Virus record (IMG/VR): IMGVR_UViG_3300031626_000004
Coordinates: 1 to 50,266 of that record
DNA: 50,266 bases
Origin: a virus
Reading direction: 5' to 3' (one strand)
The position numbers and the translations under genes were made by a program. This document shows positions 1-50,266 of this stretch, piece after piece (positions within the stretch are counted from its first letter, which is position 1; each line of letters begins with the position of its first letter). The notes under the pieces were generated by a model, which saw nothing but the letters and a program-made list of their open reading frames with translations, did no database searches and was not told where the DNA came from.

Positions 1-14
1 TTATTGAATAGTTG

Positions 15-41
15 TTGACGGCTTGTTGGTAGTTTGATAAT
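15..41 (+). promoter_or_regulatory. Candidate sigma70 promoter for the 68-aa gene
   Basis: TTGACG at 15-20 is a good -35 hexamer. It is followed by GATAAT at 36-41 (15-nt spacer) or TAATCT at 38-43 (17-nt spacer). The site is 50 nt before the ATG at 90, which has a GGAAG ribosome binding site just upstream. This is pattern matching only. Confidence 0.45.
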
Positions 42-89
42 CTAAACCTGCGCTACTAATGGCGCTTCAATTAAAGGAAGTTCTGTACC

Positions 90-296
90 ATGAAATCATC
101 ATACACAAACCCTCTTGAAATCGAGATCAGCATCGATCTCGGCATTGGGGAAGTCCAGACCATTGTTACCGCGCTGGAAAAGATCGTTGAGGCAGGCGAG
201 AATACATACTCGGCAAGAGAACTACTCAAGTCTCTCAATACCGCCAAGTCTGAAAGTGTTCGACAATTGCGAGACAGCCTCAAGCACTACGCATAA
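90..296 (+). CDS. Small protein of unknown function (68 aa)
   Basis: I do not recognise this protein. It is 68 aa and acidic at the N-terminus, with a predicted long helix (residues about 20-60) rich in Ala, Glu and Lys. The start is supported by an AAAGGAAG ribosome binding site about 8 nt before the ATG and by an upstream promoter. A strong hairpin terminator follows the stop at once, so it appears to be a single-gene transcription unit. The promoter-gene-terminator arrangement suggests it is expressed independently of the larger operons, perhaps early, but that is inference. Confidence 0.7.
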   Translation: MKSSYTNPLEIEISIDLGIGEVQTIVTALEKIVEAGENTYSARELLKSLNTAKSESVRQLRDSLKHYA

Positions 297-299
297 AGC

Positions 300-325
300 A
301 AGGGCCCTTCGGGGCCCTTTTCTTT
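300..325 (+). terminator. Rho-independent terminator
   Basis: There is a perfect 8-bp stem, AAGGGCCC (300-307) and GGGCCCTT (312-319), closed by a TTCG tetraloop and followed by TTCTTT. It lies directly after the stop codon at 296. Confidence 0.85.
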
Positions 326-364
326 GCCCGCTGCGCTCGAGCCTGGATCCCGCGCCCGCCCGCC

Positions 365-465
365 AGGGCAAAGAAACAAAAAGGCCAGGGCGCAGGGCGC
401 AAGGCAAAGAAAAAAGCCAGGGCGCAAGGCGCAAGGTAAAAAGAAACCAAGGCGCAAGGTAAAAT
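365..465. repeat. GGCGCAAGG-type degenerate repeat tract (left copy)
   Basis: The units GGCGCAGG, GGCGCAAGG and GCGCAAGGT recur at 8-30 nt spacing, separated by A-rich spacers (AAAGAAAAAAG, AAAAAGAAACC). The gene-free stretch 297-531 consists of the terminator, a short GC-rich segment and this tract. A second tract of the same units lies at about 1451-1590, so the two flank the genes at 532-1342. Confidence 0.75.
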
Positions 466-531
466 AAAACTTGCATCCCGGCCACATTCTGCTAACATAA
501 AACTCTATCTCAATTAAAAAGGAATCAAATC

Positions 532-1224
532 ATGAAAGCCGGAATCATCTACAACGGGCCAAGCCTATTGGATGGAAAATCAATCGTTGTTATTGCGACG
601 TTCTCAAACCGAAACACCAAAACGGGCGCTGTTGTGCAAACTTATATCTTGCGCAGCGATATAAACCCGCTCGAAGCAAGCAAGACGGGCGAAGACTTCT
701 CAATATGTGGTGATTGCACCATGCGCGGGGAAGTAACAACGGACCCCAAGCGCAAGCAAGCCAAGGCGCGGCGCTGTTATGTTAACTTAGGCCAAGGCGT
801 TTTGATTGTTTACAAATCATTCCTGCGTGGCGTTTACCCAACCGCGGACAATGTAGCAGATCGCAACACCATAGGGCGCGGGCGCTTCGTTCGCATCGGT
901 ACATACGGGGATCCCGCAGCGGTTCCCGCGCATGTGTGGACAGATCTGCTAGCAGAGGCCACCACGTTTACAGCATATTCACATCAATCCGGCTGGCGGC
1001 CAGATATTGCCATGCAAAGCGCAGACAATCGCGCCCAAGCAATAGCGCATTGGAAAGCTGGACGTCGCACCTTTCGCGTAATCGCGGATCTTGGAGAATT
1101 AGACAAGGCAAATGAGGCGCTTTGTCCTGCATCAAAGGAAGCAGGCCGTCGCGTACAATGCACAGCCTGCAAACTTTGCAAGGGATCGAGCAAAGGAAAA
1201 TCAATCGCAATCGTGGAGCACTAA
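532..1224 (+). CDS. Conserved phage protein with Cys motifs, unknown function (230 aa)
   Basis: The protein has a CxxC motif in CGDCTMRG near residue 60 and a CxxCxxC cluster (CTACKLC) near residue 214, a pattern that could bind metal. The middle part is basic and contains KRKQAKARR near residues 74-82. The start is supported by an AAAAAGGAA ribosome binding site. Proteins with this overall pattern occur in other phages and plasmids without an assigned function, to my recollection. The stop is followed one nucleotide later by the ATG of the next gene, so the two are probably co-translated. It sits between two GGCGCA repeat tracts, which hints that it arrived as a small cassette. I cannot assign a role. 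Confidence 0.75.
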   Translation: MKAGIIYNGPSLLDGKSIVVIATFSNRNTKTGAVVQTYILRSDINPLEASKTGEDFSICGDCTMRGEVTTDPKRKQAKARRCYVNLGQGVLIVYKSFLRGVYPTADNVADRNTIGRGRFVRIGTYGDPAAVPAHVWTDLLAEATTFTAYSHQSGWRPDIAMQSADNRAQAIAHWKAGRRTFRVIADLGELDKANEALCPASKEAGRRVQCTACKLCKGSSKGKSIAIVEH

Positions 1225-1225
1225 A

Positions 1226-1342
1226 ATGACCGACCAGGAAATCATAGATATATTTGATAGAGATTTAAACATCACGCTAGCAGAGTTGGCCCGCATGTCG
1301 GGCCGCTCAGTTAAGGCCATAAAGAAGATTTTGATGGCATAA
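1226..1342 (+). CDS. 38-aa HTH-like microprotein
   Basis: The ATG at 1226 gives a 38-aa protein whose second half (LAELARMSGRSVKAIKKIL, residues 18-36) looks like a helix-turn-helix. It begins 1 nt after the stop of the preceding gene, and two hairpin terminators follow. A longer reading from 1112 in the same frame would overlap the upstream gene and has no ribosome binding site, so I prefer 1226. It is clearly related to the 45-aa protein at 42938-43075: 17 of 36 aligned residues are identical without a gap, including EII, IFD, LA and MSGR. DNA binding is inferred from the helix pattern and is not certain. Confidence 0.65.
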   Translation: MTDQEIIDIFDRDLNITLAELARMSGRSVKAIKKILMA

Positions 1343-1345
1343 CAT

Positions 1346-1376
1346 AGGACCGCGGGCCACGGCTCGCGGTCCTTTT
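1346..1376 (+). terminator. Rho-independent terminator after the HTH microprotein
   Basis: A 9-bp stem (AGGACCGCG at 1346-1354 with CGCGGTCCT at 1365-1373) has a 10-nt loop and is followed by TTTT. Confidence 0.8.
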
Positions 1377-1382
1377 GCTGTT

Positions 1383-1417
1383 AAGGTTAACAAACAACCC
1401 CAGTTTGTTAACCTTTT
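1383..1417 (+). terminator. Second tandem hairpin terminator
   Basis: A perfect 13-bp stem (AAGGTTAACAAAC at 1383-1395, GTTTGTTAACCTT at 1403-1415) with a 7-nt loop is followed by TT. Both terminators end in the same CCTTTTGCTG. A third small hairpin, GGGGG/CCCCC at 1427-1441, follows without a T-tract. Confidence 0.65.
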
Positions 1418-1450
1418 GCTGTCATCGGGGGAAACTCCCCCAGAAAACAA

Positions 1451-1590
1451 GGCCGCAGGGCGCAAGGCCATAGAATCAAGGCGCAGGGCGCAGGGCGCAA
1501 GACAATCGATCCACCAAAACAGGGCGCAAGGCACCAAAAAACGCAGGAATAGAGGCGCAGGACAGGACGCAGGGCGCAAGGCACCCCGAA
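1451..1590. repeat. GGCGCAAGG-type degenerate repeat tract (right copy)
   Basis: At least nine units of the form GGCGCAGG, GGCGCAAGG or ACGCAGG are spread over 140 nt, with irregular spacers. The units match those at 365-465. The last 40 or so codons of the minus-strand nuclease gene run through this tract. Confidence 0.75.
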
Positions 1591-1898
1591 TCTAGGACCG
1601 TGGACCCCGAATCACCCCCAAATAAAAGTAGTTCACGGGTCAAGGACCTCTTTACCAAGAAGAAACTTGCCCCCCCACGCGCCCAATATGCAGCATGCCA
1701 CGCAATTTGATGGGGGGAGACTTTTATCGCATTTGATTTACTAACCTTTAATTCAAGCCAGAAGGGCAAGCCATCCCAGACAGCGTGAACGTCAGGAACA
1801 CCGCCGCCGTGCTTGTTTTCAATCCTTGTCGCGTGGCAATTCTTCGGCAAGTTCGACCGAATTGAGTTCCAAAAGTTCGCCTCTGGCCCCTTGCTCAT
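1476..1898 (-). CDS. PD-(D/E)XK endonuclease (VRR-NUC / resolvase-like)
   Basis: This small nuclease has the signature GGGVPD (D36), then E49-L-K51 and a downstream Gln (Q64), the arrangement of PD-(D/E)XK enzymes such as phage VRR-NUC and Holliday-junction-resolvase-like proteins. Such enzymes cut branched or recombining DNA with Mg2+. The N-terminus (residues 1-26) with its EANFW..I....P and RIENK segments fits the family. The start at 1898 has AAGGA about 9 nt upstream and overlaps the end of the terminase-small-like gene by 80 nt. The family core ends near residue 97. Residues 98-140, with repeated LAPC and ALRP, are translated from the GGCGCA repeat tract and are probably not functional sequence. 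Whether it processes replication or packaging intermediates is unknown. Confidence 0.7.
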   Translation of the reverse strand: MSKGPEANFWNSIRSNLPKNCHATRIENKHGGGVPDVHAVWDGLPFWLELKVSKSNAIKVSPHQIAWHAAYWARGGASFFLVKRSLTRELLLFGGDSGSTVLDSGCLAPCVLSCASIPAFFGALRPVLVDRLSCALRPAP

Positions 1899-2388
1899 TG
1901 GTCACGTCCTTGTAATTGCCTTCGATCTGGAAGGCCTGTGGATATTTCTTCTGGAGATCAGCCAATCGACCGACAATTTCATCACGAGACAGCGCGTCAA
2001 TCGTGTTGACTTGCTCCCGCCTATCGACAGTCAAACCACCCAAGGCTGCGCGTATTTTCTCCGCGTTGATGGCAGCAGAAAACTGTCCTGCGTCCTCCGC
2101 TCCGCTACTTAGTTGATGCAGACGCTGAAGCTGGCCTATCGTGGTGACGCCATAGCGGCGCTCTCGTTCTGTTCTGAGGTCTTGGATGTACTCAAGGACA
2201 TGAGGGTAGTCTCTACCGTTCAGCAGTTTGGATGCTTGATTATCGGCGACATTAGGAGAAAACCCAGCCTTGCGAGCGCACTCAGCATTGGAGTAGATGC
2301 CTTCGACTATGTGTCTGGCAAAAGTCATTTGGCGGTTGGTCAGGGTCCGCCCGTATTCTTCTTCGATCTTCTTCTTGGCAGTTGTCAT
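1819..2388 (-). CDS. terS: Terminase small subunit-like protein
   Basis: This 189-aa protein has the layout of a phage small terminase: an N-terminal helical DNA-binding segment (LTNRQMTFARHIVEG, then NAECARKAGFSPNVADNQASKLL, which reads as a helix-turn-helix), a central helical region and an acidic C-terminal tail. Small terminases recognise the packaging site and load the large subunit. I place the start at the internal ATG at 2388 because GAGGG lies 7 nt before it; a start at 2415 would add nine residues. It is not next to the large subunit gene at 46714-48180. If the genome is circularly permuted, the two would be neighbours across the window ends and on the same strand. It overlaps the nuclease gene downstream. 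Confidence 0.6.
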   Translation of the reverse strand: MTTAKKKIEEEYGRTLTNRQMTFARHIVEGIYSNAECARKAGFSPNVADNQASKLLNGRDYPHVLEYIQDLRTERERRYGVTTIGQLQRLHQLSSGAEDAGQFSAAINAEKIRAALGGLTVDRREQVNTIDALSRDEIVGRLADLQKKYPQAFQIEGNYKDVTNEQGARGELLELNSVELAEELPRDKD

Positions 2389-2474
2389 GTGGCCCTCGTT
2401 GTTCTTTGGATACAAGTTATATCAAAGGGCTTACCGTTGCAACTTCCCTATATAGACACTTTTTCCAGAGAAAA

Positions 2475-2693
2475 GTGACGCAAATGACTCAAAAAGACTC
2501 AACTATGGGCTGGTACAGATATAAAAATAAGGGGTTGAGTCAATGCGTCAATTGAGTCAGCATATTTGGATTGCATTTTCAAAAAAAACTAAAACCTGTG
2601 AGAATACTGTCTATAGTGACGCATTGACGCGAATTACTTCTTGACCCGTGGACCGAGGTGCAATAACTTGTAGGCAGTACTCAATTAACTCAA
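2475..2693. promoter_or_regulatory. Divergent control region with repeated TGACTCAA/TGACGCAT half-sites
   Basis: The 321-bp gap between the minus-strand terS-like gene and the plus-strand operon holds an unusual set of related half-sites: GTGACGCAAATGACTCAA (2475-2492), GACTCAA (2496-2502), an array at 2535-2559 reading TTGAGTCA, ATGCGTCA and TTGAGTCA in the opposite orientation, GTGACGCATTGACGC (2616-2630), and ACTCAATTAACTCAA (2679-2693). The spacing and mixed orientation suggest a multi-site operator for one regulator. Weak promoter-like elements are present on both sides: TTGACC at 2641 with TAACTT at 2664 for the plus strand, and TTGCAA/TATAAC (2437-2442 and 2416-2421) for the minus strand. 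Confidence 0.6.
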
Positions 2694-2709
2694 CCAAGGA
2701 TCAAGGACC

Positions 2710-3210
2710 ATGAAACTAGAACTAAAGAACATCAAGCACACTGCGTGGGCTAGCGAAGAAACCCACTGCTATCAGGCCTCATTGTATGTAGACGGCAAGC
2801 CTGTCGCTATCGTCAGCAACGATGGGCATGGCGGCTGTGACCGTGACTATCGCCACCCCACGTTCAAGAAGGAGTCGGAGGCTTCTGGTGTTCAGCCTTA
2901 TGCTTTTGGTTATCGTGCCAAGATGGCAGAGGTCCACGAATACTTTGCCTCTCTTCCTAAGACTAACGCATGTGATATATTTCCTGACGGCATGGAACAG
3001 ACGCTAGAATTTTGGTGCTGCGATCAGGTCAACGATTGGCTCAGTGCGCGTGAGTTAAAGAAGAAGTTGAAGAAGGAATTTTTGTTCCAGTTTGCGGATG
3101 GCGTGGGTGTGTTTGCTCACAAGGATCGTCCTTCCCGTGCTCACAAGGCTACCATCTTGAACGACATGCCTTTTTCTGATGCGTTGGCTATCTGGAAGGA
3201 GACCGCGTGA
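2710..3210 (+). CDS. Phage protein of unknown function (166 aa)
   Basis: This is the first gene of the early plus-strand operon, with AAGGA at 2696-2700 about 9 nt before the ATG. The protein is hydrophilic, starts with a beta-strand-rich segment (YQASLYVDGKPVAIVSNDG, residues 24-42) and has a Gly-His-Gly-Gly-Cys stretch near residue 40. The middle contains FWCCDQVNDWL near residues 97-107. I do not recognise a domain and see no catalytic motif I can defend. Its stop overlaps the ATG of the next gene (TGATG), and its position directly behind the operator cluster suggests early, regulated expression. Confidence 0.7.
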   Translation: MKLELKNIKHTAWASEETHCYQASLYVDGKPVAIVSNDGHGGCDRDYRHPTFKKESEASGVQPYAFGYRAKMAEVHEYFASLPKTNACDIFPDGMEQTLEFWCCDQVNDWLSARELKKKLKKEFLFQFADGVGVFAHKDRPSRAHKATILNDMPFSDALAIWKETA

Positions 3211-3404
3211 TGTTGGTACGTTTCCAAGTGACCCGCACAGAGACTTGGTATCCTGAGTACGAGGTTCCAGACCATCTGACCGATGACGAGGTGATGGAAT
3301 ACATCCACCACGAGGTGCCTGACGAGGTGTTTGACGAGATGTTCAACAAGTTCACGTTGAACACTGAAACTGATGTTGAAATTGTGGAGACAACCAATGC
3401 CTAA
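3210..3404 (+). CDS. Small acidic protein (64 aa), unknown
   Basis: It starts at the ATG at 3210, overlapping the previous stop by one base, with AAGGAG at 3196-3201 as ribosome binding site. The 64-aa product is strongly acidic, with many Asp, Glu and Val residues and an ETWYPEYEVPDHLTDDEV segment. No domain is recognised. Confidence 0.65.
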   Translation: MLVRFQVTRTETWYPEYEVPDHLTDDEVMEYIHHEVPDEVFDEMFNKFTLNTETDVEIVETTNA

Positions 3405-3855
3405 TCATTGCTATCAATCAGTTTACATCAAAGGTCCGCGGGACATGGTGCGGGAACTATACTTTAATCTGGTCAGCAAGACTCCGCGTTTCTGTGACGT
3501 TGTTGTTCCTATGCCCTTGGATCAAGCTGGCAACAGTTACGAGTGGTGCAACAAGAACTGGAATACAAAGTGGGATGTCTGTGACGTTGAGATCGACGAT
3601 AGCGGTCTTGAGCATTCGGACGAGGAGTATCCTATTCCTGTGGCGTGGTTTTCGTTCAAGTGTTGGACGGCGTGGGCTCCACCTGTTCCAGTGTGGGATA
3701 AGTTACATGCGATGGGCATTGAGGTCGAAGCTGATTACGAGGACGAAGGCTGGATGTTCAAGGGCGAGTACAAGAACGGTGAGGACAATTCATGGGAGCC
3801 GACAGCGTTGGATGACGAGCGTTGGGAACCAGAAGCCGAAGAGGAGGATGCGTGA
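3397..3855 (+). CDS. Api92-like ferredoxin-fold protein (DUF1281-type)
   Basis: The protein begins MPNHCYQSVYIKG and has the block NKNWNTKWDVCDVEI (about residues 49-63) and FKCWTAWAPPVPVWDKL (about 86-102). These are the hallmarks of the ferredoxin-fold domain found in phage APSE Api92-like and plasmid YubB-like proteins (PN.....I..., NWGTKW, TAWSPP.PV). The molecular function of that family is not established. I chose the start at 3397, which overlaps the previous gene's stop by 8 nt, rather than a longer reading from 3373. The C-terminus is very acidic (WEPEAEEEDA). It is translationally coupled on both sides. Confidence 0.75.
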   Translation: MPNHCYQSVYIKGPRDMVRELYFNLVSKTPRFCDVVVPMPLDQAGNSYEWCNKNWNTKWDVCDVEIDDSGLEHSDEEYPIPVAWFSFKCWTAWAPPVPVWDKLHAMGIEVEADYEDEGWMFKGEYKNGEDNSWEPTALDDERWEPEAEEEDA

Positions 3856-4040
3856 ACAGCGTATCACACTGCCCCGACTGTAACCACAAACTAATAACAT
3901 GGGACAGCAGACCGCATAATAAGTACGGGTTCCAAACCATACGGCGCAAGAGGAAGTGCGCCAAGTGCGACTATAGATCAGTAACAGTAGAAGTCCCCGA
4001 AGAACTGGGCGACTCAATATTCGAGGAGGATGAACAATGA
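3852..4040 (+). CDS. NrdR-type zinc ribbon protein (62 aa)
   Basis: A GTG start at 3852 overlaps the preceding stop by 4 nt and has GAGGAGG immediately upstream. The 62-aa protein has CPDC (C7, C10) and CAKC (C36, C39) with an SR at 19-20 and IRRKRKCAKCDYRSVTVE, the exact layout of the N-terminal zinc ribbon of NrdR, the repressor of ribonucleotide reductase genes. NrdR's ATP-cone domain is absent; only a short acidic tail follows. It could bind DNA or RNA as a stand-alone finger. No nrd gene is present in the window. Confidence 0.7.
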   Translation: MNSVSHCPDCNHKLITWDSRPHNKYGFQTIRRKRKCAKCDYRSVTVEVPEELGDSIFEEDEQ

Positions 4041-4252
4041 TATTCTGGCACATGCTTGTGTTGACATACACAATCGAGGATCAAACTTTTGTTTCGGAGT
4101 TTTTGTTTCGGGATCAGTCTACCTGTGCGAATGCGATGGACGAGATTTATCCTACGATTTACGCTGAGTACCGAGACAGCATGGCGCAGTGCAAACCTAG
4201 TGATGTAGCTTCGGGCTACACGGTGCGTCCGAAGGCGCGGCCTACGTCATGA
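4037..4252 (+). CDS. Small protein of unknown function (71 aa)
   Basis: The ATG at 4037 overlaps the previous stop (ATGA), preceded by GAGGAGG. The first 14 residues are hydrophobic (MIFWHMLVLTYTI), so it may be secreted or membrane-associated, but the segment is short for a signal peptide. The rest is polar, with two Cys (C31 and C52). Confidence 0.6.
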   Translation: MIFWHMLVLTYTIEDQTFVSEFLFRDQSTCANAMDEIYPTIYAEYRDSMAQCKPSDVASGYTVRPKARPTS

Positions 4253-4401
4253 AGGACACGGTCACGGCTCAACTAAGGAGTAAGATAGCCAAGCAGCGCA
4301 CAGAGATTGCGCGTTTGACGCAGAAATTAGAGCAAGTAACCAAAGAGAAAACCGAATTAGTTCGGGACATACAATGGATGAAAGGAACACATAATGGGTA
4401 A
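4249..4401 (+). CDS. 50-aa coiled-coil protein
   Basis: The ATG at 4249 overlaps the previous stop (ATGA), and the stop TAA at 4399-4401 lies inside the start of the next gene. The product is almost entirely one charged helix with a leucine/isoleucine heptad pattern (IARLTQKLEQVTKEKTELV) and ends in KGTHNG. It is likely real because of the coupling and the strong coiled-coil character. Function is unknown; it may be an oligomerisation or adaptor peptide. Confidence 0.6.
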   Translation: MKDTVTAQLRSKIAKQRTEIARLTQKLEQVTKEKTELVRDIQWMKGTHNG

Positions 4402-4612
4402 GGTAAAAGCGTGGCTAATGGAACTACAGGAAATGAATAGCGTGGGCCCATGTCCGGTGTGCGATGGCGAGGGGTTAGAGGCTGTTGAGGTCTTCAAGTC
4501 TCAGTCATTCAGCCGAGATGTTGGTGAGCCGTATGAAGAGATGCGGCATTGCGAGGCCTGTGACGGGAGCGGGGAGATCGCGTTGGAGGATGAAGATGAC
4601 CGGAGTTATTGA
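4394..4612 (+). CDS. DnaJ-type Cys-motif protein (72 aa)
   Basis: The protein contains two CxxCxGxG motifs, CPVCDGEG (C20, C23) and CEACDGSG (C53, C56), which together form one zinc centre of the DnaJ central domain. DnaJ has four such motifs, so this is a half-domain without a J domain. Such small proteins may bind zinc and partner with a host or phage protein. It has AAAGGAA upstream and is coupled to the 50-aa gene before it (8-nt overlap). Some marine phages carry a DnaJ-like segment inside their DNA polymerase; here PolA has none, and this free-standing copy sits in the early operon. Confidence 0.75.
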   Translation: MGKVKAWLMELQEMNSVGPCPVCDGEGLEAVEVFKSQSFSRDVGEPYEEMRHCEACDGSGEIALEDEDDRSY

Positions 4613-5471
4613 GGCAGTGCAAACGATCTTAACTAACTATGAAAAAGTTTTTACGCACCCAAGCACCGACTTCACAGATAAGAACGACGTAGATTCCGCT
4701 ATCTCTGACATCAGGGCTTCTGATTTTTACGAGATCAATCGAGACATAACCTTATATATTGATGATGTAAAAGGTGAATTGTTTGGAGCGTATCACACTC
4801 TGGATGAGATTCGGTTACCTGTAGATGCACGACCACCCTCTGACATTTGTTTTTTATATCTAAACAACAGTGAGACTGGATATATAGTTAATAGGTTTGA
4901 AGCGGGAGAAATAAACGCGATTGATGAAACACAAAAATATCCTTGTGTCCTAATCACGCGAGTTTCTAACAAGCATATGCCTATTATTTTTGGGGGGTAT
5001 ATTATATCGGACAAGGAACAAAACAACTCAATTTTCATGGGAGGAGAGTCTCTACGAAAGGGCGACGACTTTGAAAACTTCACGGCAAACGCGGTTGTAA
5101 GTATTGCACTTGCAATAAGTTTAATTAACGAACCGAGGTACGTTGTCCGAGGTAAGGCGGGGACACGACAGGTACGCAAGCAGATGCGTAAAGGTCATGG
5201 CATATCTGTAGATGCGTGGCATAAGATCGAATGGGACATTACCAAGCCTGTTAAAGCAAAAGACGACAGCGATAAATGTGGCTGGCATATGCCTCTTCAC
5301 TACACGCGAGGTCATTGGCGCAGAGGTCAAGATCATTGGGATGATGTTGTGATACGCAAGGACGGCAAGCCTTACAAATGGATCTCTGGGTTTTGGTCTG
5401 GGCACCCTGCGTATGGGGTGAAGAAGAGTTATCATGCACCGAAGTTAGGGAACAACTATGGCAACGTATGA
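4596..5471 (+). CDS. Phage protein of unknown function (291 aa)
   Basis: I place the start at the ATG at 4596, which has GGAGGA about 6 nt upstream and overlaps the preceding gene by 17 nt; longer readings lack a ribosome binding site. The N-terminal 200 residues look alpha/beta with no motif that I recognise. The C-terminal 65 residues have a dense His/Trp pattern (HYTRGHWRRG, then WISGFWSGHPAYGVKKSYH) that recurs in hypothetical proteins of marine phages. The His, Asp and Trp residues could form a nuclease or metal site, but that is speculation. Confidence 0.7.
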   Translation: MTGVIEAVQTILTNYEKVFTHPSTDFTDKNDVDSAISDIRASDFYEINRDITLYIDDVKGELFGAYHTLDEIRLPVDARPPSDICFLYLNNSETGYIVNRFEAGEINAIDETQKYPCVLITRVSNKHMPIIFGGYIISDKEQNNSIFMGGESLRKGDDFENFTANAVVSIALAISLINEPRYVVRGKAGTRQVRKQMRKGHGISVDAWHKIEWDITKPVKAKDDSDKCGWHMPLHYTRGHWRRGQDHWDDVVIRKDGKPYKWISGFWSGHPAYGVKKSYHAPKLGNNYGNV

Positions 5472-5673
5472 GGTAACCTGTGAGTTCGTTGTTTCGCGCA
5501 CTGTTTGGGTTGATGCGAGGCACGGGGTTGAAGCGAAGGAGCTAGCGAAAGCAGAGATATCGGAACGAGAGGGCATTCCCAGCGATGAGGTTGGGATTGT
5601 TGACGCGCAGCGGGAGATGGTGACGCACCCGTATCAGTTTGATTTATGGAGGGAGGACGAAGATGACAAATAA
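5458..5673 (+). CDS. Small acidic protein (71 aa), unknown
   Basis: The ATG at 5458 overlaps the previous gene by 14 nt. The product starts with a beta-like segment (ATYEVTCEFVVSRTVWVDA), followed by a Glu/Ala helix and an acidic tail (WREDEDDK). No domain is recognised. Confidence 0.6.
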   Translation: MATYEVTCEFVVSRTVWVDARHGVEAKELAKAEISEREGIPSDEVGIVDAQREMVTHPYQFDLWREDEDDK

Positions 5674-5731
5674 GCAGATGGATGATATACTAGACGAAGT
5701 ATTTGCGAAGGTTTTCGGAGATTTGTGGTGA
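5663..5731 (+). CDS. Candidate 22-aa peptide
   Basis: The ATG at 5663 has GGGAGGA about 6 nt upstream and overlaps the previous gene by 11 nt. Its stop TGA overlaps the GTG start of the next gene (GTGGTGA). The peptide is a single amphipathic helix with an FAKVFGDLW end. It could be a genuine microprotein or only a coupling leader. Confidence 0.35.
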   Translation: MTNKQMDDILDEVFAKVFGDLW

Positions 5732-5889
5732 AGGCTGTTTGGAGTAAGTTCAAACCTGGCAAGCCACCACTTGCCCCGAGCACCAAGCACCGGATCGCAG
5801 TTGCAGTAGCAACGGCAACCCGGGGCCGGAAAACCAAACCAGTAACCCTGGCAGCAACGCCGTGGGAATTAACCAAGGAGAAAAAGTAA
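5728..5889 (+). CDS. 53-aa very basic protein
   Basis: A GTG start at 5728 overlaps the stop of the 22-aa reading. The product is rich in Lys, Arg, Pro and Ala (HRIAVAVATATRGRKTKP) and has no acidic residue until its end (ELTKEKK). The stop TAA overlaps the ATG of the next gene by one base. Charge and size suggest nucleic-acid binding, but no domain is recognised. Confidence 0.5.
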   Translation: MKAVWSKFKPGKPPLAPSTKHRIAVAVATATRGRKTKPVTLAATPWELTKEKK

Positions 5890-6281
5890 TGTACCAAATA
5901 ACGTGGAGCAAGTTGCAGCATGTGCCGTCGAACGGTCATAACTTTGTGGACACATGGCACGAGGTGATTGATTGGATTGCCGAGATGGATGAATCAGAGG
6001 GCGTGAACTATTGGACGGTGTCTGTTGTTTGCGATGGCAGCAATTCGGAGCATGTTGAGTTTTATCCGGAGGGCACGTTGGAGAAAGCTAGGTTGATGGA
6101 CAACTTGGCGAAGATGATGCCTGACATGGATCACTCGGAGGTCAGTGCCGCGTTGATGAATTTCGCTGCGAAGTACTGGGACCCAGAGGACATGGTCACG
6201 GGCTTTAATATGTTGGCGCATGTTTCCTCGAACGTTGCTAAAGGCAGGGTCAAGGCGGAAGCTAAGAGGAAGATGAATTGA
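5889..6281 (+). CDS. Phage protein of unknown function (130 aa)
   Basis: AAGGAG at 5875-5880 and the one-base overlap with the previous stop (TAATG) fix the start at 5889. The protein has a Trp-rich N-terminal part (WSKLQ, TWHEVIDWIAEMD, YWTVSVV) and a helical C-terminal half. No domain is recognised. Confidence 0.65.
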   Translation: MYQITWSKLQHVPSNGHNFVDTWHEVIDWIAEMDESEGVNYWTVSVVCDGSNSEHVEFYPEGTLEKARLMDNLAKMMPDMDHSEVSAALMNFAAKYWDPEDMVTGFNMLAHVSSNVAKGRVKAEAKRKMN

Positions 6282-6282
6282 T

Positions 6283-6471
6283 ATGGAAGATAAGAAGCTG
6301 AACCCGTCTCAAGAATCAGTTTTGACCTTCCTTCGCAATCAGGTGGATCGATTACAACAGGAACGACACAGGCGGGACACGCACCCGTTGACAGAAAACC
6401 AATACTGGCATGCGGTGGAGGACTTGAAGGCCTTTACCCGCACGTTACGCAAAGAAGGTAAGAACATATGA
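6283..6471 (+). CDS. 62-aa helical protein, unknown
   Basis: It starts 1 nt after the previous stop. The product is basic and helical (VLTFLRNQVDRLQQERHRRD), with a second helix (WHAVEDLKAFTRTLRKEG). Its end overlaps the next start by 4 nt (ATGA). Confidence 0.6.
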   Translation: MEDKKLNPSQESVLTFLRNQVDRLQQERHRRDTHPLTENQYWHAVEDLKAFTRTLRKEGKNI

Positions 6472-6809
6472 GCACAGGAAAGCAGGCTGTATTCGAGGAT
6501 TACTATCGCAGTCTTTGGCTCAAGCAGTTGGTAATTGATAAGAAGGGAAACCCTTTGGCGCGTGAGCGCAGCGCACACCAGAAGAACGGTGACATGTGCG
6601 GGAAGTTTGGCGGGGTTCGCAAGACCCTGAAGCTCTCGAAGCAAGCGGAGATTATCAACCGGATGCTGCTTGATAAGATGCTTGGGCGTCAGATCGGGGA
6701 ACTGTTGGGCATTAGCCAGCAGGCAGTGAGCGACATCAAGAGACGATATGGATTACCCAGGGCTCTGGAAGAAGTAGCCGGAACACAAACAAACAACGAA
6801 GAGGAATAG
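6468..6809 (+). CDS. HTH protein (113 aa)
   Basis: The C-terminal half contains a clear helix-turn-helix (GRQIGELLGISQQAVSDIKR, about residues 75-94) of the kind seen in sigma-factor region 4 and LuxR-like domains. It probably binds DNA and may regulate this operon or the adjacent SNF2/replication units. The N-terminal half is basic and contains a conserved-looking CGKFGGVRKTLK segment. Its ATG overlaps the previous stop (ATGA). Confidence 0.65.
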   Translation: MSTGKQAVFEDYYRSLWLKQLVIDKKGNPLARERSAHQKNGDMCGKFGGVRKTLKLSKQAEIINRMLLDKMLGRQIGELLGISQQAVSDIKRRYGLPRALEEVAGTQTNNEEE

Positions 6810-6813
6810 AAAC

Positions 6814-7251
6814 ATGGAAGATATGAGAAAAGCATTCGAAACTAACAAGATGCGTGTGATGATTGAGTCAGTGTCCTATACGGGCAGCGCGTTCGGATCG
6901 AATGAGGATGGAGATTCAGTATTCTTCAACCAAAGGTTGGTAGAGAAGGTGGAGCTAGAGATGGGCGACATTGTCGAGGCCCATGCGATCCCGAACTACG
7001 AGGACAAGCGGCACGAGACACCATGGCGGGCGATCAGGGTTGCTGTTGTTGGCAAAGGGGATTTATATGCCACACCTCCGACCGTCCCAGCCGAGGATCA
7101 GATCAAAGAGTACCTGCGAAATGAGGGTTATGCCATGACGGTCTCGGAGCTCGCTGAGATTTTAAGTTTCACCGATGAAGAGATTGAAAAGTGTTTAAGC
7201 GAGGACAAGAACTTCACATTAGTCCCTGCATACATCTGGTCGGGAGTTTAA
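6814..7251 (+). CDS. OB-fold-like / winged-helix-like phage protein (145 aa)
   Basis: Residues about 12-75 have a small beta-barrel pattern resembling cold-shock or OB-fold proteins: GSAFGSNEDGDSVFFNQRL, then VELEMGDIVEAHAIPNYED and PWRAIRV. Residues about 93-140 look like a short winged-helix (QIKEYLRNEGYAMTVSELAEIL). This would suit an RNA- or DNA-binding regulator. The assignment rests on pattern only. A promoter lies directly after its stop, so it is the last gene of the long operon. Confidence 0.6.
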   Translation: MEDMRKAFETNKMRVMIESVSYTGSAFGSNEDGDSVFFNQRLVEKVELEMGDIVEAHAIPNYEDKRHETPWRAIRVAVVGKGDLYATPPTVPAEDQIKEYLRNEGYAMTVSELAEILSFTDEEIEKCLSEDKNFTLVPAYIWSGV

Positions 7252-7252
7252 C

Positions 7253-7281
7253 TTGCGCCCTGCTAATGTATGCTCTATAAG
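7253..7281 (+). promoter_or_regulatory. Sigma70-type promoter for the RHH-like gene
   Basis: TTGCGC (7253-7258), a 17-nt spacer and TATAAG (7276-7281) lie 24 nt before the ATG at 7305. The -35 region (TTGCGCCCTG) is the reverse complement of the GGCGCA repeat unit seen at 365-465 and 1451-1590. Confidence 0.6.
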
Positions 7282-7304
7282 TGGGCAACAAATAGGAGGG
7301 CATC

Positions 7305-7478
7305 ATGGCTCGGAAAAAGTTAGACGACAAAGACAAGCAGAAGTTTCAGAACGTGGGCCTCATCAAACAGGACCACGAACTGCTGCGCGAGTTAGCTGAA
7401 GGCGAGCAGCGGTCCATGGCCCGCCAGTTATCGGTATTGATTCGCAAAGCTGTTGCAGAAAATCGAGATCAAGTTTAA
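7305..7478 (+). CDS. 57-aa ribbon-helix-helix-like protein
   Basis: The ATG at 7305 has AGGAGGG 6 nt upstream, its own promoter and its own terminator. The C-terminal half (RSMARQLSVLIRKAVAE, about residues 36-52) matches the helix-loop-helix of Arc/MetJ-type ribbon-helix-helix proteins, with a preceding strand (NVGLIKQDH) that could form the DNA-contacting ribbon. A separately transcribed small RHH protein next to the inverted SNF2 island would suit a transcriptional repressor. The function is inferred from the pattern. Confidence 0.6.
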   Translation: MARKKLDDKDKQKFQNVGLIKQDHELLRELAEGEQRSMARQLSVLIRKAVAENRDQV

Positions 7479-7495
7479 ACTATAGGAACTGCTCG

Positions 7496-7562
7496 GTGTA
7501 GGTCCACGCCTGTGGCCTACCACCTCACTGTCAACTGGCCCCCTCACGGGGGCTATTTTTTT
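7496..7562 (+). terminator. Hairpin plus Rho-independent terminator
   Basis: A first hairpin (GTAGG.CCAC paired with GTGG.CCTAC, about 7498-7521) is followed by a compact terminator: GCCCCC (7538-7543), loop TCAC, GGGGGC (7548-7553), then TATTTTTTT. The stop codon of the minus-strand gene (7553-7555) lies in the terminator. Confidence 0.85.
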
Positions 7563-7795
7563 GGCTCGTTCGATCTTCCAATTTTACTCTTGGCAAGCCG
7601 CGCGGGTTCCTTACTATAGCCGCGGATTTGTGTGACGTTATCTCGCTTCATGCTTTTGAGCAGCGATGCCGCTACATCAGGGGTTAGCCCAGCTAGCTCC
7701 CCCAGTTCCTTGGTTGCGTTAGCTAGGTTAGTCCACCCCTTCTTGTAATCACAGATAGACTCGATCATTTCATCGTGGGTTTTAGACTTAGCCAT
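7553..7795 (-). CDS. 80-aa basic protein, unknown
   Basis: The gene overlaps the 3' end of the SNF2 gene by 31 nt and is the second member of the two-gene minus-strand unit. The product is helical and basic, with a basic tail (LAKSKIGRSNEPKK). No domain is recognised; coupling suggests it may work with the helicase. Confidence 0.6.
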   Translation of the reverse strand: MAKSKTHDEMIESICDYKKGWTNLANATKELGELAGLTPDVAASLLKSMKRDNVTQIRGYSKEPARLAKSKIGRSNEPKK

Positions 7796-9237
7796 TCTCT
7801 TGCATCCTCTCCTAGAACTTTTGCACCGATGTCGATCTTGGTGCGTAATGCTTTAACGATATGTTCATCGATGCTGCCTTCGCAGATCAGGTCGATGTAT
7901 GTCACGTTGTTTTTCTGTCCGATCCTGTGGGCCCGATCCTCTGATTGGATGCGCGTCTCAAGATTGAAGTCGTTGGCATAGTATACCACGAGGTTAGCCT
8001 CGGTCAAAGTCAGACCGTAGCCCGCGGTGGCGGGATTGCCCACAAAATACTTTAGCGGATGATCAGGGTTCTGGAAGTTGAGCACCGCTGCGGCTCGATC
8101 ATCGTCGGATGTATCTCCGAAGTATGACACAGCGCAGCCCTTGCCGAACTTTTTGTTTAGCATGTCTGTCATGCCGATGATATCGTGGCGGAACCGAGAC
8201 CAGATGATTGCTTTGCCGTCATGCTCGTTGATGATCTCTTCGAGCGCCTCCATTCTTTTGGATGGAAAGTACAGCATGTCGCCGTCATCAGTCTTGAGAT
8301 GCCCGGACATGATCTGCTGGAGCCGAAGCATCTGCGTGATCACAGCGGGAGCCGTGGACATCTCGCCACTATCCAACAGGACCATGGCATGCCTGCGGAT
8401 CTGTTCATACATATCGAACTGTTCTTTGGTCATGCCAACGTAACGTGCGGTGTATATCTTGTCGGGGAGATCGAGGCAGTCCTTCTTGAGCACCCGAAAG
8501 GAAAACATGTCGATCCTTTTGGTTAGCTCGTCGAGGTTCTTGAACCCTACTATCTGTTGGAAGGCGGCTTGGCCCATGGTTTTGCGCTGCACTACAGCAT
8601 AGCGTCCCTGGAAAGCATAGTATGAGTCGTAACCCAAGAGCCCAGGGCGGAGGAACTCGCACTGCGAATAGATATCCATCGGGCTTTTTGTTACGGGGGA
8701 ACCTGTCAACAGTCTTCTGTACTTGAACTGGGCTGCTATTTTCATTAGAGCTTTAGTGCGTTTGGCCTTGTGGTTTTTGATTGTTGTTGATTCGTCTATT
8801 GCTATCATGCCCCCTGCGCCAAGCGCACGAGCCATCCAGTTCCCTGCCTTCTGTCCTTTGAGCGAGGAGAATGATTCTACGTTCATCACGAAGATGGTCA
8901 GCCCCTCGAACTTATCTTGGACCGAGCGCATTTCTTCTTGCTGTTTCTTATTTGGGCCTGACACCCAGCGAATCACCCGGTGCGGTATGTCGTCGGACAT
9001 GTGCTCGGGTATCTCTTTGGCTACCCAGTTGCGATACACGCCCTTGGGTGCGATGACCAAAGCGAAGTTGATCTCTCCTGCTTGGTACAGCATGCCCATG
9101 TTATCGATCAGGACCTTTGATTTCCCTGTGCCCATCTCCATGAAGAGCCCGAACTCAGTGCGGTCCCAACCATAATCTAGTGCATCTGTCTGGTGATCGA
9201 ATGGTTTATATTTATATTTGTAGTTGACATCCATCAT
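7765..9237 (-). CDS. SNF2-family DNA helicase/translocase
   Basis: This 490-aa protein has the full SNF2 motif set: Q-like motif (PFDHQTDAL, 12-20), Walker A MGTGKS (35-40), DEST Walker B (148-151, in AIDESTTIKNHKAKRT), motif III LLTGSPV (176-182), and in the C-terminal lobe GYGLTLTEAN and QSEDRAHRIGQ (motifs V and VI). SNF2 proteins use ATP to move along double-stranded DNA. In phages they are thought to aid replication or remove host proteins. GGAGG precedes the ATG; two Met codons are adjacent, so the start is 9237 or 9234. It is the only replication-type gene on the minus strand in this half, with weak divergent promoter elements upstream. Confidence 0.93.
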   Translation of the reverse strand: MMDVNYKYKYKPFDHQTDALDYGWDRTEFGLFMEMGTGKSKVLIDNMGMLYQAGEINFALVIAPKGVYRNWVAKEIPEHMSDDIPHRVIRWVSGPNKKQQEEMRSVQDKFEGLTIFVMNVESFSSLKGQKAGNWMARALGAGGMIAIDESTTIKNHKAKRTKALMKIAAQFKYRRLLTGSPVTKSPMDIYSQCEFLRPGLLGYDSYYAFQGRYAVVQRKTMGQAAFQQIVGFKNLDELTKRIDMFSFRVLKKDCLDLPDKIYTARYVGMTKEQFDMYEQIRRHAMVLLDSGEMSTAPAVITQMLRLQQIMSGHLKTDDGDMLYFPSKRMEALEEIINEHDGKAIIWSRFRHDIIGMTDMLNKKFGKGCAVSYFGDTSDDDRAAAVLNFQNPDHPLKYFVGNPATAGYGLTLTEANLVVYYANDFNLETRIQSEDRAHRIGQKNNVTYIDLICEGSIDEHIVKALRTKIDIGAKVLGEDAREWLSLKPTMK

Positions 9238-9310
9238 ATACCTCCACTATTGTCTCTAGTACGGATAGCATGAGGCTGCCGCACAAATCAACCCTGAAGA
9301 GGAAAAACTT
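9224..9310. promoter_or_regulatory. Divergent promoter region between the SNF2 gene and the replication operon
   Basis: Plus-strand candidate: TTGACA (9224-9229), 18 nt, TATTGT (9248-9253). Minus-strand candidate: TTGATT (complement of 9286-9291), 17 nt, CTATCC (complement of 9263-9268). The plus-strand -35 lies inside the start of the SNF2 gene. AAGAGG precedes the ATG at 9311. Confidence 0.4.
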
Positions 9311-9871
9311 ATGAACGACATTTTTGAAGACATATTCGATGAGGCTGACGCGGTCAGTCGAGTTGACACAGGAACTGGAAAGCAACTCAGCCAACTGGTC
9401 CGCAATCTCCGCACTGTCGAGAACGATATCGAAGATGCAGAGACACATTTGAAATCACTGAAGCAAGAGAAACACAAGCTGTCTGTCGAGAACATCCCAG
9501 CCTTGATGGATGAGATGGGTGTAGAACGTTTGGATGTAGACGGCATGACCGTGGAGCGGAAGATGATTATCGCCGCGTCCATCCCTGTCGCCAACAAAGA
9601 TCAGGCGTTCGATTGGCTTAGGTCCAATGGTCTAGATGATATTATCAAGAACGATGTCACTGTGTCCTTTGGCAAGGGAGAAGACAACGTGGCGGGAGAT
9701 GTCATCGGCATCTTGCGTGACAAGGGATTCGATCCTAAGACCAAGACTCATGTTCACCCGTCCACGTTGAAGGCGTTTGTTAAAGAGCGCATCACTGACG
9801 GCAAACCAATCGACCTCGATCTGTTCGGGGCATTTATATCAAACACAGCAGTAATTAAGAGGAAAGCATAA
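9311..9871 (+). CDS. Coiled-coil phage protein, unknown function (186 aa)
   Basis: This is the first gene of the replication operon. Residues about 20-75 form a long coiled-coil (LSQLVRNLRTVENDIEDAET and the following LKSLKQEKHKL), followed by a compact alpha/beta C-terminal domain containing VERLDVDGMTVERKMIIAAS. Proteins of this type sit beside the SSB-like gene in many phages without assigned activity. The stop overlaps the ATG of the SSB-like gene by one base (TAATG), which suggests joint function in replication or recombination. Confidence 0.65.
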   Translation: MNDIFEDIFDEADAVSRVDTGTGKQLSQLVRNLRTVENDIEDAETHLKSLKQEKHKLSVENIPALMDEMGVERLDVDGMTVERKMIIAASIPVANKDQAFDWLRSNGLDDIIKNDVTVSFGKGEDNVAGDVIGILRDKGFDPKTKTHVHPSTLKAFVKERITDGKPIDLDLFGAFISNTAVIKRKA

Positions 9872-10665
9872 TGGCTAATCAAGTAGCAACAAAAAAGAAT
9901 GCAGAGTTAAGCACAGACATCATGGATGACATCCTTGAGTTTGCAGGCGAGGGTGCTGCCTTTGGCGCAGATGAAATGCAGATCCCGTTTGTTCGGGCAC
10001 TACAAGCGTTGTCCCCACAGCTTGGCAAGAAGAAGCCTGAGTACATCGAGGGTGCGGAGCAGGGAGATATGTTCAACACTGTGACTGGCGAAGTCTGGAA
10101 GGGCGATGACGGCGTGACTATCATACCGTGCTACCAGACCACCAAGTATCTTGAGTTCACACCTCGTGACCAAGGCGGCGGATTCCGCGGCGAGATCAAC
10201 CCTACTGATCCGATCCTTCAGCGCACCTCGCGCGTTGGGTCCAAGGAAATCCTTCCAACAGGCAACGAGTTGGTCAAGTCAGACCAGCACTACTGCTTGG
10301 TATTGGGTGGAGACGGCGCGTATCAGCCTGCTGTTATCGACATGAAGTCTACGCAGTTAAAGGTCAGCCGTCGTTGGAAGACCCAGATTGCAATGCAGAA
10401 GATCAAGAACCCGAAGACAGGGGCCATGGTTGTACCTCCGCTGTTCGCTACAGTGTGGAAGATCACCACTGTTGAAGAGAGCAATGACCAAGGCACATGG
10501 TTCACGCCTTCTGTCGAGAAGGTCGGTCTTGTAGGTAGCCGCGATCTTATGCTTGAAGCCAAAGCCTTCCGCGACAGTGTCGCTGCGGGCGAAGTGAAAG
10601 CTGCTTCAGAGGAGCGTGTCCCCACTGCCTCTTCTGTACAACAGGATGACGACATCCCGTTTTAA
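9871..10665 (+). CDS. Single-stranded DNA-binding-like protein with DDDIPF tail
   Basis: The 264-aa protein ends in QQDDDIPF, the same acidic tip that bacterial SSB uses to recruit partner enzymes. The body is beta-rich and basic (KSTQLKVSRRWKTQIAMQKI, about 159-178), compatible with an OB-fold that binds single-stranded DNA. Position between the operon head and the primase supports a role at the fork. Overall size is nearer to T7 gp2.5 than to bacterial SSB. I infer ssDNA binding from tail and context, not from a recognised OB signature. Confidence 0.7.
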   Translation: MANQVATKKNAELSTDIMDDILEFAGEGAAFGADEMQIPFVRALQALSPQLGKKKPEYIEGAEQGDMFNTVTGEVWKGDDGVTIIPCYQTTKYLEFTPRDQGGGFRGEINPTDPILQRTSRVGSKEILPTGNELVKSDQHYCLVLGGDGAYQPAVIDMKSTQLKVSRRWKTQIAMQKIKNPKTGAMVVPPLFATVWKITTVEESNDQGTWFTPSVEKVGLVGSRDLMLEAKAFRDSVAAGEVKAASEERVPTASSVQQDDDIPF

Positions 10666-10673
10666 GCAGCCTC

Positions 10674-10705
10674 GGGAGAGGCGCGGGTAACGTCTCTCCC
10701 TTTTT
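10674..10705 (+). terminator. Intrinsic terminator inside the replication operon
   Basis: GGGAGAG (10674-10680) pairs with CTCTCCC (10694-10700) and is followed by TTTTT (10701-10705). It lies between the SSB-like gene and the primase, so it may reduce primase expression relative to SSB. Confidence 0.65.
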
Positions 10706-10722
10706 CACAACAGGAGCAGTAC

Positions 10723-12246
10723 ATGACACAAGCAAAGAGATTGCTTGCAGTATTCGTTGGTGCAAAGGCTGCACACGGCACGACCACTGTCGGTCGCATT
10801 GGACGAAACGGCAAGGCAGAATCCAAGAGTATGATCGTTCGCTCTCCTTTAACCGAGGAGCTCGTTCAATCCCACATAGATGGGAAGCAGGGCGTTGGTG
10901 CGATCCCGATTAATGAAGAGAACATGTGCAAGTTTGCGGCGCTGGACATCGATGTCTATGACCTGAACCACAATGAACTCCAAGCTAAAATCCAGAAGCT
11001 GAAACTGCCGTTGATGCACTGCCGATCTAAGTCGGGCGGCGCTCACCTGTATCTGTTTCTAAAAGACTGGGCCCCCGCAGCCAACATCAGGGATTATTTG
11101 ACAGAGATGTCTATTGCTCTGGGCTTTAGCGGCTGCGAGATATTCCCGAAGCAAGACACGATCATCGCGGAGCGTGGAGACGTGGGCAACTTTATCAACA
11201 TGCCCTACTTCAACGCCGAGATGCCCCAGCGTTATTGCTTTAACTCACACACCGAGGCGCTTGAGTTAGACGAGTTCTTAGATGCGGTGGACAAGGCCCG
11301 CGTGTCTGAGTCCGACCTCGAGGGCTTTCGGTTTGCTGGGAAGCGCAAGTACTTCACCGATGGACCGCCCTGCCTTGAGCATCTGTTCGCGGATGGGCCA
11401 ATTGATACGCCACGCAATACATGCATGTACCAGTGCGGCATCTATGCCAAGCTGTCGGACCCCGACAACTGGAAGAGTAAGTTGGAAGAGTTCAACCGGA
11501 CGCTGTGCTCTGAGCCGCTGCCGTCTGTAGAGGTGATCAACCTGGGCAAGTCGCTTGACCGGAAAGACTTTGCGTACAAGTGCAAGGAAGAACCATTCAA
11601 GAGTTACTGCGACCCGACCCTCTGCGCGAGCAGGAAGTTTGGGATCAGCACTGATGCGCCTGACATGCCCTCGGTTGGAGGCTTGACGATCATGTTGTCC
11701 GAGCCGCGCGTGTACTTCATGGATGTCAACGGCGCGAGGATTCAGTTGTCCACTGAGCAGTTGCAGAATCAGATCCTGTGGCAGCGGGCATGCATGGAGC
11801 AGATGAACTTGATGCCTCCTACAGTCAAGCCTCAGAAGTGGCAGCAGATGGTCAACCAGTTGATGCAAGGCGCTACGGTTATCGAAGTGCCGGAGGAAGC
11901 CACGATCAAGGGCCAGTTCAAAGACCACCTCAAGTCCTATTGCACCAGCCACATCAGGGCTATGGCTCCTGAAGAGATGGAGATGAACAAACCGTGGACT
12001 GATGCTGGGGTAACCAAGTTCAAACTGGAAGGTTTGATAGAGTACCTGCACCACCGTAGGTTCAAGGTAGAGAACCGTGGGCAGTTGATCCAACTGATCA
12101 AGGACGTTGGCGGGGACCAAAGCCGAGAAAACATTAAGAAGTCCGACGGAAGAAGAACAACGCTTCGATGCTGGGCAGTCCCATCCTTTGAAGACGATCA
12201 CATTGAATTACCAATAAGGGAGATGAACGATGACATCCCATTCTAA
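10723..12246 (+). CDS. AEP-family DNA primase with SSB-like C-terminal tail
   Basis: The N-terminal domain carries archaeo-eukaryotic primase motifs: FAALDIDVYD (D75, D77), SKSGGAHLYLFL (H108) and CEIFPKQD (E139, D145). These are the metal-binding acidic and nucleotide-binding residues of AEP primase-polymerases, closest to the primase domain known from TOTE-type elements. Near residues 230-310 there is a run of Cys residues (CMYQCG, YKC, YCDPTLC) that could form a zinc or Fe-S site. The extreme C-terminus, EMNDDIPF, copies the tip of bacterial SSB. It has AGGAG before the ATG. It probably makes primers for PolA and the helicase downstream. Confidence 0.85.
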   Translation: MTQAKRLLAVFVGAKAAHGTTTVGRIGRNGKAESKSMIVRSPLTEELVQSHIDGKQGVGAIPINEENMCKFAALDIDVYDLNHNELQAKIQKLKLPLMHCRSKSGGAHLYLFLKDWAPAANIRDYLTEMSIALGFSGCEIFPKQDTIIAERGDVGNFINMPYFNAEMPQRYCFNSHTEALELDEFLDAVDKARVSESDLEGFRFAGKRKYFTDGPPCLEHLFADGPIDTPRNTCMYQCGIYAKLSDPDNWKSKLEEFNRTLCSEPLPSVEVINLGKSLDRKDFAYKCKEEPFKSYCDPTLCASRKFGISTDAPDMPSVGGLTIMLSEPRVYFMDVNGARIQLSTEQLQNQILWQRACMEQMNLMPPTVKPQKWQQMVNQLMQGATVIEVPEEATIKGQFKDHLKSYCTSHIRAMAPEEMEMNKPWTDAGVTKFKLEGLIEYLHHRRFKVENRGQLIQLIKDVGGDQSRENIKKSDGRRTTLRCWAVPSFEDDHIELPIREMNDDIPF

Positions 12247-12445
12247 TAGACTCCTGCGGGTAGGAGAAGTTGCGGACCTGTTGGGGGTATCCAAGTCGTA
12301 CGTCTACAAGTTGGCTCAAACAACCCCCGACTTCCCACTCCCTGTTGTACTGGGCAGCGAACACAGCAAGCGTTCGTCTAGCCGCTGGGTTCTGTCCGAG
12401 ATTGAGGATTGGGTGAGCAGCAGGCCGAGGGGGAAGGAGCTATGA
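12230..12445 (+). CDS. AlpA/excisionase-like HTH protein (71 aa)
   Basis: The sequence LLRVGEVADLLGVSKSYVYKL is a typical MerR/AlpA-class winged helix-turn-helix start, followed by LPVVLGSEHSKRSSSRWVLS and EIEDWV, the usual AlpA ending. Such proteins act as transcription regulators or excisionases. No integrase is present, so a regulatory role is more likely. The ATG lies within the last codons of the primase gene (17-nt overlap) and the stop overlaps the helicase start by 4 nt (ATGA). Confidence 0.75.
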   Translation: MTSHSNRLLRVGEVADLLGVSKSYVYKLAQTTPDFPLPVVLGSEHSKRSSSRWVLSEIEDWVSSRPRGKEL

Positions 12446-14001
12446 CTGCGCTCTACGATGGCTGGTCAGTGGGGATTGACAACTCACTTCTGATCTTGGG
12501 GCCCCCAGGCTGCGGCAAGACGCACCGTTTGATCCGAGAGATCAAGGCTGCACTTGCCAACGGCACACACCCTTCCCGCATCGGCGTCATTTCGTTTACC
12601 CGCAAGGCTATCGAAGAGATGGTTTCTCGTGCCTGCGCTGAGTTCAACCTGACACCCAAAGACTTTCCGCACATGCGGACGAGTCACTCGTTTGGGTTTA
12701 ACGGTCTGGGTCTGCAAAAGCAGGACGTTTTGAGCACCGAGGACTATGCTGATCTAGGCAGTAAGATAGGTCTGACCTTTGAGGGGGACGACAAAACCAG
12801 CATTGATGACGGTGTATCCATGCCCACCATCGGTGGATCGGGGTCCCAGTACCTCCAGCTAGAGCACCGCGCTCGGTATCGGATGGTTACACTGGAGCAA
12901 GAGTTCAACAAGGAGGGGAACAGGGATTTGTTCTACCCCAAGTTGGTCCAACTCCACGAGCAGATGAACGAGTACAAGTCGGTGATGGGCAAGTATGACT
13001 TCGTTGACATGATCGAGAAGTACATCGACATCGGGGATCCCCCTGGCTTGGACTATCTGTTTATTGACGAGGCTCAAGACTTCACGCCTTTGCAGTGGGA
13101 GATGGCGAAGAAGATTGCTGAACGGGCAGGCAAGGTGATCATTGCGGGCGACGACGATCAAGCCGTACACCGTTGGACCGGGGTTGAGGTTGATTTGTTT
13201 ATCCAATCCTCGAACCAAGTTGAGAGGCTCACTCAGTCCTACCGCATCCCAAGGTCTGTCCACCGTCTGGCTAACACCGTCTCACGGCGCATCACTGGGC
13301 GATTGGAGAAAGAGTTCCAGCCCCGTGAAGAAGAGGGCTTGGTTGATTACGTCTACCATCTGGAAGATATCCCCGTAAACGAGGGGTCATGGACCGTGAT
13401 GGCGCGAACAAACTATCAGGTTCGAGAGCTAGCCAAATGGTTTCGGGCCTCCGGCTTTAAGTTTTCCATGAAGGGCTATGCTAGCATATCAGAGAAGTTG
13501 GTCGGGAACATCCTAGCGTGGGAGGACCTGTGCCAAGACAAGACGATAGGATTGCAGCGGCTGCGCCAGTTGTACACTGGGTTGCCCAAGCAGGGGGAAG
13601 ACGCTGCTCTAAGGCGGGGTGCTACCAAACTGCTGGATGCGATCCATCCGGAGGCCGAGGTTGGAATGCAACAACTCCAATCGGATTACGGATTGCTAAA
13701 AGGGGCGGAGATATCTGCGTATAACGTACTCAGGGTCAGTGTTTCTGAGCGCAACTATATTGATGCGATCCAGCGTAGGGGCGAGGACCTTCTGTCACCG
13801 CCTCGGATCAAACTGTCCACGTTTCATGCGATGAAGGGCGGCGAGGATGACAACTGCATTGTATATACAGCGTCCACTAAGGCTTGCGTTGGGTCCAGAT
13901 ACCAAGAGGATGAGCACCGTGCGTTTTACGTTGGTGTTACCAGAGCCCGACACACGCTCTACATTTTACAAACCGATAACAAATACAGGTACACATTATG
14001 A
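12442..14001 (+). CDS. UvrD/Rep-like SF1 DNA helicase
   Basis: The start at 12442 has AAGGAG upstream and overlaps the HTH gene stop. The 519-aa protein shows all SF1A motifs: Walker A GPPGCGKT (20-27), motif Ia VISFTRKAIEEM, DEAQD Walker B (209-213), motif III AGDDDQAVHRW, motif IV SYRIP, motif V STFHAMKGGEDDNCIVY and motif VI VGVTRARHTLYIL. It unwinds DNA 3' to 5' with ATP. Compared with host UvrD (about 720 aa) it is compact, with reduced 1B and 2B insertions. It is embedded between primase and PolA, so it is likely the replicative helicase of the phage. Confidence 0.92.
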   Translation: MTALYDGWSVGIDNSLLILGPPGCGKTHRLIREIKAALANGTHPSRIGVISFTRKAIEEMVSRACAEFNLTPKDFPHMRTSHSFGFNGLGLQKQDVLSTEDYADLGSKIGLTFEGDDKTSIDDGVSMPTIGGSGSQYLQLEHRARYRMVTLEQEFNKEGNRDLFYPKLVQLHEQMNEYKSVMGKYDFVDMIEKYIDIGDPPGLDYLFIDEAQDFTPLQWEMAKKIAERAGKVIIAGDDDQAVHRWTGVEVDLFIQSSNQVERLTQSYRIPRSVHRLANTVSRRITGRLEKEFQPREEEGLVDYVYHLEDIPVNEGSWTVMARTNYQVRELAKWFRASGFKFSMKGYASISEKLVGNILAWEDLCQDKTIGLQRLRQLYTGLPKQGEDAALRRGATKLLDAIHPEAEVGMQQLQSDYGLLKGAEISAYNVLRVSVSERNYIDAIQRRGEDLLSPPRIKLSTFHAMKGGEDDNCIVYTASTKACVGSRYQEDEHRAFYVGVTRARHTLYILQTDNKYRYTL

Positions 14002-14186
14002 AAGCAACTGAAGCCATTGCAAGAACCCTGATATTTGTCACAGAGAACCCTGATATTAAACCAGAGGATGAGCTGAGGGTAATGGCAGAAATGCTGGAGC
14101 CGATGCTAGATGCAATCTTCGGGTCAGATTACGAAAAGGTTGGTAACTTATCCGTCCAAAAGGGAGACTCAGATGAAACTAACTAG
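13998..14186 (+). CDS. 62-aa acidic protein, unknown
   Basis: The ATG overlaps the helicase stop (ATGA). The product is helical (ELRVMAEMLEPMLDAIFGS) and ends in a polar tail. No domain is recognised. Confidence 0.6.
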   Translation: MKATEAIARTLIFVTENPDIKPEDELRVMAEMLEPMLDAIFGSDYEKVGNLSVQKGDSDETN

Positions 14187-14529
14187 AAAACACGAGATCG
14201 ATGCCGAGGCGGCAGTATTCTCTAATAAACACCCCAAGGTTACCGAACTGTTTGTTCGGTTCACTACAGAGATTATTAACCGAGGGTTCAATCACTACTC
14301 AGTCAGTGCTATTTTTGAGCGAATCCGCTGGGAGACAGACCAAGCAGATGTAGATGGCAAGTCTACGTTCAAGCTAAACAACAACTACCGTGCTTGGTAT
14401 GCTCGTAGATTTATGGAACATAACCCAGAACATGCAGGGTTTTTTAGAACCAGACGCCGTGCAAGTGCGCTGCAAGACGCTTTAGGTTTATACGAGTTCA
14501 CTGCCGAGGATTTTGAAGATGAAACGTGA
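14173..14529 (+). CDS. Phage protein of unknown function (118 aa)
   Basis: The start at 14173 has AGGGAG 6 nt upstream; a longer reading from 14110 lacks one. The basic, helical protein contains IFERIRWETD, NNNYRAWYARRFMEHNP and FFRTRRRASAL, a pattern common to small phage proteins next to replication genes. It may bind nucleic acid. Function is unknown. Confidence 0.65.
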   Translation: MKLTRKHEIDAEAAVFSNKHPKVTELFVRFTTEIINRGFNHYSVSAIFERIRWETDQADVDGKSTFKLNNNYRAWYARRFMEHNPEHAGFFRTRRRASALQDALGLYEFTAEDFEDET

Positions 14530-14848
14530 TGAAGTCTTAGACACAGCAAAAGAACTGATCAATGGATCGAGGGCCAAGGACTACGGGGATGCGTTCGAGA
14601 ACTTCTCTCGGATTGCAGTAGGCTGGAACGCCATCATCAAAGAGGCGATGATGACTCACGGGCATGTGACCGAGCGGCACATTGCGCTGATGATGGACTG
14701 GTTGAAGACGGCACGGCTGCTCAACGACCTCGACAAGGTAGACTCGTGGATCGACAAGTGTGGCTACAGTGCGTTGGGCTCAGAGTTCACGGATCGTGAG
14801 AACGACATCCAAAAGCGTATAGCTTTGCACCTAAAGAAAGATAATTGA
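14519..14848 (+). CDS. DUF6378-like phage protein (109 aa)
   Basis: The protein is a bundle of helices with the conserved blocks AKDYGDAFENFSRIAVGWNA, ALMMDWLKTARLL and WIDKCGYSAL. This pattern matches a widespread phage family of unknown activity (DUF6378 by memory). The mixed acidic helices resemble all-alpha NTP pyrophosphohydrolases, but I do not see their metal-binding motif. I use the ATG at 14519. It is coupled to PolA downstream through TGATG. Confidence 0.7.
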   Translation: MKRDEVLDTAKELINGSRAKDYGDAFENFSRIAVGWNAIIKEAMMTHGHVTERHIALMMDWLKTARLLNDLDKVDSWIDKCGYSALGSEFTDRENDIQKRIALHLKKDN

Positions 14849-16761
14849 TGTCAGAGAACCTATTCGGAAGCGATCTGCACCACCAGTTTAAAGGGGAGAT
14901 GGACATGATAGACTCGGACTGGAACATACCGCCGGAGTACCCAGACCTGACAGGCTATAAAGAAGTTGCTGTTGATCTGGAAACCAAGGACCCGAACATC
15001 AAGACGCTTGGCCCAGGCTGGTCTAGGAAAGACGGGCACATCATCGGGATCGCTGTCGCAGCGGGAGAGTACAAGGGGTACTTCCCTATCCGCCACGAGA
15101 ACGGGCACAACCTTGATCCAAGGATCACGTTGAAGTGGCTGAAGAAGCAGATGGCTGTGCCTGAGATGGATGTAATAATGCATAACGCAACCTACGATGC
15201 GGGTTGGATGCGGGCCGAGGGCGTCGAGATCAAGGGTCGGATGATCGACACCATGATTACAGGCGCTCTGGTTGACGAGAACCGCTGGTCCTTTGGCCTT
15301 GATGCGATGGCTCGGGACTATGCTGGGGTACGCAAAGACGAGAAGATGTTGAAGGCTGCGGCTGCGGCGTGGGGCATCGATCCCAAGGCAGAGATGTGGC
15401 AGTTACCCCCGATGTATGTTGGGGCCTACGCCGAACGCGATGCTGTGGCGACACTGAAACTCTGGCAGGCCCTGAAGATCCAATTGGATGAGCAGAAGCT
15501 GTGGGACATCTGGAACACTGAGACCAAACTAATCCCTTGCTTGCTGGACATGCGGAGCAAAGGGGTGCGCGTTGATCTGGACAAGGCTGATCGCAACAAG
15601 AAGTTAATCCGCAGCAAGTCTAAAGAGATGCGGCGTTTGATCGAGAAGGAAGCTGGGCTTGAGGTAGACATCTGGGCCTCTGCATCCATCGCTAAGATGT
15701 TTGACAAGCTGGGCCTTGAGTACCCAAGGACCGAGAGGGGTGCGCCCTCGTTCAACAAAGCGTATCTAAACAACCACCCGTCTGAGATATGCCAGAAGCT
15801 GGTTAAGCTGCGGGAGTTCGACAAGGCTGACAGCACGTTTATCGACAGCATCCTGCGGCACGAGCACAACGGGCGCATCCACACGGAGCTCCACTCCACT
15901 CGGAGGGACGAGGGCGGCACGGTCACGGGCAGATTCTCCTCCTCGAACCCCAATCTCCAGCAGATTCCGGCGCGGGACAAGGACATCAAGAAACTAATCC
16001 GCGGTCTTTTTATCCCAGAAGAGGGGTACAAGTGGGGATCGTTCGATTATTCTAGCCAAGAACCAAGATTACTCGTACACTTCGCCGCCAGCGTTGGGGA
16101 GATCCAAGGGCAGGATCTGCTCGCGGACATTGTCCACCAGTACAACACCGCTGATGTAGACCTCCACCAGATTGTCGCTGACCTAGCTGGGATCAAGCGC
16201 AAGGAAGCGAAGGCCGTGAACCTCGGGATTATGTACGGGATGGGTGTGGCAAAGCTAGCCGATCAACTGGGCGTCGATCCAGATGAGGCGAAGGGATTGC
16301 TGCAGCAGCACCGCGAGATGGTGCCGTTTGTTAAGGCACTGGCTGAGATGGCTTCTCGTAGGGCCGCAAACTCAGGGCAAATCCGGACGGTGTTAGGTCG
16401 TCTGTGCCGCTTCCACCTTTGGGAGCCCACTACGTTCGGGGCAGGCAAACCTTTGCCCCACGAGGAGGCGTTGAAGGAATACGGGGGAGTCAACGGCATG
16501 GGTATCCGCCGCGCCTTCACATACAAAGCACTCAACCGTTTGATCCAAGGATCGGCGGCGGACCAAACCAAGAAGGCTATGCTCGATTGTTACAGTGAGG
16601 GATATACTCCTATGCTAACGGTACATGACGAGCTATGCTTTAACATAGATAGCCCAGAGCAGACTGCCAGGATCAAGGAGATCATGGAGAACGGAGTCCA
16701 GCTAAAGGTTCCATCTAAAATTGACGTTGATATTCAAGATGATTGGGGAGAAATCGAATGA
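14848..16761 (+). CDS. Family A DNA polymerase with 3'-5' exonuclease
   Basis: The 637-aa enzyme has exonuclease motifs VAVDLET (D43, E45), NATYDAGWM and YAERDAVATLKLW, then polymerase motifs: RFSSSNPNLQQIP, motif A FDYSSQEPRL (D400), motif B RKEAKAVNLGIMYG and motif C TVHDELCF (D594). It replicates phage DNA. At the position equivalent to E. coli Pol I Phe762 (tuned for dideoxynucleotide and fidelity properties) it has Leu459. There is no 5'-3' exonuclease domain and no DnaJ-like insertion. The start at 14848 overlaps the previous stop. Confidence 0.96.
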   Translation: MSENLFGSDLHHQFKGEMDMIDSDWNIPPEYPDLTGYKEVAVDLETKDPNIKTLGPGWSRKDGHIIGIAVAAGEYKGYFPIRHENGHNLDPRITLKWLKKQMAVPEMDVIMHNATYDAGWMRAEGVEIKGRMIDTMITGALVDENRWSFGLDAMARDYAGVRKDEKMLKAAAAAWGIDPKAEMWQLPPMYVGAYAERDAVATLKLWQALKIQLDEQKLWDIWNTETKLIPCLLDMRSKGVRVDLDKADRNKKLIRSKSKEMRRLIEKEAGLEVDIWASASIAKMFDKLGLEYPRTERGAPSFNKAYLNNHPSEICQKLVKLREFDKADSTFIDSILRHEHNGRIHTELHSTRRDEGGTVTGRFSSSNPNLQQIPARDKDIKKLIRGLFIPEEGYKWGSFDYSSQEPRLLVHFAASVGEIQGQDLLADIVHQYNTADVDLHQIVADLAGIKRKEAKAVNLGIMYGMGVAKLADQLGVDPDEAKGLLQQHREMVPFVKALAEMASRRAANSGQIRTVLGRLCRFHLWEPTTFGAGKPLPHEEALKEYGGVNGMGIRRAFTYKALNRLIQGSAADQTKKAMLDCYSEGYTPMLTVHDELCFNIDSPEQTARIKEIMENGVQLKVPSKIDVDIQDDWGEIE

Positions 16762-16967
16762 CACATATAGAAGACCTGCAAGCACTAGGCTTCCGTCAAA
16801 TGCACAAGGTACAGATCGATGCGCTGCTTGACCTGATTGCCGTAACCCTAAACCTAGCAGCCCTGACCAATGATCCAGATGTTATCGACGAGACCGAGGC
16901 CACCTGTGACGAACTGGTTCGTCTGTTTGGCGGCAACGGCGTCGAGTTATCTATCAATGTTCACTGA
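16758..16967 (+). CDS. 69-aa protein at the end of the replication operon
   Basis: The ATG overlaps the PolA stop by 4 nt (ATGA). The product is helical (QIDALLDLIAVTLNLAALTN) with acidic residues after it. Function is unknown. Its last 7 nt overlap the end of the converging structural operon. Confidence 0.65.
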   Translation: MTHIEDLQALGFRQMHKVQIDALLDLIAVTLNLAALTNDPDVIDETEATCDELVRLFGGNGVELSINVH

Positions 16968-19900
16968 CGTGGCTGGTTAGCTCGGTTTATAATATCTTGG
17001 TTCTTCGGGTCACCTAAGAGACCTGGGGCCAAGGTCCGAGCACGTTGCAACAAGTTACCACCCAGATCGGAGAACGAGTCCGCCGCTCCACTGACTGCTT
17101 CCGAAGCGGTGTCAACGAATGACGGGGCTGCTTGCGGTGTGGGGGACGGTGTCGGTGCAGGCATCTCGACAGGGACGCCAAACACAGGTGCCTCGTTTGA
17201 ACCTTCCACGCCAAACAACTCAGCCTCTCCAGTAGGAACAATCTCTGTGCGCATTAACGAACGGCGGATGTCGTTGATCTCCTGCTTTGGAAGTCGTTGA
17301 AGGATTCGATTCTCTTGTTTCTGGTTAACCTCTTGGTTAACCTCTCGAATTAAGTTTCGGCTCATAGTGATTGGGACGTACTTGTTTTTCATTATCAAAC
17401 TTAGTTCCTTTTTAGAAACACCGGAGTTATCAAACGCTTTGTATATTTCCCGACGGCTCATGCCTGCAGCCATGGCTGTGTCTATCTTTGCTTTTAACGC
17501 AGCCTGTTGACGACGACGAGCATCGTTTGCTTTGACGTAGGCGTTGATCACATCTTCTTTTGTGGCATCATTGTCATCAGCAACCTTTGTAAAGATCGAT
17601 ACCGCACTGGATCTAAGGCCAGAATATTCAGACCCCGCATAGCTAAGACTGCGAGGTATGTTGAGCTTCAATGCCCGAAGACCAGTAAGCATAGTTCCTG
17701 CTTCTTCAAACGGTGTGTACTCGTCCCCTTGTTTGGACGGCGTTCCTGTAAGCGCACGAAGCGAACGGCCCTGAACAAACTCGCCGCCCTTAACTGTTGT
17801 GACTTGGTCCACGATGCCTGGGAGAAACGCACCAACGACATGGGTCAACGACTTGGACAACCTGTCTCCCAAAGGCTCGGCGGGTTCATATATTTCTGCA
17901 CCCGTTTGGGTTTTCCCTTGGCGTGTAGTAACGTCAATGATTCGTTCCGCAGCCATGGCCTCTGAGGCAAAGGGTTCCGCAAACTTCTTGAATCCTTCCC
18001 ACGATGCCATGCTAACTTGCTCTGCAAACCCTGCGTCAACAGAACCTTTGGCAAAGTACTCTTGCATGGCGGCGCGGGCGGGAGTGAGCATGAACTCATA
18101 GGGCAGCATGTATGACAGATCGATATACTCGGCTTCGCCCTTCTCGTCAGGTTTGGTCAAGTACACAAGAGTGTTGCCCTTGGTCCAAGGGGCCGCGCCA
18201 GCCTGCAGGATGTCTTCTTCGGCTTCGGTAACGCCAAGCATGTCGTGGGCCGCGCCTTTGAATGCGATAGGGGCAGCGCCCGCCATTGCGACATAACCAG
18301 ACAGACGTTGAGCGCCGATAGCTCGGACCTGTCGTGCAAAGATATCGGCTTGTTCCTTGCCCATGGCTTTTACCAAATCGTCTGTTGCTTGGAAGCCCAT
18401 TTCTTTGAGAGAACGACTTACGATGTTGCCAGACGTACGGATGATTTCCGCAGGGAACGCCATGAAGTTACCAACAACAGGGATCCGACGAAGCTGTTTG
18501 ATAGCTTCGGGGACCATGGAGTAAGTAGGCATGGTTTGACGAACGATGTCCGTCACGAACATGTTGCCGAAGTCCGTGCCCGCAATGGACGAGGACCTCT
18601 GCGCCAAGCCTGATCGGGCTAACGCTTCTTGAACAGCAGGGGTCAGGTTATCGATGTCGATCTTTGCTTTACGCATAGCTGCGCCATAACGAGCCTTTTC
18701 ACCAAGAGCACCAACAACTTTCCAGTAATCGTCCCCGAGTTTGTATGTCTTTTGCATGAAGCGAACGGGGGCCCCGAGCTTAGATCCTATAAACTTCTCT
18801 CCGCCCTGACGCAGACGTGCAGATACCCCGCCCTCTACCTGTTCTTTCATCAGACGGGTAAGCTCGTTGACCTGAATGTTCTGTCCAATAGCACCTTCAT
18901 CAGACAGAGCGCGAAGGAGTTTGTATTGCTCGGGGCTGTCCAGCGCGTTTGCTAGCAGCACTTCGGCGCTCTCTAGAACACCCATGTTCCTGCCGAGAAG
19001 ACCATTGGCCCCTACAACAAAGGTGTTGGAGATAAAGTTCCGGACTTGGGACAGCGGGTTCAGCACTGTCTTCGACATTTGGGAAATGCCTTTCAACTGC
19101 AATGAAACAGCCAAGGCATCTTGCACCCCAGAGTATGCGCGGGATGGAGTTGTCAGCGCGTTGTAAACCTCAACGGGGACATAGTTTCCCGAAAGAGAAC
19201 CAAACTTTCCGCCGAATGCATTTTCTAAATCGACTTCCCCAGCTTTAACGTAGCCCATGTCCCCTGTCAGGTCTGCAATCTGATTGTCCGTCAGGTTCGC
19301 ACCGTCAATGACCATGGGCCTAGCACCAGCGTTCATCTCTGAAACCGCTTCCGCCAAAGGTCTTGCGTTTCTAGGTACAAGTGTTGCAGGGTCAATCCCG
19401 CCCGACACAGTGTCGAACAATCTTTGCCCTGCCATAGTGGAGGAGAGGCTGTCGATGGTCCGGAGAAAGGCTTCCTTCGGGTCACGAATCTCGCCCATCA
19501 TCTCGCGAAGCATAGGGGCTTCGGTTAGCATCTGGCTGCGGCCTTCAAGCATACCCTGTGAAACATTAAACAAGGACGCACGGCCCTTTTCTGCAGAGGC
19601 CCCTTGACCTTTAGTATACTTCGCTGCTTGGGCTCGAGCTTCTGGAGTCAAACCCGTGGCGTTAAGGGTCTGGTTAAATATCTTGTCAATCTCTTGCGAT
19701 GCTTTTTGGGTGGCGGCAACGGGATCCGCTGCCAACAAAGGATCTTTCCGCATAAGATACTTGCTGACTTGATCAAGCGCCCCTTTGTATTGAGGCATTT
19801 GCGCGACAGGAGTACTGAAGTTTTCAGGGCGCGTGTGTAATTCATAGACACGGCGAATGTATGATCCTTGGTTCGCATCGAACTGCGCTTTCAAAGTAGA

Positions 19901-21103
19901 CTTTGTTGCGTCGTCTAGGTTCGGAGCGGCGTCAACGGATGACTTGAAACTCTTACTCAGATCATCAACCTGCATACGCATGGCATCCGCTGCGCCCGCA
20001 GCCTTCTCACTGTATGCTTTGACAAAGTCAGACCGCTTAACTTCCCCAGTCAAGTAATCCATTGTCGTGTTGTATGCCTTCTGAACTGCCGCTTTCTTCT
20101 CGCCTCGCTTTAGTTTCTGAGCACTAATAGCTTTTTTCATTGCGCCATCATAGTTAGCCAGAAGCTGGGCTGCGATGCCTTGTTCAGTTTCTCCAACAGC
20201 TTCCGCTGTGCGGATGGCGTCTGCGATTTCAGGTGGAGTAAATCCGTTTGGTGTCAGATACCTACGGACAAACGGTACACTTGTGGCCTTCTCTCCAAGA
20301 AAGTTCAGTCCTTTAGACAGAGCCCTAGCCGTGGCCGGGACCCCAGGAACCATGGCCGCGCTCCGAACAGTTCCGCCAATAACAGGAAGAAGTACTTCCC
20401 CAGCGGCGTTGAACATAGCACCTTCAAGACCCAGCCGGAACTTGTTGCGAAGACGAACGCCTGCCAGCGCCATTCCGGTTATGCCCTCTTCATCTTCTGT
20501 GCGTAATTGTTCGGGCATAGCGTCCCAGCTATCAGCCAGAGACGTATTGGTGCTTGGAGAAACAAGGAAGTCCGCGACCCCTGTGCCCGCTGTGGTTAGA
20601 ACTGCCCGTCCAGCCTGCGTCTTTGCCAAGTTGCTTTTCTTGCCAAACTCGACGGCGGACTTTCCGAACCAAGTCTTAGCTGCGGGGAGCGCGGTCCCAG
20701 CTTTGACTGCCGCGGAGGCCTTCCCTGCTTTACTTACCCAACCCAAAACGGGGATAGCTGCGGAACCATAGTTCACGACCATCTCTACAACTTTTCCCGC
20801 GGTTCTTTCAGGGGTAAAACCTAAAGAGTTTTTAGCATCTTCAAAGAACTGAGACGTGGCTTCTTGAGCGCCCTCGTCCGCGACGCCCGTAGCCTCAAGA
20901 CCGATGGCACCAAGTTCACCCACCCCTTGAACGATGTCCACGACACCCGCGCCAACACCTCTGGCAACAGAGCCGAGGACTGTTTGGTCAGACTCTGGCT
21001 CCTCGTCAGCGGCAACGCCAAATAGTTCAGAGCCCTCGTTAGCGGCAACGCCAAATAGTTCAGGGCCCTCGTCAGCGGCAACGCCAAATAGTTTTTCCGC
21101 CAT
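16961..21103 (-). CDS. Very large virion protein, candidate DNA-ejection protein (1380 aa)
   Basis: This is the last gene of the structural operon. The 1380-aa protein has a long N-terminal part that is Gly/Ala-rich, with several stretches that could be amphipathic or membrane-seeking (ARGVGAGVVDIVQGVGELGA), a large helical middle (residues about 300-900) and a Pro-rich C-terminal segment. Podoviruses place large internal core/ejection proteins at this position. A 12-residue repeat containing LFGV occurs three times at residues 5-29 and again twice near the C-terminus. I see no clear transglycosylase catalytic motif. Assignment is by size, composition and position. Confidence 0.6.
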   Translation of the reverse strand: MAEKLFGVAADEGPELFGVAANEGSELFGVAADEEPESDQTVLGSVARGVGAGVVDIVQGVGELGAIGLEATGVADEGAQEATSQFFEDAKNSLGFTPERTAGKVVEMVVNYGSAAIPVLGWVSKAGKASAAVKAGTALPAAKTWFGKSAVEFGKKSNLAKTQAGRAVLTTAGTGVADFLVSPSTNTSLADSWDAMPEQLRTEDEEGITGMALAGVRLRNKFRLGLEGAMFNAAGEVLLPVIGGTVRSAAMVPGVPATARALSKGLNFLGEKATSVPFVRRYLTPNGFTPPEIADAIRTAEAVGETEQGIAAQLLANYDGAMKKAISAQKLKRGEKKAAVQKAYNTTMDYLTGEVKRSDFVKAYSEKAAGAADAMRMQVDDLSKSFKSSVDAAPNLDDATKSTLKAQFDANQGSYIRRVYELHTRPENFSTPVAQMPQYKGALDQVSKYLMRKDPLLAADPVAATQKASQEIDKIFNQTLNATGLTPEARAQAAKYTKGQGASAEKGRASLFNVSQGMLEGRSQMLTEAPMLREMMGEIRDPKEAFLRTIDSLSSTMAGQRLFDTVSGGIDPATLVPRNARPLAEAVSEMNAGARPMVIDGANLTDNQIADLTGDMGYVKAGEVDLENAFGGKFGSLSGNYVPVEVYNALTTPSRAYSGVQDALAVSLQLKGISQMSKTVLNPLSQVRNFISNTFVVGANGLLGRNMGVLESAEVLLANALDSPEQYKLLRALSDEGAIGQNIQVNELTRLMKEQVEGGVSARLRQGGEKFIGSKLGAPVRFMQKTYKLGDDYWKVVGALGEKARYGAAMRKAKIDIDNLTPAVQEALARSGLAQRSSSIAGTDFGNMFVTDIVRQTMPTYSMVPEAIKQLRRIPVVGNFMAFPAEIIRTSGNIVSRSLKEMGFQATDDLVKAMGKEQADIFARQVRAIGAQRLSGYVAMAGAAPIAFKGAAHDMLGVTEAEEDILQAGAAPWTKGNTLVYLTKPDEKGEAEYIDLSYMLPYEFMLTPARAAMQEYFAKGSVDAGFAEQVSMASWEGFKKFAEPFASEAMAAERIIDVTTRQGKTQTGAEIYEPAEPLGDRLSKSLTHVVGAFLPGIVDQVTTVKGGEFVQGRSLRALTGTPSKQGDEYTPFEEAGTMLTGLRALKLNIPRSLSYAGSEYSGLRSSAVSIFTKVADDNDATKEDVINAYVKANDARRRQQAALKAKIDTAMAAGMSRREIYKAFDNSGVSKKELSLIMKNKYVPITMSRNLIREVNQEVNQKQENRILQRLPKQEINDIRRSLMRTEIVPTGEAELFGVEGSNEAPVFGVPVEMPAPTPSPTPQAAPSFVDTASEAVSGAADSFSDLGGNLLQRARTLAPGLLGDPKNQDIINRANQPRQ
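21003..21090 (-). repeat. 36-nt tandem repeat coding for the LFGV motif
   Basis: Three copies of a 36-nt unit, with GCAACGCCAAATAGTT on the plus strand repeated at 36-nt spacing, encode three 12-aa units of the form ELFGVAADEGP. Degenerate copies of the same code appear at about 17180-17225, near the C-terminus of the same gene. Confidence 0.85.
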
Positions 21104-21112
21104 GCGAGGCTC

Positions 21113-23716
21113 CTATGGTTTTTTCCGTGGTTTATCGTTTTGTATAAACTCAGTTCCAGAGGGCAGCGCGTCATACTCAGCTTGGGTTGTCACCACAGGT
21201 TTCTTACCCCGAATGGGCTCACCCGAAAGATCCATTTTGTAGTCTTCACTGACTCGGGTTCTTGCGGCGTTCAGGGCGTCGTCATATGTCTCGTAGTCTC
21301 CGGAACCCCCCGCATAAAGCGTCTCTGCCAAACGATACATTTGAGTCAGGGGCTCGGTGCGTTTTCCGTAAATACTGTCTGTGCCTTTGACTTTTGCAAC
21401 AGCTAGGTCCCGACCAAACTTTTCACGAGCCCGTTTGTCTGCAAGGACTTCTCCAAATGCGGTCAGCGTAAACTTATCGTCCCGTGCTTTCTTGTCCGTG
21501 GTATTCTTGCTGATCTGAGCAGTGCTTGCAAGCAAGCCGTCAGCGATGTTCTTCATTGCATCAGGGCTTTCGCCCGCAGCAATCCCAAACCCGAGCATCG
21601 CCATGTTCATCCAGAATTGTTCTTTTTCGTCCTCGTCTGTCTGACCCATAAGATCCGTCAGCATCTTCTTCATTGCAACGGTCTGGTCTTTGACGCTCAT
21701 GTTTGAGGTATCAACCCCCGTAGATTTCAGTAAGGCGTCGGCGGCGATCGTGTTCGCGTCTCCTGGGTTCTTATCTATGTCCGTTAGGATTGTATCTGTG
21801 TCAATTGCGGGGGCTTCTCCAAATGCGGTGGGGGCTTCTACCTCGGGGGCTTCTGCGGCGGGGGCTTCTGCGGCGGGGGTTACAGTTTCCGCGACAGCTT
21901 CTGGCGCAGCTTCTGCCTCTGCCGCGGCAGCTTCTTCGGCGCGAACCTCCTCCAACACGTTTACTGTTGGAGGCTCGGGGACTACAACGGCGTCTGCCCG
22001 ATCTAAAAGGTCAACTGCCGTTTCTGGCTCAATGATCCCGAGCTTAGACCCAATGTTCCCAGCTAGGTCTAACGCGCCTCGTGTAAATCTTGATTGCAGA
22101 TTAGGATAGCTTAGATTGCTCAACAAAAGGTTTGAGTCATATCTTTCTTCTAAAACTTTCTTACGATTTTCCAGAACTGTTCTTTCATTCTCTGACGTAC
22201 TGGGATCAGCTATGCGGTCAAGAAGGGATTTATATTCAGTCTCTAAGTTTTGAAGATACTCCGGATCGCCTTCTTCTGGGACACGCCCAAGATCTTCTAC
22301 GGAGGCAAAGAGGTCCCCTGCAGTCAGCTCAGAAACTTCCCCGTCTTCATTGCGAACTACATAAACGCCGTTTGCGCTGCCCAAGATTTCCAAGTTTAAG
22401 GCGTTTGCTACAGAGTTAACGTCTGTTTCTTCGGTTGCATTTGCGGTAAGGGCAGCCTGTTCTTCTTCCGCAGTTATTTCTCCAGTTATATCGCCCTGCA
22501 ATTGGGAAAACAGTTCTGTCGCTTGAGCTAATTTATCAGCCTCTGTCCTTTCCCCGCCAGGGTTCCTTGCGCCCTCTTGGGCTGCAAGAGCCACTTCATC
22601 CGCACGAGCATTGTTTGCGTCGACGTAACTTTGATTTCTTTCAGCGTCCCCGGTTCTAATCTCGTTGATTCTATTCACAAACGGAGTGATAAACGAGTTG
22701 CCAATTACGTTTGAGTCTAGGCCCGTGCTTTCAAGCGCAGTTTCAAGAGGGTTATTTGAGTAAACACTGGAACGAAGTTGGTCCAACACGGAACGGTTGT
22801 CCTCCACAGGAGGATTCCTTCCGGCCTCTTCCGTATTAAGGGCTGCATTAGCCCTTTCGGCCTCTGCAATTCTCTGGGCTTCTACTGCAGCCGCAGCTTC
22901 CTGCTCACGACCCAGACGAATAGAGGAGCGAAGCTCGTTGTCTTCCATTACATCCCCGACAGGGGCAAACACTTCACTTGCCATGTCTCCAACAGGTTCA
23001 AAAATACTACGCAAAGTATCGTTTAGGGAGAACCCGCCTTCAGCAGCAGGCAATTCTTGTACGTCGTCAACAACTTCTGGAGTGACAAGGGCCGTGGGAT
23101 CAACCCGCCCTGCAGCAATGGCATTCTGAAGGGGCTCCATGGACTGTTGCATCGAGGCACCTAAATCTTGAACGGGGCCTTCTATTACTTCGCCTAAATT
23201 TTGAACGGGGCCTCGGATGGTTTCCGCCACAGGAGTCATTAGGCTCCGCATCAAATCAGCTATTCCGCCGCCGCCGTCAACAACTGGCGCAGGGGGCTGG
23301 GCCATAACCTGTTGAGCAATATTAACACGGTCCTGCGTACCCTGCTGCGCAAGTTGCGCTTGACTAGGTTGCTCTCCCGACACCTTCTGAATAACCGCTT
23401 GCACGATACTCGGATCACGGATCACGTTGCCTTCTCTGTCAATAACAGTTCCGTTGTCCACAAGATAAAACACAGTGTTGCCAAGGATAACCATGTCGCC
23501 ACCGGAAGCAGCACCCGCACCGCTGGAGAAAATGTTACCTTCTCCAAAAATCTCGTTACCATAACCTGTGCCGGGGCGTGGAACACCTTGCCCACCCGTT
23601 TGAAACCGCTGGGCTGCACCCATCAGTTCAGGGGACGAAGCAAGGATTCCACCCATTCCGGCGAGCTTGGTACGAGCATCTCGGTTGGAGAACATCTTCC
23701 GATTCATAACACTCAT
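21113..23716 (-). CDS. Large acidic virion protein, unknown function (867 aa)
   Basis: The N-terminus (NRKMFSNRDARTKLAGMGGI, then LASSPELMGA) resembles the start of virion proteins in marine podoviruses. The rest is very acidic and Ala/Gln-rich, with a Pro/Glu/Ala low-complexity stretch near residues 595-640 (AEAPAAEAPEVEAP). It lies between two other probable ejection or internal proteins, so it may be an internal core protein. Start may be 23716 or, with MNRK, 23707. The basis is composition and position only. Confidence 0.6.
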   Translation of the reverse strand: MSVMNRKMFSNRDARTKLAGMGGILASSPELMGAAQRFQTGGQGVPRPGTGYGNEIFGEGNIFSSGAGAASGGDMVILGNTVFYLVDNGTVIDREGNVIRDPSIVQAVIQKVSGEQPSQAQLAQQGTQDRVNIAQQVMAQPPAPVVDGGGGIADLMRSLMTPVAETIRGPVQNLGEVIEGPVQDLGASMQQSMEPLQNAIAAGRVDPTALVTPEVVDDVQELPAAEGGFSLNDTLRSIFEPVGDMASEVFAPVGDVMEDNELRSSIRLGREQEAAAAVEAQRIAEAERANAALNTEEAGRNPPVEDNRSVLDQLRSSVYSNNPLETALESTGLDSNVIGNSFITPFVNRINEIRTGDAERNQSYVDANNARADEVALAAQEGARNPGGERTEADKLAQATELFSQLQGDITGEITAEEEQAALTANATEETDVNSVANALNLEILGSANGVYVVRNEDGEVSELTAGDLFASVEDLGRVPEEGDPEYLQNLETEYKSLLDRIADPSTSENERTVLENRKKVLEERYDSNLLLSNLSYPNLQSRFTRGALDLAGNIGSKLGIIEPETAVDLLDRADAVVVPEPPTVNVLEEVRAEEAAAAEAEAAPEAVAETVTPAAEAPAAEAPEVEAPTAFGEAPAIDTDTILTDIDKNPGDANTIAADALLKSTGVDTSNMSVKDQTVAMKKMLTDLMGQTDEDEKEQFWMNMAMLGFGIAAGESPDAMKNIADGLLASTAQISKNTTDKKARDDKFTLTAFGEVLADKRAREKFGRDLAVAKVKGTDSIYGKRTEPLTQMYRLAETLYAGGSGDYETYDDALNAARTRVSEDYKMDLSGEPIRGKKPVVTTQAEYDALPSGTEFIQNDKPRKKP

Positions 23717-23727
23717 TGTTAAACTCC

Positions 23728-24720
23728 TTAACCAAACATGCCCGATTTGCCTAGACTATATAGACCTCCGGCCAATCCTGCAAACTGTGATACGGGGCTA
23801 GCACTAGGTTGTTGCTGCGACGTAAACGTAGACTGCGATGTCGGCATGCCTTGGAAGATGTCGGAGTAAAAGCCAAGCTGTTGATATGGCTGCATAGTGT
23901 TTTGATACTGAGTTTGACGCTGCGCATCGAGGACTGCTTGCTGCTGCCCCTGCTCTTGTCCGCCAAAACTGGACAGTGTGTTGATATCGTTCAGGTTTAG
24001 ACCTTGGAAGGCTTCGCCGAGCTTGGCTTGGTTCATGCCCAAGCTGCCGATTCCCTGACCGAGTTGCCCGTACTGTGCCGCGCCAGACTGCATAAGCTGC
24101 GCCCCAGCCATGCCAGCTTGTCCCGCGGCTTGCGCCCGAGCCAATTGCTGTTGTTGTGCTTGGTTATAACCAGACTGGCGTAACCCTGCTGCAGCCCGAG
24201 CTTGGGCGTCGATTGTATTACGTTGCTGCTCTGCGCGTTGGATGCCCTGGCGAGAACCACCGAAAGCGTCTGCCCCAACAGATTGAGCGTCGAGCCCCTG
24301 CTGTTGAATGTTGCTTTGACGCTGAATGTCCTGCATCGTTTGGTCAATAACAGCCTGCTCATACGGGTTCATGTACGCCTGTGCTGCATTTGGGTTTAGA
24401 ATGTTTGCGGCAGTCGTCGATCCGATTTGCCCAGCCGAAGTAATCGATTGCGCCAAGGGGTTAAGCCCAGCCTGCGTTGCAGCGATACCTGTACCAACAC
24501 TGCCCGCCGCACCCTGAAGCATGGGAGCGTAAGAGCCTACACCCTGTTGTGCCAACTGCGTAGCCTGCTGTTGTAAAGGTGTTCGCTCCGCGACATTGTA
24601 TGCCGGAAGAGTGTAATTGTCCTTGCCCAGAGCTTGTGCCCGGTCAAGGATTTCTTTCATGTAGGTTTTCTGCCAATCAGGTAAGTCGGCAATCGAGGTG
24701 CTTGTTACTGTCTCAACCAT
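23728..24720 (-). CDS. Gln/Ala-rich internal virion protein (330 aa)
   Basis: The protein has a folded-looking N-terminal part with IADLPDWQKTYMKEILDRAQ, followed by a long coiled-coil-like region rich in Gln, Ala and Gly (QQQQLARAQAAGQAGMAGAQ) and another conserved block NPYEQAVIDQTMQDIQRQSN. This composition is typical of phage internal or DNA-injection proteins. It is not similar to a recognisable enzyme. Confidence 0.6.
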   Translation of the reverse strand: MVETVTSTSIADLPDWQKTYMKEILDRAQALGKDNYTLPAYNVAERTPLQQQATQLAQQGVGSYAPMLQGAAGSVGTGIAATQAGLNPLAQSITSAGQIGSTTAANILNPNAAQAYMNPYEQAVIDQTMQDIQRQSNIQQQGLDAQSVGADAFGGSRQGIQRAEQQRNTIDAQARAAAGLRQSGYNQAQQQQLARAQAAGQAGMAGAQLMQSGAAQYGQLGQGIGSLGMNQAKLGEAFQGLNLNDINTLSSFGGQEQGQQQAVLDAQRQTQYQNTMQPYQQLGFYSDIFQGMPTSQSTFTSQQQPSASPVSQFAGLAGGLYSLGKSGMFG

Positions 24721-24721
24721 T

Positions 24722-25348
24722 TCAACGGCCTTTCATTTCTGACACTTCAGCAAACATCCTTGCAGCCTCGGCACCTCGTGTTCCATTCGCTGCGCCACCA
24801 AGGCGCATTCCTGCTCGTTTCATATCCCCGTCAGGGTCCATGCGAGCAAGGTCTTTTCCAGATAATATTACTTCGCCGTTGCCCACCGCAATCTGCTCAA
24901 CAGGGCGTCCATTCTGCATGATCTGCCCCGGAATGGAATCGCTGGTCACGGTCCCCGGACCTTGGATCAAGCCTCCCGCTGCAAACTGCGCTAGCCCACC
25001 CTGTGCCAGACCTTGATACACCGGATCCACTTGAGTTGCTTGAGCCGCATTAGCCTGAACGTTTCGGTCATGCGCATCGCGCTCTTCAGCAGTGCTGAAC
25101 GCAGGCGCGTTGCCGTCTGGGCCAGTATAACGAGACTTGTAAAGGTTTCGGTCCCAACCTTCTTGCTGTTCGGGGCCTGCATCCCATTTTGCTTTCCTGG
25201 CGTCCATTGGATCCACTTGGTCTTCTTTGTCGAACAACAGACTCTCTAGCCCTTGAGCCGCGGCTGCGCCCCCAGCAAAGCCTAAAAGGCCCGAGCCAGG
25301 GAGAAAGTAGTTTGCGGCGAGCCCACCAAGAACACTGAGTATGCTCAT
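24722..25348 (-). CDS. Virion-associated protein with hydrophobic N-terminus (208 aa)
   Basis: Residues 1-35 are hydrophobic and Gly/Ala-rich (LGGLAANYFLPGSGLLGFAG), probably membrane-active. The middle and C-terminal parts have Gly-rich turns (AAGGLIQGPGTV) and the segment PVEQIAVGNGEVILS. Position next to other internal proteins suggests a role in DNA delivery. Confidence 0.55.
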   Translation of the reverse strand: MSILSVLGGLAANYFLPGSGLLGFAGGAAAAQGLESLLFDKEDQVDPMDARKAKWDAGPEQQEGWDRNLYKSRYTGPDGNAPAFSTAEERDAHDRNVQANAAQATQVDPVYQGLAQGGLAQFAAGGLIQGPGTVTSDSIPGQIMQNGRPVEQIAVGNGEVILSGKDLARMDPDGDMKRAGMRLGGAANGTRGAEAARMFAEVSEMKGR

Positions 25349-25349
25349 C

Positions 25350-25436
25350 TTACCAAAGACCTCCGCCTAAAGGTGGAAGCGTAATTGGCACAGTAACATC
25401 TTTTTGCTCTGGAGCATTTTCTGGTTTTTCAGTCAT
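25350..25436 (-). CDS. 28-aa peptide between structural genes
   Basis: The ATG at 25436 overlaps the stop of the upstream gene (ATGA), and the stop lies 1 nt before the ATG of the downstream gene. The peptide is Pro-rich and ends PLGGGLW. Its exact fit between two genes supports it being translated, but it may be only a coupling bridge. Confidence 0.45.
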   Translation of the reverse strand: MTEKPENAPEQKDVTVPITLPPLGGGLW

Positions 25437-25687
25437 ACCACTATCCTCAGTTCACCCGTTGCTGTTTTATATACATCATTTTCCACCAAACCTCCAGTAA
25501 TAGCTGCGCCGTTGTTTGCATAAACAGAAAGGCCTGTTAAATTAAGCGTGTCGGCCCTAATTGGCCCCGGATTCTGCAGTTGTTGAGCGTACACAGAAAA
25601 CTGACGTGTAACCTGCGCCGTGTAAGTCTGGCTATACTCCGATGGAGCTTGGGCAAAGAATGGTACAACAGCGTTATTAAACGACAT
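25433..25687 (-). CDS. Small structural protein (84 aa)
   Basis: The product is beta-rich and begins MSFNNAVVPFF. It contains YSQTYTAQVTRQFSVYAQQL and GLSVYANNGAAITGGL. It overlaps the previous gene by one base and the next by 4 nt. Such short beta-strand proteins occur next to tail genes in marine podoviruses. Function is unknown. Confidence 0.55.
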   Translation of the reverse strand: MSFNNAVVPFFAQAPSEYSQTYTAQVTRQFSVYAQQLQNPGPIRADTLNLTGLSVYANNGAAITGGLVENDVYKTATGELRIVV

Positions 25688-27543
25688 TATCTTCTTCCAT
25701 CTGGGCGAATGTCAATACGAGGCGTTCCAAGCCTCCATTGAGTGTTTACTTCATTTGACTCAACCCTCAAAGACACAGATCTACCACGCAACCGGACGTC
25801 GATCTGATTGGTGTACTTCTCCAAAGGAGTGCTGGAAGTTCGAACCGTGTTTCCACTTTCCGTCTGAGTTGTTCCACTGCCAGGGTACGTCCGTGCGTTT
25901 AAAGTGAACGTGACCAAAGGAGTTCCAGTGGAGTTCCTGAAACCTACGTCTGGGATAATCCGTTTCACCGACATAAACTGATCGCCGTCTCCAACATCAA
26001 TGCCACTGGATTCAACAAAACTGTTAAGCGGGCTTGGCGGGTTAGTGCTCCCGTCTGATATACCGTTCTCTTGGAAGTAGATGTTGCCGTCAGGAGATGC
26101 AGCGATAGGGAACCCAGACACGCCCCCTGCGTCCCAAGCAGTCCTGTCCAAAGATCCAAAAAACCAAGTGTTGTCAGAGTAGTTAAAGGCGACATATCGG
26201 TCGTTGGCTTCACTATTAGCAGATGGGTAGAACCACCAGACCTCATTAAATTCACTGTTGCTGCCTGCAGTAACCTTACTCAGCTGGGAAGTGTTTACAT
26301 TGTCGAAGACAAACTCCTCCACAGGGCACGGTATAATACTTACGTTACCATCATACCGATAGAACACGTCGTTCCCCATCCAGTAGACAGCATCGCCAAC
26401 AGCTACCGCTGCGTTCTGACCCAGGATCGAGGTGTTGGTAGAGACTTCCGCCAAACCAAACGTAAATGGAGGCCCAATATACTGCATGGCGCTAACTGAT
26501 CTATCGGTGAATACGACGACCTGTTGTTTTGTCTGGATAGCAGCCACAATTTCGGATCCAGAGCCAACACGAAGTTCCCCCGCAGTGTTGGTAGCCAAAG
26601 CGTTCCAAACAGTGAAGCTCTCTTGGGTAGAGAACCGTATAGTTAGGGGGTCTAAGTTTCCGGGGTCGCCTTCTGGATCACACCCGAAGGCCAATACGTG
26701 GCGATCTCGTTCAGAAACCAACACAATATTAGCTACTTGGGGTTGGGCGCTGCCACTTATACTGGTGATATTTACAGCCCTAGCTCCGGTGCCTGCAGAA
26801 GTATTCCAGTAGTATATAGCACCCCCACGAATGTTAGCGAGTAAGTCCTCGCCGAAGTTATCCATAGACCAAAGGCGGACGTTCGCACCGGGAACAGTAA
26901 CGTCTGCGGCAGAACCCCACGTACCGCGACTCCAAACACCCGCCCCCCAGCCACTACCCGCTGCAGCTGCATCTAGTCCGGTATTTATTTGGTACGTGCC
27001 AACAGTGTTCGTCCCGCCGTTCCCTGTGTCCGAGGCGTTTGCGGTTGCCGTAGCTGTAATAGTGTACGAATTGTCATTCACAAGAGATGTGACTTGGTAT
27101 TCTTGGTTCAGTACTGTAGCGGTAATAGCCCCACCAAGGCTCACTGCACCGGAAAATGTAACAAAATCGTCTAATACGCAGCCGTGGGCTGTATCAGCCA
27201 CGGTAATAGTAGCACTGCCGTTTGTCGCGGCAAACGTAACATCCCCGGCGCTCGTAACCAAGCGTATCGGAGTAATATCTACAGGGAGAGCGCCGTCCAC
27301 AATATACAGCTTTAAAGACGTGCCCGCAGCGACATACCGCGTACCCGTCAGGGAAGTCCAAGTATGTAGGTCACGGCAAGTGCCGAGCATTGTGGTTGAA
27401 GTTAAGCGTGTCCACCCACCTATTGTCTCAGGCAGGCCTAAACGAAACCGTATCTTGTCGCCGTCACGCCACCCACCTTCGTTGGTGTAATCTGTCGTGT
27501 CCCGTACAAGGCCTGGTCGGAACTGGAGCTTTTGTAGTGGCAT
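25687..27543 (-). CDS. Large beta-rich tail/neck protein (618 aa)
   Basis: The N-terminus (LQFRPGLVRDTTDYTNEGGW) followed by KIRFRLGLPETIGGW is characteristic of a large structural protein found in many marine podoviruses. The rest is a series of short beta segments, possibly a propeller: repeated WNT, VVFTDRSVSAMQYIG and DRYVAFNYSDNTWFFGSLD. Its role may be a tail-hub or DNA-stabilising neck protein, comparable in position to P22 gp10. I cannot be more specific from sequence alone. Confidence 0.65.
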   Translation of the reverse strand: MPLQKLQFRPGLVRDTTDYTNEGGWRDGDKIRFRLGLPETIGGWTRLTSTTMLGTCRDLHTWTSLTGTRYVAAGTSLKLYIVDGALPVDITPIRLVTSAGDVTFAATNGSATITVADTAHGCVLDDFVTFSGAVSLGGAITATVLNQEYQVTSLVNDNSYTITATATANASDTGNGGTNTVGTYQINTGLDAAAAGSGWGAGVWSRGTWGSAADVTVPGANVRLWSMDNFGEDLLANIRGGAIYYWNTSAGTGARAVNITSISGSAQPQVANIVLVSERDRHVLAFGCDPEGDPGNLDPLTIRFSTQESFTVWNALATNTAGELRVGSGSEIVAAIQTKQQVVVFTDRSVSAMQYIGPPFTFGLAEVSTNTSILGQNAAVAVGDAVYWMGNDVFYRYDGNVSIIPCPVEEFVFDNVNTSQLSKVTAGSNSEFNEVWWFYPSANSEANDRYVAFNYSDNTWFFGSLDRTAWDAGGVSGFPIAASPDGNIYFQENGISDGSTNPPSPLNSFVESSGIDVGDGDQFMSVKRIIPDVGFRNSTGTPLVTFTLNARTYPGSGTTQTESGNTVRTSSTPLEKYTNQIDVRLRGRSVSLRVESNEVNTQWRLGTPRIDIRPDGRR

Positions 27544-27565
27544 TTAGAAACCTCCAACGGGGTGA

Positions 27566-28429
27566 TTACGAGATGGTTCCAGAATTGGTATTTACGTTGC
27601 CGAGAGCGGTTAAGTTGCCTGAACTGTCTACACGAAGAACATTTACGCCGTTATAGGCAAAAGTTAAATTTACTCCAGACGCCGTTACGGTCCAGCTTTG
27701 GGTGCCGCCTGTAACGGTTAGAGGCGAAACGAACGTAGGAGCAGTGCTAATATTGTCAATCTGAGTCTGGATGGCAGAGGTTACACCATCAACATAGTTT
27801 AGCTCCGCCGTGGTAGCCGTAACACCGTCAAGGATGTTTAGCTCCGCAGTGGTAGCCGTAACCCCATCAAGGATGTTTAATTCGGCTGTTGTAGCCGTAA
27901 CTCCATCAAGGATGTTAAGCTCTGCTGTCGTAGCCGTAACACCGTCTAGGATGTTTAGCTCTGCAGCGGTAGACGTGACTGTGGTGCCGCCGATAATCAG
28001 GGAACCTAAGTCCAAAGAACCCGTAACATCAGTGACCACTGCGCCAGAACCCGCACCATCGCAGAAGATTATCTTTGTTGTGCCCGTTACCACGCTGACA
28101 CTCGCGCCAGAACCCTGCGTAAAAGTAGCTGTCTGCCCACTACCGTTCTTAACAATGTAGATGTGTTGAGCATCGTTGGGGGAGATCGTTACCGTATTGG
28201 TTCCAGAAGGAGAGCCGCCAAGTACTAATACGTTGTAATGTCCGTCTGAGGCTGCGCCGTCAGTAGTAGTCAGCGTATGGGTTGTGCCAGATAAAGTAAT
28301 TGCACCAACGCCGTTGGTTAGACGATCAATTATCGTCATGTTGTCGTTTACGGTGTTGCCCCATGTAGCGGACTGTTCACCGTTAGCAGGTAGTTCTAGG
28401 CCCGCGTTTCCTGTATATGTACTAGGCAT
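27566..28429 (-). CDS. Fibre protein with 13-aa repeats (287 aa)
   Basis: The N-terminal domain (TYTGNAGLELPANGEQSATW, residues 3-22) is a known start for phage fibre proteins. It is followed by a beta-rich middle and five tandem 13-residue units TAELNILDGVTAT, the fifth with LNYVDGVT. The C-terminal part is a short beta-rich domain with VNLTFAYNGVNVLRVDSSGN. It probably forms a trimeric fibre shaft, with the repeats giving length. Confidence 0.75.
   Translation of the reverse strand: MPSTYTGNAGLELPANGEQSATWGNTVNDNMTIIDRLTNGVGAITLSGTTHTLTTTDGAASDGHYNVLVLGGSPSGTNTVTISPNDAQHIYIVKNGSGQTATFTQGSGASVSVVTGTTKIIFCDGAGSGAVVTDVTGSLDLGSLIIGGTTVTSTAAELNILDGVTATTAELNILDGVTATTAELNILDGVTATTAELNILDGVTATTAELNYVDGVTSAIQTQIDNISTAPTFVSPLTVTGGTQSWTVTASGVNLTFAYNGVNVLRVDSSGNLTALGNVNTNSGTIS
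27780..27975 (-). repeat. 39-nt tandem repeat in the fibre gene
   Basis: Five tandem units of 39 nt encode the 13-aa TAELNILDGVTAT repeat. The four central units are nearly identical, with synonymous differences, so the array is not a very recent expansion but could still change copy number. Confidence 0.85.
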
Positions 28430-28438
28430 AAATCACCC

Positions 28439-29071
28439 TCATGCTGCTATCGGCGTCCAAATGGTACCGGGGTTAGGAACGACAGGCCCCCATACAACCG
28501 GATTACCGACCTGACCTTGAGCCGCTACTCCAATAGGGATGACGATTGCCGACCCTGTAATTGATACGGAGTTTACCGCACCTGTACCAAAAACTCCAGT
28601 GGTAACTGCGCCAGCGCCAGCGTCTACGGTTACACCGTTAACAGAACCAGTGCCTGCTACGCCAGTAATAGAGAACGTAGCAGTGCCTACGACTGTAACG
28701 TCGTTAATTGCGCCTGTGGCTTGGACACCCGTTGGGCTAATAACCGAGGCGTTAATAACAGTCACACTACCAACAGAACCCGTAGCTGCGATACCTGTGA
28801 CTGCGGCCCCTGCGCCAGCTTGGGCTACAACGGTGCCAACCAAGCCGTTTAGCTGATCCATGGTAAATGTAGCTATAGCACCGCCGTCTACTGTAACGCC
28901 GTTGCTTGATGCAGTGCCTTCAACAGAGCCGAGGGTTAGGCCACTTTGATTGCCCGTAACCAGCACGGTGCCTATAGCGCCAGTGCCTACTGACCCCGTA
29001 GGGATGAGCAGCTGCGCTCCACTACCAAAGTCGGCTAACGCAGCGCCAGCATAAGGGGCAAAACCTAGCAT
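28439..29071 (-). CDS. Repeat-rich virion adhesin-like protein (210 aa)
   Basis: The protein is built of about six degenerate 22-residue units of the form TGVxGTGxVNxVTVxxxAxxx (for example TGVAGTGSVNGVTVDAGAG). This is a regular Val/Gly/Thr pattern suggestive of a beta-solenoid or beta-helix. Proteins with this unit are seen in marine phage structural clusters. No enzymatic motif is evident. It may be a surface or tail decoration. Confidence 0.65.
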   Translation of the reverse strand: MLGFAPYAGAALADFGSGAQLLIPTGSVGTGAIGTVLVTGNQSGLTLGSVEGTASSNGVTVDGGAIATFTMDQLNGLVGTVVAQAGAGAAVTGIAATGSVGSVTVINASVISPTGVQATGAINDVTVVGTATFSITGVAGTGSVNGVTVDAGAGAVTTGVFGTGAVNSVSITGSAIVIPIGVAAQGQVGNPVVWGPVVPNPGTIWTPIAA

Positions 29072-29111
29072 ATTATGTGGCCTCCTCCGGCTGTAGCGTT
29101 ATCCGTGTGGT

Positions 29112-29150
29112 GCCGCCTGCGCAGTTGAGTAGCGCAGGCGGCGTGTTTTT
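29112..29150 (+). terminator. Perfect hairpin with T-tract on the plus strand
   Basis: An 11-bp perfect stem (GCCGCCTGCGC at 29112-29122, GCGCAGGCGGC at 29132-29142) with a 9-nt loop is followed by GTGTTTTT. It looks like an intrinsic terminator reading plus, although both neighbouring genes are on the minus strand. On the minus strand it has no T-tract, so it could stop antisense transcription or act as an RNA processing or stabilising hairpin. Confidence 0.55.
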
Positions 29151-30216
29151 AAGTCTCGTAGCGCACTAAAATTCTTGCGCCTCTTGCTGTAAAAATCGCT
29201 GCATTTGTGGTTGTGTTCTGGGCCGCATGGTATAAATTCGTGGAGGCAAACTTGGCGTCTGGAGCTGTCAAGAGAAAATCGCCAGCAGAGCCGGATACAC
29301 TCTGCCCAAAACCTCCCGGTGTACCCCCATTTGCAAAAATAAATCCGCCCGACCCATAAGTGCCAGAGTCTGCAGCGAAATTTTGATTAGTTACTTGCTT
29401 GTACGTCCAAGTAGAGCCAAGGTTTGTGCTAGAACCAACCCAACCACTTTGCCCAGCCTTGACCCATTTGCCGTTGCCATATGCTATTTGATACCAATTG
29501 GGGGTTCCGCCGGGTGCGTTCTTAGCCCCCAAGTCTGTCCATGTCGCACCGTTATCCGTACTCTTTATAATTCTATTAAGTGCCACTCCCAGCCAATTAT
29601 TTCCCCCGTCATTAGCGGCATCATCGAGAAGATAACCCGCTCCAGCGGGGTTTGTTGGCTGGGACCAAGAAACACCGTCATTAGTGCTTCTAAATATGTA
29701 TTGATCTCGATATCCACCTATAAAAACGCCATTGCCATAATTTATAGAACACCAATCACCGCCAGCTCCGCCAGCGCCACTATAGCTTGGGGCCACGCTT
29801 GCCCAACTTCCCCCCAGATTTGTGCTTCTGGCTATTTTACCGTTATTACATGCAGCGACAAAGGTTCCGTTACCACTGGCGGCAAGGCCGCCCCTAGCGT
29901 ATTGGATATCGGTATCATGAGCGTTTTCTACCCAAGATTTTCCTGTACCATCTGCTGATTTCCAACTAGCGCCTTGGCTAGTGCCCCAGTCCACGGTAAC
30001 AAATTTATCCTCGCTCGCATCGTATGCTATATGACCCGGGCTTTGACCAGCATCGGCATTCAATATATAGGGCACATAAGTAGACCCATACGCAATACCA
30101 CCACCGCCAACGCCGCCCGCATTAAGGGTCGCCACCGTAGTCGCATCAACAGACGCGATGTTGGTCAACTCTCGCGAGTTACCTATCACCTGTGTGCCGT
30201 TTACCTGTATAGCCAT
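29149..30216 (-). CDS. Fibre/receptor-binding protein with Asp-box (BNR) repeats
   Basis: The 355-aa protein begins with a standard fibre-type N-terminus (MAIQVNGTQVIGNSRELTNI) and then has at least four Asp-boxes: RSTNLGGSW, RSTNDGVSW, KSTDNGATW and SSTNLGSTW. These mark a sialidase-type beta-propeller, with blades of about 45-60 residues. Such propellers bind or cut glycans. I do not see the arginine triad of sialidases clearly, so I favour a carbohydrate-binding or surface-recognition role. It is the most plausible receptor-binding gene besides the S74 fibre. Confidence 0.8.
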   Translation of the reverse strand: MAIQVNGTQVIGNSRELTNIASVDATTVATLNAGGVGGGGIAYGSTYVPYILNADAGQSPGHIAYDASEDKFVTVDWGTSQGASWKSADGTGKSWVENAHDTDIQYARGGLAASGNGTFVAACNNGKIARSTNLGGSWASVAPSYSGAGGAGGDWCSINYGNGVFIGGYRDQYIFRSTNDGVSWSQPTNPAGAGYLLDDAANDGGNNWLGVALNRIIKSTDNGATWTDLGAKNAPGGTPNWYQIAYGNGKWVKAGQSGWVGSSTNLGSTWTYKQVTNQNFAADSGTYGSGGFIFANGGTPGGFGQSVSGSAGDFLLTAPDAKFASTNLYHAAQNTTTNAAIFTARGARILVRYET

Positions 30217-30234
30217 CTTCGTATTCCTCTACTA

Positions 30235-32877
30235 TTAGCCGTTAAGTTTTGCCGTCAGCGCGTCGATCTGCGCCTGCTGCTCTTTGATTGCCTCTATCAA
30301 AAGGCCCACCATGTTGCCGTACTGCACGGTCAAGTGACCTTCGCCACCCTCCTGCACTAGCTCCGGCATAACCTTCTGCACCTCTTGGGCGATGACGCCA
30401 GAGGACTTCTGGTCGTTGTGCTTAAACGTAAACATATACCCGCCGAGTTGCTGCACCTTCTCAAGTGCGTTCTCGATTGGCTTGATGTCCTTCTTGGTAT
30501 TGCGGTCAGATGTGGTGTTGAATGTAGCAGCTTGCATCGTGCCGCCAGTTAGGATGCCCTTGTCAGAGTAGGAACGCACCCAAGAGGTGTCCTGCATAAA
30601 CCAGCCGCCACCGTAGGTCGCCCAGTAGATACCCGTAGCGCCATTAGCATAGAACCAGCCGTTTGCAGTGACGCGGGAAAACGTAGGGCTGTCGCCAGTG
30701 CTCAACGCTTGGTTTGCTGTGAAAGTAGTGTACCCAGCGCCGTTAGTCAGCTGGTTGGTGTTCGTTACATTGGTTGCACCATTAGCTACGTTTAGAAGTG
30801 TACGAGCCTTAGCGGCTGTGTAAGAACGCCCGTAGGTGTCACTACCATTAGTACCTGTAAACATACCCATCGCAGAGCTATCGCCGCTTGTTGCGAAAGT
30901 CCCGGTACCGTTGAAGTAGCTAGAAAAAATATAACCACCGCTATTACGTTGCACAACTGTGCTGGTACTTTCGCCTGCTGATACCGTGTAAGGGAAGCTG
31001 TAGTTGTTAGCTGAAGTGGCTATGGTATCTAGCTTCGATCCATCTACTGAAACATTTCGGCCATCGAACGTGGAGTTGGTGGTTATAGCGCCTGTCATGG
31101 CACCGCCGCCCAAAGGTAACTTAGTGCTGTCCGCAACGGTTATGTTAGCAGCGCCGTTAAACGATACCCCGTTAATAGTACGGGCTGTAGCCAGCGTAGT
31201 AGCCGTTGAGGCGTTCCCCGATAGAGCCGCTGTGACTGTGCCTGCGGAGAAGTTACCCGAACCGTCTCGGGCTACAACCTTTGAGGCTGTGTTGGCGTTT
31301 GTGGCGTCTACACCAAGAGTGAGAGCAGTGCCCTCAGAAGCCGAGCCGCCACCTGTCAGGTATGAACCGTTAGCAACAGACTGGACGTAGTTTCCGGTCG
31401 TGTCGGTCCCTAGAGCAACAGAGTTCGCTTGGATCGTAGCAGTGCCAGTGACGTTGCCAGACCCGTCAAACGAGGCTGAAGTCCAAACCACATCGCCTGT
31501 CATTCCGATTGTTCGGCCAGTAGCTAACGCGGTGGCTGTCGAAGCATTACCGCTCAAGGCACCTGTAACCGTACCCGCGCTAAAGTTACCTGATCCGTCC
31601 CGGGCAACAATAGTCGAAGCAGTGTTGGCGTTCGTCGCATTGGACGTAACTGTAAAAGTCCCGCCTTCGCTGGACACCGAGCCAGAGATACCCGTGCCTG
31701 AAGTAGCGCCCGCAGTAACATAGTTACCTGTAGTATCTGTGCCCAGTGCAACAGAGTTCGGCTGAATCGCAGCGGTCCCCGTAACATTACCTGTGCCGTC
31801 AAACGAAGCTGAAGTCCAAACTACGTCGCCTGTCATGCCGATGGTGCGGCCTGTAGCTAACGCAGTGGCCGAAGAAACCGGAGTGACTAAGGAGAACTCA
31901 GTGCCCGATATCGAAAGGCCTGTACCAGCAGTGTATATTGGGGCGTCAGAGACTAGCGCAAAAACAATGTTTGTTGTACCAAAAGTAATAACACCTGTTG
32001 TGGTCATCACGTCAAGCTCACCACCGTGAGCCGTACCCTCAGTAATGAAGAACGCATCGCCTTCACCCAAGGTATCTGGATCACTTGGGGCGTAGGAATC
32101 AGCGTCTGTAGCTCGGGTAAGAACCCAGTTTGTACTAGCAGAACCTACTGTAGTGACGGTATAGACCCCGTTGTGCGCTTGGTTTGTTTGAAGCTGAACC
32201 ATGACGCGGTTGGTTGCGCTAAGAGTAACGCCGTCAACAACTATAGCCGCTTGGGTACCTGCGTTAGTCAGTGTTGCACCAACTCCGCTCGAACCGTTGC
32301 TATAGGTAGCATTGAGGTTTGCAGTTGTTTCAGCCCGGCAAGGCTGGTGGTAGTGGATACCTGCCGCAGCAATCGTGTCAACATATTGTTTAGTTGCGGA
32401 CTGCAGTGCGATAGTCGGATCAGCGTTGAGGATTAAATTCCCCGACATTGTTCCGCCAGCTTTAGGCAGGGCGGCGTCAGCCGTAACACCATCTGCGGCT
32501 ACATCCCGTCCGTCTACAGTCCCACCGACAACTAGGTTGTTACCGATAGTTACGTTGTTGCTGACATCCTCGACAACCGCTTTTTCAGCGGGGTAGGTCA
32601 GGAAAATATCCTTAGTACCAATACCCCAGTTTACCGCACTGTTTGAGTTAGACGACGACAGGATCGTAGTCCGAGTAATAGAGTTGCCGGAGGTAGCGTA
32701 AGTACCAACCCCGACCTCAAAGTCTACATTGTCAGATATTGCGTAGTACACAGTATCCGTGTTGGACGTGACCGCAGAGAACGCTTGGAAACCAGCGGCA
32801 GCGCCGCCAAGGGCATACGCACCCGTTCCCGTAGAGTTCGTGGTCTCTTTTACGCGGTCAGCTACGATAAACGCCAT
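30235..32877 (-). CDS. Tail fibre with C-terminal S74 chaperone domain (880 aa)
   Basis: The protein starts MAFIVADRVKETT, a common N-terminal particle-binding domain of marine phage fibres. The middle is a long Thr/Gly/Ala-rich shaft with two copies of an about 110-aa unit (starting ATGRTIGMTGDVVW). The C-terminus has the intramolecular chaperone of endosialidase type (peptidase S74): SDRNTKKDI carries the Ser and, five residues on, the Lys of the self-cleaving dyad, followed by SGVIAQEVQKVMPELV and VQYGNMVGLLIEAIKEQQ. The chaperone trimerises the fibre and is then cut off. It is the main fibre candidate. Confidence 0.9.
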   Translation of the reverse strand: MAFIVADRVKETTNSTGTGAYALGGAAAGFQAFSAVTSNTDTVYYAISDNVDFEVGVGTYATSGNSITRTTILSSSNSNSAVNWGIGTKDIFLTYPAEKAVVEDVSNNVTIGNNLVVGGTVDGRDVAADGVTADAALPKAGGTMSGNLILNADPTIALQSATKQYVDTIAAAGIHYHQPCRAETTANLNATYSNGSSGVGATLTNAGTQAAIVVDGVTLSATNRVMVQLQTNQAHNGVYTVTTVGSASTNWVLTRATDADSYAPSDPDTLGEGDAFFITEGTAHGGELDVMTTTGVITFGTTNIVFALVSDAPIYTAGTGLSISGTEFSLVTPVSSATALATGRTIGMTGDVVWTSASFDGTGNVTGTAAIQPNSVALGTDTTGNYVTAGATSGTGISGSVSSEGGTFTVTSNATNANTASTIVARDGSGNFSAGTVTGALSGNASTATALATGRTIGMTGDVVWTSASFDGSGNVTGTATIQANSVALGTDTTGNYVQSVANGSYLTGGGSASEGTALTLGVDATNANTASKVVARDGSGNFSAGTVTAALSGNASTATTLATARTINGVSFNGAANITVADSTKLPLGGGAMTGAITTNSTFDGRNVSVDGSKLDTIATSANNYSFPYTVSAGESTSTVVQRNSGGYIFSSYFNGTGTFATSGDSSAMGMFTGTNGSDTYGRSYTAAKARTLLNVANGATNVTNTNQLTNGAGYTTFTANQALSTGDSPTFSRVTANGWFYANGATGIYWATYGGGWFMQDTSWVRSYSDKGILTGGTMQAATFNTTSDRNTKKDIKPIENALEKVQQLGGYMFTFKHNDQKSSGVIAQEVQKVMPELVQEGGEGHLTVQYGNMVGLLIEAIKEQQAQIDALTAKLNG
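31090..31880 (-). repeat. About 330-nt internal repeats in the S74 fibre shaft
   Basis: Two full copies (about 31545-31880 and about 31210-31545) and one partial copy encode units beginning TALATGRTIGMTGDVVWTSA and ending DGSGNFSAGTVTGALSGNA. Limits are approximate. Confidence 0.75.
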
Positions 32878-32900
32878 GGCTCAGACTCCTCTAAGTAAGT

Positions 32901-33341
32901 TTAAGCGATGCGTACGATAGCGTTTGTGGCATCCGGTGTTGGGAACTGAATAGTGAAAGTACCCGTTGTAGAGGTTTTATCAGAGCCAAAGTCCAACACT
33001 GCAACAGTTGGGTTGCCTGCTGCGCTACTGTTGTAGATCAACGCGCCTCGGGCAGTGATTGTTGCGTTTGTAAACTCAAGGTCCGGGGTGAAGTCCAAGA
33101 AGGCTGTCGTACCTGTAGAAGTTGGGGTCACATTCGTAAGTGTGCCGCCACCCGCTGAGTAAGACCCAGAGTTAGCCACTTCGTTTGCAGTGGTGTACGC
33201 AGTAGTAGCTGCCGTAAACGATGCGCTGTTAGTGTATAAGGCCAACTTAAACGTGTTACCCGATGAAGCAGTGAAGTTGTGAACGCCCTTTAAGATTTCC
33301 ACCTTAAAAGAAGTGCACATAAAGTTACCCGTAAAGGCCAT
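32901..33341 (-). CDS. Beta-rich virion protein (146 aa)
   Basis: The protein is beta-rich (TFKLALYTNSASFTAATTAY, TPDLEFTNATITARGALIYN). Very similar short proteins sit before fibre genes in marine podoviruses. A candidate promoter with a perfect -10 lies just upstream, and AGGAG precedes the ATG. Possible role: fibre-attachment or decoration protein. Confidence 0.6.
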   Translation of the reverse strand: MAFTGNFMCTSFKVEILKGVHNFTASSGNTFKLALYTNSASFTAATTAYTTANEVANSGSYSAGGGTLTNVTPTSTGTTAFLDFTPDLEFTNATITARGALIYNSSAAGNPTVAVLDFGSDKTSTTGTFTIQFPTPDATNAIVRIA

Positions 33342-33375
33342 GTTAAAGTCTCCTCATTTTGTCAGCACAAATACC

Positions 33376-33381
33376 ATTATA
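33376..33381 (-). promoter_or_regulatory. TATAAT -10 element upstream of the fibre genes
   Basis: A perfect TATAAT on the minus strand (ATTATA at 33376-33381) sits in the 58-nt gap before the 146-aa gene. The -35 region is weak. It may give extra transcription of the fibre block. Confidence 0.35.
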
Positions 33382-33399
33382 CGCCGAATCTTGCAACAT

Positions 33400-34047
33400 T
33401 TATTGCTTGGGTCGAATAACTCTACCAACTCGATACTCTTGAGTGGTCTCTTTAGCCTCACCAAGCATTTTCAAACCTGTCATAGCTTCTGCAAACTTAG
33501 AGTTATACATAGCCATTACATCTTGCTCGCCTTTCATAAATATGTAGGCCTCAACAAGGCTTCCATACAACAACGCCAGTTCAGCGTTTTCACTTAGCCA
33601 GGTTGTTCCTGACCCTGCGCCCGCAGTAAGACTGGCAGGTCGATATAGGTAATGCAGTTCACAAACATAGTTCTGATCAGGCGTAGGGGCCAAGATCATA
33701 TTAGAAACATCGAACTGGGCATAGTATTGGGGAGTACCCTGTGTGCTAGGGTCTGGGGTATAGGTCTGGCAGAAAGATACGTCCTTGAACTCAACGAACG
33801 TTTTCGCCCCATTTGAGGTAAAGCTCAAAGAAAACGGAGCCAAAAAGTCTGAAGGAGAGGACAAGTACTCGTTACCTTGAGTCATCGTCGCGCTTGCATT
33901 CCGGCGGAACAAATCTAGCTGAACGTTCTTTAAAATGCGCTCTTCCGCAATTCTTATGAACAACGGTATATTGGTTACGAAAGTACTTTCCGTATTGTCC
34001 GTGTAATCTTGGACTGCAGTTTTTAACTCGTCGTATGTAAAACTCAT
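33400..34047 (-). CDS. Head-tail adaptor/tail tubular-like protein (215 aa)
   Basis: The N-terminal helical part (MSFTYDELKTAVQDYTDNTE, then LFIRIAEERILKNVQLDLFRR) followed by strands (PSDFLAPFSLSF, VCELHYLYRPASL) matches the layout of podoviral tail tubular/adaptor proteins next to the neck. It is a 215-aa protein in a block of neck genes. The identity is inferred from pattern and position. Confidence 0.6.
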   Translation of the reverse strand: MSFTYDELKTAVQDYTDNTESTFVTNIPLFIRIAEERILKNVQLDLFRRNASATMTQGNEYLSSPSDFLAPFSLSFTSNGAKTFVEFKDVSFCQTYTPDPSTQGTPQYYAQFDVSNMILAPTPDQNYVCELHYLYRPASLTAGAGSGTTWLSENAELALLYGSLVEAYIFMKGEQDVMAMYNSKFAEAMTGLKMLGEAKETTQEYRVGRVIRPKQ

Positions 34048-34370
34048 GTTATAACCACCGTTACTACGCCGACAGAAGCCACAGGCGCTAAGTTATCTGG
34101 AGGGGAAAGCCCAGGAAGATAATTGTAACCGACCGGACTCCAACCCCATTGGGTAGCCCGCTGCTGTACAAGGTCTGATTCAGGGCGAGGATTTCTCAAC
34201 GCCTGCGGATCGGGCCCAACGTTAGGCGGGTAAAGCTGCGGCTGCTTGGGATCATACTCATCAGGGCCCACTTTGGCACCCGTCCACTCCACCTTCATCT
34301 CACGAAGACGGTAACGGCGACCAGACCGATCAGATATTCCCCAAGCGTGTTTTCCGCTAGCGTATGACAT
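34044..34370 (-). CDS. Conserved neck-region protein (108 aa), unknown
   Basis: It begins MSYASGKHAWGISDRSGRRY and has a Pro-rich central part (PQLYPPNVGPDPQALRNPRP). The gene overlaps both neighbours by 1-4 nt. It is likely structural. No domain is recognised. Confidence 0.55.
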   Translation of the reverse strand: MSYASGKHAWGISDRSGRRYRLREMKVEWTGAKVGPDEYDPKQPQLYPPNVGPDPQALRNPRPESDLVQQRATQWGWSPVGYNYLPGLSPPDNLAPVASVGVVTVVIT

Positions 34371-35035
34371 TAAACCCTCAAATAACGAATACTAGGCTGC
34401 AGTTTCAACGGAGTACGACCTTCGTCCTCATCCGCGGCACGTTGGAACTCTTCCTCGTAAATAGATTTTAAAATCTGAATACGCTCGGGAGCCCGCTTGA
34501 CCGCAATGTAGTACGCCAAGCCTGCGGCCATACAAGGGAAAAATCTAAAGGGAAGATCCGTTGTGTTCACCAAAGAGTCAGCGTCTTCAATCCTGCGGAC
34601 GTAGTAGTAGACCAACTGATCCGTTGAGTTCTCAGGCACCGCCCAAAGGTTAATGACAGGCAAGATCTGCCTGTTCAACCAGTACTGGCTTGTTCGCCCC
34701 TGAGTTGTTTTATTCGGCAGTGTAGCGTAATCGCCACGGCTAATGCGCTCAACCTCGTAGTCAGTGTTGTTGCGACGAAGAACTACGTCCAACAAATCAA
34801 CTACATCGTCGAGCAAAGTCTCTTGACCCTGACCCTGCGTTAAGGTGATCGTCGCTTGCTTCACAGTCCACAAGTTCAAACCACGGTTGGCCCAGTCAGC
34901 AAACATCAGGTTCAGAGACCGACGTGCTGTCTTAGCATCGTAGCCCGTGCGGACTTCTAGCCCGCACCGCTCATACGCTTCCTCGATGATCTCACCGACG
35001 TCGAGGTTAAAGTCTCTTGATCCTGATGTTGTCAT
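34370..35035 (-). CDS. Putative head-completion/tail accessory protein (P22 gp4-like role)
   Basis: The 221-aa helical protein has the block EIIEEAYERCGLEVRTGYDA, then ARRSLNLMFADWANRGLNLW, a pattern that in other phages belongs to proteins that sit beneath the portal. The rest includes a beta hairpin (LVYYYVRRIED) and a final helix. Role as head-completion protein is by analogy to gene order, not by a strict motif. Confidence 0.55.
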   Translation of the reverse strand: MTTSGSRDFNLDVGEIIEEAYERCGLEVRTGYDAKTARRSLNLMFADWANRGLNLWTVKQATITLTQGQGQETLLDDVVDLLDVVLRRNNTDYEVERISRGDYATLPNKTTQGRTSQYWLNRQILPVINLWAVPENSTDQLVYYYVRRIEDADSLVNTTDLPFRFFPCMAAGLAYYIAVKRAPERIQILKSIYEEEFQRAADEDEGRTPLKLQPSIRYLRV

Positions 35036-35039
35036 GTTA

Positions 35040-35255
35040 TCAACTCATGTTCGTTTTGCGGACACCACGGCCTGCCATTACGCAACCGCCGTCCATGTAA
35101 CGCACCATACCACCATTCTTCTTGCCTTGCGAATCCTTTATCGCTTTAGCAGTGGGGGCACCTTTATCTCCAGGGCTGCGCATGCGTTCTCCGCTGCCGC
35201 CCTCAATGCGTTTTCTTTTGTTTTCGATGTTTTCCCAAAGGCCTGGTTTGCTCAT
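35040..35255 (-). CDS. Small basic protein (71 aa), MSKPGLWENI family
   Basis: The start at 35255 has GGGGGAG upstream; a longer reading from 35315 would overlap the next gene. The N-terminus (MSKPGLWENIENKRKRIEGG) and the block GSGERMRSPGDKGAPTAKAI recur in many marine podoviruses next to capsid genes. The C-terminal part is Gly/Met-rich (KKNGGMVRYMDGGCVMAG). The function is unknown. Confidence 0.65.
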   Translation of the reverse strand: MSKPGLWENIENKRKRIEGGSGERMRSPGDKGAPTAKAIKDSQGKKNGGMVRYMDGGCVMAGRGVRKTNMS

Positions 35256-35256
35256 A

Positions 35257-35490
35257 CTATCTCCCCCTGAAGGCGTGGATATTTGGGTTGCCATCTGACT
35301 TCGACCCATTGCCATTTGCAGACTCCCTTACTAAAAAATCTTGCCACATTGGCTTGATCATGTTGTAATTTTCGTCAACCTTGTACGACACAAGCGTCAC
35401 GGCAGCGTTCATTTGATAAACCTGCAACGAAGCCCAACCTAACATGCCAAAAGCTAGCACAGAAATAACTTGTTGCAGATCAACCTTCAT
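35257..35490 (-). CDS. Small membrane protein (77 aa), one TM segment
   Basis: Residues about 7-26 (QVISVLAFGMLGWASLQVYQ) form a single hydrophobic helix, followed by a polar C-terminal part. It may be a virion or lysis-related membrane protein. No family is recognised. Confidence 0.55.
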   Translation of the reverse strand: MKVDLQQVISVLAFGMLGWASLQVYQMNAAVTLVSYKVDENYNMIKPMWQDFLVRESANGNGSKSDGNPNIHAFRGR

Positions 35491-35494
35491 ATCG

Positions 35495-35740
35495 TCACCA
35501 CGCCTTACATGACCAGTATTTGGCCTTTAGTTTGTCTAACGTACCTTCGTCACAACCATGACGAGCCCTAAACGACTTGCGCCGTTTAGGGTTGTCTTTT
35601 TTGATCGTCATGTTGGCATCACCAAAACGAACAATCTTTTCTTTGCCTTTATCGCAAGCCTTTACAACAGACTTCTTTCCGCCAGATATCTGGCGTTTCG
35701 GAGTGTTGCACTTCATCTTTGACTTGTCGATCTTAGCCAT
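35495..35740 (-). CDS. Very basic Cys-containing protein (81 aa)
   Basis: The protein is Lys/Arg-rich, with four Cys (C11, C29, C63, C78) and a C-terminal motif KRRKSFRARHGCDEG then YWSCKAW that I have seen in small proteins of marine phages. Such a charge and Cys set could bind nucleic acid or zinc. It lies in the head-gene block. Confidence 0.55.
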   Translation of the reverse strand: MAKIDKSKMKCNTPKRQISGGKKSVVKACDKGKEKIVRFGDANMTIKKDNPKRRKSFRARHGCDEGTLDKLKAKYWSCKAW

Positions 35741-35749
35741 GCGTTTTCC

Positions 35750-36031
35750 CTACGCTAGGAGAAACGTAAGTTCGGTCCCTGCGCCCGTAAGCGCAGAAAT
35801 GTAGACCCCCGAAGTGAACAACATTCCATTTTCAGGAATGTAGATCTCGTTCATACCCACGGGAAACTTCTGCGTTAACAGCGTTGCTCCCCCGTTACCG
35901 TTGGTAAGAGTAAACGAGCCAGCCGTAGTTGCGTATATGTTTACGGCCTGAAGTCGCGATCTGGATGGCCCTATAAGAGCCGCCGTCGCACCTTGCGCAT
36001 GAGAATATGCATTTATGTCTGATCCAGCCAT
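35750..36031 (-). CDS. Small beta-rich structural protein (93 aa)
   Basis: Short strands separated by Gly/Asn turns (AVNIYATTAGSFTLTNGNGG, NEIYIPENGMLFTSGVYISA) suggest a compact beta-sandwich, possibly a capsid decoration or neck component. No domain is recognised. Confidence 0.5.
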   Translation of the reverse strand: MAGSDINAYSHAQGATAALIGPSRSRLQAVNIYATTAGSFTLTNGNGGATLLTQKFPVGMNEIYIPENGMLFTSGVYISALTGAGTELTFLLA

Positions 36032-36050
36032 ATTAATCTCCTATAAAAGG

Positions 36051-36536
36051 TTACGGACGGATTACGGTGTTCAGTGCTTGAGCGTACAGAACGGTCACTC
36101 GGATTTCTCCAGCCGAAGTTGCGCCAGTAGTAGTCCAAGTCAGCCGCTCATCCGCAGTTCCTGTGTCCGCCCAAGACAACGCACCGCCTGCTTCAGTGGT
36201 TGGGTACTTGCGGCCCACACCTGAAGCGATTGTAATTGAGAAGGCGTTGACGTAGGTAGCGTTTCCGCCAACAGTATCACCAATACTAAATACCGCAGTT
36301 GCGCCAGCCATTACAGTCGGGCAGTCAATCACGCAATCGATGATCTGCGAATTAGCGGGAATCACAACGTCCGTTACGTTTGCCGCGGATGCGCCGCCAG
36401 CAAGGGCTGTACCTGTCGTGAATGTCTGGGACATAACCACATAGCCGACGTTAGCAACGTCCGTGCCTACAGTTGTGCCAGTTGTGTTCTTGATGTTACC
36501 TGCCCGAATCGGGCCTGAGAAAGTTGTGTTAGCCAT
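36051..36536 (-). CDS. Capsid-associated beta-rich protein (161 aa)
   Basis: The start at 36536 has AGGAG upstream; the longer reading from 36557 lacks one. The protein begins ANTTFSGPIRAGNIKNTTG and is rich in Thr, Ala and Val strands. It comes right after the terminator behind the capsid gene, as decoration or cement proteins often do. Function is inferred. Confidence 0.55.
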   Translation of the reverse strand: MANTTFSGPIRAGNIKNTTGTTVGTDVANVGYVVMSQTFTTGTALAGGASAANVTDVVIPANSQIIDCVIDCPTVMAGATAVFSIGDTVGGNATYVNAFSITIASGVGRKYPTTEAGGALSWADTGTADERLTWTTTGATSAGEIRVTVLYAQALNTVIRP

Positions 36537-36612
36537 GTGAGTCTCCTGTCGTGGCAAATGTCAGCCGCATCAGGCGACTGTCAGGGAATAACTCTATTGT
36601 TACACGAGGTCT

Positions 36613-36647
36613 AAACAAAAAGAAAGAGGCGATCCGAAGACCGCCCC
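36613..36647 (-). terminator. Strong terminator behind the major capsid gene
   Basis: On the minus strand, a 9-bp stem (GGGGCGGTC / GATCGCCTC with two G-U pairs) and a TTCG loop (36626-36647) are followed by TTTCTTTTTGTTT (36613-36625). It lies 24 nt after the capsid stop. Confidence 0.85.
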
Positions 36648-36670
36648 TGACTTTAGTACTGGTTCGAGAC

Positions 36671-37582
36671 TTACGCCCCTGGTGAACCGAACACTGTGCG
36701 TGGGTCGCTAAAGCCAAAGCTGTAACGCTCACGAGCTTTGAAGCGCATGTTCCCTGTGTCGAAGTCAGCTTCCATGTTAGTGGAAAGCGGAGTCCGCTCA
36801 AAGTGAACAAAGCCACGAGGCGCGTCGGTCTTGAGGAAGAACGCATCTGGATCAGTGAGGAAGTCGTTGACGGCATAGCCATCAGGCAACATGCCCATTG
36901 AACGGATAGCGTTCGTGTCGTTGTCCGCTGTGCCAACACGAAGGTTGGAAACCATCAAACGCTCTGCAATGAACTGCAGTTGACGTGGGATGACCAACTT
37001 CATGCCGCGCAATGCGACCTTCAAGCCACGTTCGTCAACGAAACCAGCGATGTTGATCAGAGCGTCTTCCAAAGAAGTTTCGTTCAAATCAGCAGCCACT
37101 GCTGGAGTGTTAGCGAAAGTCCCACCGTTTGTAAGCGGGTGAGTAGTGGCGCAAAGAGCGACACCGTCACCGCCAGCAGTTGCGCCGCCTGCGAACGCAT
37201 TGTTCAACACAGACGCAGCTTTAACCTGCTTAGAGTGAGCCATTGAGCGAGCGAGGGCGCGTGTGTAACGACTGCCGAGGCGGTCATACAAGTTGTCCTC
37301 GATTGCTTCCTCAGTGATTGAGAATGCAAGCGCAACGGTTTCGTGGTTGTAACGAGCAGTGTATGCTTCGTTAGCGTCGTCGAAATTGATTGCAGAACCT
37401 TCAGATTTTGTAGGTGCTGCGCCAAATCCGGACAACATGACCTCCTCTTCAAACGCGCGGTCTGAAGATTCGGTGGTGAAGATCTCAGCGTGTTGGTTTT
37501 CGTACCGGGAGTACTCCATACCAAACAGGGCGTTGAGGCCTGGTTCTAGCTCTTTAGCCAGTTGTGCGCGTGAAATAGCCAT
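36671..37582 (-). CDS. Major capsid protein
   Basis: The 303-aa protein has the features of a phage major head subunit: N-terminal helix, YTARYNHETVALAFSITEEA near residues 73-92, an abundant middle domain and the conserved IPRQLQFIAERLM and DAFFLKTDAPRGFVHFER segments typical of Mu gpT-like and HK97-fold capsid proteins. It has a very strong AAGGAGG ribosome binding site and its own terminator, both expected for the most abundant virion protein. The scaffold gene lies upstream in the same operon. Confidence 0.85.
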   Translation of the reverse strand: MAISRAQLAKELEPGLNALFGMEYSRYENQHAEIFTTESSDRAFEEEVMLSGFGAAPTKSEGSAINFDDANEAYTARYNHETVALAFSITEEAIEDNLYDRLGSRYTRALARSMAHSKQVKAASVLNNAFAGGATAGGDGVALCATTHPLTNGGTFANTPAVAADLNETSLEDALINIAGFVDERGLKVALRGMKLVIPRQLQFIAERLMVSNLRVGTADNDTNAIRSMGMLPDGYAVNDFLTDPDAFFLKTDAPRGFVHFERTPLSTNMEADFDTGNMRFKARERYSFGFSDPRTVFGSPGA

Positions 37583-37595
37583 GTGTTAGACCTCC

Positions 37596-38246
37596 TTAAA
37601 CGCCAGTGGACGAAGGCGTACCAGCTGCAATACCACCATTGGCGGAATTAAAGCTCGTATTCAAACGTACGATTAATGGGATACCAGCGACTGTGAAGTC
37701 AGAATTATCAGGGTCGTCTTGGACGCCAATAACACGCAGCTGAAGAGTGGCAGTGGCAGCAGCGGTGTTCAAGTCTGCGGATGCAGAAGAGATACCAGTG
37801 GTGTCATTGCCCGCAGTGGCGGTTGCCATCCCGATGTTCTTAAAGACCATCGCACGAATTTCCGCTTCAGTGTTCGCTGCTGCAACAACATTAGATGTCG
37901 CAATAGTAAACGTCTGCATTGGATTGTCGTAAACAAAGGCTTTGATCGGGAAGTTTGTATCTACACCAGCAGAAGTTCCCTGCCAAGATGGTGACCAGAT
38001 AGTCTTGCCGTCAGTTGCGCGAACGTATTCGACACCCCAGAACACACCCAAAAACGCTACGTTACCACCAGCAGCAGCTTGCGCTACAGAGATAGTTCCG
38101 CCCGCTATAGGAATGACAGGAGAGCCCTGATACATTTTTGTGTTGTTGTTTGACGCAATACGATACTCGGTAGCACCCGTAGTATTCGCACCTTGCCCAA
38201 CAACGCCGATAGGCCGTAGCCCAAAGGAACCGTTAGAATTTGCCAT
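37596..38246 (-). CDS. Capsid-associated protein (216 aa)
   Basis: The protein begins MANSNGSFGLRPIG and is beta-rich and Ala/Gly/Thr-rich (IPIAGGTISVAQAAAGGNVA). Its position directly before the capsid gene in transcription order, and its size, suggest a head decoration protein. Similar proteins next to capsid genes are common in marine phages. Confidence 0.6.
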   Translation of the reverse strand: MANSNGSFGLRPIGVVGQGANTTGATEYRIASNNNTKMYQGSPVIPIAGGTISVAQAAAGGNVAFLGVFWGVEYVRATDGKTIWSPSWQGTSAGVDTNFPIKAFVYDNPMQTFTIATSNVVAAANTEAEIRAMVFKNIGMATATAGNDTTGISSASADLNTAAATATLQLRVIGVQDDPDNSDFTVAGIPLIVRLNTSFNSANGGIAAGTPSSTGV

Positions 38247-38263
38247 AATAGCACCTCATAAGA

Positions 38264-38722
38264 TTAATCGGAGTCTCGTCGTGAGCCTCCAAACGATACG
38301 CGACTTTGCCGACTATTAGTAATCGGCATGGAAGGATGTTGCTCCTTCATAAGGTCCTGATCTACAGCAGTCATTTGTTCGCGGGTTCTGCCCCCGTAAT
38401 ATGCAGTTCGTTCTGCTACTGTCTCGAGCGGGATTCGGCACAGCATCAATCCGCCTTGCCCTATGATACCCTCGTACCGACCATCGTCGATAGTTGGAGC
38501 CTCATAGTCTGGATATTCATCTTTCCGGACAGGTTCCCATCCTTCACGCAGCTTAGAGTTGACATTCATCTTGTCTTCTTCGCCACGCATTGCGATTCGT
38601 ATCCAGCGATGCACAAAGCCATCTGGGGCATTTGGTGCGGCTAGGTGACTGGGCGGTGCCCATGGTTTACGGCGCGTTTCAGTTTCGCGTGATTCGCTTG
38701 CGCGAGGTTTTCTGTCAGTCAT
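38264..38722 (-). CDS. Conserved head-region protein (152 aa), unknown
   Basis: It has a basic N-terminus (RKPRASESRETETRRKPWAP), and the block APNAPDGFVHRWIRIAMRGE occurs in head gene clusters of marine phages. The C-terminus is polar. It may be a scaffold partner or head-vertex protein. Confidence 0.55.
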   Translation of the reverse strand: MTDRKPRASESRETETRRKPWAPPSHLAAPNAPDGFVHRWIRIAMRGEEDKMNVNSKLREGWEPVRKDEYPDYEAPTIDDGRYEGIIGQGGLMLCRIPLETVAERTAYYGGRTREQMTAVDQDLMKEQHPSMPITNSRQSRVSFGGSRRDSD

Positions 38723-38726
38723 ATTC

Positions 38727-39617
38727 TCAATCCTTCACATATTTTGCATATTCTTCAAGCGGGACGTTTAAACGTTTTGCCATCGCAATTTGTGATGGTG
38801 ATAACTTCACCGACCTGCGCCCTGATTTTGCTGTACTGCGGGTAGCTGAAGCGCCAGCAGGTGCGACCTGTGCTCCGCCCGATCTTTTCGCCGCTTGGAA
38901 TTTCTGTGGAAACTCCGTGCGCATGCGTTTGTCAACTTCACTATAGTACTCATCACTCGACGGGTCAAATCCTTCTTCCTCAACCAGTTTGCGATGAATA
39001 CCAAACGAAGCATAAGTCATAACTTCATCTGAACCAAACCACTCGTTTTTATCAGCCCAGTCTTGGGCTCGGGGGTCTGGTTTAGCGGCCTTCTGCTGCG
39101 GGGCAGCGGCAGGCTGTTGTGTTTGTTGTGGAACAGGTTCGGCTTCCTGAACAGACAGACGCTGTTTAGCAACACGAACACGCTCCTGCATAAGAGTCAT
39201 TTGAGACAACTGCTCTTGCGCAGTAAACATTGCTTCGCTGTCACCAGCGTCATATGCCTCACGGTACTGCTGCTTAACAGCCGCAACTTGACTTTTAATG
39301 CGTGATTCTTCCGAGTTGACGTAGCCCTTGTCCAGGTTTTTAACCTGAGTCTTGAGCTTGGTGTTCTCGTCTAGAAGCCGTTGAGCCATGGTAACCGCTT
39401 CTTCGCGGTCCCGTTCCTCTTTACGGTATTTCTCCGTCAGCTTCTTAATCCGGCCTTGGACCTTCTGGCTATAGCTTTCTAGCTCATCAGGCTCCGCCGC
39501 AGATTCCGCTTCAACCCTTTCAGGCTTCGACGGCTTTTCGTCTTCCTCCGTAGAATCGATTTCGACCTCTACGCCTGTGTCCTCGTCGTCAAGGACCTCT
39601 TCATTTTCTTGGGACAT
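38727..39617 (-). CDS. Scaffolding protein
   Basis: The 296-aa protein is highly acidic at the N-terminus (DDEDTGVEVEIDSTEEDE), with a long coiled-coil (KVQGRIKKLTEKYRKEERDR, continuing to residue about 150), a Gln/Pro/Ala linker and a short basic C-terminal domain (SGRRSVKLSPSQIAMAKRLN). This is the standard layout of a capsid scaffold, with the helical rod as core and the C-terminal basic part binding the coat. It is upstream of the capsid gene in the operon. Confidence 0.75.
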   Translation of the reverse strand: MSQENEEVLDDEDTGVEVEIDSTEEDEKPSKPERVEAESAAEPDELESYSQKVQGRIKKLTEKYRKEERDREEAVTMAQRLLDENTKLKTQVKNLDKGYVNSEESRIKSQVAAVKQQYREAYDAGDSEAMFTAQEQLSQMTLMQERVRVAKQRLSVQEAEPVPQQTQQPAAAPQQKAAKPDPRAQDWADKNEWFGSDEVMTYASFGIHRKLVEEEGFDPSSDEYYSEVDKRMRTEFPQKFQAAKRSGGAQVAPAGASATRSTAKSGRRSVKLSPSQIAMAKRLNVPLEEYAKYVKD

Positions 39618-39626
39618 AATCTTCTC

Positions 39627-40118
39627 CTAGACGTGCTTGATGTCGTCAGGCTCTAAGAGCGTAGCGATAACCTCGTCATCATTAATGATGCGAACCTCTC
39701 CGCCGTCGATCTTAAAACGTGAACCAGAATACCGACCAATACAAACCCATTGGCCCTCTTTGCACCATGGCGCTGCGTCAACACCGAACTTGCCGGGGTC
39801 TTTGTAGGCCAAAGGTCCTAACTTCAAAACGTAAGCCACAACAGTAGCTACAGCTTCTCTAGCTCGGATTTCGTCAGGGATATGTAGACCCCCCTGCGTT
39901 TTAGTCGTACCTTGGTACGGCATAACCAACAGTCGCCAACCCGTAGGTTGAGGCAGTCGATCCATCAGGGATGTATCTAAAAGTGCGGGATCTAATACTC
40001 GATCCGCAGCGTTAACGTACGCGCTATCTACAGGGGACGACTCAGTTGAACTTTCAACTTTTCGGTCCTTGCTAATTTTCTGCGCTACATGATCAGGAAG
40101 AAATAAGGTCTTCGACAT
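39627..40118 (-). CDS. GroES-like co-chaperonin
   Basis: The C-terminal 100 residues of this 163-aa protein follow the Cpn10 pattern: PQPTGWRLLVMPYQGTTKTQ, then GLHIPDEIRAREAVATVVAY, GDAAPWC-type lid region with a metal-like KEGQWVCIG, and an end FKIDGGEVRIINDDEVIATL. GroES family members cap GroEL and help fold coat proteins. The N-terminal about 60 residues are phage-specific. The start at 40118 (MSKTLFLPD) overlaps the 70-aa gene. Position just before the scaffold gene supports a role in capsid folding. Confidence 0.8.
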   Translation of the reverse strand: MSKTLFLPDHVAQKISKDRKVESSTESSPVDSAYVNAADRVLDPALLDTSLMDRLPQPTGWRLLVMPYQGTTKTQGGLHIPDEIRAREAVATVVAYVLKLGPLAYKDPGKFGVDAAPWCKEGQWVCIGRYSGSRFKIDGGEVRIINDDEVIATLLEPDDIKHV

Positions 40119-40305
40119 CTTCAGCGTGGTTCTCCAGCAGGGCTTTAATTTCCTCACGAGCGTAGGTCAGGCCCCGTATCTCACCCACCATGAGCTTATA
40201 ACTCTCCCAGTCTTTGGCAGCGTCATGTGCGAGAGCACTTGCAATATCTTGTTCGCGCTCTCGTAGTAGCTTATACATGTATGTCGCAAAGTCTACAAGG
40301 TCCAT
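40093..40305 (-). CDS. 70-aa helical protein, unknown
   Basis: A single helical hairpin (MDLVDFATYMYKLLRERE and EIRGLTYAREEIKALLENH). It overlaps the co-chaperonin gene by 26 nt. Its place beside GroES-like and head genes recurs in related phages. Function is not known. Confidence 0.6.
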   Translation of the reverse strand: MDLVDFATYMYKLLREREQDIASALAHDAAKDWESYKLMVGEIRGLTYAREEIKALLENHAEDVEDLISS

Positions 40306-40682
40306 TAAAGAATATCCCTTTCTGAACCTTCAGCCATGGCCGTGATAGGCCCGCCCTTTACCCATTCATTACAAACGTAGTCAGCAGAACACATGAATTT
40401 GTAGATCTGGCAGTAGCCAAGATCGCCAGACTCATCACCGATGCAGTCCATCATGTCTTCCGTTTGGTTGTATGCACCACAGTTGCCGCAGACTTCAGAG
40501 AGCTTGAACCCACCGTCCTCTGTAGCATCGTGGTAGTTCGCCTCGTCCTGCGCATACATCTTGTTAACGTCGTTAACTTCTTCGTCCTGCGTGGCTATCG
40601 GGCAGCTAGAGCCGTTGTCATCCCCGTCCATCTTATCGACAGGGATGCCATCAGGCATTATGCTGATCATAATCGTAGGCAT
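40305..40682 (-). CDS. Cys-rich acidic protein (125 aa), possible metal-binding
   Basis: The C-terminal half has an ordered Cys/aromatic pattern: CGNCGAYNQTEDMMDC, GYCQIYKFMC and YVCNEWVKGGP. This recalls the CxxC...C...C spacing of high-potential Fe-S proteins, though it could equally be a disulfide or zinc fold. The N-terminal part is acidic (DKMDGDDNGSS). The rest of the operon gives no clue to its role. Confidence 0.55.
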   Translation of the reverse strand: MPTIMISIMPDGIPVDKMDGDDNGSSCPIATQDEEVNDVNKMYAQDEANYHDATEDGGFKLSEVCGNCGAYNQTEDMMDCIGDESGDLGYCQIYKFMCSADYVCNEWVKGGPITAMAEGSERDIL

Positions 40683-41122
40683 TAGTAAGTCTTCCCACGG
40701 TTCGGGTTGTCACGGACATCGCCCACACGAACTACGCCGCCGCCCATGTAACCTCTTTTTACCATGCCGCCGCCCATGTACTTGTCGGTAGGACTACCTT
40801 CTGTAACACGGCGTAGGGCTTCTGAGTTGCCCCTGCTAACTGCTGCGTCTTCCGCAATGGAGTCGGGCCGTTTTTGGGGACGTGTGGGCTTTTCTCGCAT
40901 TTTAGGGCGCTTTGAAGTTGAAGGTGCGGACGTTGGGTACTCAGGCTTCGAGACAGAGATTGGAGCAGACCTTGCTCGGTCGGAACCCTCTGAGGCCCTA
41001 AACTCTTCGAAGGGGATCGGCGCTCGCTCTAACATCGCAGATTCCCTGGCGGCGTTCCTGTCCTCTTTAGCTTTTTTTCTTGCGATAAAATCTGCAAGTT
41101 CTTTGCCTGTTTTTTCGGCCAT
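40682..41122 (-). CDS. Basic disordered protein (146 aa), unknown
   Basis: The start at 41122 has AGGAG upstream; longer readings overlap the endolysin. The product is rich in Lys, Arg, Ser and Pro (STSKRPKMREKPTRPQKRP) and ends with Gly-rich YMGGGMVKRGYMGGGVVRVG. Probably disordered; no domain is seen. Confidence 0.55.
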   Translation of the reverse strand: MAEKTGKELADFIARKKAKEDRNAARESAMLERAPIPFEEFRASEGSDRARSAPISVSKPEYPTSAPSTSKRPKMREKPTRPQKRPDSIAEDAAVSRGNSEALRRVTEGSPTDKYMGGGMVKRGYMGGGVVRVGDVRDNPNRGKTY

Positions 41123-41132
41123 TGTATTTCTC

Positions 41133-41588
41133 CTAAACCATAAGTTCAAAGTGGGGGCCATCGATAAACGGACGGCGGTTCTGTGAGCGGCGCTCATCAA
41201 TGTAACTGTTCATGGCATCTTCCATGGTGCCACCGTGGAACTGAGCTATGTTTGACACTGTCCATGCTGCGCCCCAACGGATCGGAACGTCAACTTCACG
41301 AGCAGCCTCGGCCATAGCGTCAGCAATCTCGTCATACAAATTCAACTCCCAAGACCCCCTTGAACCAATATATGCCATTAAATCAACGGCATAACCGTCA
41401 AGGTGCTTGGACTTCATAGTCTGAGACGCGCCCTTCTCAACCAAGGCACGTTGCTCTTCCAGCGTTCTCATGCCGCAGATCACGCCGAAATCAATTTTGC
41501 TGCGGTGGATGGCAGAGTTAACAACCGCAATCAGGCGCTCGTCTAAGCCTTCCAACCGATCAAGGCTGCGCTGTGATAACTTATACAT
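41133..41588 (-). CDS. Endolysin, M15 peptidase family
   Basis: The 151-aa protein has the M15 (VanY/T5-endolysin type) zinc peptidase motifs: SKHLDGYAVDLM (H62, D69) and DGPHFEL (H146), which bind the catalytic zinc. It cuts peptidoglycan stem peptides to release virions. There is no signal peptide, so it would need a holin for export; membrane proteins that fit are encoded just upstream in the operon. Confidence 0.9.
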   Translation of the reverse strand: MYKLSQRSLDRLEGLDERLIAVVNSAIHRSKIDFGVICGMRTLEEQRALVEKGASQTMKSKHLDGYAVDLMAYIGSRGSWELNLYDEIADAMAEAAREVDVPIRWGAAWTVSNIAQFHGGTMEDAMNSYIDERRSQNRRPFIDGPHFELMV

Positions 41589-41592
41589 ATTA

Positions 41593-41760
41593 TTATCCCT
41601 TCGCTATTTTTTTAGCGGTGGCCGACAACCCGCTCATGTGAACAAGGTTTCGGCTACTCGCCGTGTGCTTTGCACCCGACATAAGTTTACCACCCGTTTT
41701 GTGAGTAGCACCTTTATGTTCCTTGCCATCACGGAAATAGTGCTTCATATTTTTAGCCAT
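41593..41760 (-). CDS. 55-aa basic protein next to endolysin
   Basis: The ATG at 41760 (KNMKHYFRDGKEHKGATHKT) gives a Lys/His-rich product ending SATAKKIAKG. It fills the gap between endolysin and holin-like genes with no spare bases. Similar short basic proteins are known beside marine phage lysis genes. Function is unknown. Confidence 0.55.
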   Translation of the reverse strand: MAKNMKHYFRDGKEHKGATHKTGGKLMSGAKHTASSRNLVHMSGLSATAKKIAKG

Positions 41761-41765
41761 TTTAT

Positions 41766-42221
41766 TTATCCTTTTTTAAGATACTTTGAAACGGCCCTGT
41801 TACCAAACCAAAAACTCATGATAGCAGCGAAAAGTCCAGAAGTTTCAGCGGTCCACATCAGCGTAACGGCTGAAGCCCAGTCCCCACCTTCGTTCATAAC
41901 CTTAACCATGATTACGACTTGTACGGCAACGAATAGGCCAAAAAAAGCATAAGTGATGACAGGCCTGACAGACCCCCTAAGTGCGTTAACAAACCCTCCA
42001 GCATCGATACTGTCATGCTTATACAGCCCCTCTGTCTCTTTGATGTCTGCCTGCTTGTCTAGCAAACTCAACTGAAGCTCAGAGCGTTTGCTCATGAGTT
42101 CCATTTCGAGCTTCATGCTCTCCATCTTCTGTTTGTGTTCTTGCCCTGCCTTAAAGAAGTTTAAAACTTCAGGCAGAAACGAACTACCAAAGCCCAGAAG
42201 GCTACCTAATAATGTCATCAT
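41766..42221 (-). CDS. Holin, GTA-type 3-TM family (probable)
   Basis: The protein has an N-terminal hydrophobic segment (LLGSLLGFGSSFLPEVLNFF), a central coiled-coil (residues about 28-62), then RPVITYAFFGLFVAVQVVIM and a third hydrophobic stretch (ETSGLFAAIMSFWFGNRA). This three-TM arrangement, with RPxITY and FGNRAV, matches the GTA holin family. It is next to the endolysin. Such holins make lesions that release endolysin into the periplasm. Confidence 0.75.
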   Translation of the reverse strand: MMTLLGSLLGFGSSFLPEVLNFFKAGQEHKQKMESMKLEMELMSKRSELQLSLLDKQADIKETEGLYKHDSIDAGGFVNALRGSVRPVITYAFFGLFVAVQVVIMVKVMNEGGDWASAVTLMWTAETSGLFAAIMSFWFGNRAVSKYLKKG

Positions 42222-42529
42222 CTCTTTGATTCCATTGCGTTAAACCCAAAGAACGCTCCGACCAATGCACTTACACTGACGAAGTACACCCCCGCGATAG
42301 ACGTAAGTGAAGCAGTCGCCTCGCTCAACCCTATCGCTGACGTAATTACGATAGAGGCAGGGTACAGCAACATGCCGCTCAACGCAAACCAAACCATTTT
42401 ACGTTGCTGATCCCGCTTGGCGTCCTCGTCGTCAAGCCTGCGCTTGCGATCCTCTAAAGCCAGATCGTCCCACTCTTGCTTATCTACAGCGCCACTACCG
42501 TCAGCGTCAGCTTTTTCAAACTCCGTCAT
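42218..42529 (-). CDS. EF-hand membrane protein, possible second holin
   Basis: The start at 42529 (TGATG overlap with the previous gene) gives 103 aa. Residues near 7-18 form a canonical EF-hand calcium loop, DADGSGAVDKQE, with Asp at positions 1, 3 and 9, Ser at 5 and Glu at 12. A charged helix follows, then two TM segments (WFALSGMLLYPASIVITSAI and LTSIAGVYFVSVSALVGAFF). Together with the neighbouring holin-like gene it probably takes part in lysis. Calcium-controlled activity is an inference. Confidence 0.65.
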   Translation of the reverse strand: MTEFEKADADGSGAVDKQEWDDLALEDRKRRLDDEDAKRDQQRKMVWFALSGMLLYPASIVITSAIGLSEATASLTSIAGVYFVSVSALVGAFFGFNAMESKR

Positions 42530-42678
42530 CATTCTTCCTTCAAACAAAACTGGCAGAAGTCGCCCCGCGAGGGGCTTCCGCAACTAACACACTTTAAGAG
42601 ATTATTTGCTTTAGCACGTTCTACTGCCCTTTTCCGCTCATCGGGAGCCATAGGTCGTATATACATCCGGTCAGGCAT
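42529..42678 (-). CDS. 49-aa zinc-ribbon microprotein
   Basis: The ATG at 42678 gives a basic helical N-terminus and a CxxC-10-CxxC knuckle (CVSCGSPSRGDFCQFC, residues 30-45). Its stop overlaps the start of the EF-hand gene (TGATG). The four Cys suggest zinc binding. Its role in a lysis cluster is unknown. Confidence 0.6.
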   Translation of the reverse strand: MPDRMYIRPMAPDERKRAVERAKANNLLKCVSCGSPSRGDFCQFCLKEE

Positions 42679-42793
42679 CTTCCAAACTCCTTGCGTAAGC
42701 AACCGCGTGGTTCTTGTTGCGCGTTATTATAACAACTTTTCCATGTTTGTCATATACAACGTAATCTCCACGTTTATTCCGGTATAACCTCAA
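42671..42793 (-). CDS. 40-aa microprotein with TTG start (tentative)
   Basis: An open frame from TTG at 42793 overlaps the preceding gene by 20 nt and the next by 8 nt. The product begins with LYRNKRGDYVVYDKHGKVVI and ends HAVAYARSLEDA, a protein-like beta-hairpin plus helix composition. No ATG is available and the ribosome binding site (GGTGGTG) is weak, so the start is uncertain. Confidence 0.4.
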   Translation of the reverse strand: MRLYRNKRGDYVVYDKHGKVVIITRNKNHAVAYARSLEDA

Positions 42794-42938
42794 AGCAATA
42801 CACCACCGTTGTGCTGTTAGTTATCAACACTTTGGCATCCTTCAGCGCCTCGTTGCATTCCTGTTCAGTGGATAACTGAGCAAGCTGATAATACTCCAGC
42901 TTATTATTTGTGAACATAAACCAAACCAAAAAAAACAT
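42774..42938 (-). CDS. 54-aa protein with hydrophobic N-terminus
   Basis: The ATG overlaps the previous stop (TGATG). Residues 1-10 are strongly hydrophobic (MFFLVWFMFT) and the rest has two Cys (C28 and C48) with KVLITNSTTVVYCFEVIPE. It may be a membrane-anchored or exported small protein, perhaps linked to lysis. No lipobox is seen. Confidence 0.55.
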   Translation of the reverse strand: MFFLVWFMFTNNKLEYYQLAQLSTEQECNEALKDAKVLITNSTTVVYCFEVIPE

Positions 42939-43075
42939 CACAAACCTACCTTGATCCTGCCGTCTTTCAGCAAACTAAGTATATCCTCAAAAGTCCTTCC
43001 AGACATTTTGGCTAGACCCTCAATAACCACATTCACGTTCTGGTCAAAGATATATATGATCTCTTTGTCTTTCAT
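42938..43075 (-). CDS. 45-aa HTH-like microprotein, paralogue of the one at 1226
   Basis: The ATG overlaps the previous stop (TGATG) and the stop overlaps the next start. The protein (KDKEIIYIFDQNVNVVIEGL, then AKMSGRTFEDILSLLKDGRI) shares 17 of 36 residues with the microprotein at 1226-1342 in an ungapped alignment and has a short C-terminal extension. The helix-turn-helix-like half is conserved (LAKMSGR). A short DNA-binding protein inside a lysis/structural operon would be unusual. Function is inferred. Confidence 0.6.
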   Translation of the reverse strand: MKDKEIIYIFDQNVNVVIEGLAKMSGRTFEDILSLLKDGRIKVGL

Positions 43076-43548
43076 CACCACTTCCCCTGTTGCTTACCCG
43101 CAAAGTACAGAACAAGCACCAAACCAGCTACGCCCGAAAGGCCAATCAAAATTCCAACTGTCCAGTCAATGACTGCGCGTTTAAACTCTTCCTTGCGGTA
43201 AAGCTCCTCTTTGCGCTGCTTTCGCATCTGTGCCTCAATGTGCAGCACTTCTTCCCAAGCGGATGGCCCGTAAGTCCATGAAATATAACTCTTTATTTCG
43301 TTCCGCATTTCGGACATTTTCTTTTTTTGTGCAAATATTTCGATGGCCGTTTCGGTGTTCGACCCCTTGAAAGAATACCACGGAGGATTCTTGGCTTGGT
43401 CCTCCGCAAAGCCAAAATCAGAAAAAGCCTTGCCCCAAGTGGACAACTGACCTGTCATGTCTTGGAGTTCGCGGCCAACGGCAATGCCTTGTTTTATTGC
43501 TTTATATGCGCCTGTGGCTAAACTTACAGCCGTAATGGGGTCAATCAT
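43075..43548 (-). CDS. Membrane-anchored helical protein (157 aa)
   Basis: The ATG at 43548 overlaps the previous stop (ATGA). The N-terminus (IDPITAVSLATGAYKAIKQG) recurs in a widespread family of marine phage proteins. A long charged helix (residues about 80-130) leads to a C-terminal TM segment (VGILIGLSGVAGLVLVLYFA). The topology, with the N-terminal part in the cytoplasm, could suit an Rz-like or antiholin-like role. It is not recognisable as a classical spanin. Confidence 0.6.
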   Translation of the reverse strand: MIDPITAVSLATGAYKAIKQGIAVGRELQDMTGQLSTWGKAFSDFGFAEDQAKNPPWYSFKGSNTETAIEIFAQKKKMSEMRNEIKSYISWTYGPSAWEEVLHIEAQMRKQRKEELYRKEEFKRAVIDWTVGILIGLSGVAGLVLVLYFAGKQQGKW

Positions 43549-43724
43549 GTCAGTACAAACCTTTCCGGGCAAACGTACACAGGACTAACCCTGTACACGC
43601 GGTCATACCAACTGCCGTTCTTATTAGATCCGCAGTCGTAATAACAATATTGGAAAAGCTGGTTGCCCCCACGCCCGTTTAAAAAGGCGTGGTTAAACCC
43701 AACGAACACAAGCACACAGAGCAC
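43545..43724 (-). CDS. 59-aa exported Cys protein
   Basis: A GTG start at 43724 overlaps the stop of the upstream gene by one base (TAGTG). The N-terminus LCVLVFVGFNHAFLNG is a signal-peptide-like hydrophobic stretch, followed by QYCYYDCGSNKNGSWYDRVY and VCPERF, with three Cys after the signal. The pattern fits a small periplasmic protein with a disulfide. It may act in lysis or host-surface interaction. Confidence 0.55.
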   Translation of the reverse strand: MLCVLVFVGFNHAFLNGRGGNQLFQYCYYDCGSNKNGSWYDRVYRVSPVYVCPERFVLT

Positions 43725-43921
43725 TAGAACAGTCCGAGAAACCTCTGAGGCCGTGCTATCGGGCTGAACCGCCTATTAACCATACCGCCAGAGGAATACT
43801 TACTTTTCCCAGCTTTGCTTAAAGCAATAGCCACCGCTTGATCTTGCGGTTTTCCAGCAGCCATTTCGGTCTTGATGTTCTGGCTGATTACATCTTTGGC
43901 ACTACCTGTTTTGAGAGGCAT
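43724..43921 (-). CDS. 65-aa conserved small phage protein
   Basis: The start at 43921 has GGAG upstream and overlaps the portal gene end by 20 nt. The sequence [20 protein letters not shown], then [18 protein letters not shown] is typical of a small protein found beside portal or lysis genes in many marine phages. Role unknown. Confidence 0.65.
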
Positions 43922-46442
43922 TCCGTTGCTCCATCGCTTGGCGCTGTACGTCAATCCGTTCCCGGTTCACATCACTGCGCTCGTCCGCAATCTGCTCCTG
44001 AAGCTCCAGTCTAGCAGAGTCAGTCGTAGCCTGCTGCTGTAGCTTCATCTGGTCAAGCTGTAACTTAGCCTGATCCATCTGAGATTTCTGCTCCGCTTCC
44101 ATCTGCTTGATGGCAAGCTCTTGCATACGAATCGTAACCAAAGGATCCTGCTCTTCTCCGCCTTCACCTTTGTTCGTCAGCATCGGCATAACCTGCTGCA
44201 GAAGCTCAGTCTCAAGCTGCGCAACGCGAGCCTCGATCTGATCAGGTGGCATCTGCCCCTGTTGTTGCCCCTGCATCTGCATCTGCTGTATCTGCTGTTG
44301 GGCAATCTCAGGGCGGATAGCCCCCGTTTGAGCAAGGGCCTGCATCTGAGCCATGCCCTGCTCCATCTGCTGCTGTTGCTGCATCTGCATCTGTTCAATC
44401 TCTTGCTGAACCATGGTCCGAGCCTTCATGTGAACGTGCTGCAGAACGTGGCTGAACAATGCCGCCAACACAGGCGGCGTTTGCTGCAGTATGTTTAACT
44501 CAAGTAACGAAACGTGCGCATTTATGTGCGCATCGTGATCCTGCTGTGGGAACGCCTGCGGTGTCTGACCGCCAAGCATAGCCGCGTTCTCCGACGCCGG
44601 GTCTTGCGGTTGAGGCTGTGGCTCCGGCGGCAAGATCTCGTCAATGTTCTGCACCTCTAATGCCTGATACATCCGACGATACGCTGCATGTAGGTTATGC
44701 ATCTGCGGGTTAGACTGAGCCAACTGCAACTGCGTCTGGGCCAGGGTAACACGCTGCGACATCGAGAAGATGTTCGGGTCAGAGACGGGGAGGACATCTA
44801 CCCGAGCATCAAAGTCTTCGACCTTAACCTGTGCAGGAGCCCCTGCCACCTCATACGGATACATAGGAGGTAGGTTTTCGGCGAAGATACGCGCAAGCAA
44901 ACGAAACTCCGTCTTCTGCGCGTAGTGCATCCGTTTGTGAATCGCAGACATGACCTTCATGCCACGCTCCAACATCGCAACAGTCGTGCCAACAGGAGTC
45001 TCACTGCCCATGTCCGCCATCTGCTGATCAGCCAAAGCAACGAACCTACGTCCGTCGTTCACCAGACCGCCTAGCATTGACGCAAGGGCCGCGGACGGCT
45101 CCTTGTACGGCAAAGGCACAATAGCGTCTCTAATGCTGCCTCCGGGCGCGTCAATGTCTCTCCACTCTCCGGGCTGCAACGGCTCATCGGAGTTGCGTAC
45201 ACGCACTCCACGGGCCTTAAATCCAGCAGGGAGGTTGGCTAGAGTACCAGCGTCGATCAACTGGCGTAGCAAGCTCGTAGCCGCGCGGCCCAATCCACCA
45301 ATCATGTGGATCAAACCAAAGCCGTAAAACCCCAGACCAGGCATAAACTTGTAATGCACAAAGTACTGGCGCTTGCGCTTCAGAATATCTTCCTCGTCGT
45401 AGTTCCGGCGAATAGCCAAAACCTGACCAGACGAATGGTCCAAGGTCACAATGTACGGCAGGTTAATGCCCGTAGGCTCACCCGTTGCCGGATCAATGTC
45501 CTCGAAACCCTCAATGTCCAAAGTGGCGTGGAACTCCAAGATCGTCAGCACATCTTCGCTGTAGTTCTTGGATAAGCCCTCAAGCTCGTTAACCTTCTGG
45601 CGAACGGGGTTCTCTTCAATGTCTTCCGACGCCTTCAGATCAACATCACGGTAAATACCCGCGTACTGCATCTTGGCAACTTCGTTATCGTCCATACGCA
45701 AAACATGCGTAACGCGGCTTGCCGTCTGCAAATCACTGGCAGAATAAGGTACAACCAAGTCCTGCGCAGGAATAAACTTAGATACAGCCCGCTGCTTCGT
45801 AGGATCAAAGTATACTTTCTTGAACGTAGAACCAGACAGCGGTAAATAAAACAACATCTGATCCATGTCCGGATCGTACTCTTCCATCACTTCCGTGATC
45901 TGGTAGTTCATAAAGTCCTTGACACGAGTAGCCTGCTCCTCGCGGGCGAGATCCTTCAAACCAAGAACACTCGTGCGAACAGGGCCTCCAGCAGGAAGCA
46001 ACTCTTTATAGGCCTGGGCCTGAAACTGAGTTACACTCTCCGCAACCAACGGATGCGTAATCCCCGACGCGCCCTCAAACGGTGTAGAACGGTCCTCGGT
46101 CTTAATGCCCAACAGGTCCAGCCCGTTGACGTAAGACGTCTCCCACTCTGACCGTGACTCAAGGTCCTCTTCATACATACTGCGGAGCTCACTAGAAAGC
46201 TCCCCCAGCGTAGAATCCTCCAAGAACTCAGCCAAGTTGGCGTCGAACGGAATTAATTCAGCTTGGTCCATCTCGTCAGCCATGCCTATGGCCTGAACAA
46301 TCGCCCCGCCCTCTCCGTCGTCTATAACTTCTGCTCCACCCTCGAACATCTCAGGTGAAGAAATCTCCATCTCTAGATCCGGAAGGCCTGCGGTGTCGTC
46401 TAGGTTTAACCCCGGTGCGACCATGTTTGGTGGTAGAGCCAT
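43902..46442 (-). CDS. Portal protein (P22-type)
   Basis: The 846-aa protein shows the P22-type portal layout: an acidic N-terminal part, a wing domain, the clip/stem region ([40 protein letters not shown] and [16 protein letters not shown]) and a very long C-terminal Gln/Met-rich helical extension (about residues 640-840) like the P22 portal barrel. It forms the dodecameric DNA gate and binds TerL during packaging. The gene follows TerL and a 90-aa gene, with one-base overlaps. Length exceeds the usual 700-750 aa because of the Q-rich tail. Confidence 0.88.
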
Positions 46443-46714
46443 TAGAATGTTCCTTTAAACTTGGAGCCCTTTACTTGACCGCCTCGGGAAAAGCCTTGAG
46501 TTTCTTCGATACTTTTAGGACGCGACTTAGGACGCGTTCTTTTCAACTCTTTTTGTTTTTTTTCGCTAGCAATATCGTCTAGGTAATCAGGGTATCCAGT
46601 GTTTGTTGCGGCTTTATCAAACCCTGATGCTTTCAACAAGTATGGAACAAGTGTATGCCCGCCGACCCGCTGAAACGTATTGCGTTTGTCTTTGCTGCTA
46701 CTTTCGTCGGCCAT
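46442..46714 (-). CDS. 90-aa basic protein between TerL and portal
   Basis: It overlaps both neighbours by one base. The C-terminal half is Lys/Arg-rich (KELKRTRPKSRPKSIEETQG). No domain is recognised. The position suggests a packaging or portal-assembly role. Confidence 0.55.
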   Translation of the reverse strand: MADESSSKDKRNTFQRVGGHTLVPYLLKASGFDKAATNTGYPDYLDDIASEKKQKELKRTRPKSRPKSIEETQGFSRGGQVKGSKFKGTF

Positions 46715-48180
46715 CAGTAATACTCCCTTTTCTTAGGACGCCATTCTAGTTCGTCTTCCTCTTCGCCCTTCAGAGAGATGAACCCTCCCTGTCTAAAGCG
46801 CATGAGTGCTAAAGTCATACTATCACAGAAGTCATCGTTTTCGCCATTAGGAAATGAAACTATTTCTTCTATGACTTCATCAGCAAACTTTTCGTGCATC
46901 GGTGCCCACACCATACCAGCTTCGAACAATGGAGCAACCATATGCATTCTACTGACCTTATCAGTTCCTTTGCCCGGTGAGAAGCCCAGTGCAGGAATGC
47001 CACGAAGCCGCAACTCGTCAATCAGTGGTGTGCCCGTCGCCTTCGCTTCAACCAACACCATGTCCGGCTCCCAATATTCATGCTCCTCATAGGCTACCTC
47101 CTTGAGTTCAGGGAAATTCCAACGACCGCGCCTCGCGTCCAACAACACAATGTGGTCCGGCCCACCATCCTCGGGCTTGAAGATTCCCCAAGTCGTAATC
47201 GCAGAATAGTCGGCACTTTGCTTTTTCGAGAACGCCGTATCGTAAGACTGCAAAACGTAGCTCAAAGGCGGGATCTTCTCCTTGTCCCAGTCCAACCACC
47301 ACTCGCGTTTGATGATCGCAGACTCAGATGACGTCGGGGTCTGCTGCCACTGAGCATTCCACTTGCCAACAGGCAACGAAGCCTTGATCGAAAGCAGAGC
47401 GTCCTTGTCCCAGAATTCAGGCCATAAAGGCCTATCTGAGGGCAAAATAGCAGGGAATTCAACAACTTCCCACTGGTCAGACATTACGTCTTGGCCCTGC
47501 GCCGCCAACAAACGGCCCGTCAAGTCCTTCTTCCCCCAACGGGTCATAACCAAAATGATCGTGCCACCAGGCTGAAGACGCTGACGAGGGCCAGAAGTAT
47601 ACCACTCATAGGCATTGTCGAATGCGCTCTCGCTTAAAGCGTCCTGTTCCGAATGCGGATCATCAATGATAAGTAAATCCGCTCCGCGACCTGTAATCGC
47701 CGCGCCAACGCCAGCAGCAAAGTACTCCGCGCCCGCCGTAGTGCCCCACTTTCCCGCACCCTTGTTATCTTCCTTGAGATTGGTGTTAGGAAAAATCTCT
47801 TTATAAGCCGGATCATCGATCAAATCCCTTACCTTACGGCCAAATCGTACCGCCAACTCCGTGTTGTGCGTGGCCTGAATGATTTTTAACTTAGGGTTTC
47901 TACCCAAAAACCAAGCAGGCATCAAGAAACTCGCAAACTCGGACTTGGAATGTCGAGGTGGCATGTTAATAATCAGCCGCTTGAGCTCCCCTCGTGCAAC
48001 ACGTTCAAGTTTTTCAGCAATAATCCGGTGGTGCTGCCCCTCGATGAAGTTCTCATACACATGATGAGCAAACGGCATGAACTTTTCTGTTGCTTCTTCT
48101 CGCAACTCAAGCCGCCTCTTGGCCTCAGTTAAGGCCAAGATCTCCTTTAAGGCTTCCTCGGGAAGTGCGTGTAGATTCAT
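46714..48180 (-). CDS. terL: Terminase large subunit
   Basis: The 488-aa protein carries the ATPase Walker A-like INMPPRHSKSE (71-81), Walker B LLIIDDPHSE (169-178), coupling motif LVMTRWGKKDLTG, and the RNase-H-type nuclease with acidic residues in SYDTAFSKKQSADYSAITTW and NGENDDFCDSMTLAL. It cuts concatemeric DNA and drives it into the procapsid through the portal. Length and motifs fit a complete terminase. Confidence 0.96.
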   Translation of the reverse strand: MNLHALPEEALKEILALTEAKRRLELREEATEKFMPFAHHVYENFIEGQHHRIIAEKLERVARGELKRLIINMPPRHSKSEFASFLMPAWFLGRNPKLKIIQATHNTELAVRFGRKVRDLIDDPAYKEIFPNTNLKEDNKGAGKWGTTAGAEYFAAGVGAAITGRGADLLIIDDPHSEQDALSESAFDNAYEWYTSGPRQRLQPGGTIILVMTRWGKKDLTGRLLAAQGQDVMSDQWEVVEFPAILPSDRPLWPEFWDKDALLSIKASLPVGKWNAQWQQTPTSSESAIIKREWWLDWDKEKIPPLSYVLQSYDTAFSKKQSADYSAITTWGIFKPEDGGPDHIVLLDARRGRWNFPELKEVAYEEHEYWEPDMVLVEAKATGTPLIDELRLRGIPALGFSPGKGTDKVSRMHMVAPLFEAGMVWAPMHEKFADEVIEEIVSFPNGENDDFCDSMTLALMRFRQGGFISLKGEEEDELEWRPKKREYY

Positions 48181-49553
48181 TAGCTGGTTCTAAACGGTAA
48201 AGACGCTAGTCCTTGTTGTGCAACTGTAATAGGTTGTATGTTAGGTGTTGGTACAACGAAATTAGGCTGCACTGGAGGGGCCAAGGTCGGCAGAGTATAC
48301 GCACCCGCAGCCGTGTAAGACGCTGCGGGCATCGCAGGAGTCTGAACCTGAATTTCTGGACGGTTAAACACGTCGTTCGGGTCTATCACACAAGCGTTCG
48401 TAGCAGGGTCCATCATGTAACCCACAGGACAGGGATCAATAGTCGTCGGGGCCACGCCAGCGACCGCAGGCCCAGGCTGACTGATCCCAGGTCCGTCGTC
48501 CGATTTGTTTGTAGGGAAATTCGGATCGACTTGAGGAGCACCGATCTTAGCCATCGCTGCATCTTGATCAATAGTCGGGTCCATGACCTTGGCGGTGTCA
48601 GACCGTGAGCCCGTGTAAGACAAAGGATTGCCGTCCGCATCCACGGATAAAGAACCAACAACCTGCCCGCCCTCCATCACAGGGACATAACGAGCCGTGG
48701 CAGAGTTAGATATACCAAGCGCCTTGGCAATGCCACTGGGCTCATAACTCCCCGTTAACTGCTCATAAGCTCGGCGCTGGTCCATGTCCGCTAAGTAATC
48801 AATGCCCTGAAGCGCGGGCATGCCTGAAAAAGGACCGAATCGAGGCTCGTCCAACTTGGTCCCAAGACCAAGGACCGCGTCAACATACTCTTGGCCCGTT
48901 AATCCAGCGTCAGCTAACATCTTCTGAGCGTTTGCCCGGCCCTCGCCCGCAATGGTTTGAGTCTTTCCATCGCCGTCAGTGTATGAAAGAGGCTGACCAC
49001 TCGTCAAATTAACGCCGCGCTCGGTGCTCTGACCGTACGGATCAGCCGCCGCCGCTATCCGCTGCTGCATAAACCGATCTTGAAACGCCTGATCAACGTT
49101 GGGGTTAGCAACGTTCGTATCGTAAACCTGACCACCTCGTCTCTCTTTATTGTCAAAAGGAGTGAGCCTGTTGATCATGTCGTCCATGTAACTATTAACA
49201 ATACGAGGGTCCCGAGCCCCCGGCTCCGCAGCCATCGCAGTTACCCTGTTGGGCATAGCGTAAGTTGTTTTGCCATTAGGGTTTGTGCTTTTAACAGCGC
49301 GGGGGTTGTTGTCCTTGTAACTAGCCTGAACCTTCGCAAAGTCGCTCTTCTCTTTGCGTGACACAGGACGGATGTTGCCCTGAGAAGGAGGAGGAAGAAT
49401 GTCCGTGGTCGTCCCAGACATAACATCCTGACCAAAAGTGCTGCCGCCGCCGTCGTCGCTGCCGCCGCCGCCGCCGCCACCTTCTTTGTCCCCGCCATAA
49501 AATATCTGGGGTCGGATCGGGTTCAAACCCATTAAATCAAGCAGCTTTGTCAT
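48180..49553 (-). CDS. Gly-rich protein upstream of TerL (457 aa), unknown
   Basis: The start at 49553 (MTKLLDLMGLNPIRPQIFYG) is followed by a poly-Gly/Asp linker (GGGGGGGSDDGGGS) and a large, mostly hydrophilic body with many Asp, Asn, Pro and Gly residues. Near the C-terminus there are two Cys (PCPVGYMMDPATNACVID). It probably belongs to the virion or to packaging. No domain is recognised. Confidence 0.55.
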   Translation of the reverse strand: MTKLLDLMGLNPIRPQIFYGGDKEGGGGGGGSDDGGGSTFGQDVMSGTTTDILPPPSQGNIRPVSRKEKSDFAKVQASYKDNNPRAVKSTNPNGKTTYAMPNRVTAMAAEPGARDPRIVNSYMDDMINRLTPFDNKERRGGQVYDTNVANPNVDQAFQDRFMQQRIAAAADPYGQSTERGVNLTSGQPLSYTDGDGKTQTIAGEGRANAQKMLADAGLTGQEYVDAVLGLGTKLDEPRFGPFSGMPALQGIDYLADMDQRRAYEQLTGSYEPSGIAKALGISNSATARYVPVMEGGQVVGSLSVDADGNPLSYTGSRSDTAKVMDPTIDQDAAMAKIGAPQVDPNFPTNKSDDGPGISQPGPAVAGVAPTTIDPCPVGYMMDPATNACVIDPNDVFNRPEIQVQTPAMPAASYTAAGAYTLPTLAPPVQPNFVVPTPNIQPITVAQQGLASLPFRTS

Positions 49554-49944
49554 GCCAAGCACCTTTGTTTGGGAACGTCCCGTTCCTGTTTCCGCGATGA
49601 GCAAGCACCTCAGTCACCCCTGGGTACTGAATCCAAAACTGCTTTCTCATTTCTTTACAAATCCACAATACATCTTTTTTACCATGCGTGGCAATCATAT
49701 CTACAAAAACCATTACATCGCCCTCGTCACGGGCAAAAATCTCCGGGCCGCAATAATCCTTGCTGGCAAACTCCTCACGAGTCATAAACGCCCAGGTGAT
49801 CAATCCAACGCACACCCCATCCCTGTAAAACAACCGTATCTGATCATTGTCAATTGCAGGCAATAACCGCCAAGAAATCGTAGAGGACGGGAAGTCCCTA
49901 TAAGACTCAGACGTGCACCAAAGATTTAACGCATCACGAATCAT
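49537..49944 (-). CDS. HlyC-like (RTX toxin-activating) acyltransferase homologue
   Basis: The 135-aa protein aligns with the HlyC/TAAT family across most of its length: ALNLWCTSESYRDFPSS, LLPAIDNDQIRLFYRDGVCV, GLITWAF and VFVDMIA followed by MRKQF. HlyC enzymes transfer a fatty acyl chain from acyl-ACP to Lys of RTX toxins, within a GNAT-like fold. The Asp of FVDMIA (equivalent to HlyC Asp92) is kept, but the usual catalytic His (HlyC His23) is Tyr15 here. Related proteins are found in other marine phages. Activity may therefore be changed or lost. Confidence 0.75.
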   Translation of the reverse strand: MIRDALNLWCTSESYRDFPSSTISWRLLPAIDNDQIRLFYRDGVCVGLITWAFMTREEFASKDYCGPEIFARDEGDVMVFVDMIATHGKKDVLWICKEMRKQFWIQYPGVTEVLAHRGNRNGTFPNKGAWHDKAA

Positions 49945-50266
49945 CCGCCCCTCAAACTCGCTAAACCCTGAAACCGATCCAAAGCATTCCCGCCACTGCC
50001 GCGGCTCACAGACGCACTCGCCTTCAAAGGACTAACCTTCCGGGGACTAAAAGCCTTGGTCAACATGGACAAACCAGCCATCGCAGACTGATAGTCATCA
50101 GCCTCCGATCCACCGTCCGACTCCGCTAACGTCTTCAAGGCAGCCTCAATACCGCCAACCGTGTCAGGCCGAGACGAAGTACGAACAGGCGCAAACTCCT
50201 CCGCGTAATCACTCAAACTCGTGCCGTTAGAATCCGAAGGGTTGTACTCGCCTCCCGACTCAAGGA
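49941..50266 (-). CDS. Gene running off the right edge, unknown
   Basis: The reading frame stays open to base 50266. A TTG at 50214-50216 could be a start, but no ribosome binding site is near it, so the gene most likely begins outside the window. The visible 108 residues include SLSDYAEEFAPVRTSSRPD, then IEAALKTLAESDGG, and end DRFQGLASLRGG. Its stop overlaps the start of the HlyC-like gene. Confidence 0.55.
   Translation of the reverse strand, partial: LESGGEYNPSDSNGTSLSDYAEEFAPVRTSSRPDTVGGIEAALKTLAESDGGSEADDYQSAMAGLSMLTKAFSPRKVSPLKASASVSRGSGGNALDRFQGLASLRGG

Follow-up and report, generated by a model that had tools for sequence, protein, structure and literature searches.

The C-termini of two unrelated replication proteins, an SSB-like protein and the AEP primase encoded next to it, share an SSB-type tip, and across their relatives the last residues of the two proteins change together. 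The DNA analysed here, referred to as the window, is a complete IMG/VR virus record of 50,266 bases from a marine phage. That the final residues of two unrelated proteins track each other is most simply read from the sequences as one pocket that accommodates both. We therefore consider it fairly probable that both tips dock alternately in the same pocket of a single phage-encoded replisome protein, with a hand-over from the primase to the SSB-like protein. A look-alike ending thereby becomes a testable claim, namely that two proteins from different families coevolve in their terminal residues because one site reads both.

Two proteins with a common C-terminal tip

The SSB-like protein ends in SSVQQDDDIPF and the primase in PIREMNDDIPF (Table 1). 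The preliminary description had reported both endings exactly; it had, however, missed the AlpA-like ORF that overlaps the primase tip. Judging from the sequences and the structural models, each protein has a folded core that leads into a flexible acidic tail, of which the last two to four residues form the putative docking tip. Among the 387 ORFs of at least 40 aa scanned in the window, these two are the only carriers of an acidic xPF end, and a third protein with the shared tip was not found (0 against 2.2 expected by shuffling).

Table 1. Position of the two tipped proteins, their tails and tips, and neighbouring or candidate partner genes in the window
Feature	Position	Strand	Basis and remarks
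SNF2-type helicase, conserved neighbour, no matching tip	7765–9237	-	PF00176, E=6e-22
DUF7307 / Pam3 gp33-like protein, conserved neighbour upstream of the SSB-like gene, no matching tip	9311–9871	+	PF23984, E=5e-30
SSB-like protein, 264 aa	9871–10665	+	PF23977 Pam3_Gp34, phrog_2402; Pfam E=7e-66
Flexible tail of the SSB-like protein, residues 241–264	10591–10662	+	Low pLDDT, no secondary structure
SSB-type tip DDDIPF of the SSB-like protein	10645–10662	+	Sequence; conserved or covarying in relatives
AEP primase, 507 aa	10723–12246	+	AEP-TOTE domain, Pfam E=5e-15; phrog_21866, PHROG E=5e-92
Flexible acidic tail of the primase, residues ~489–507	12187–12243	+	pLDDT 64 and 59 in the last two blocks, no secondary structure
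SSB-type tip NDDIPF of the primase	12226–12243	+	Sequence; [DE][IVP]PF in 149/149 close relatives
AlpA-like HTH ORF, ATG inside the primase tip	12230–12445	+	PF05930, E=1e-8
UvrD/Rep-like SF1 helicase, candidate receptor, without a tip of its own	12409–14001	+	PF00580
Family A DNA polymerase with 3'-5' exonuclease, candidate receptor, without a tip of its own	14845–16761	+	PF00476, PF01612

The SSB-like protein clearly belongs to the Pam3 gp34-like family (PF23977, phrog_2402; 222.8 bits, cut-off 27), which is annotated without a function. Canonical bacterial SSB (PF00436) is matched neither by this protein nor anywhere else in the record, and a PDB sequence search with the family returned nothing credible. 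The AF2 model has a pLDDT of 89 and comprises a putative OB-type core (residues ~36–240) and a tail that is disordered from about residue 241 (pLDDT ~55–60). Foldseek alone gave no significant match for this model. The best structural match is a fusion of the PhiC31 recombination directionality factor (RDF; 9teh_I, Z 8.5), followed by BRCA2-DSS1 (Z 6.8); the gp32 cores of T4 and RB69 resemble the model weakly (Z 6.5–6.6 over 156 residues, Foldseek E-values >0.01), and many SSBs rank below them. An OB-type ssDNA-binding role is likely on the strength of the model, and the assignment as an SSB draws on fold resemblance, gene context and the tail; it would suggest a function for a widespread, uncharacterised family. 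The model also indicates that the PhiC31 RDF and the PF23977 family may have a common fold. In Vibrio phage K300 (locus L170) the PF23977 protein ends in DIPAEM, and a separate annotated SSB (8116–8595) ends in DDGIPF.

The neighbouring protein is an AEP primase by its catalytic motifs and modelled fold: the DxD and SxGxH residues D75, D77, S104, G106 and H108 are invariant in 79 sequences. Its catalytic domain is like those of the CRISPR-associated Prim-Pol (CAPP) and AEP-TOTE primases by both sequence and fold, with matches to CAPP structures at E=4e-16 and 8e-11, respectively. These matches do not extend over the C-terminal region with its cysteines or over the tipped tail, and unlike its relatives in those systems the enzyme is found here in the context of phage replication. 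Four cysteines (C217, C287, C296 and C301), likewise invariant in the 79 sequences, lie after the AEP domain in a region for which no covering fold match was seen; their conservation suggests a metal or Fe-S site. AEP-TOTE is the best-matching domain of this primase, and another ORF of the phage (6814–7251) weakly resembles a further TOTE conflict system component, the S1/CSD-like domain 2 (E=3e-5, below the cut-off).

Conservation and covariation of the tips

In loci of close relatives the primase (41–100% identity) ends in [DE][IVP]PF in all 149 cases, and a PF tip is present on 145 of 146 SSB-like relatives, the one exception (L063) appearing frameshifted. By comparison, an end of the type [DE]x?[ILVMTSAP]PF occurs on only six of 9,021 other closed ORFs of at least 100 codons in the fetched loci, a background of ~0.05% per ORF, two of the six being the annotated SSB of L170 and the primase of L469, which had escaped the profile tally. 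A chance ending is rejected on these counts. The preliminary description had held that related primases with unrelated termini would reveal the match as fortuitous; such primases do exist, but in minor branches only, for instance in Nanhaivirus (R26L, R5C and Pan1) and HTVC023P, where the primase tip is missing and the SSB-like tip retained. The primase tail is thus dispensable in some lineages.

The primase tip overlaps the start of the AlpA-like gene by 17 nt, an arrangement conserved in 140 of the 149 relatives, and the tip could in principle be a by-product of that start. With its ATG at -17, the start imposes the codons xAT-GAx and hence N, D or Y followed by D or E just before the tip. 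However, substitutions at the third positions of the I/V-P-F codons give different AlpA N-termini (TSH, TYP, TSP, TSR or TFL) while I/V-P-F itself stays constant in the primase, and therefore selection acts on the primase tip rather than on the AlpA-like gene downstream. Moreover, the AlpA start has shifted to -14 in the L071 group and this overlap is absent from L075–L079, yet DVPF or EPPF is kept. An origin of the tip in the overlap, or in chance, is accordingly most improbable; as the cause of I/V-P-F the overlap is rejected, and the preceding D/E and N/D are partly forced by the ATG.

More distant relatives, drawn from named phages and viral contigs, gave 415 loci in which both proteins were located by profile. 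Where the tips depart from PF, those of the SSB-like protein and the primase agree within one phage: NY with NY (AANY/ETNY, SGNY/KPNY, DSNY/ESNY and SSNY/KHNY), SF with SF (ATSF/ERSF), SNF with SNF (ESNF/ESNF), DIM with DIM (EDIM/KDIM), IV with IV (QDIV/ENIV) and PY with PY (SPY/DPY), as well as AERF with SEKF. Even a one-residue extension is found on both tips, in an -FA/-FV pair (IPFA/PPFV). Some groups agree by class only, such as PY with HF or DF, and HF with IL. After clustering at 70%, the last two residues match in 62 of 104 pairs (29.6 expected), a number reached in none of 5000 shuffles. Restricting the comparison to the 45 pairs with a non-PF SSB-like tip leaves 14 matches against 1.4 expected (0/5000 shuffles), and clustering at 50% leaves 15 tip matches against 5.4.

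Relatedness was controlled for with disjoint phylogenetic pairs on a tree of the primase core. Both tips had changed in 19 of these pairs, only one in 14 and 13, respectively, and neither in 89 (Fisher P=8e-7). Within distance bins the association is weaker (P=0.03, 0.04 and 0.11), and part of the overall signal thus reflects general divergence. A binary contrast of PF and non-PF tips gave one concordant and one discordant phylogenetic pair. Where both tips had changed, the true partner matched better than the swapped one in 11 pairs against 2 (P=0.011), or 11 against 1 when three residues are considered (P=0.003). The C-termini of the UvrD-like helicase, the polymerase, DUF7307 and the SNF2 protein served as controls and had no two-residue match with either tip. 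The clearest case is provided by the near-sisters L336 and L332 (0.06 substitutions per site), in which the SSB-like protein ends in KSSF and STPY and the primase in DSF and DHF, respectively; the codons of these tails differ between the SSB-like and primase genes.

Matching tips might also arise passively, if recombination copied the tail from one gene to the other. The genes are adjacent and in the window their tips are similar at the DNA level (gacgacatcccgttt and gatgacatcccattc), but in matched non-PF pairs the two genes use different codons (for example AAC TAT versus AAT TAC; TCG TCA TTT versus GAT TCT TTT), and the sequences immediately before the tips differ as well. Tail copying is hardly credible in the light of these differences and is rejected. 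Overall, the covariation makes the pattern stronger than had been claimed from the window: together with its negative controls, it supports the proposal of a single partner that primase and SSB share or compete for, and the variant with a host SSB-binding protein as that partner is disfavoured by the differing tips.

A proposed shared receptor and the T7 precedent

The arrangement is reminiscent of bacteriophage T7, in which the SSB gp2.5 ends in GDF and the priming enzyme gp4 in TDF, the corresponding ends in T7 relatives being DF with DF, DY or EF. The gp4 tails bind basic patches of the T7 family A polymerase (PMC12593628), and the gp2.5 tail has been implicated in binding both the polymerase and the primase-helicase (PMC5686142). 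As in T7, the SSB-like protein and the priming enzyme have flexible, acidic tails whose aromatic tips match, and the window likewise encodes a family A polymerase. The differences lie in the proteins themselves: here priming falls to an AEP primase without a fused DnaB-type helicase, the SSB-like protein is from PF23977, and the tips (PF, NY, IV and others) covary strongly. Neither protein is a homologue of gp2.5 or gp4, their hits being to PF23977/phrog_2402 and AEP-TOTE/phrog_21866. By analogy, the tail pair would work like that of gp2.5 and gp4 in unrelated protein families, with binding predicted here, which would extend to phages with AEP primases the T7 replisome principle whereby SSB and primase-helicase dock on the polymerase through their tails.

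On this precedent we infer direct binding of both tails to one shared pocket on a hub, for which the family A DNA polymerase and the UvrD-like helicase encoded next to the primase are the likeliest candidates. Docking would recruit the hub both to template coated with SSB and to a newly made primer, and by way of the two tails the primase would give way to the SSB-like protein. The tips would covary because a pocket altered in one lineage would oblige both tails to adapt to it. The receptor is most likely phage-encoded, with the polymerase, the UvrD-like helicase and the SSB-like protein itself as candidates. A phage helicase had been suggested at the outset and is kept among the candidates; its closest relatives among named phages are those of phages that also carry this primase. 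However, a covariation scan of receptor columns in UvrD, PolA, DUF7307, SNF2 and the SSB-like and primase cores singled out neither helicase, polymerase nor any other protein (none significant, FWER P≥0.07).

The main rival to a polymerase or helicase hub is the SSB-like protein as its own receptor, whose tail would fold onto its DNA-binding groove, with the primase tail docking there by mimicry. This arrangement requires just the two covarying genes. Against it, the tail is disordered rather than docked in the model, and of the six proteins scanned the SSB-like core has the columns least tied to tip change (FWER P=0.49), which makes it rather unlikely. Alternatively, the tips might imitate the C-terminal tip of the host SSB (SSB-Ct) and dock on host PriA, RecQ, ExoI, Pol III chi or DnaG. 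The bacterial hexapeptide DDDIPF, described as a highly conserved tip of SSB that is bound by its partners (PMC5872125), is close to the tips of the window, and in both cases a hexapeptide of this type ends a flexible acidic tail. In bacteria, however, the tip sits on SSB, whereas here the primase is tipped as well and the relatives depart widely from DDIPF (NY, SF, IV, IM, EF and RF). A primase carrying an SSB-Ct tip was not found in the literature, the papers found having SSB-Ct bind to primase or to other partners. HTVC023P and HTVC027P were both isolated on Pelagibacter strain HTCC1062 (PMC9599517) and yet differ, with SVPF and no tip in the former and DIV and NIV in the latter; Acinetobacter and Klebsiella phages carry EF, EY and DM. 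Since phages of the same host differ and these other tips occur, a conserved host receptor for SSB-Ct is improbable, and alternate docking on a phage replisome protein is preferred.

Tips across the wider phage group

The docking code may be retunable across a large group of phages: one phage pocket would read both tips, the code would drift between lineages (PF, PY, NY, SF, IV, IM, EF and -FA), and the tail could move to unrelated priming or helicase proteins. This broader picture is possible and is put forward tentatively. The natural series of tips amounts to a ready-made set of specificity swaps, and matching tips predict interaction partners in uncultured marine phages. Pbunavirus-type phages combine a PF23977 protein with a RepB-type primase that lacks such an end. 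VapE-like helicases (L505:7714-9444, L507:35117-36784 and L510:21748-23514) end in GEDF, KDEF and SDAF, and the SSB-like proteins beside them in AEEF, AEEF and ADNF, respectively. These sequences suggest a possible transfer of the tip to an unrelated protein in Pbunavirus-type phages. A 102-codon ORF without a Pfam match (16332–16637 in both L411 and L412) ends in DDIDDEIPF; the phages that encode it have TEY on the SSB-like protein and TEF on the primase.
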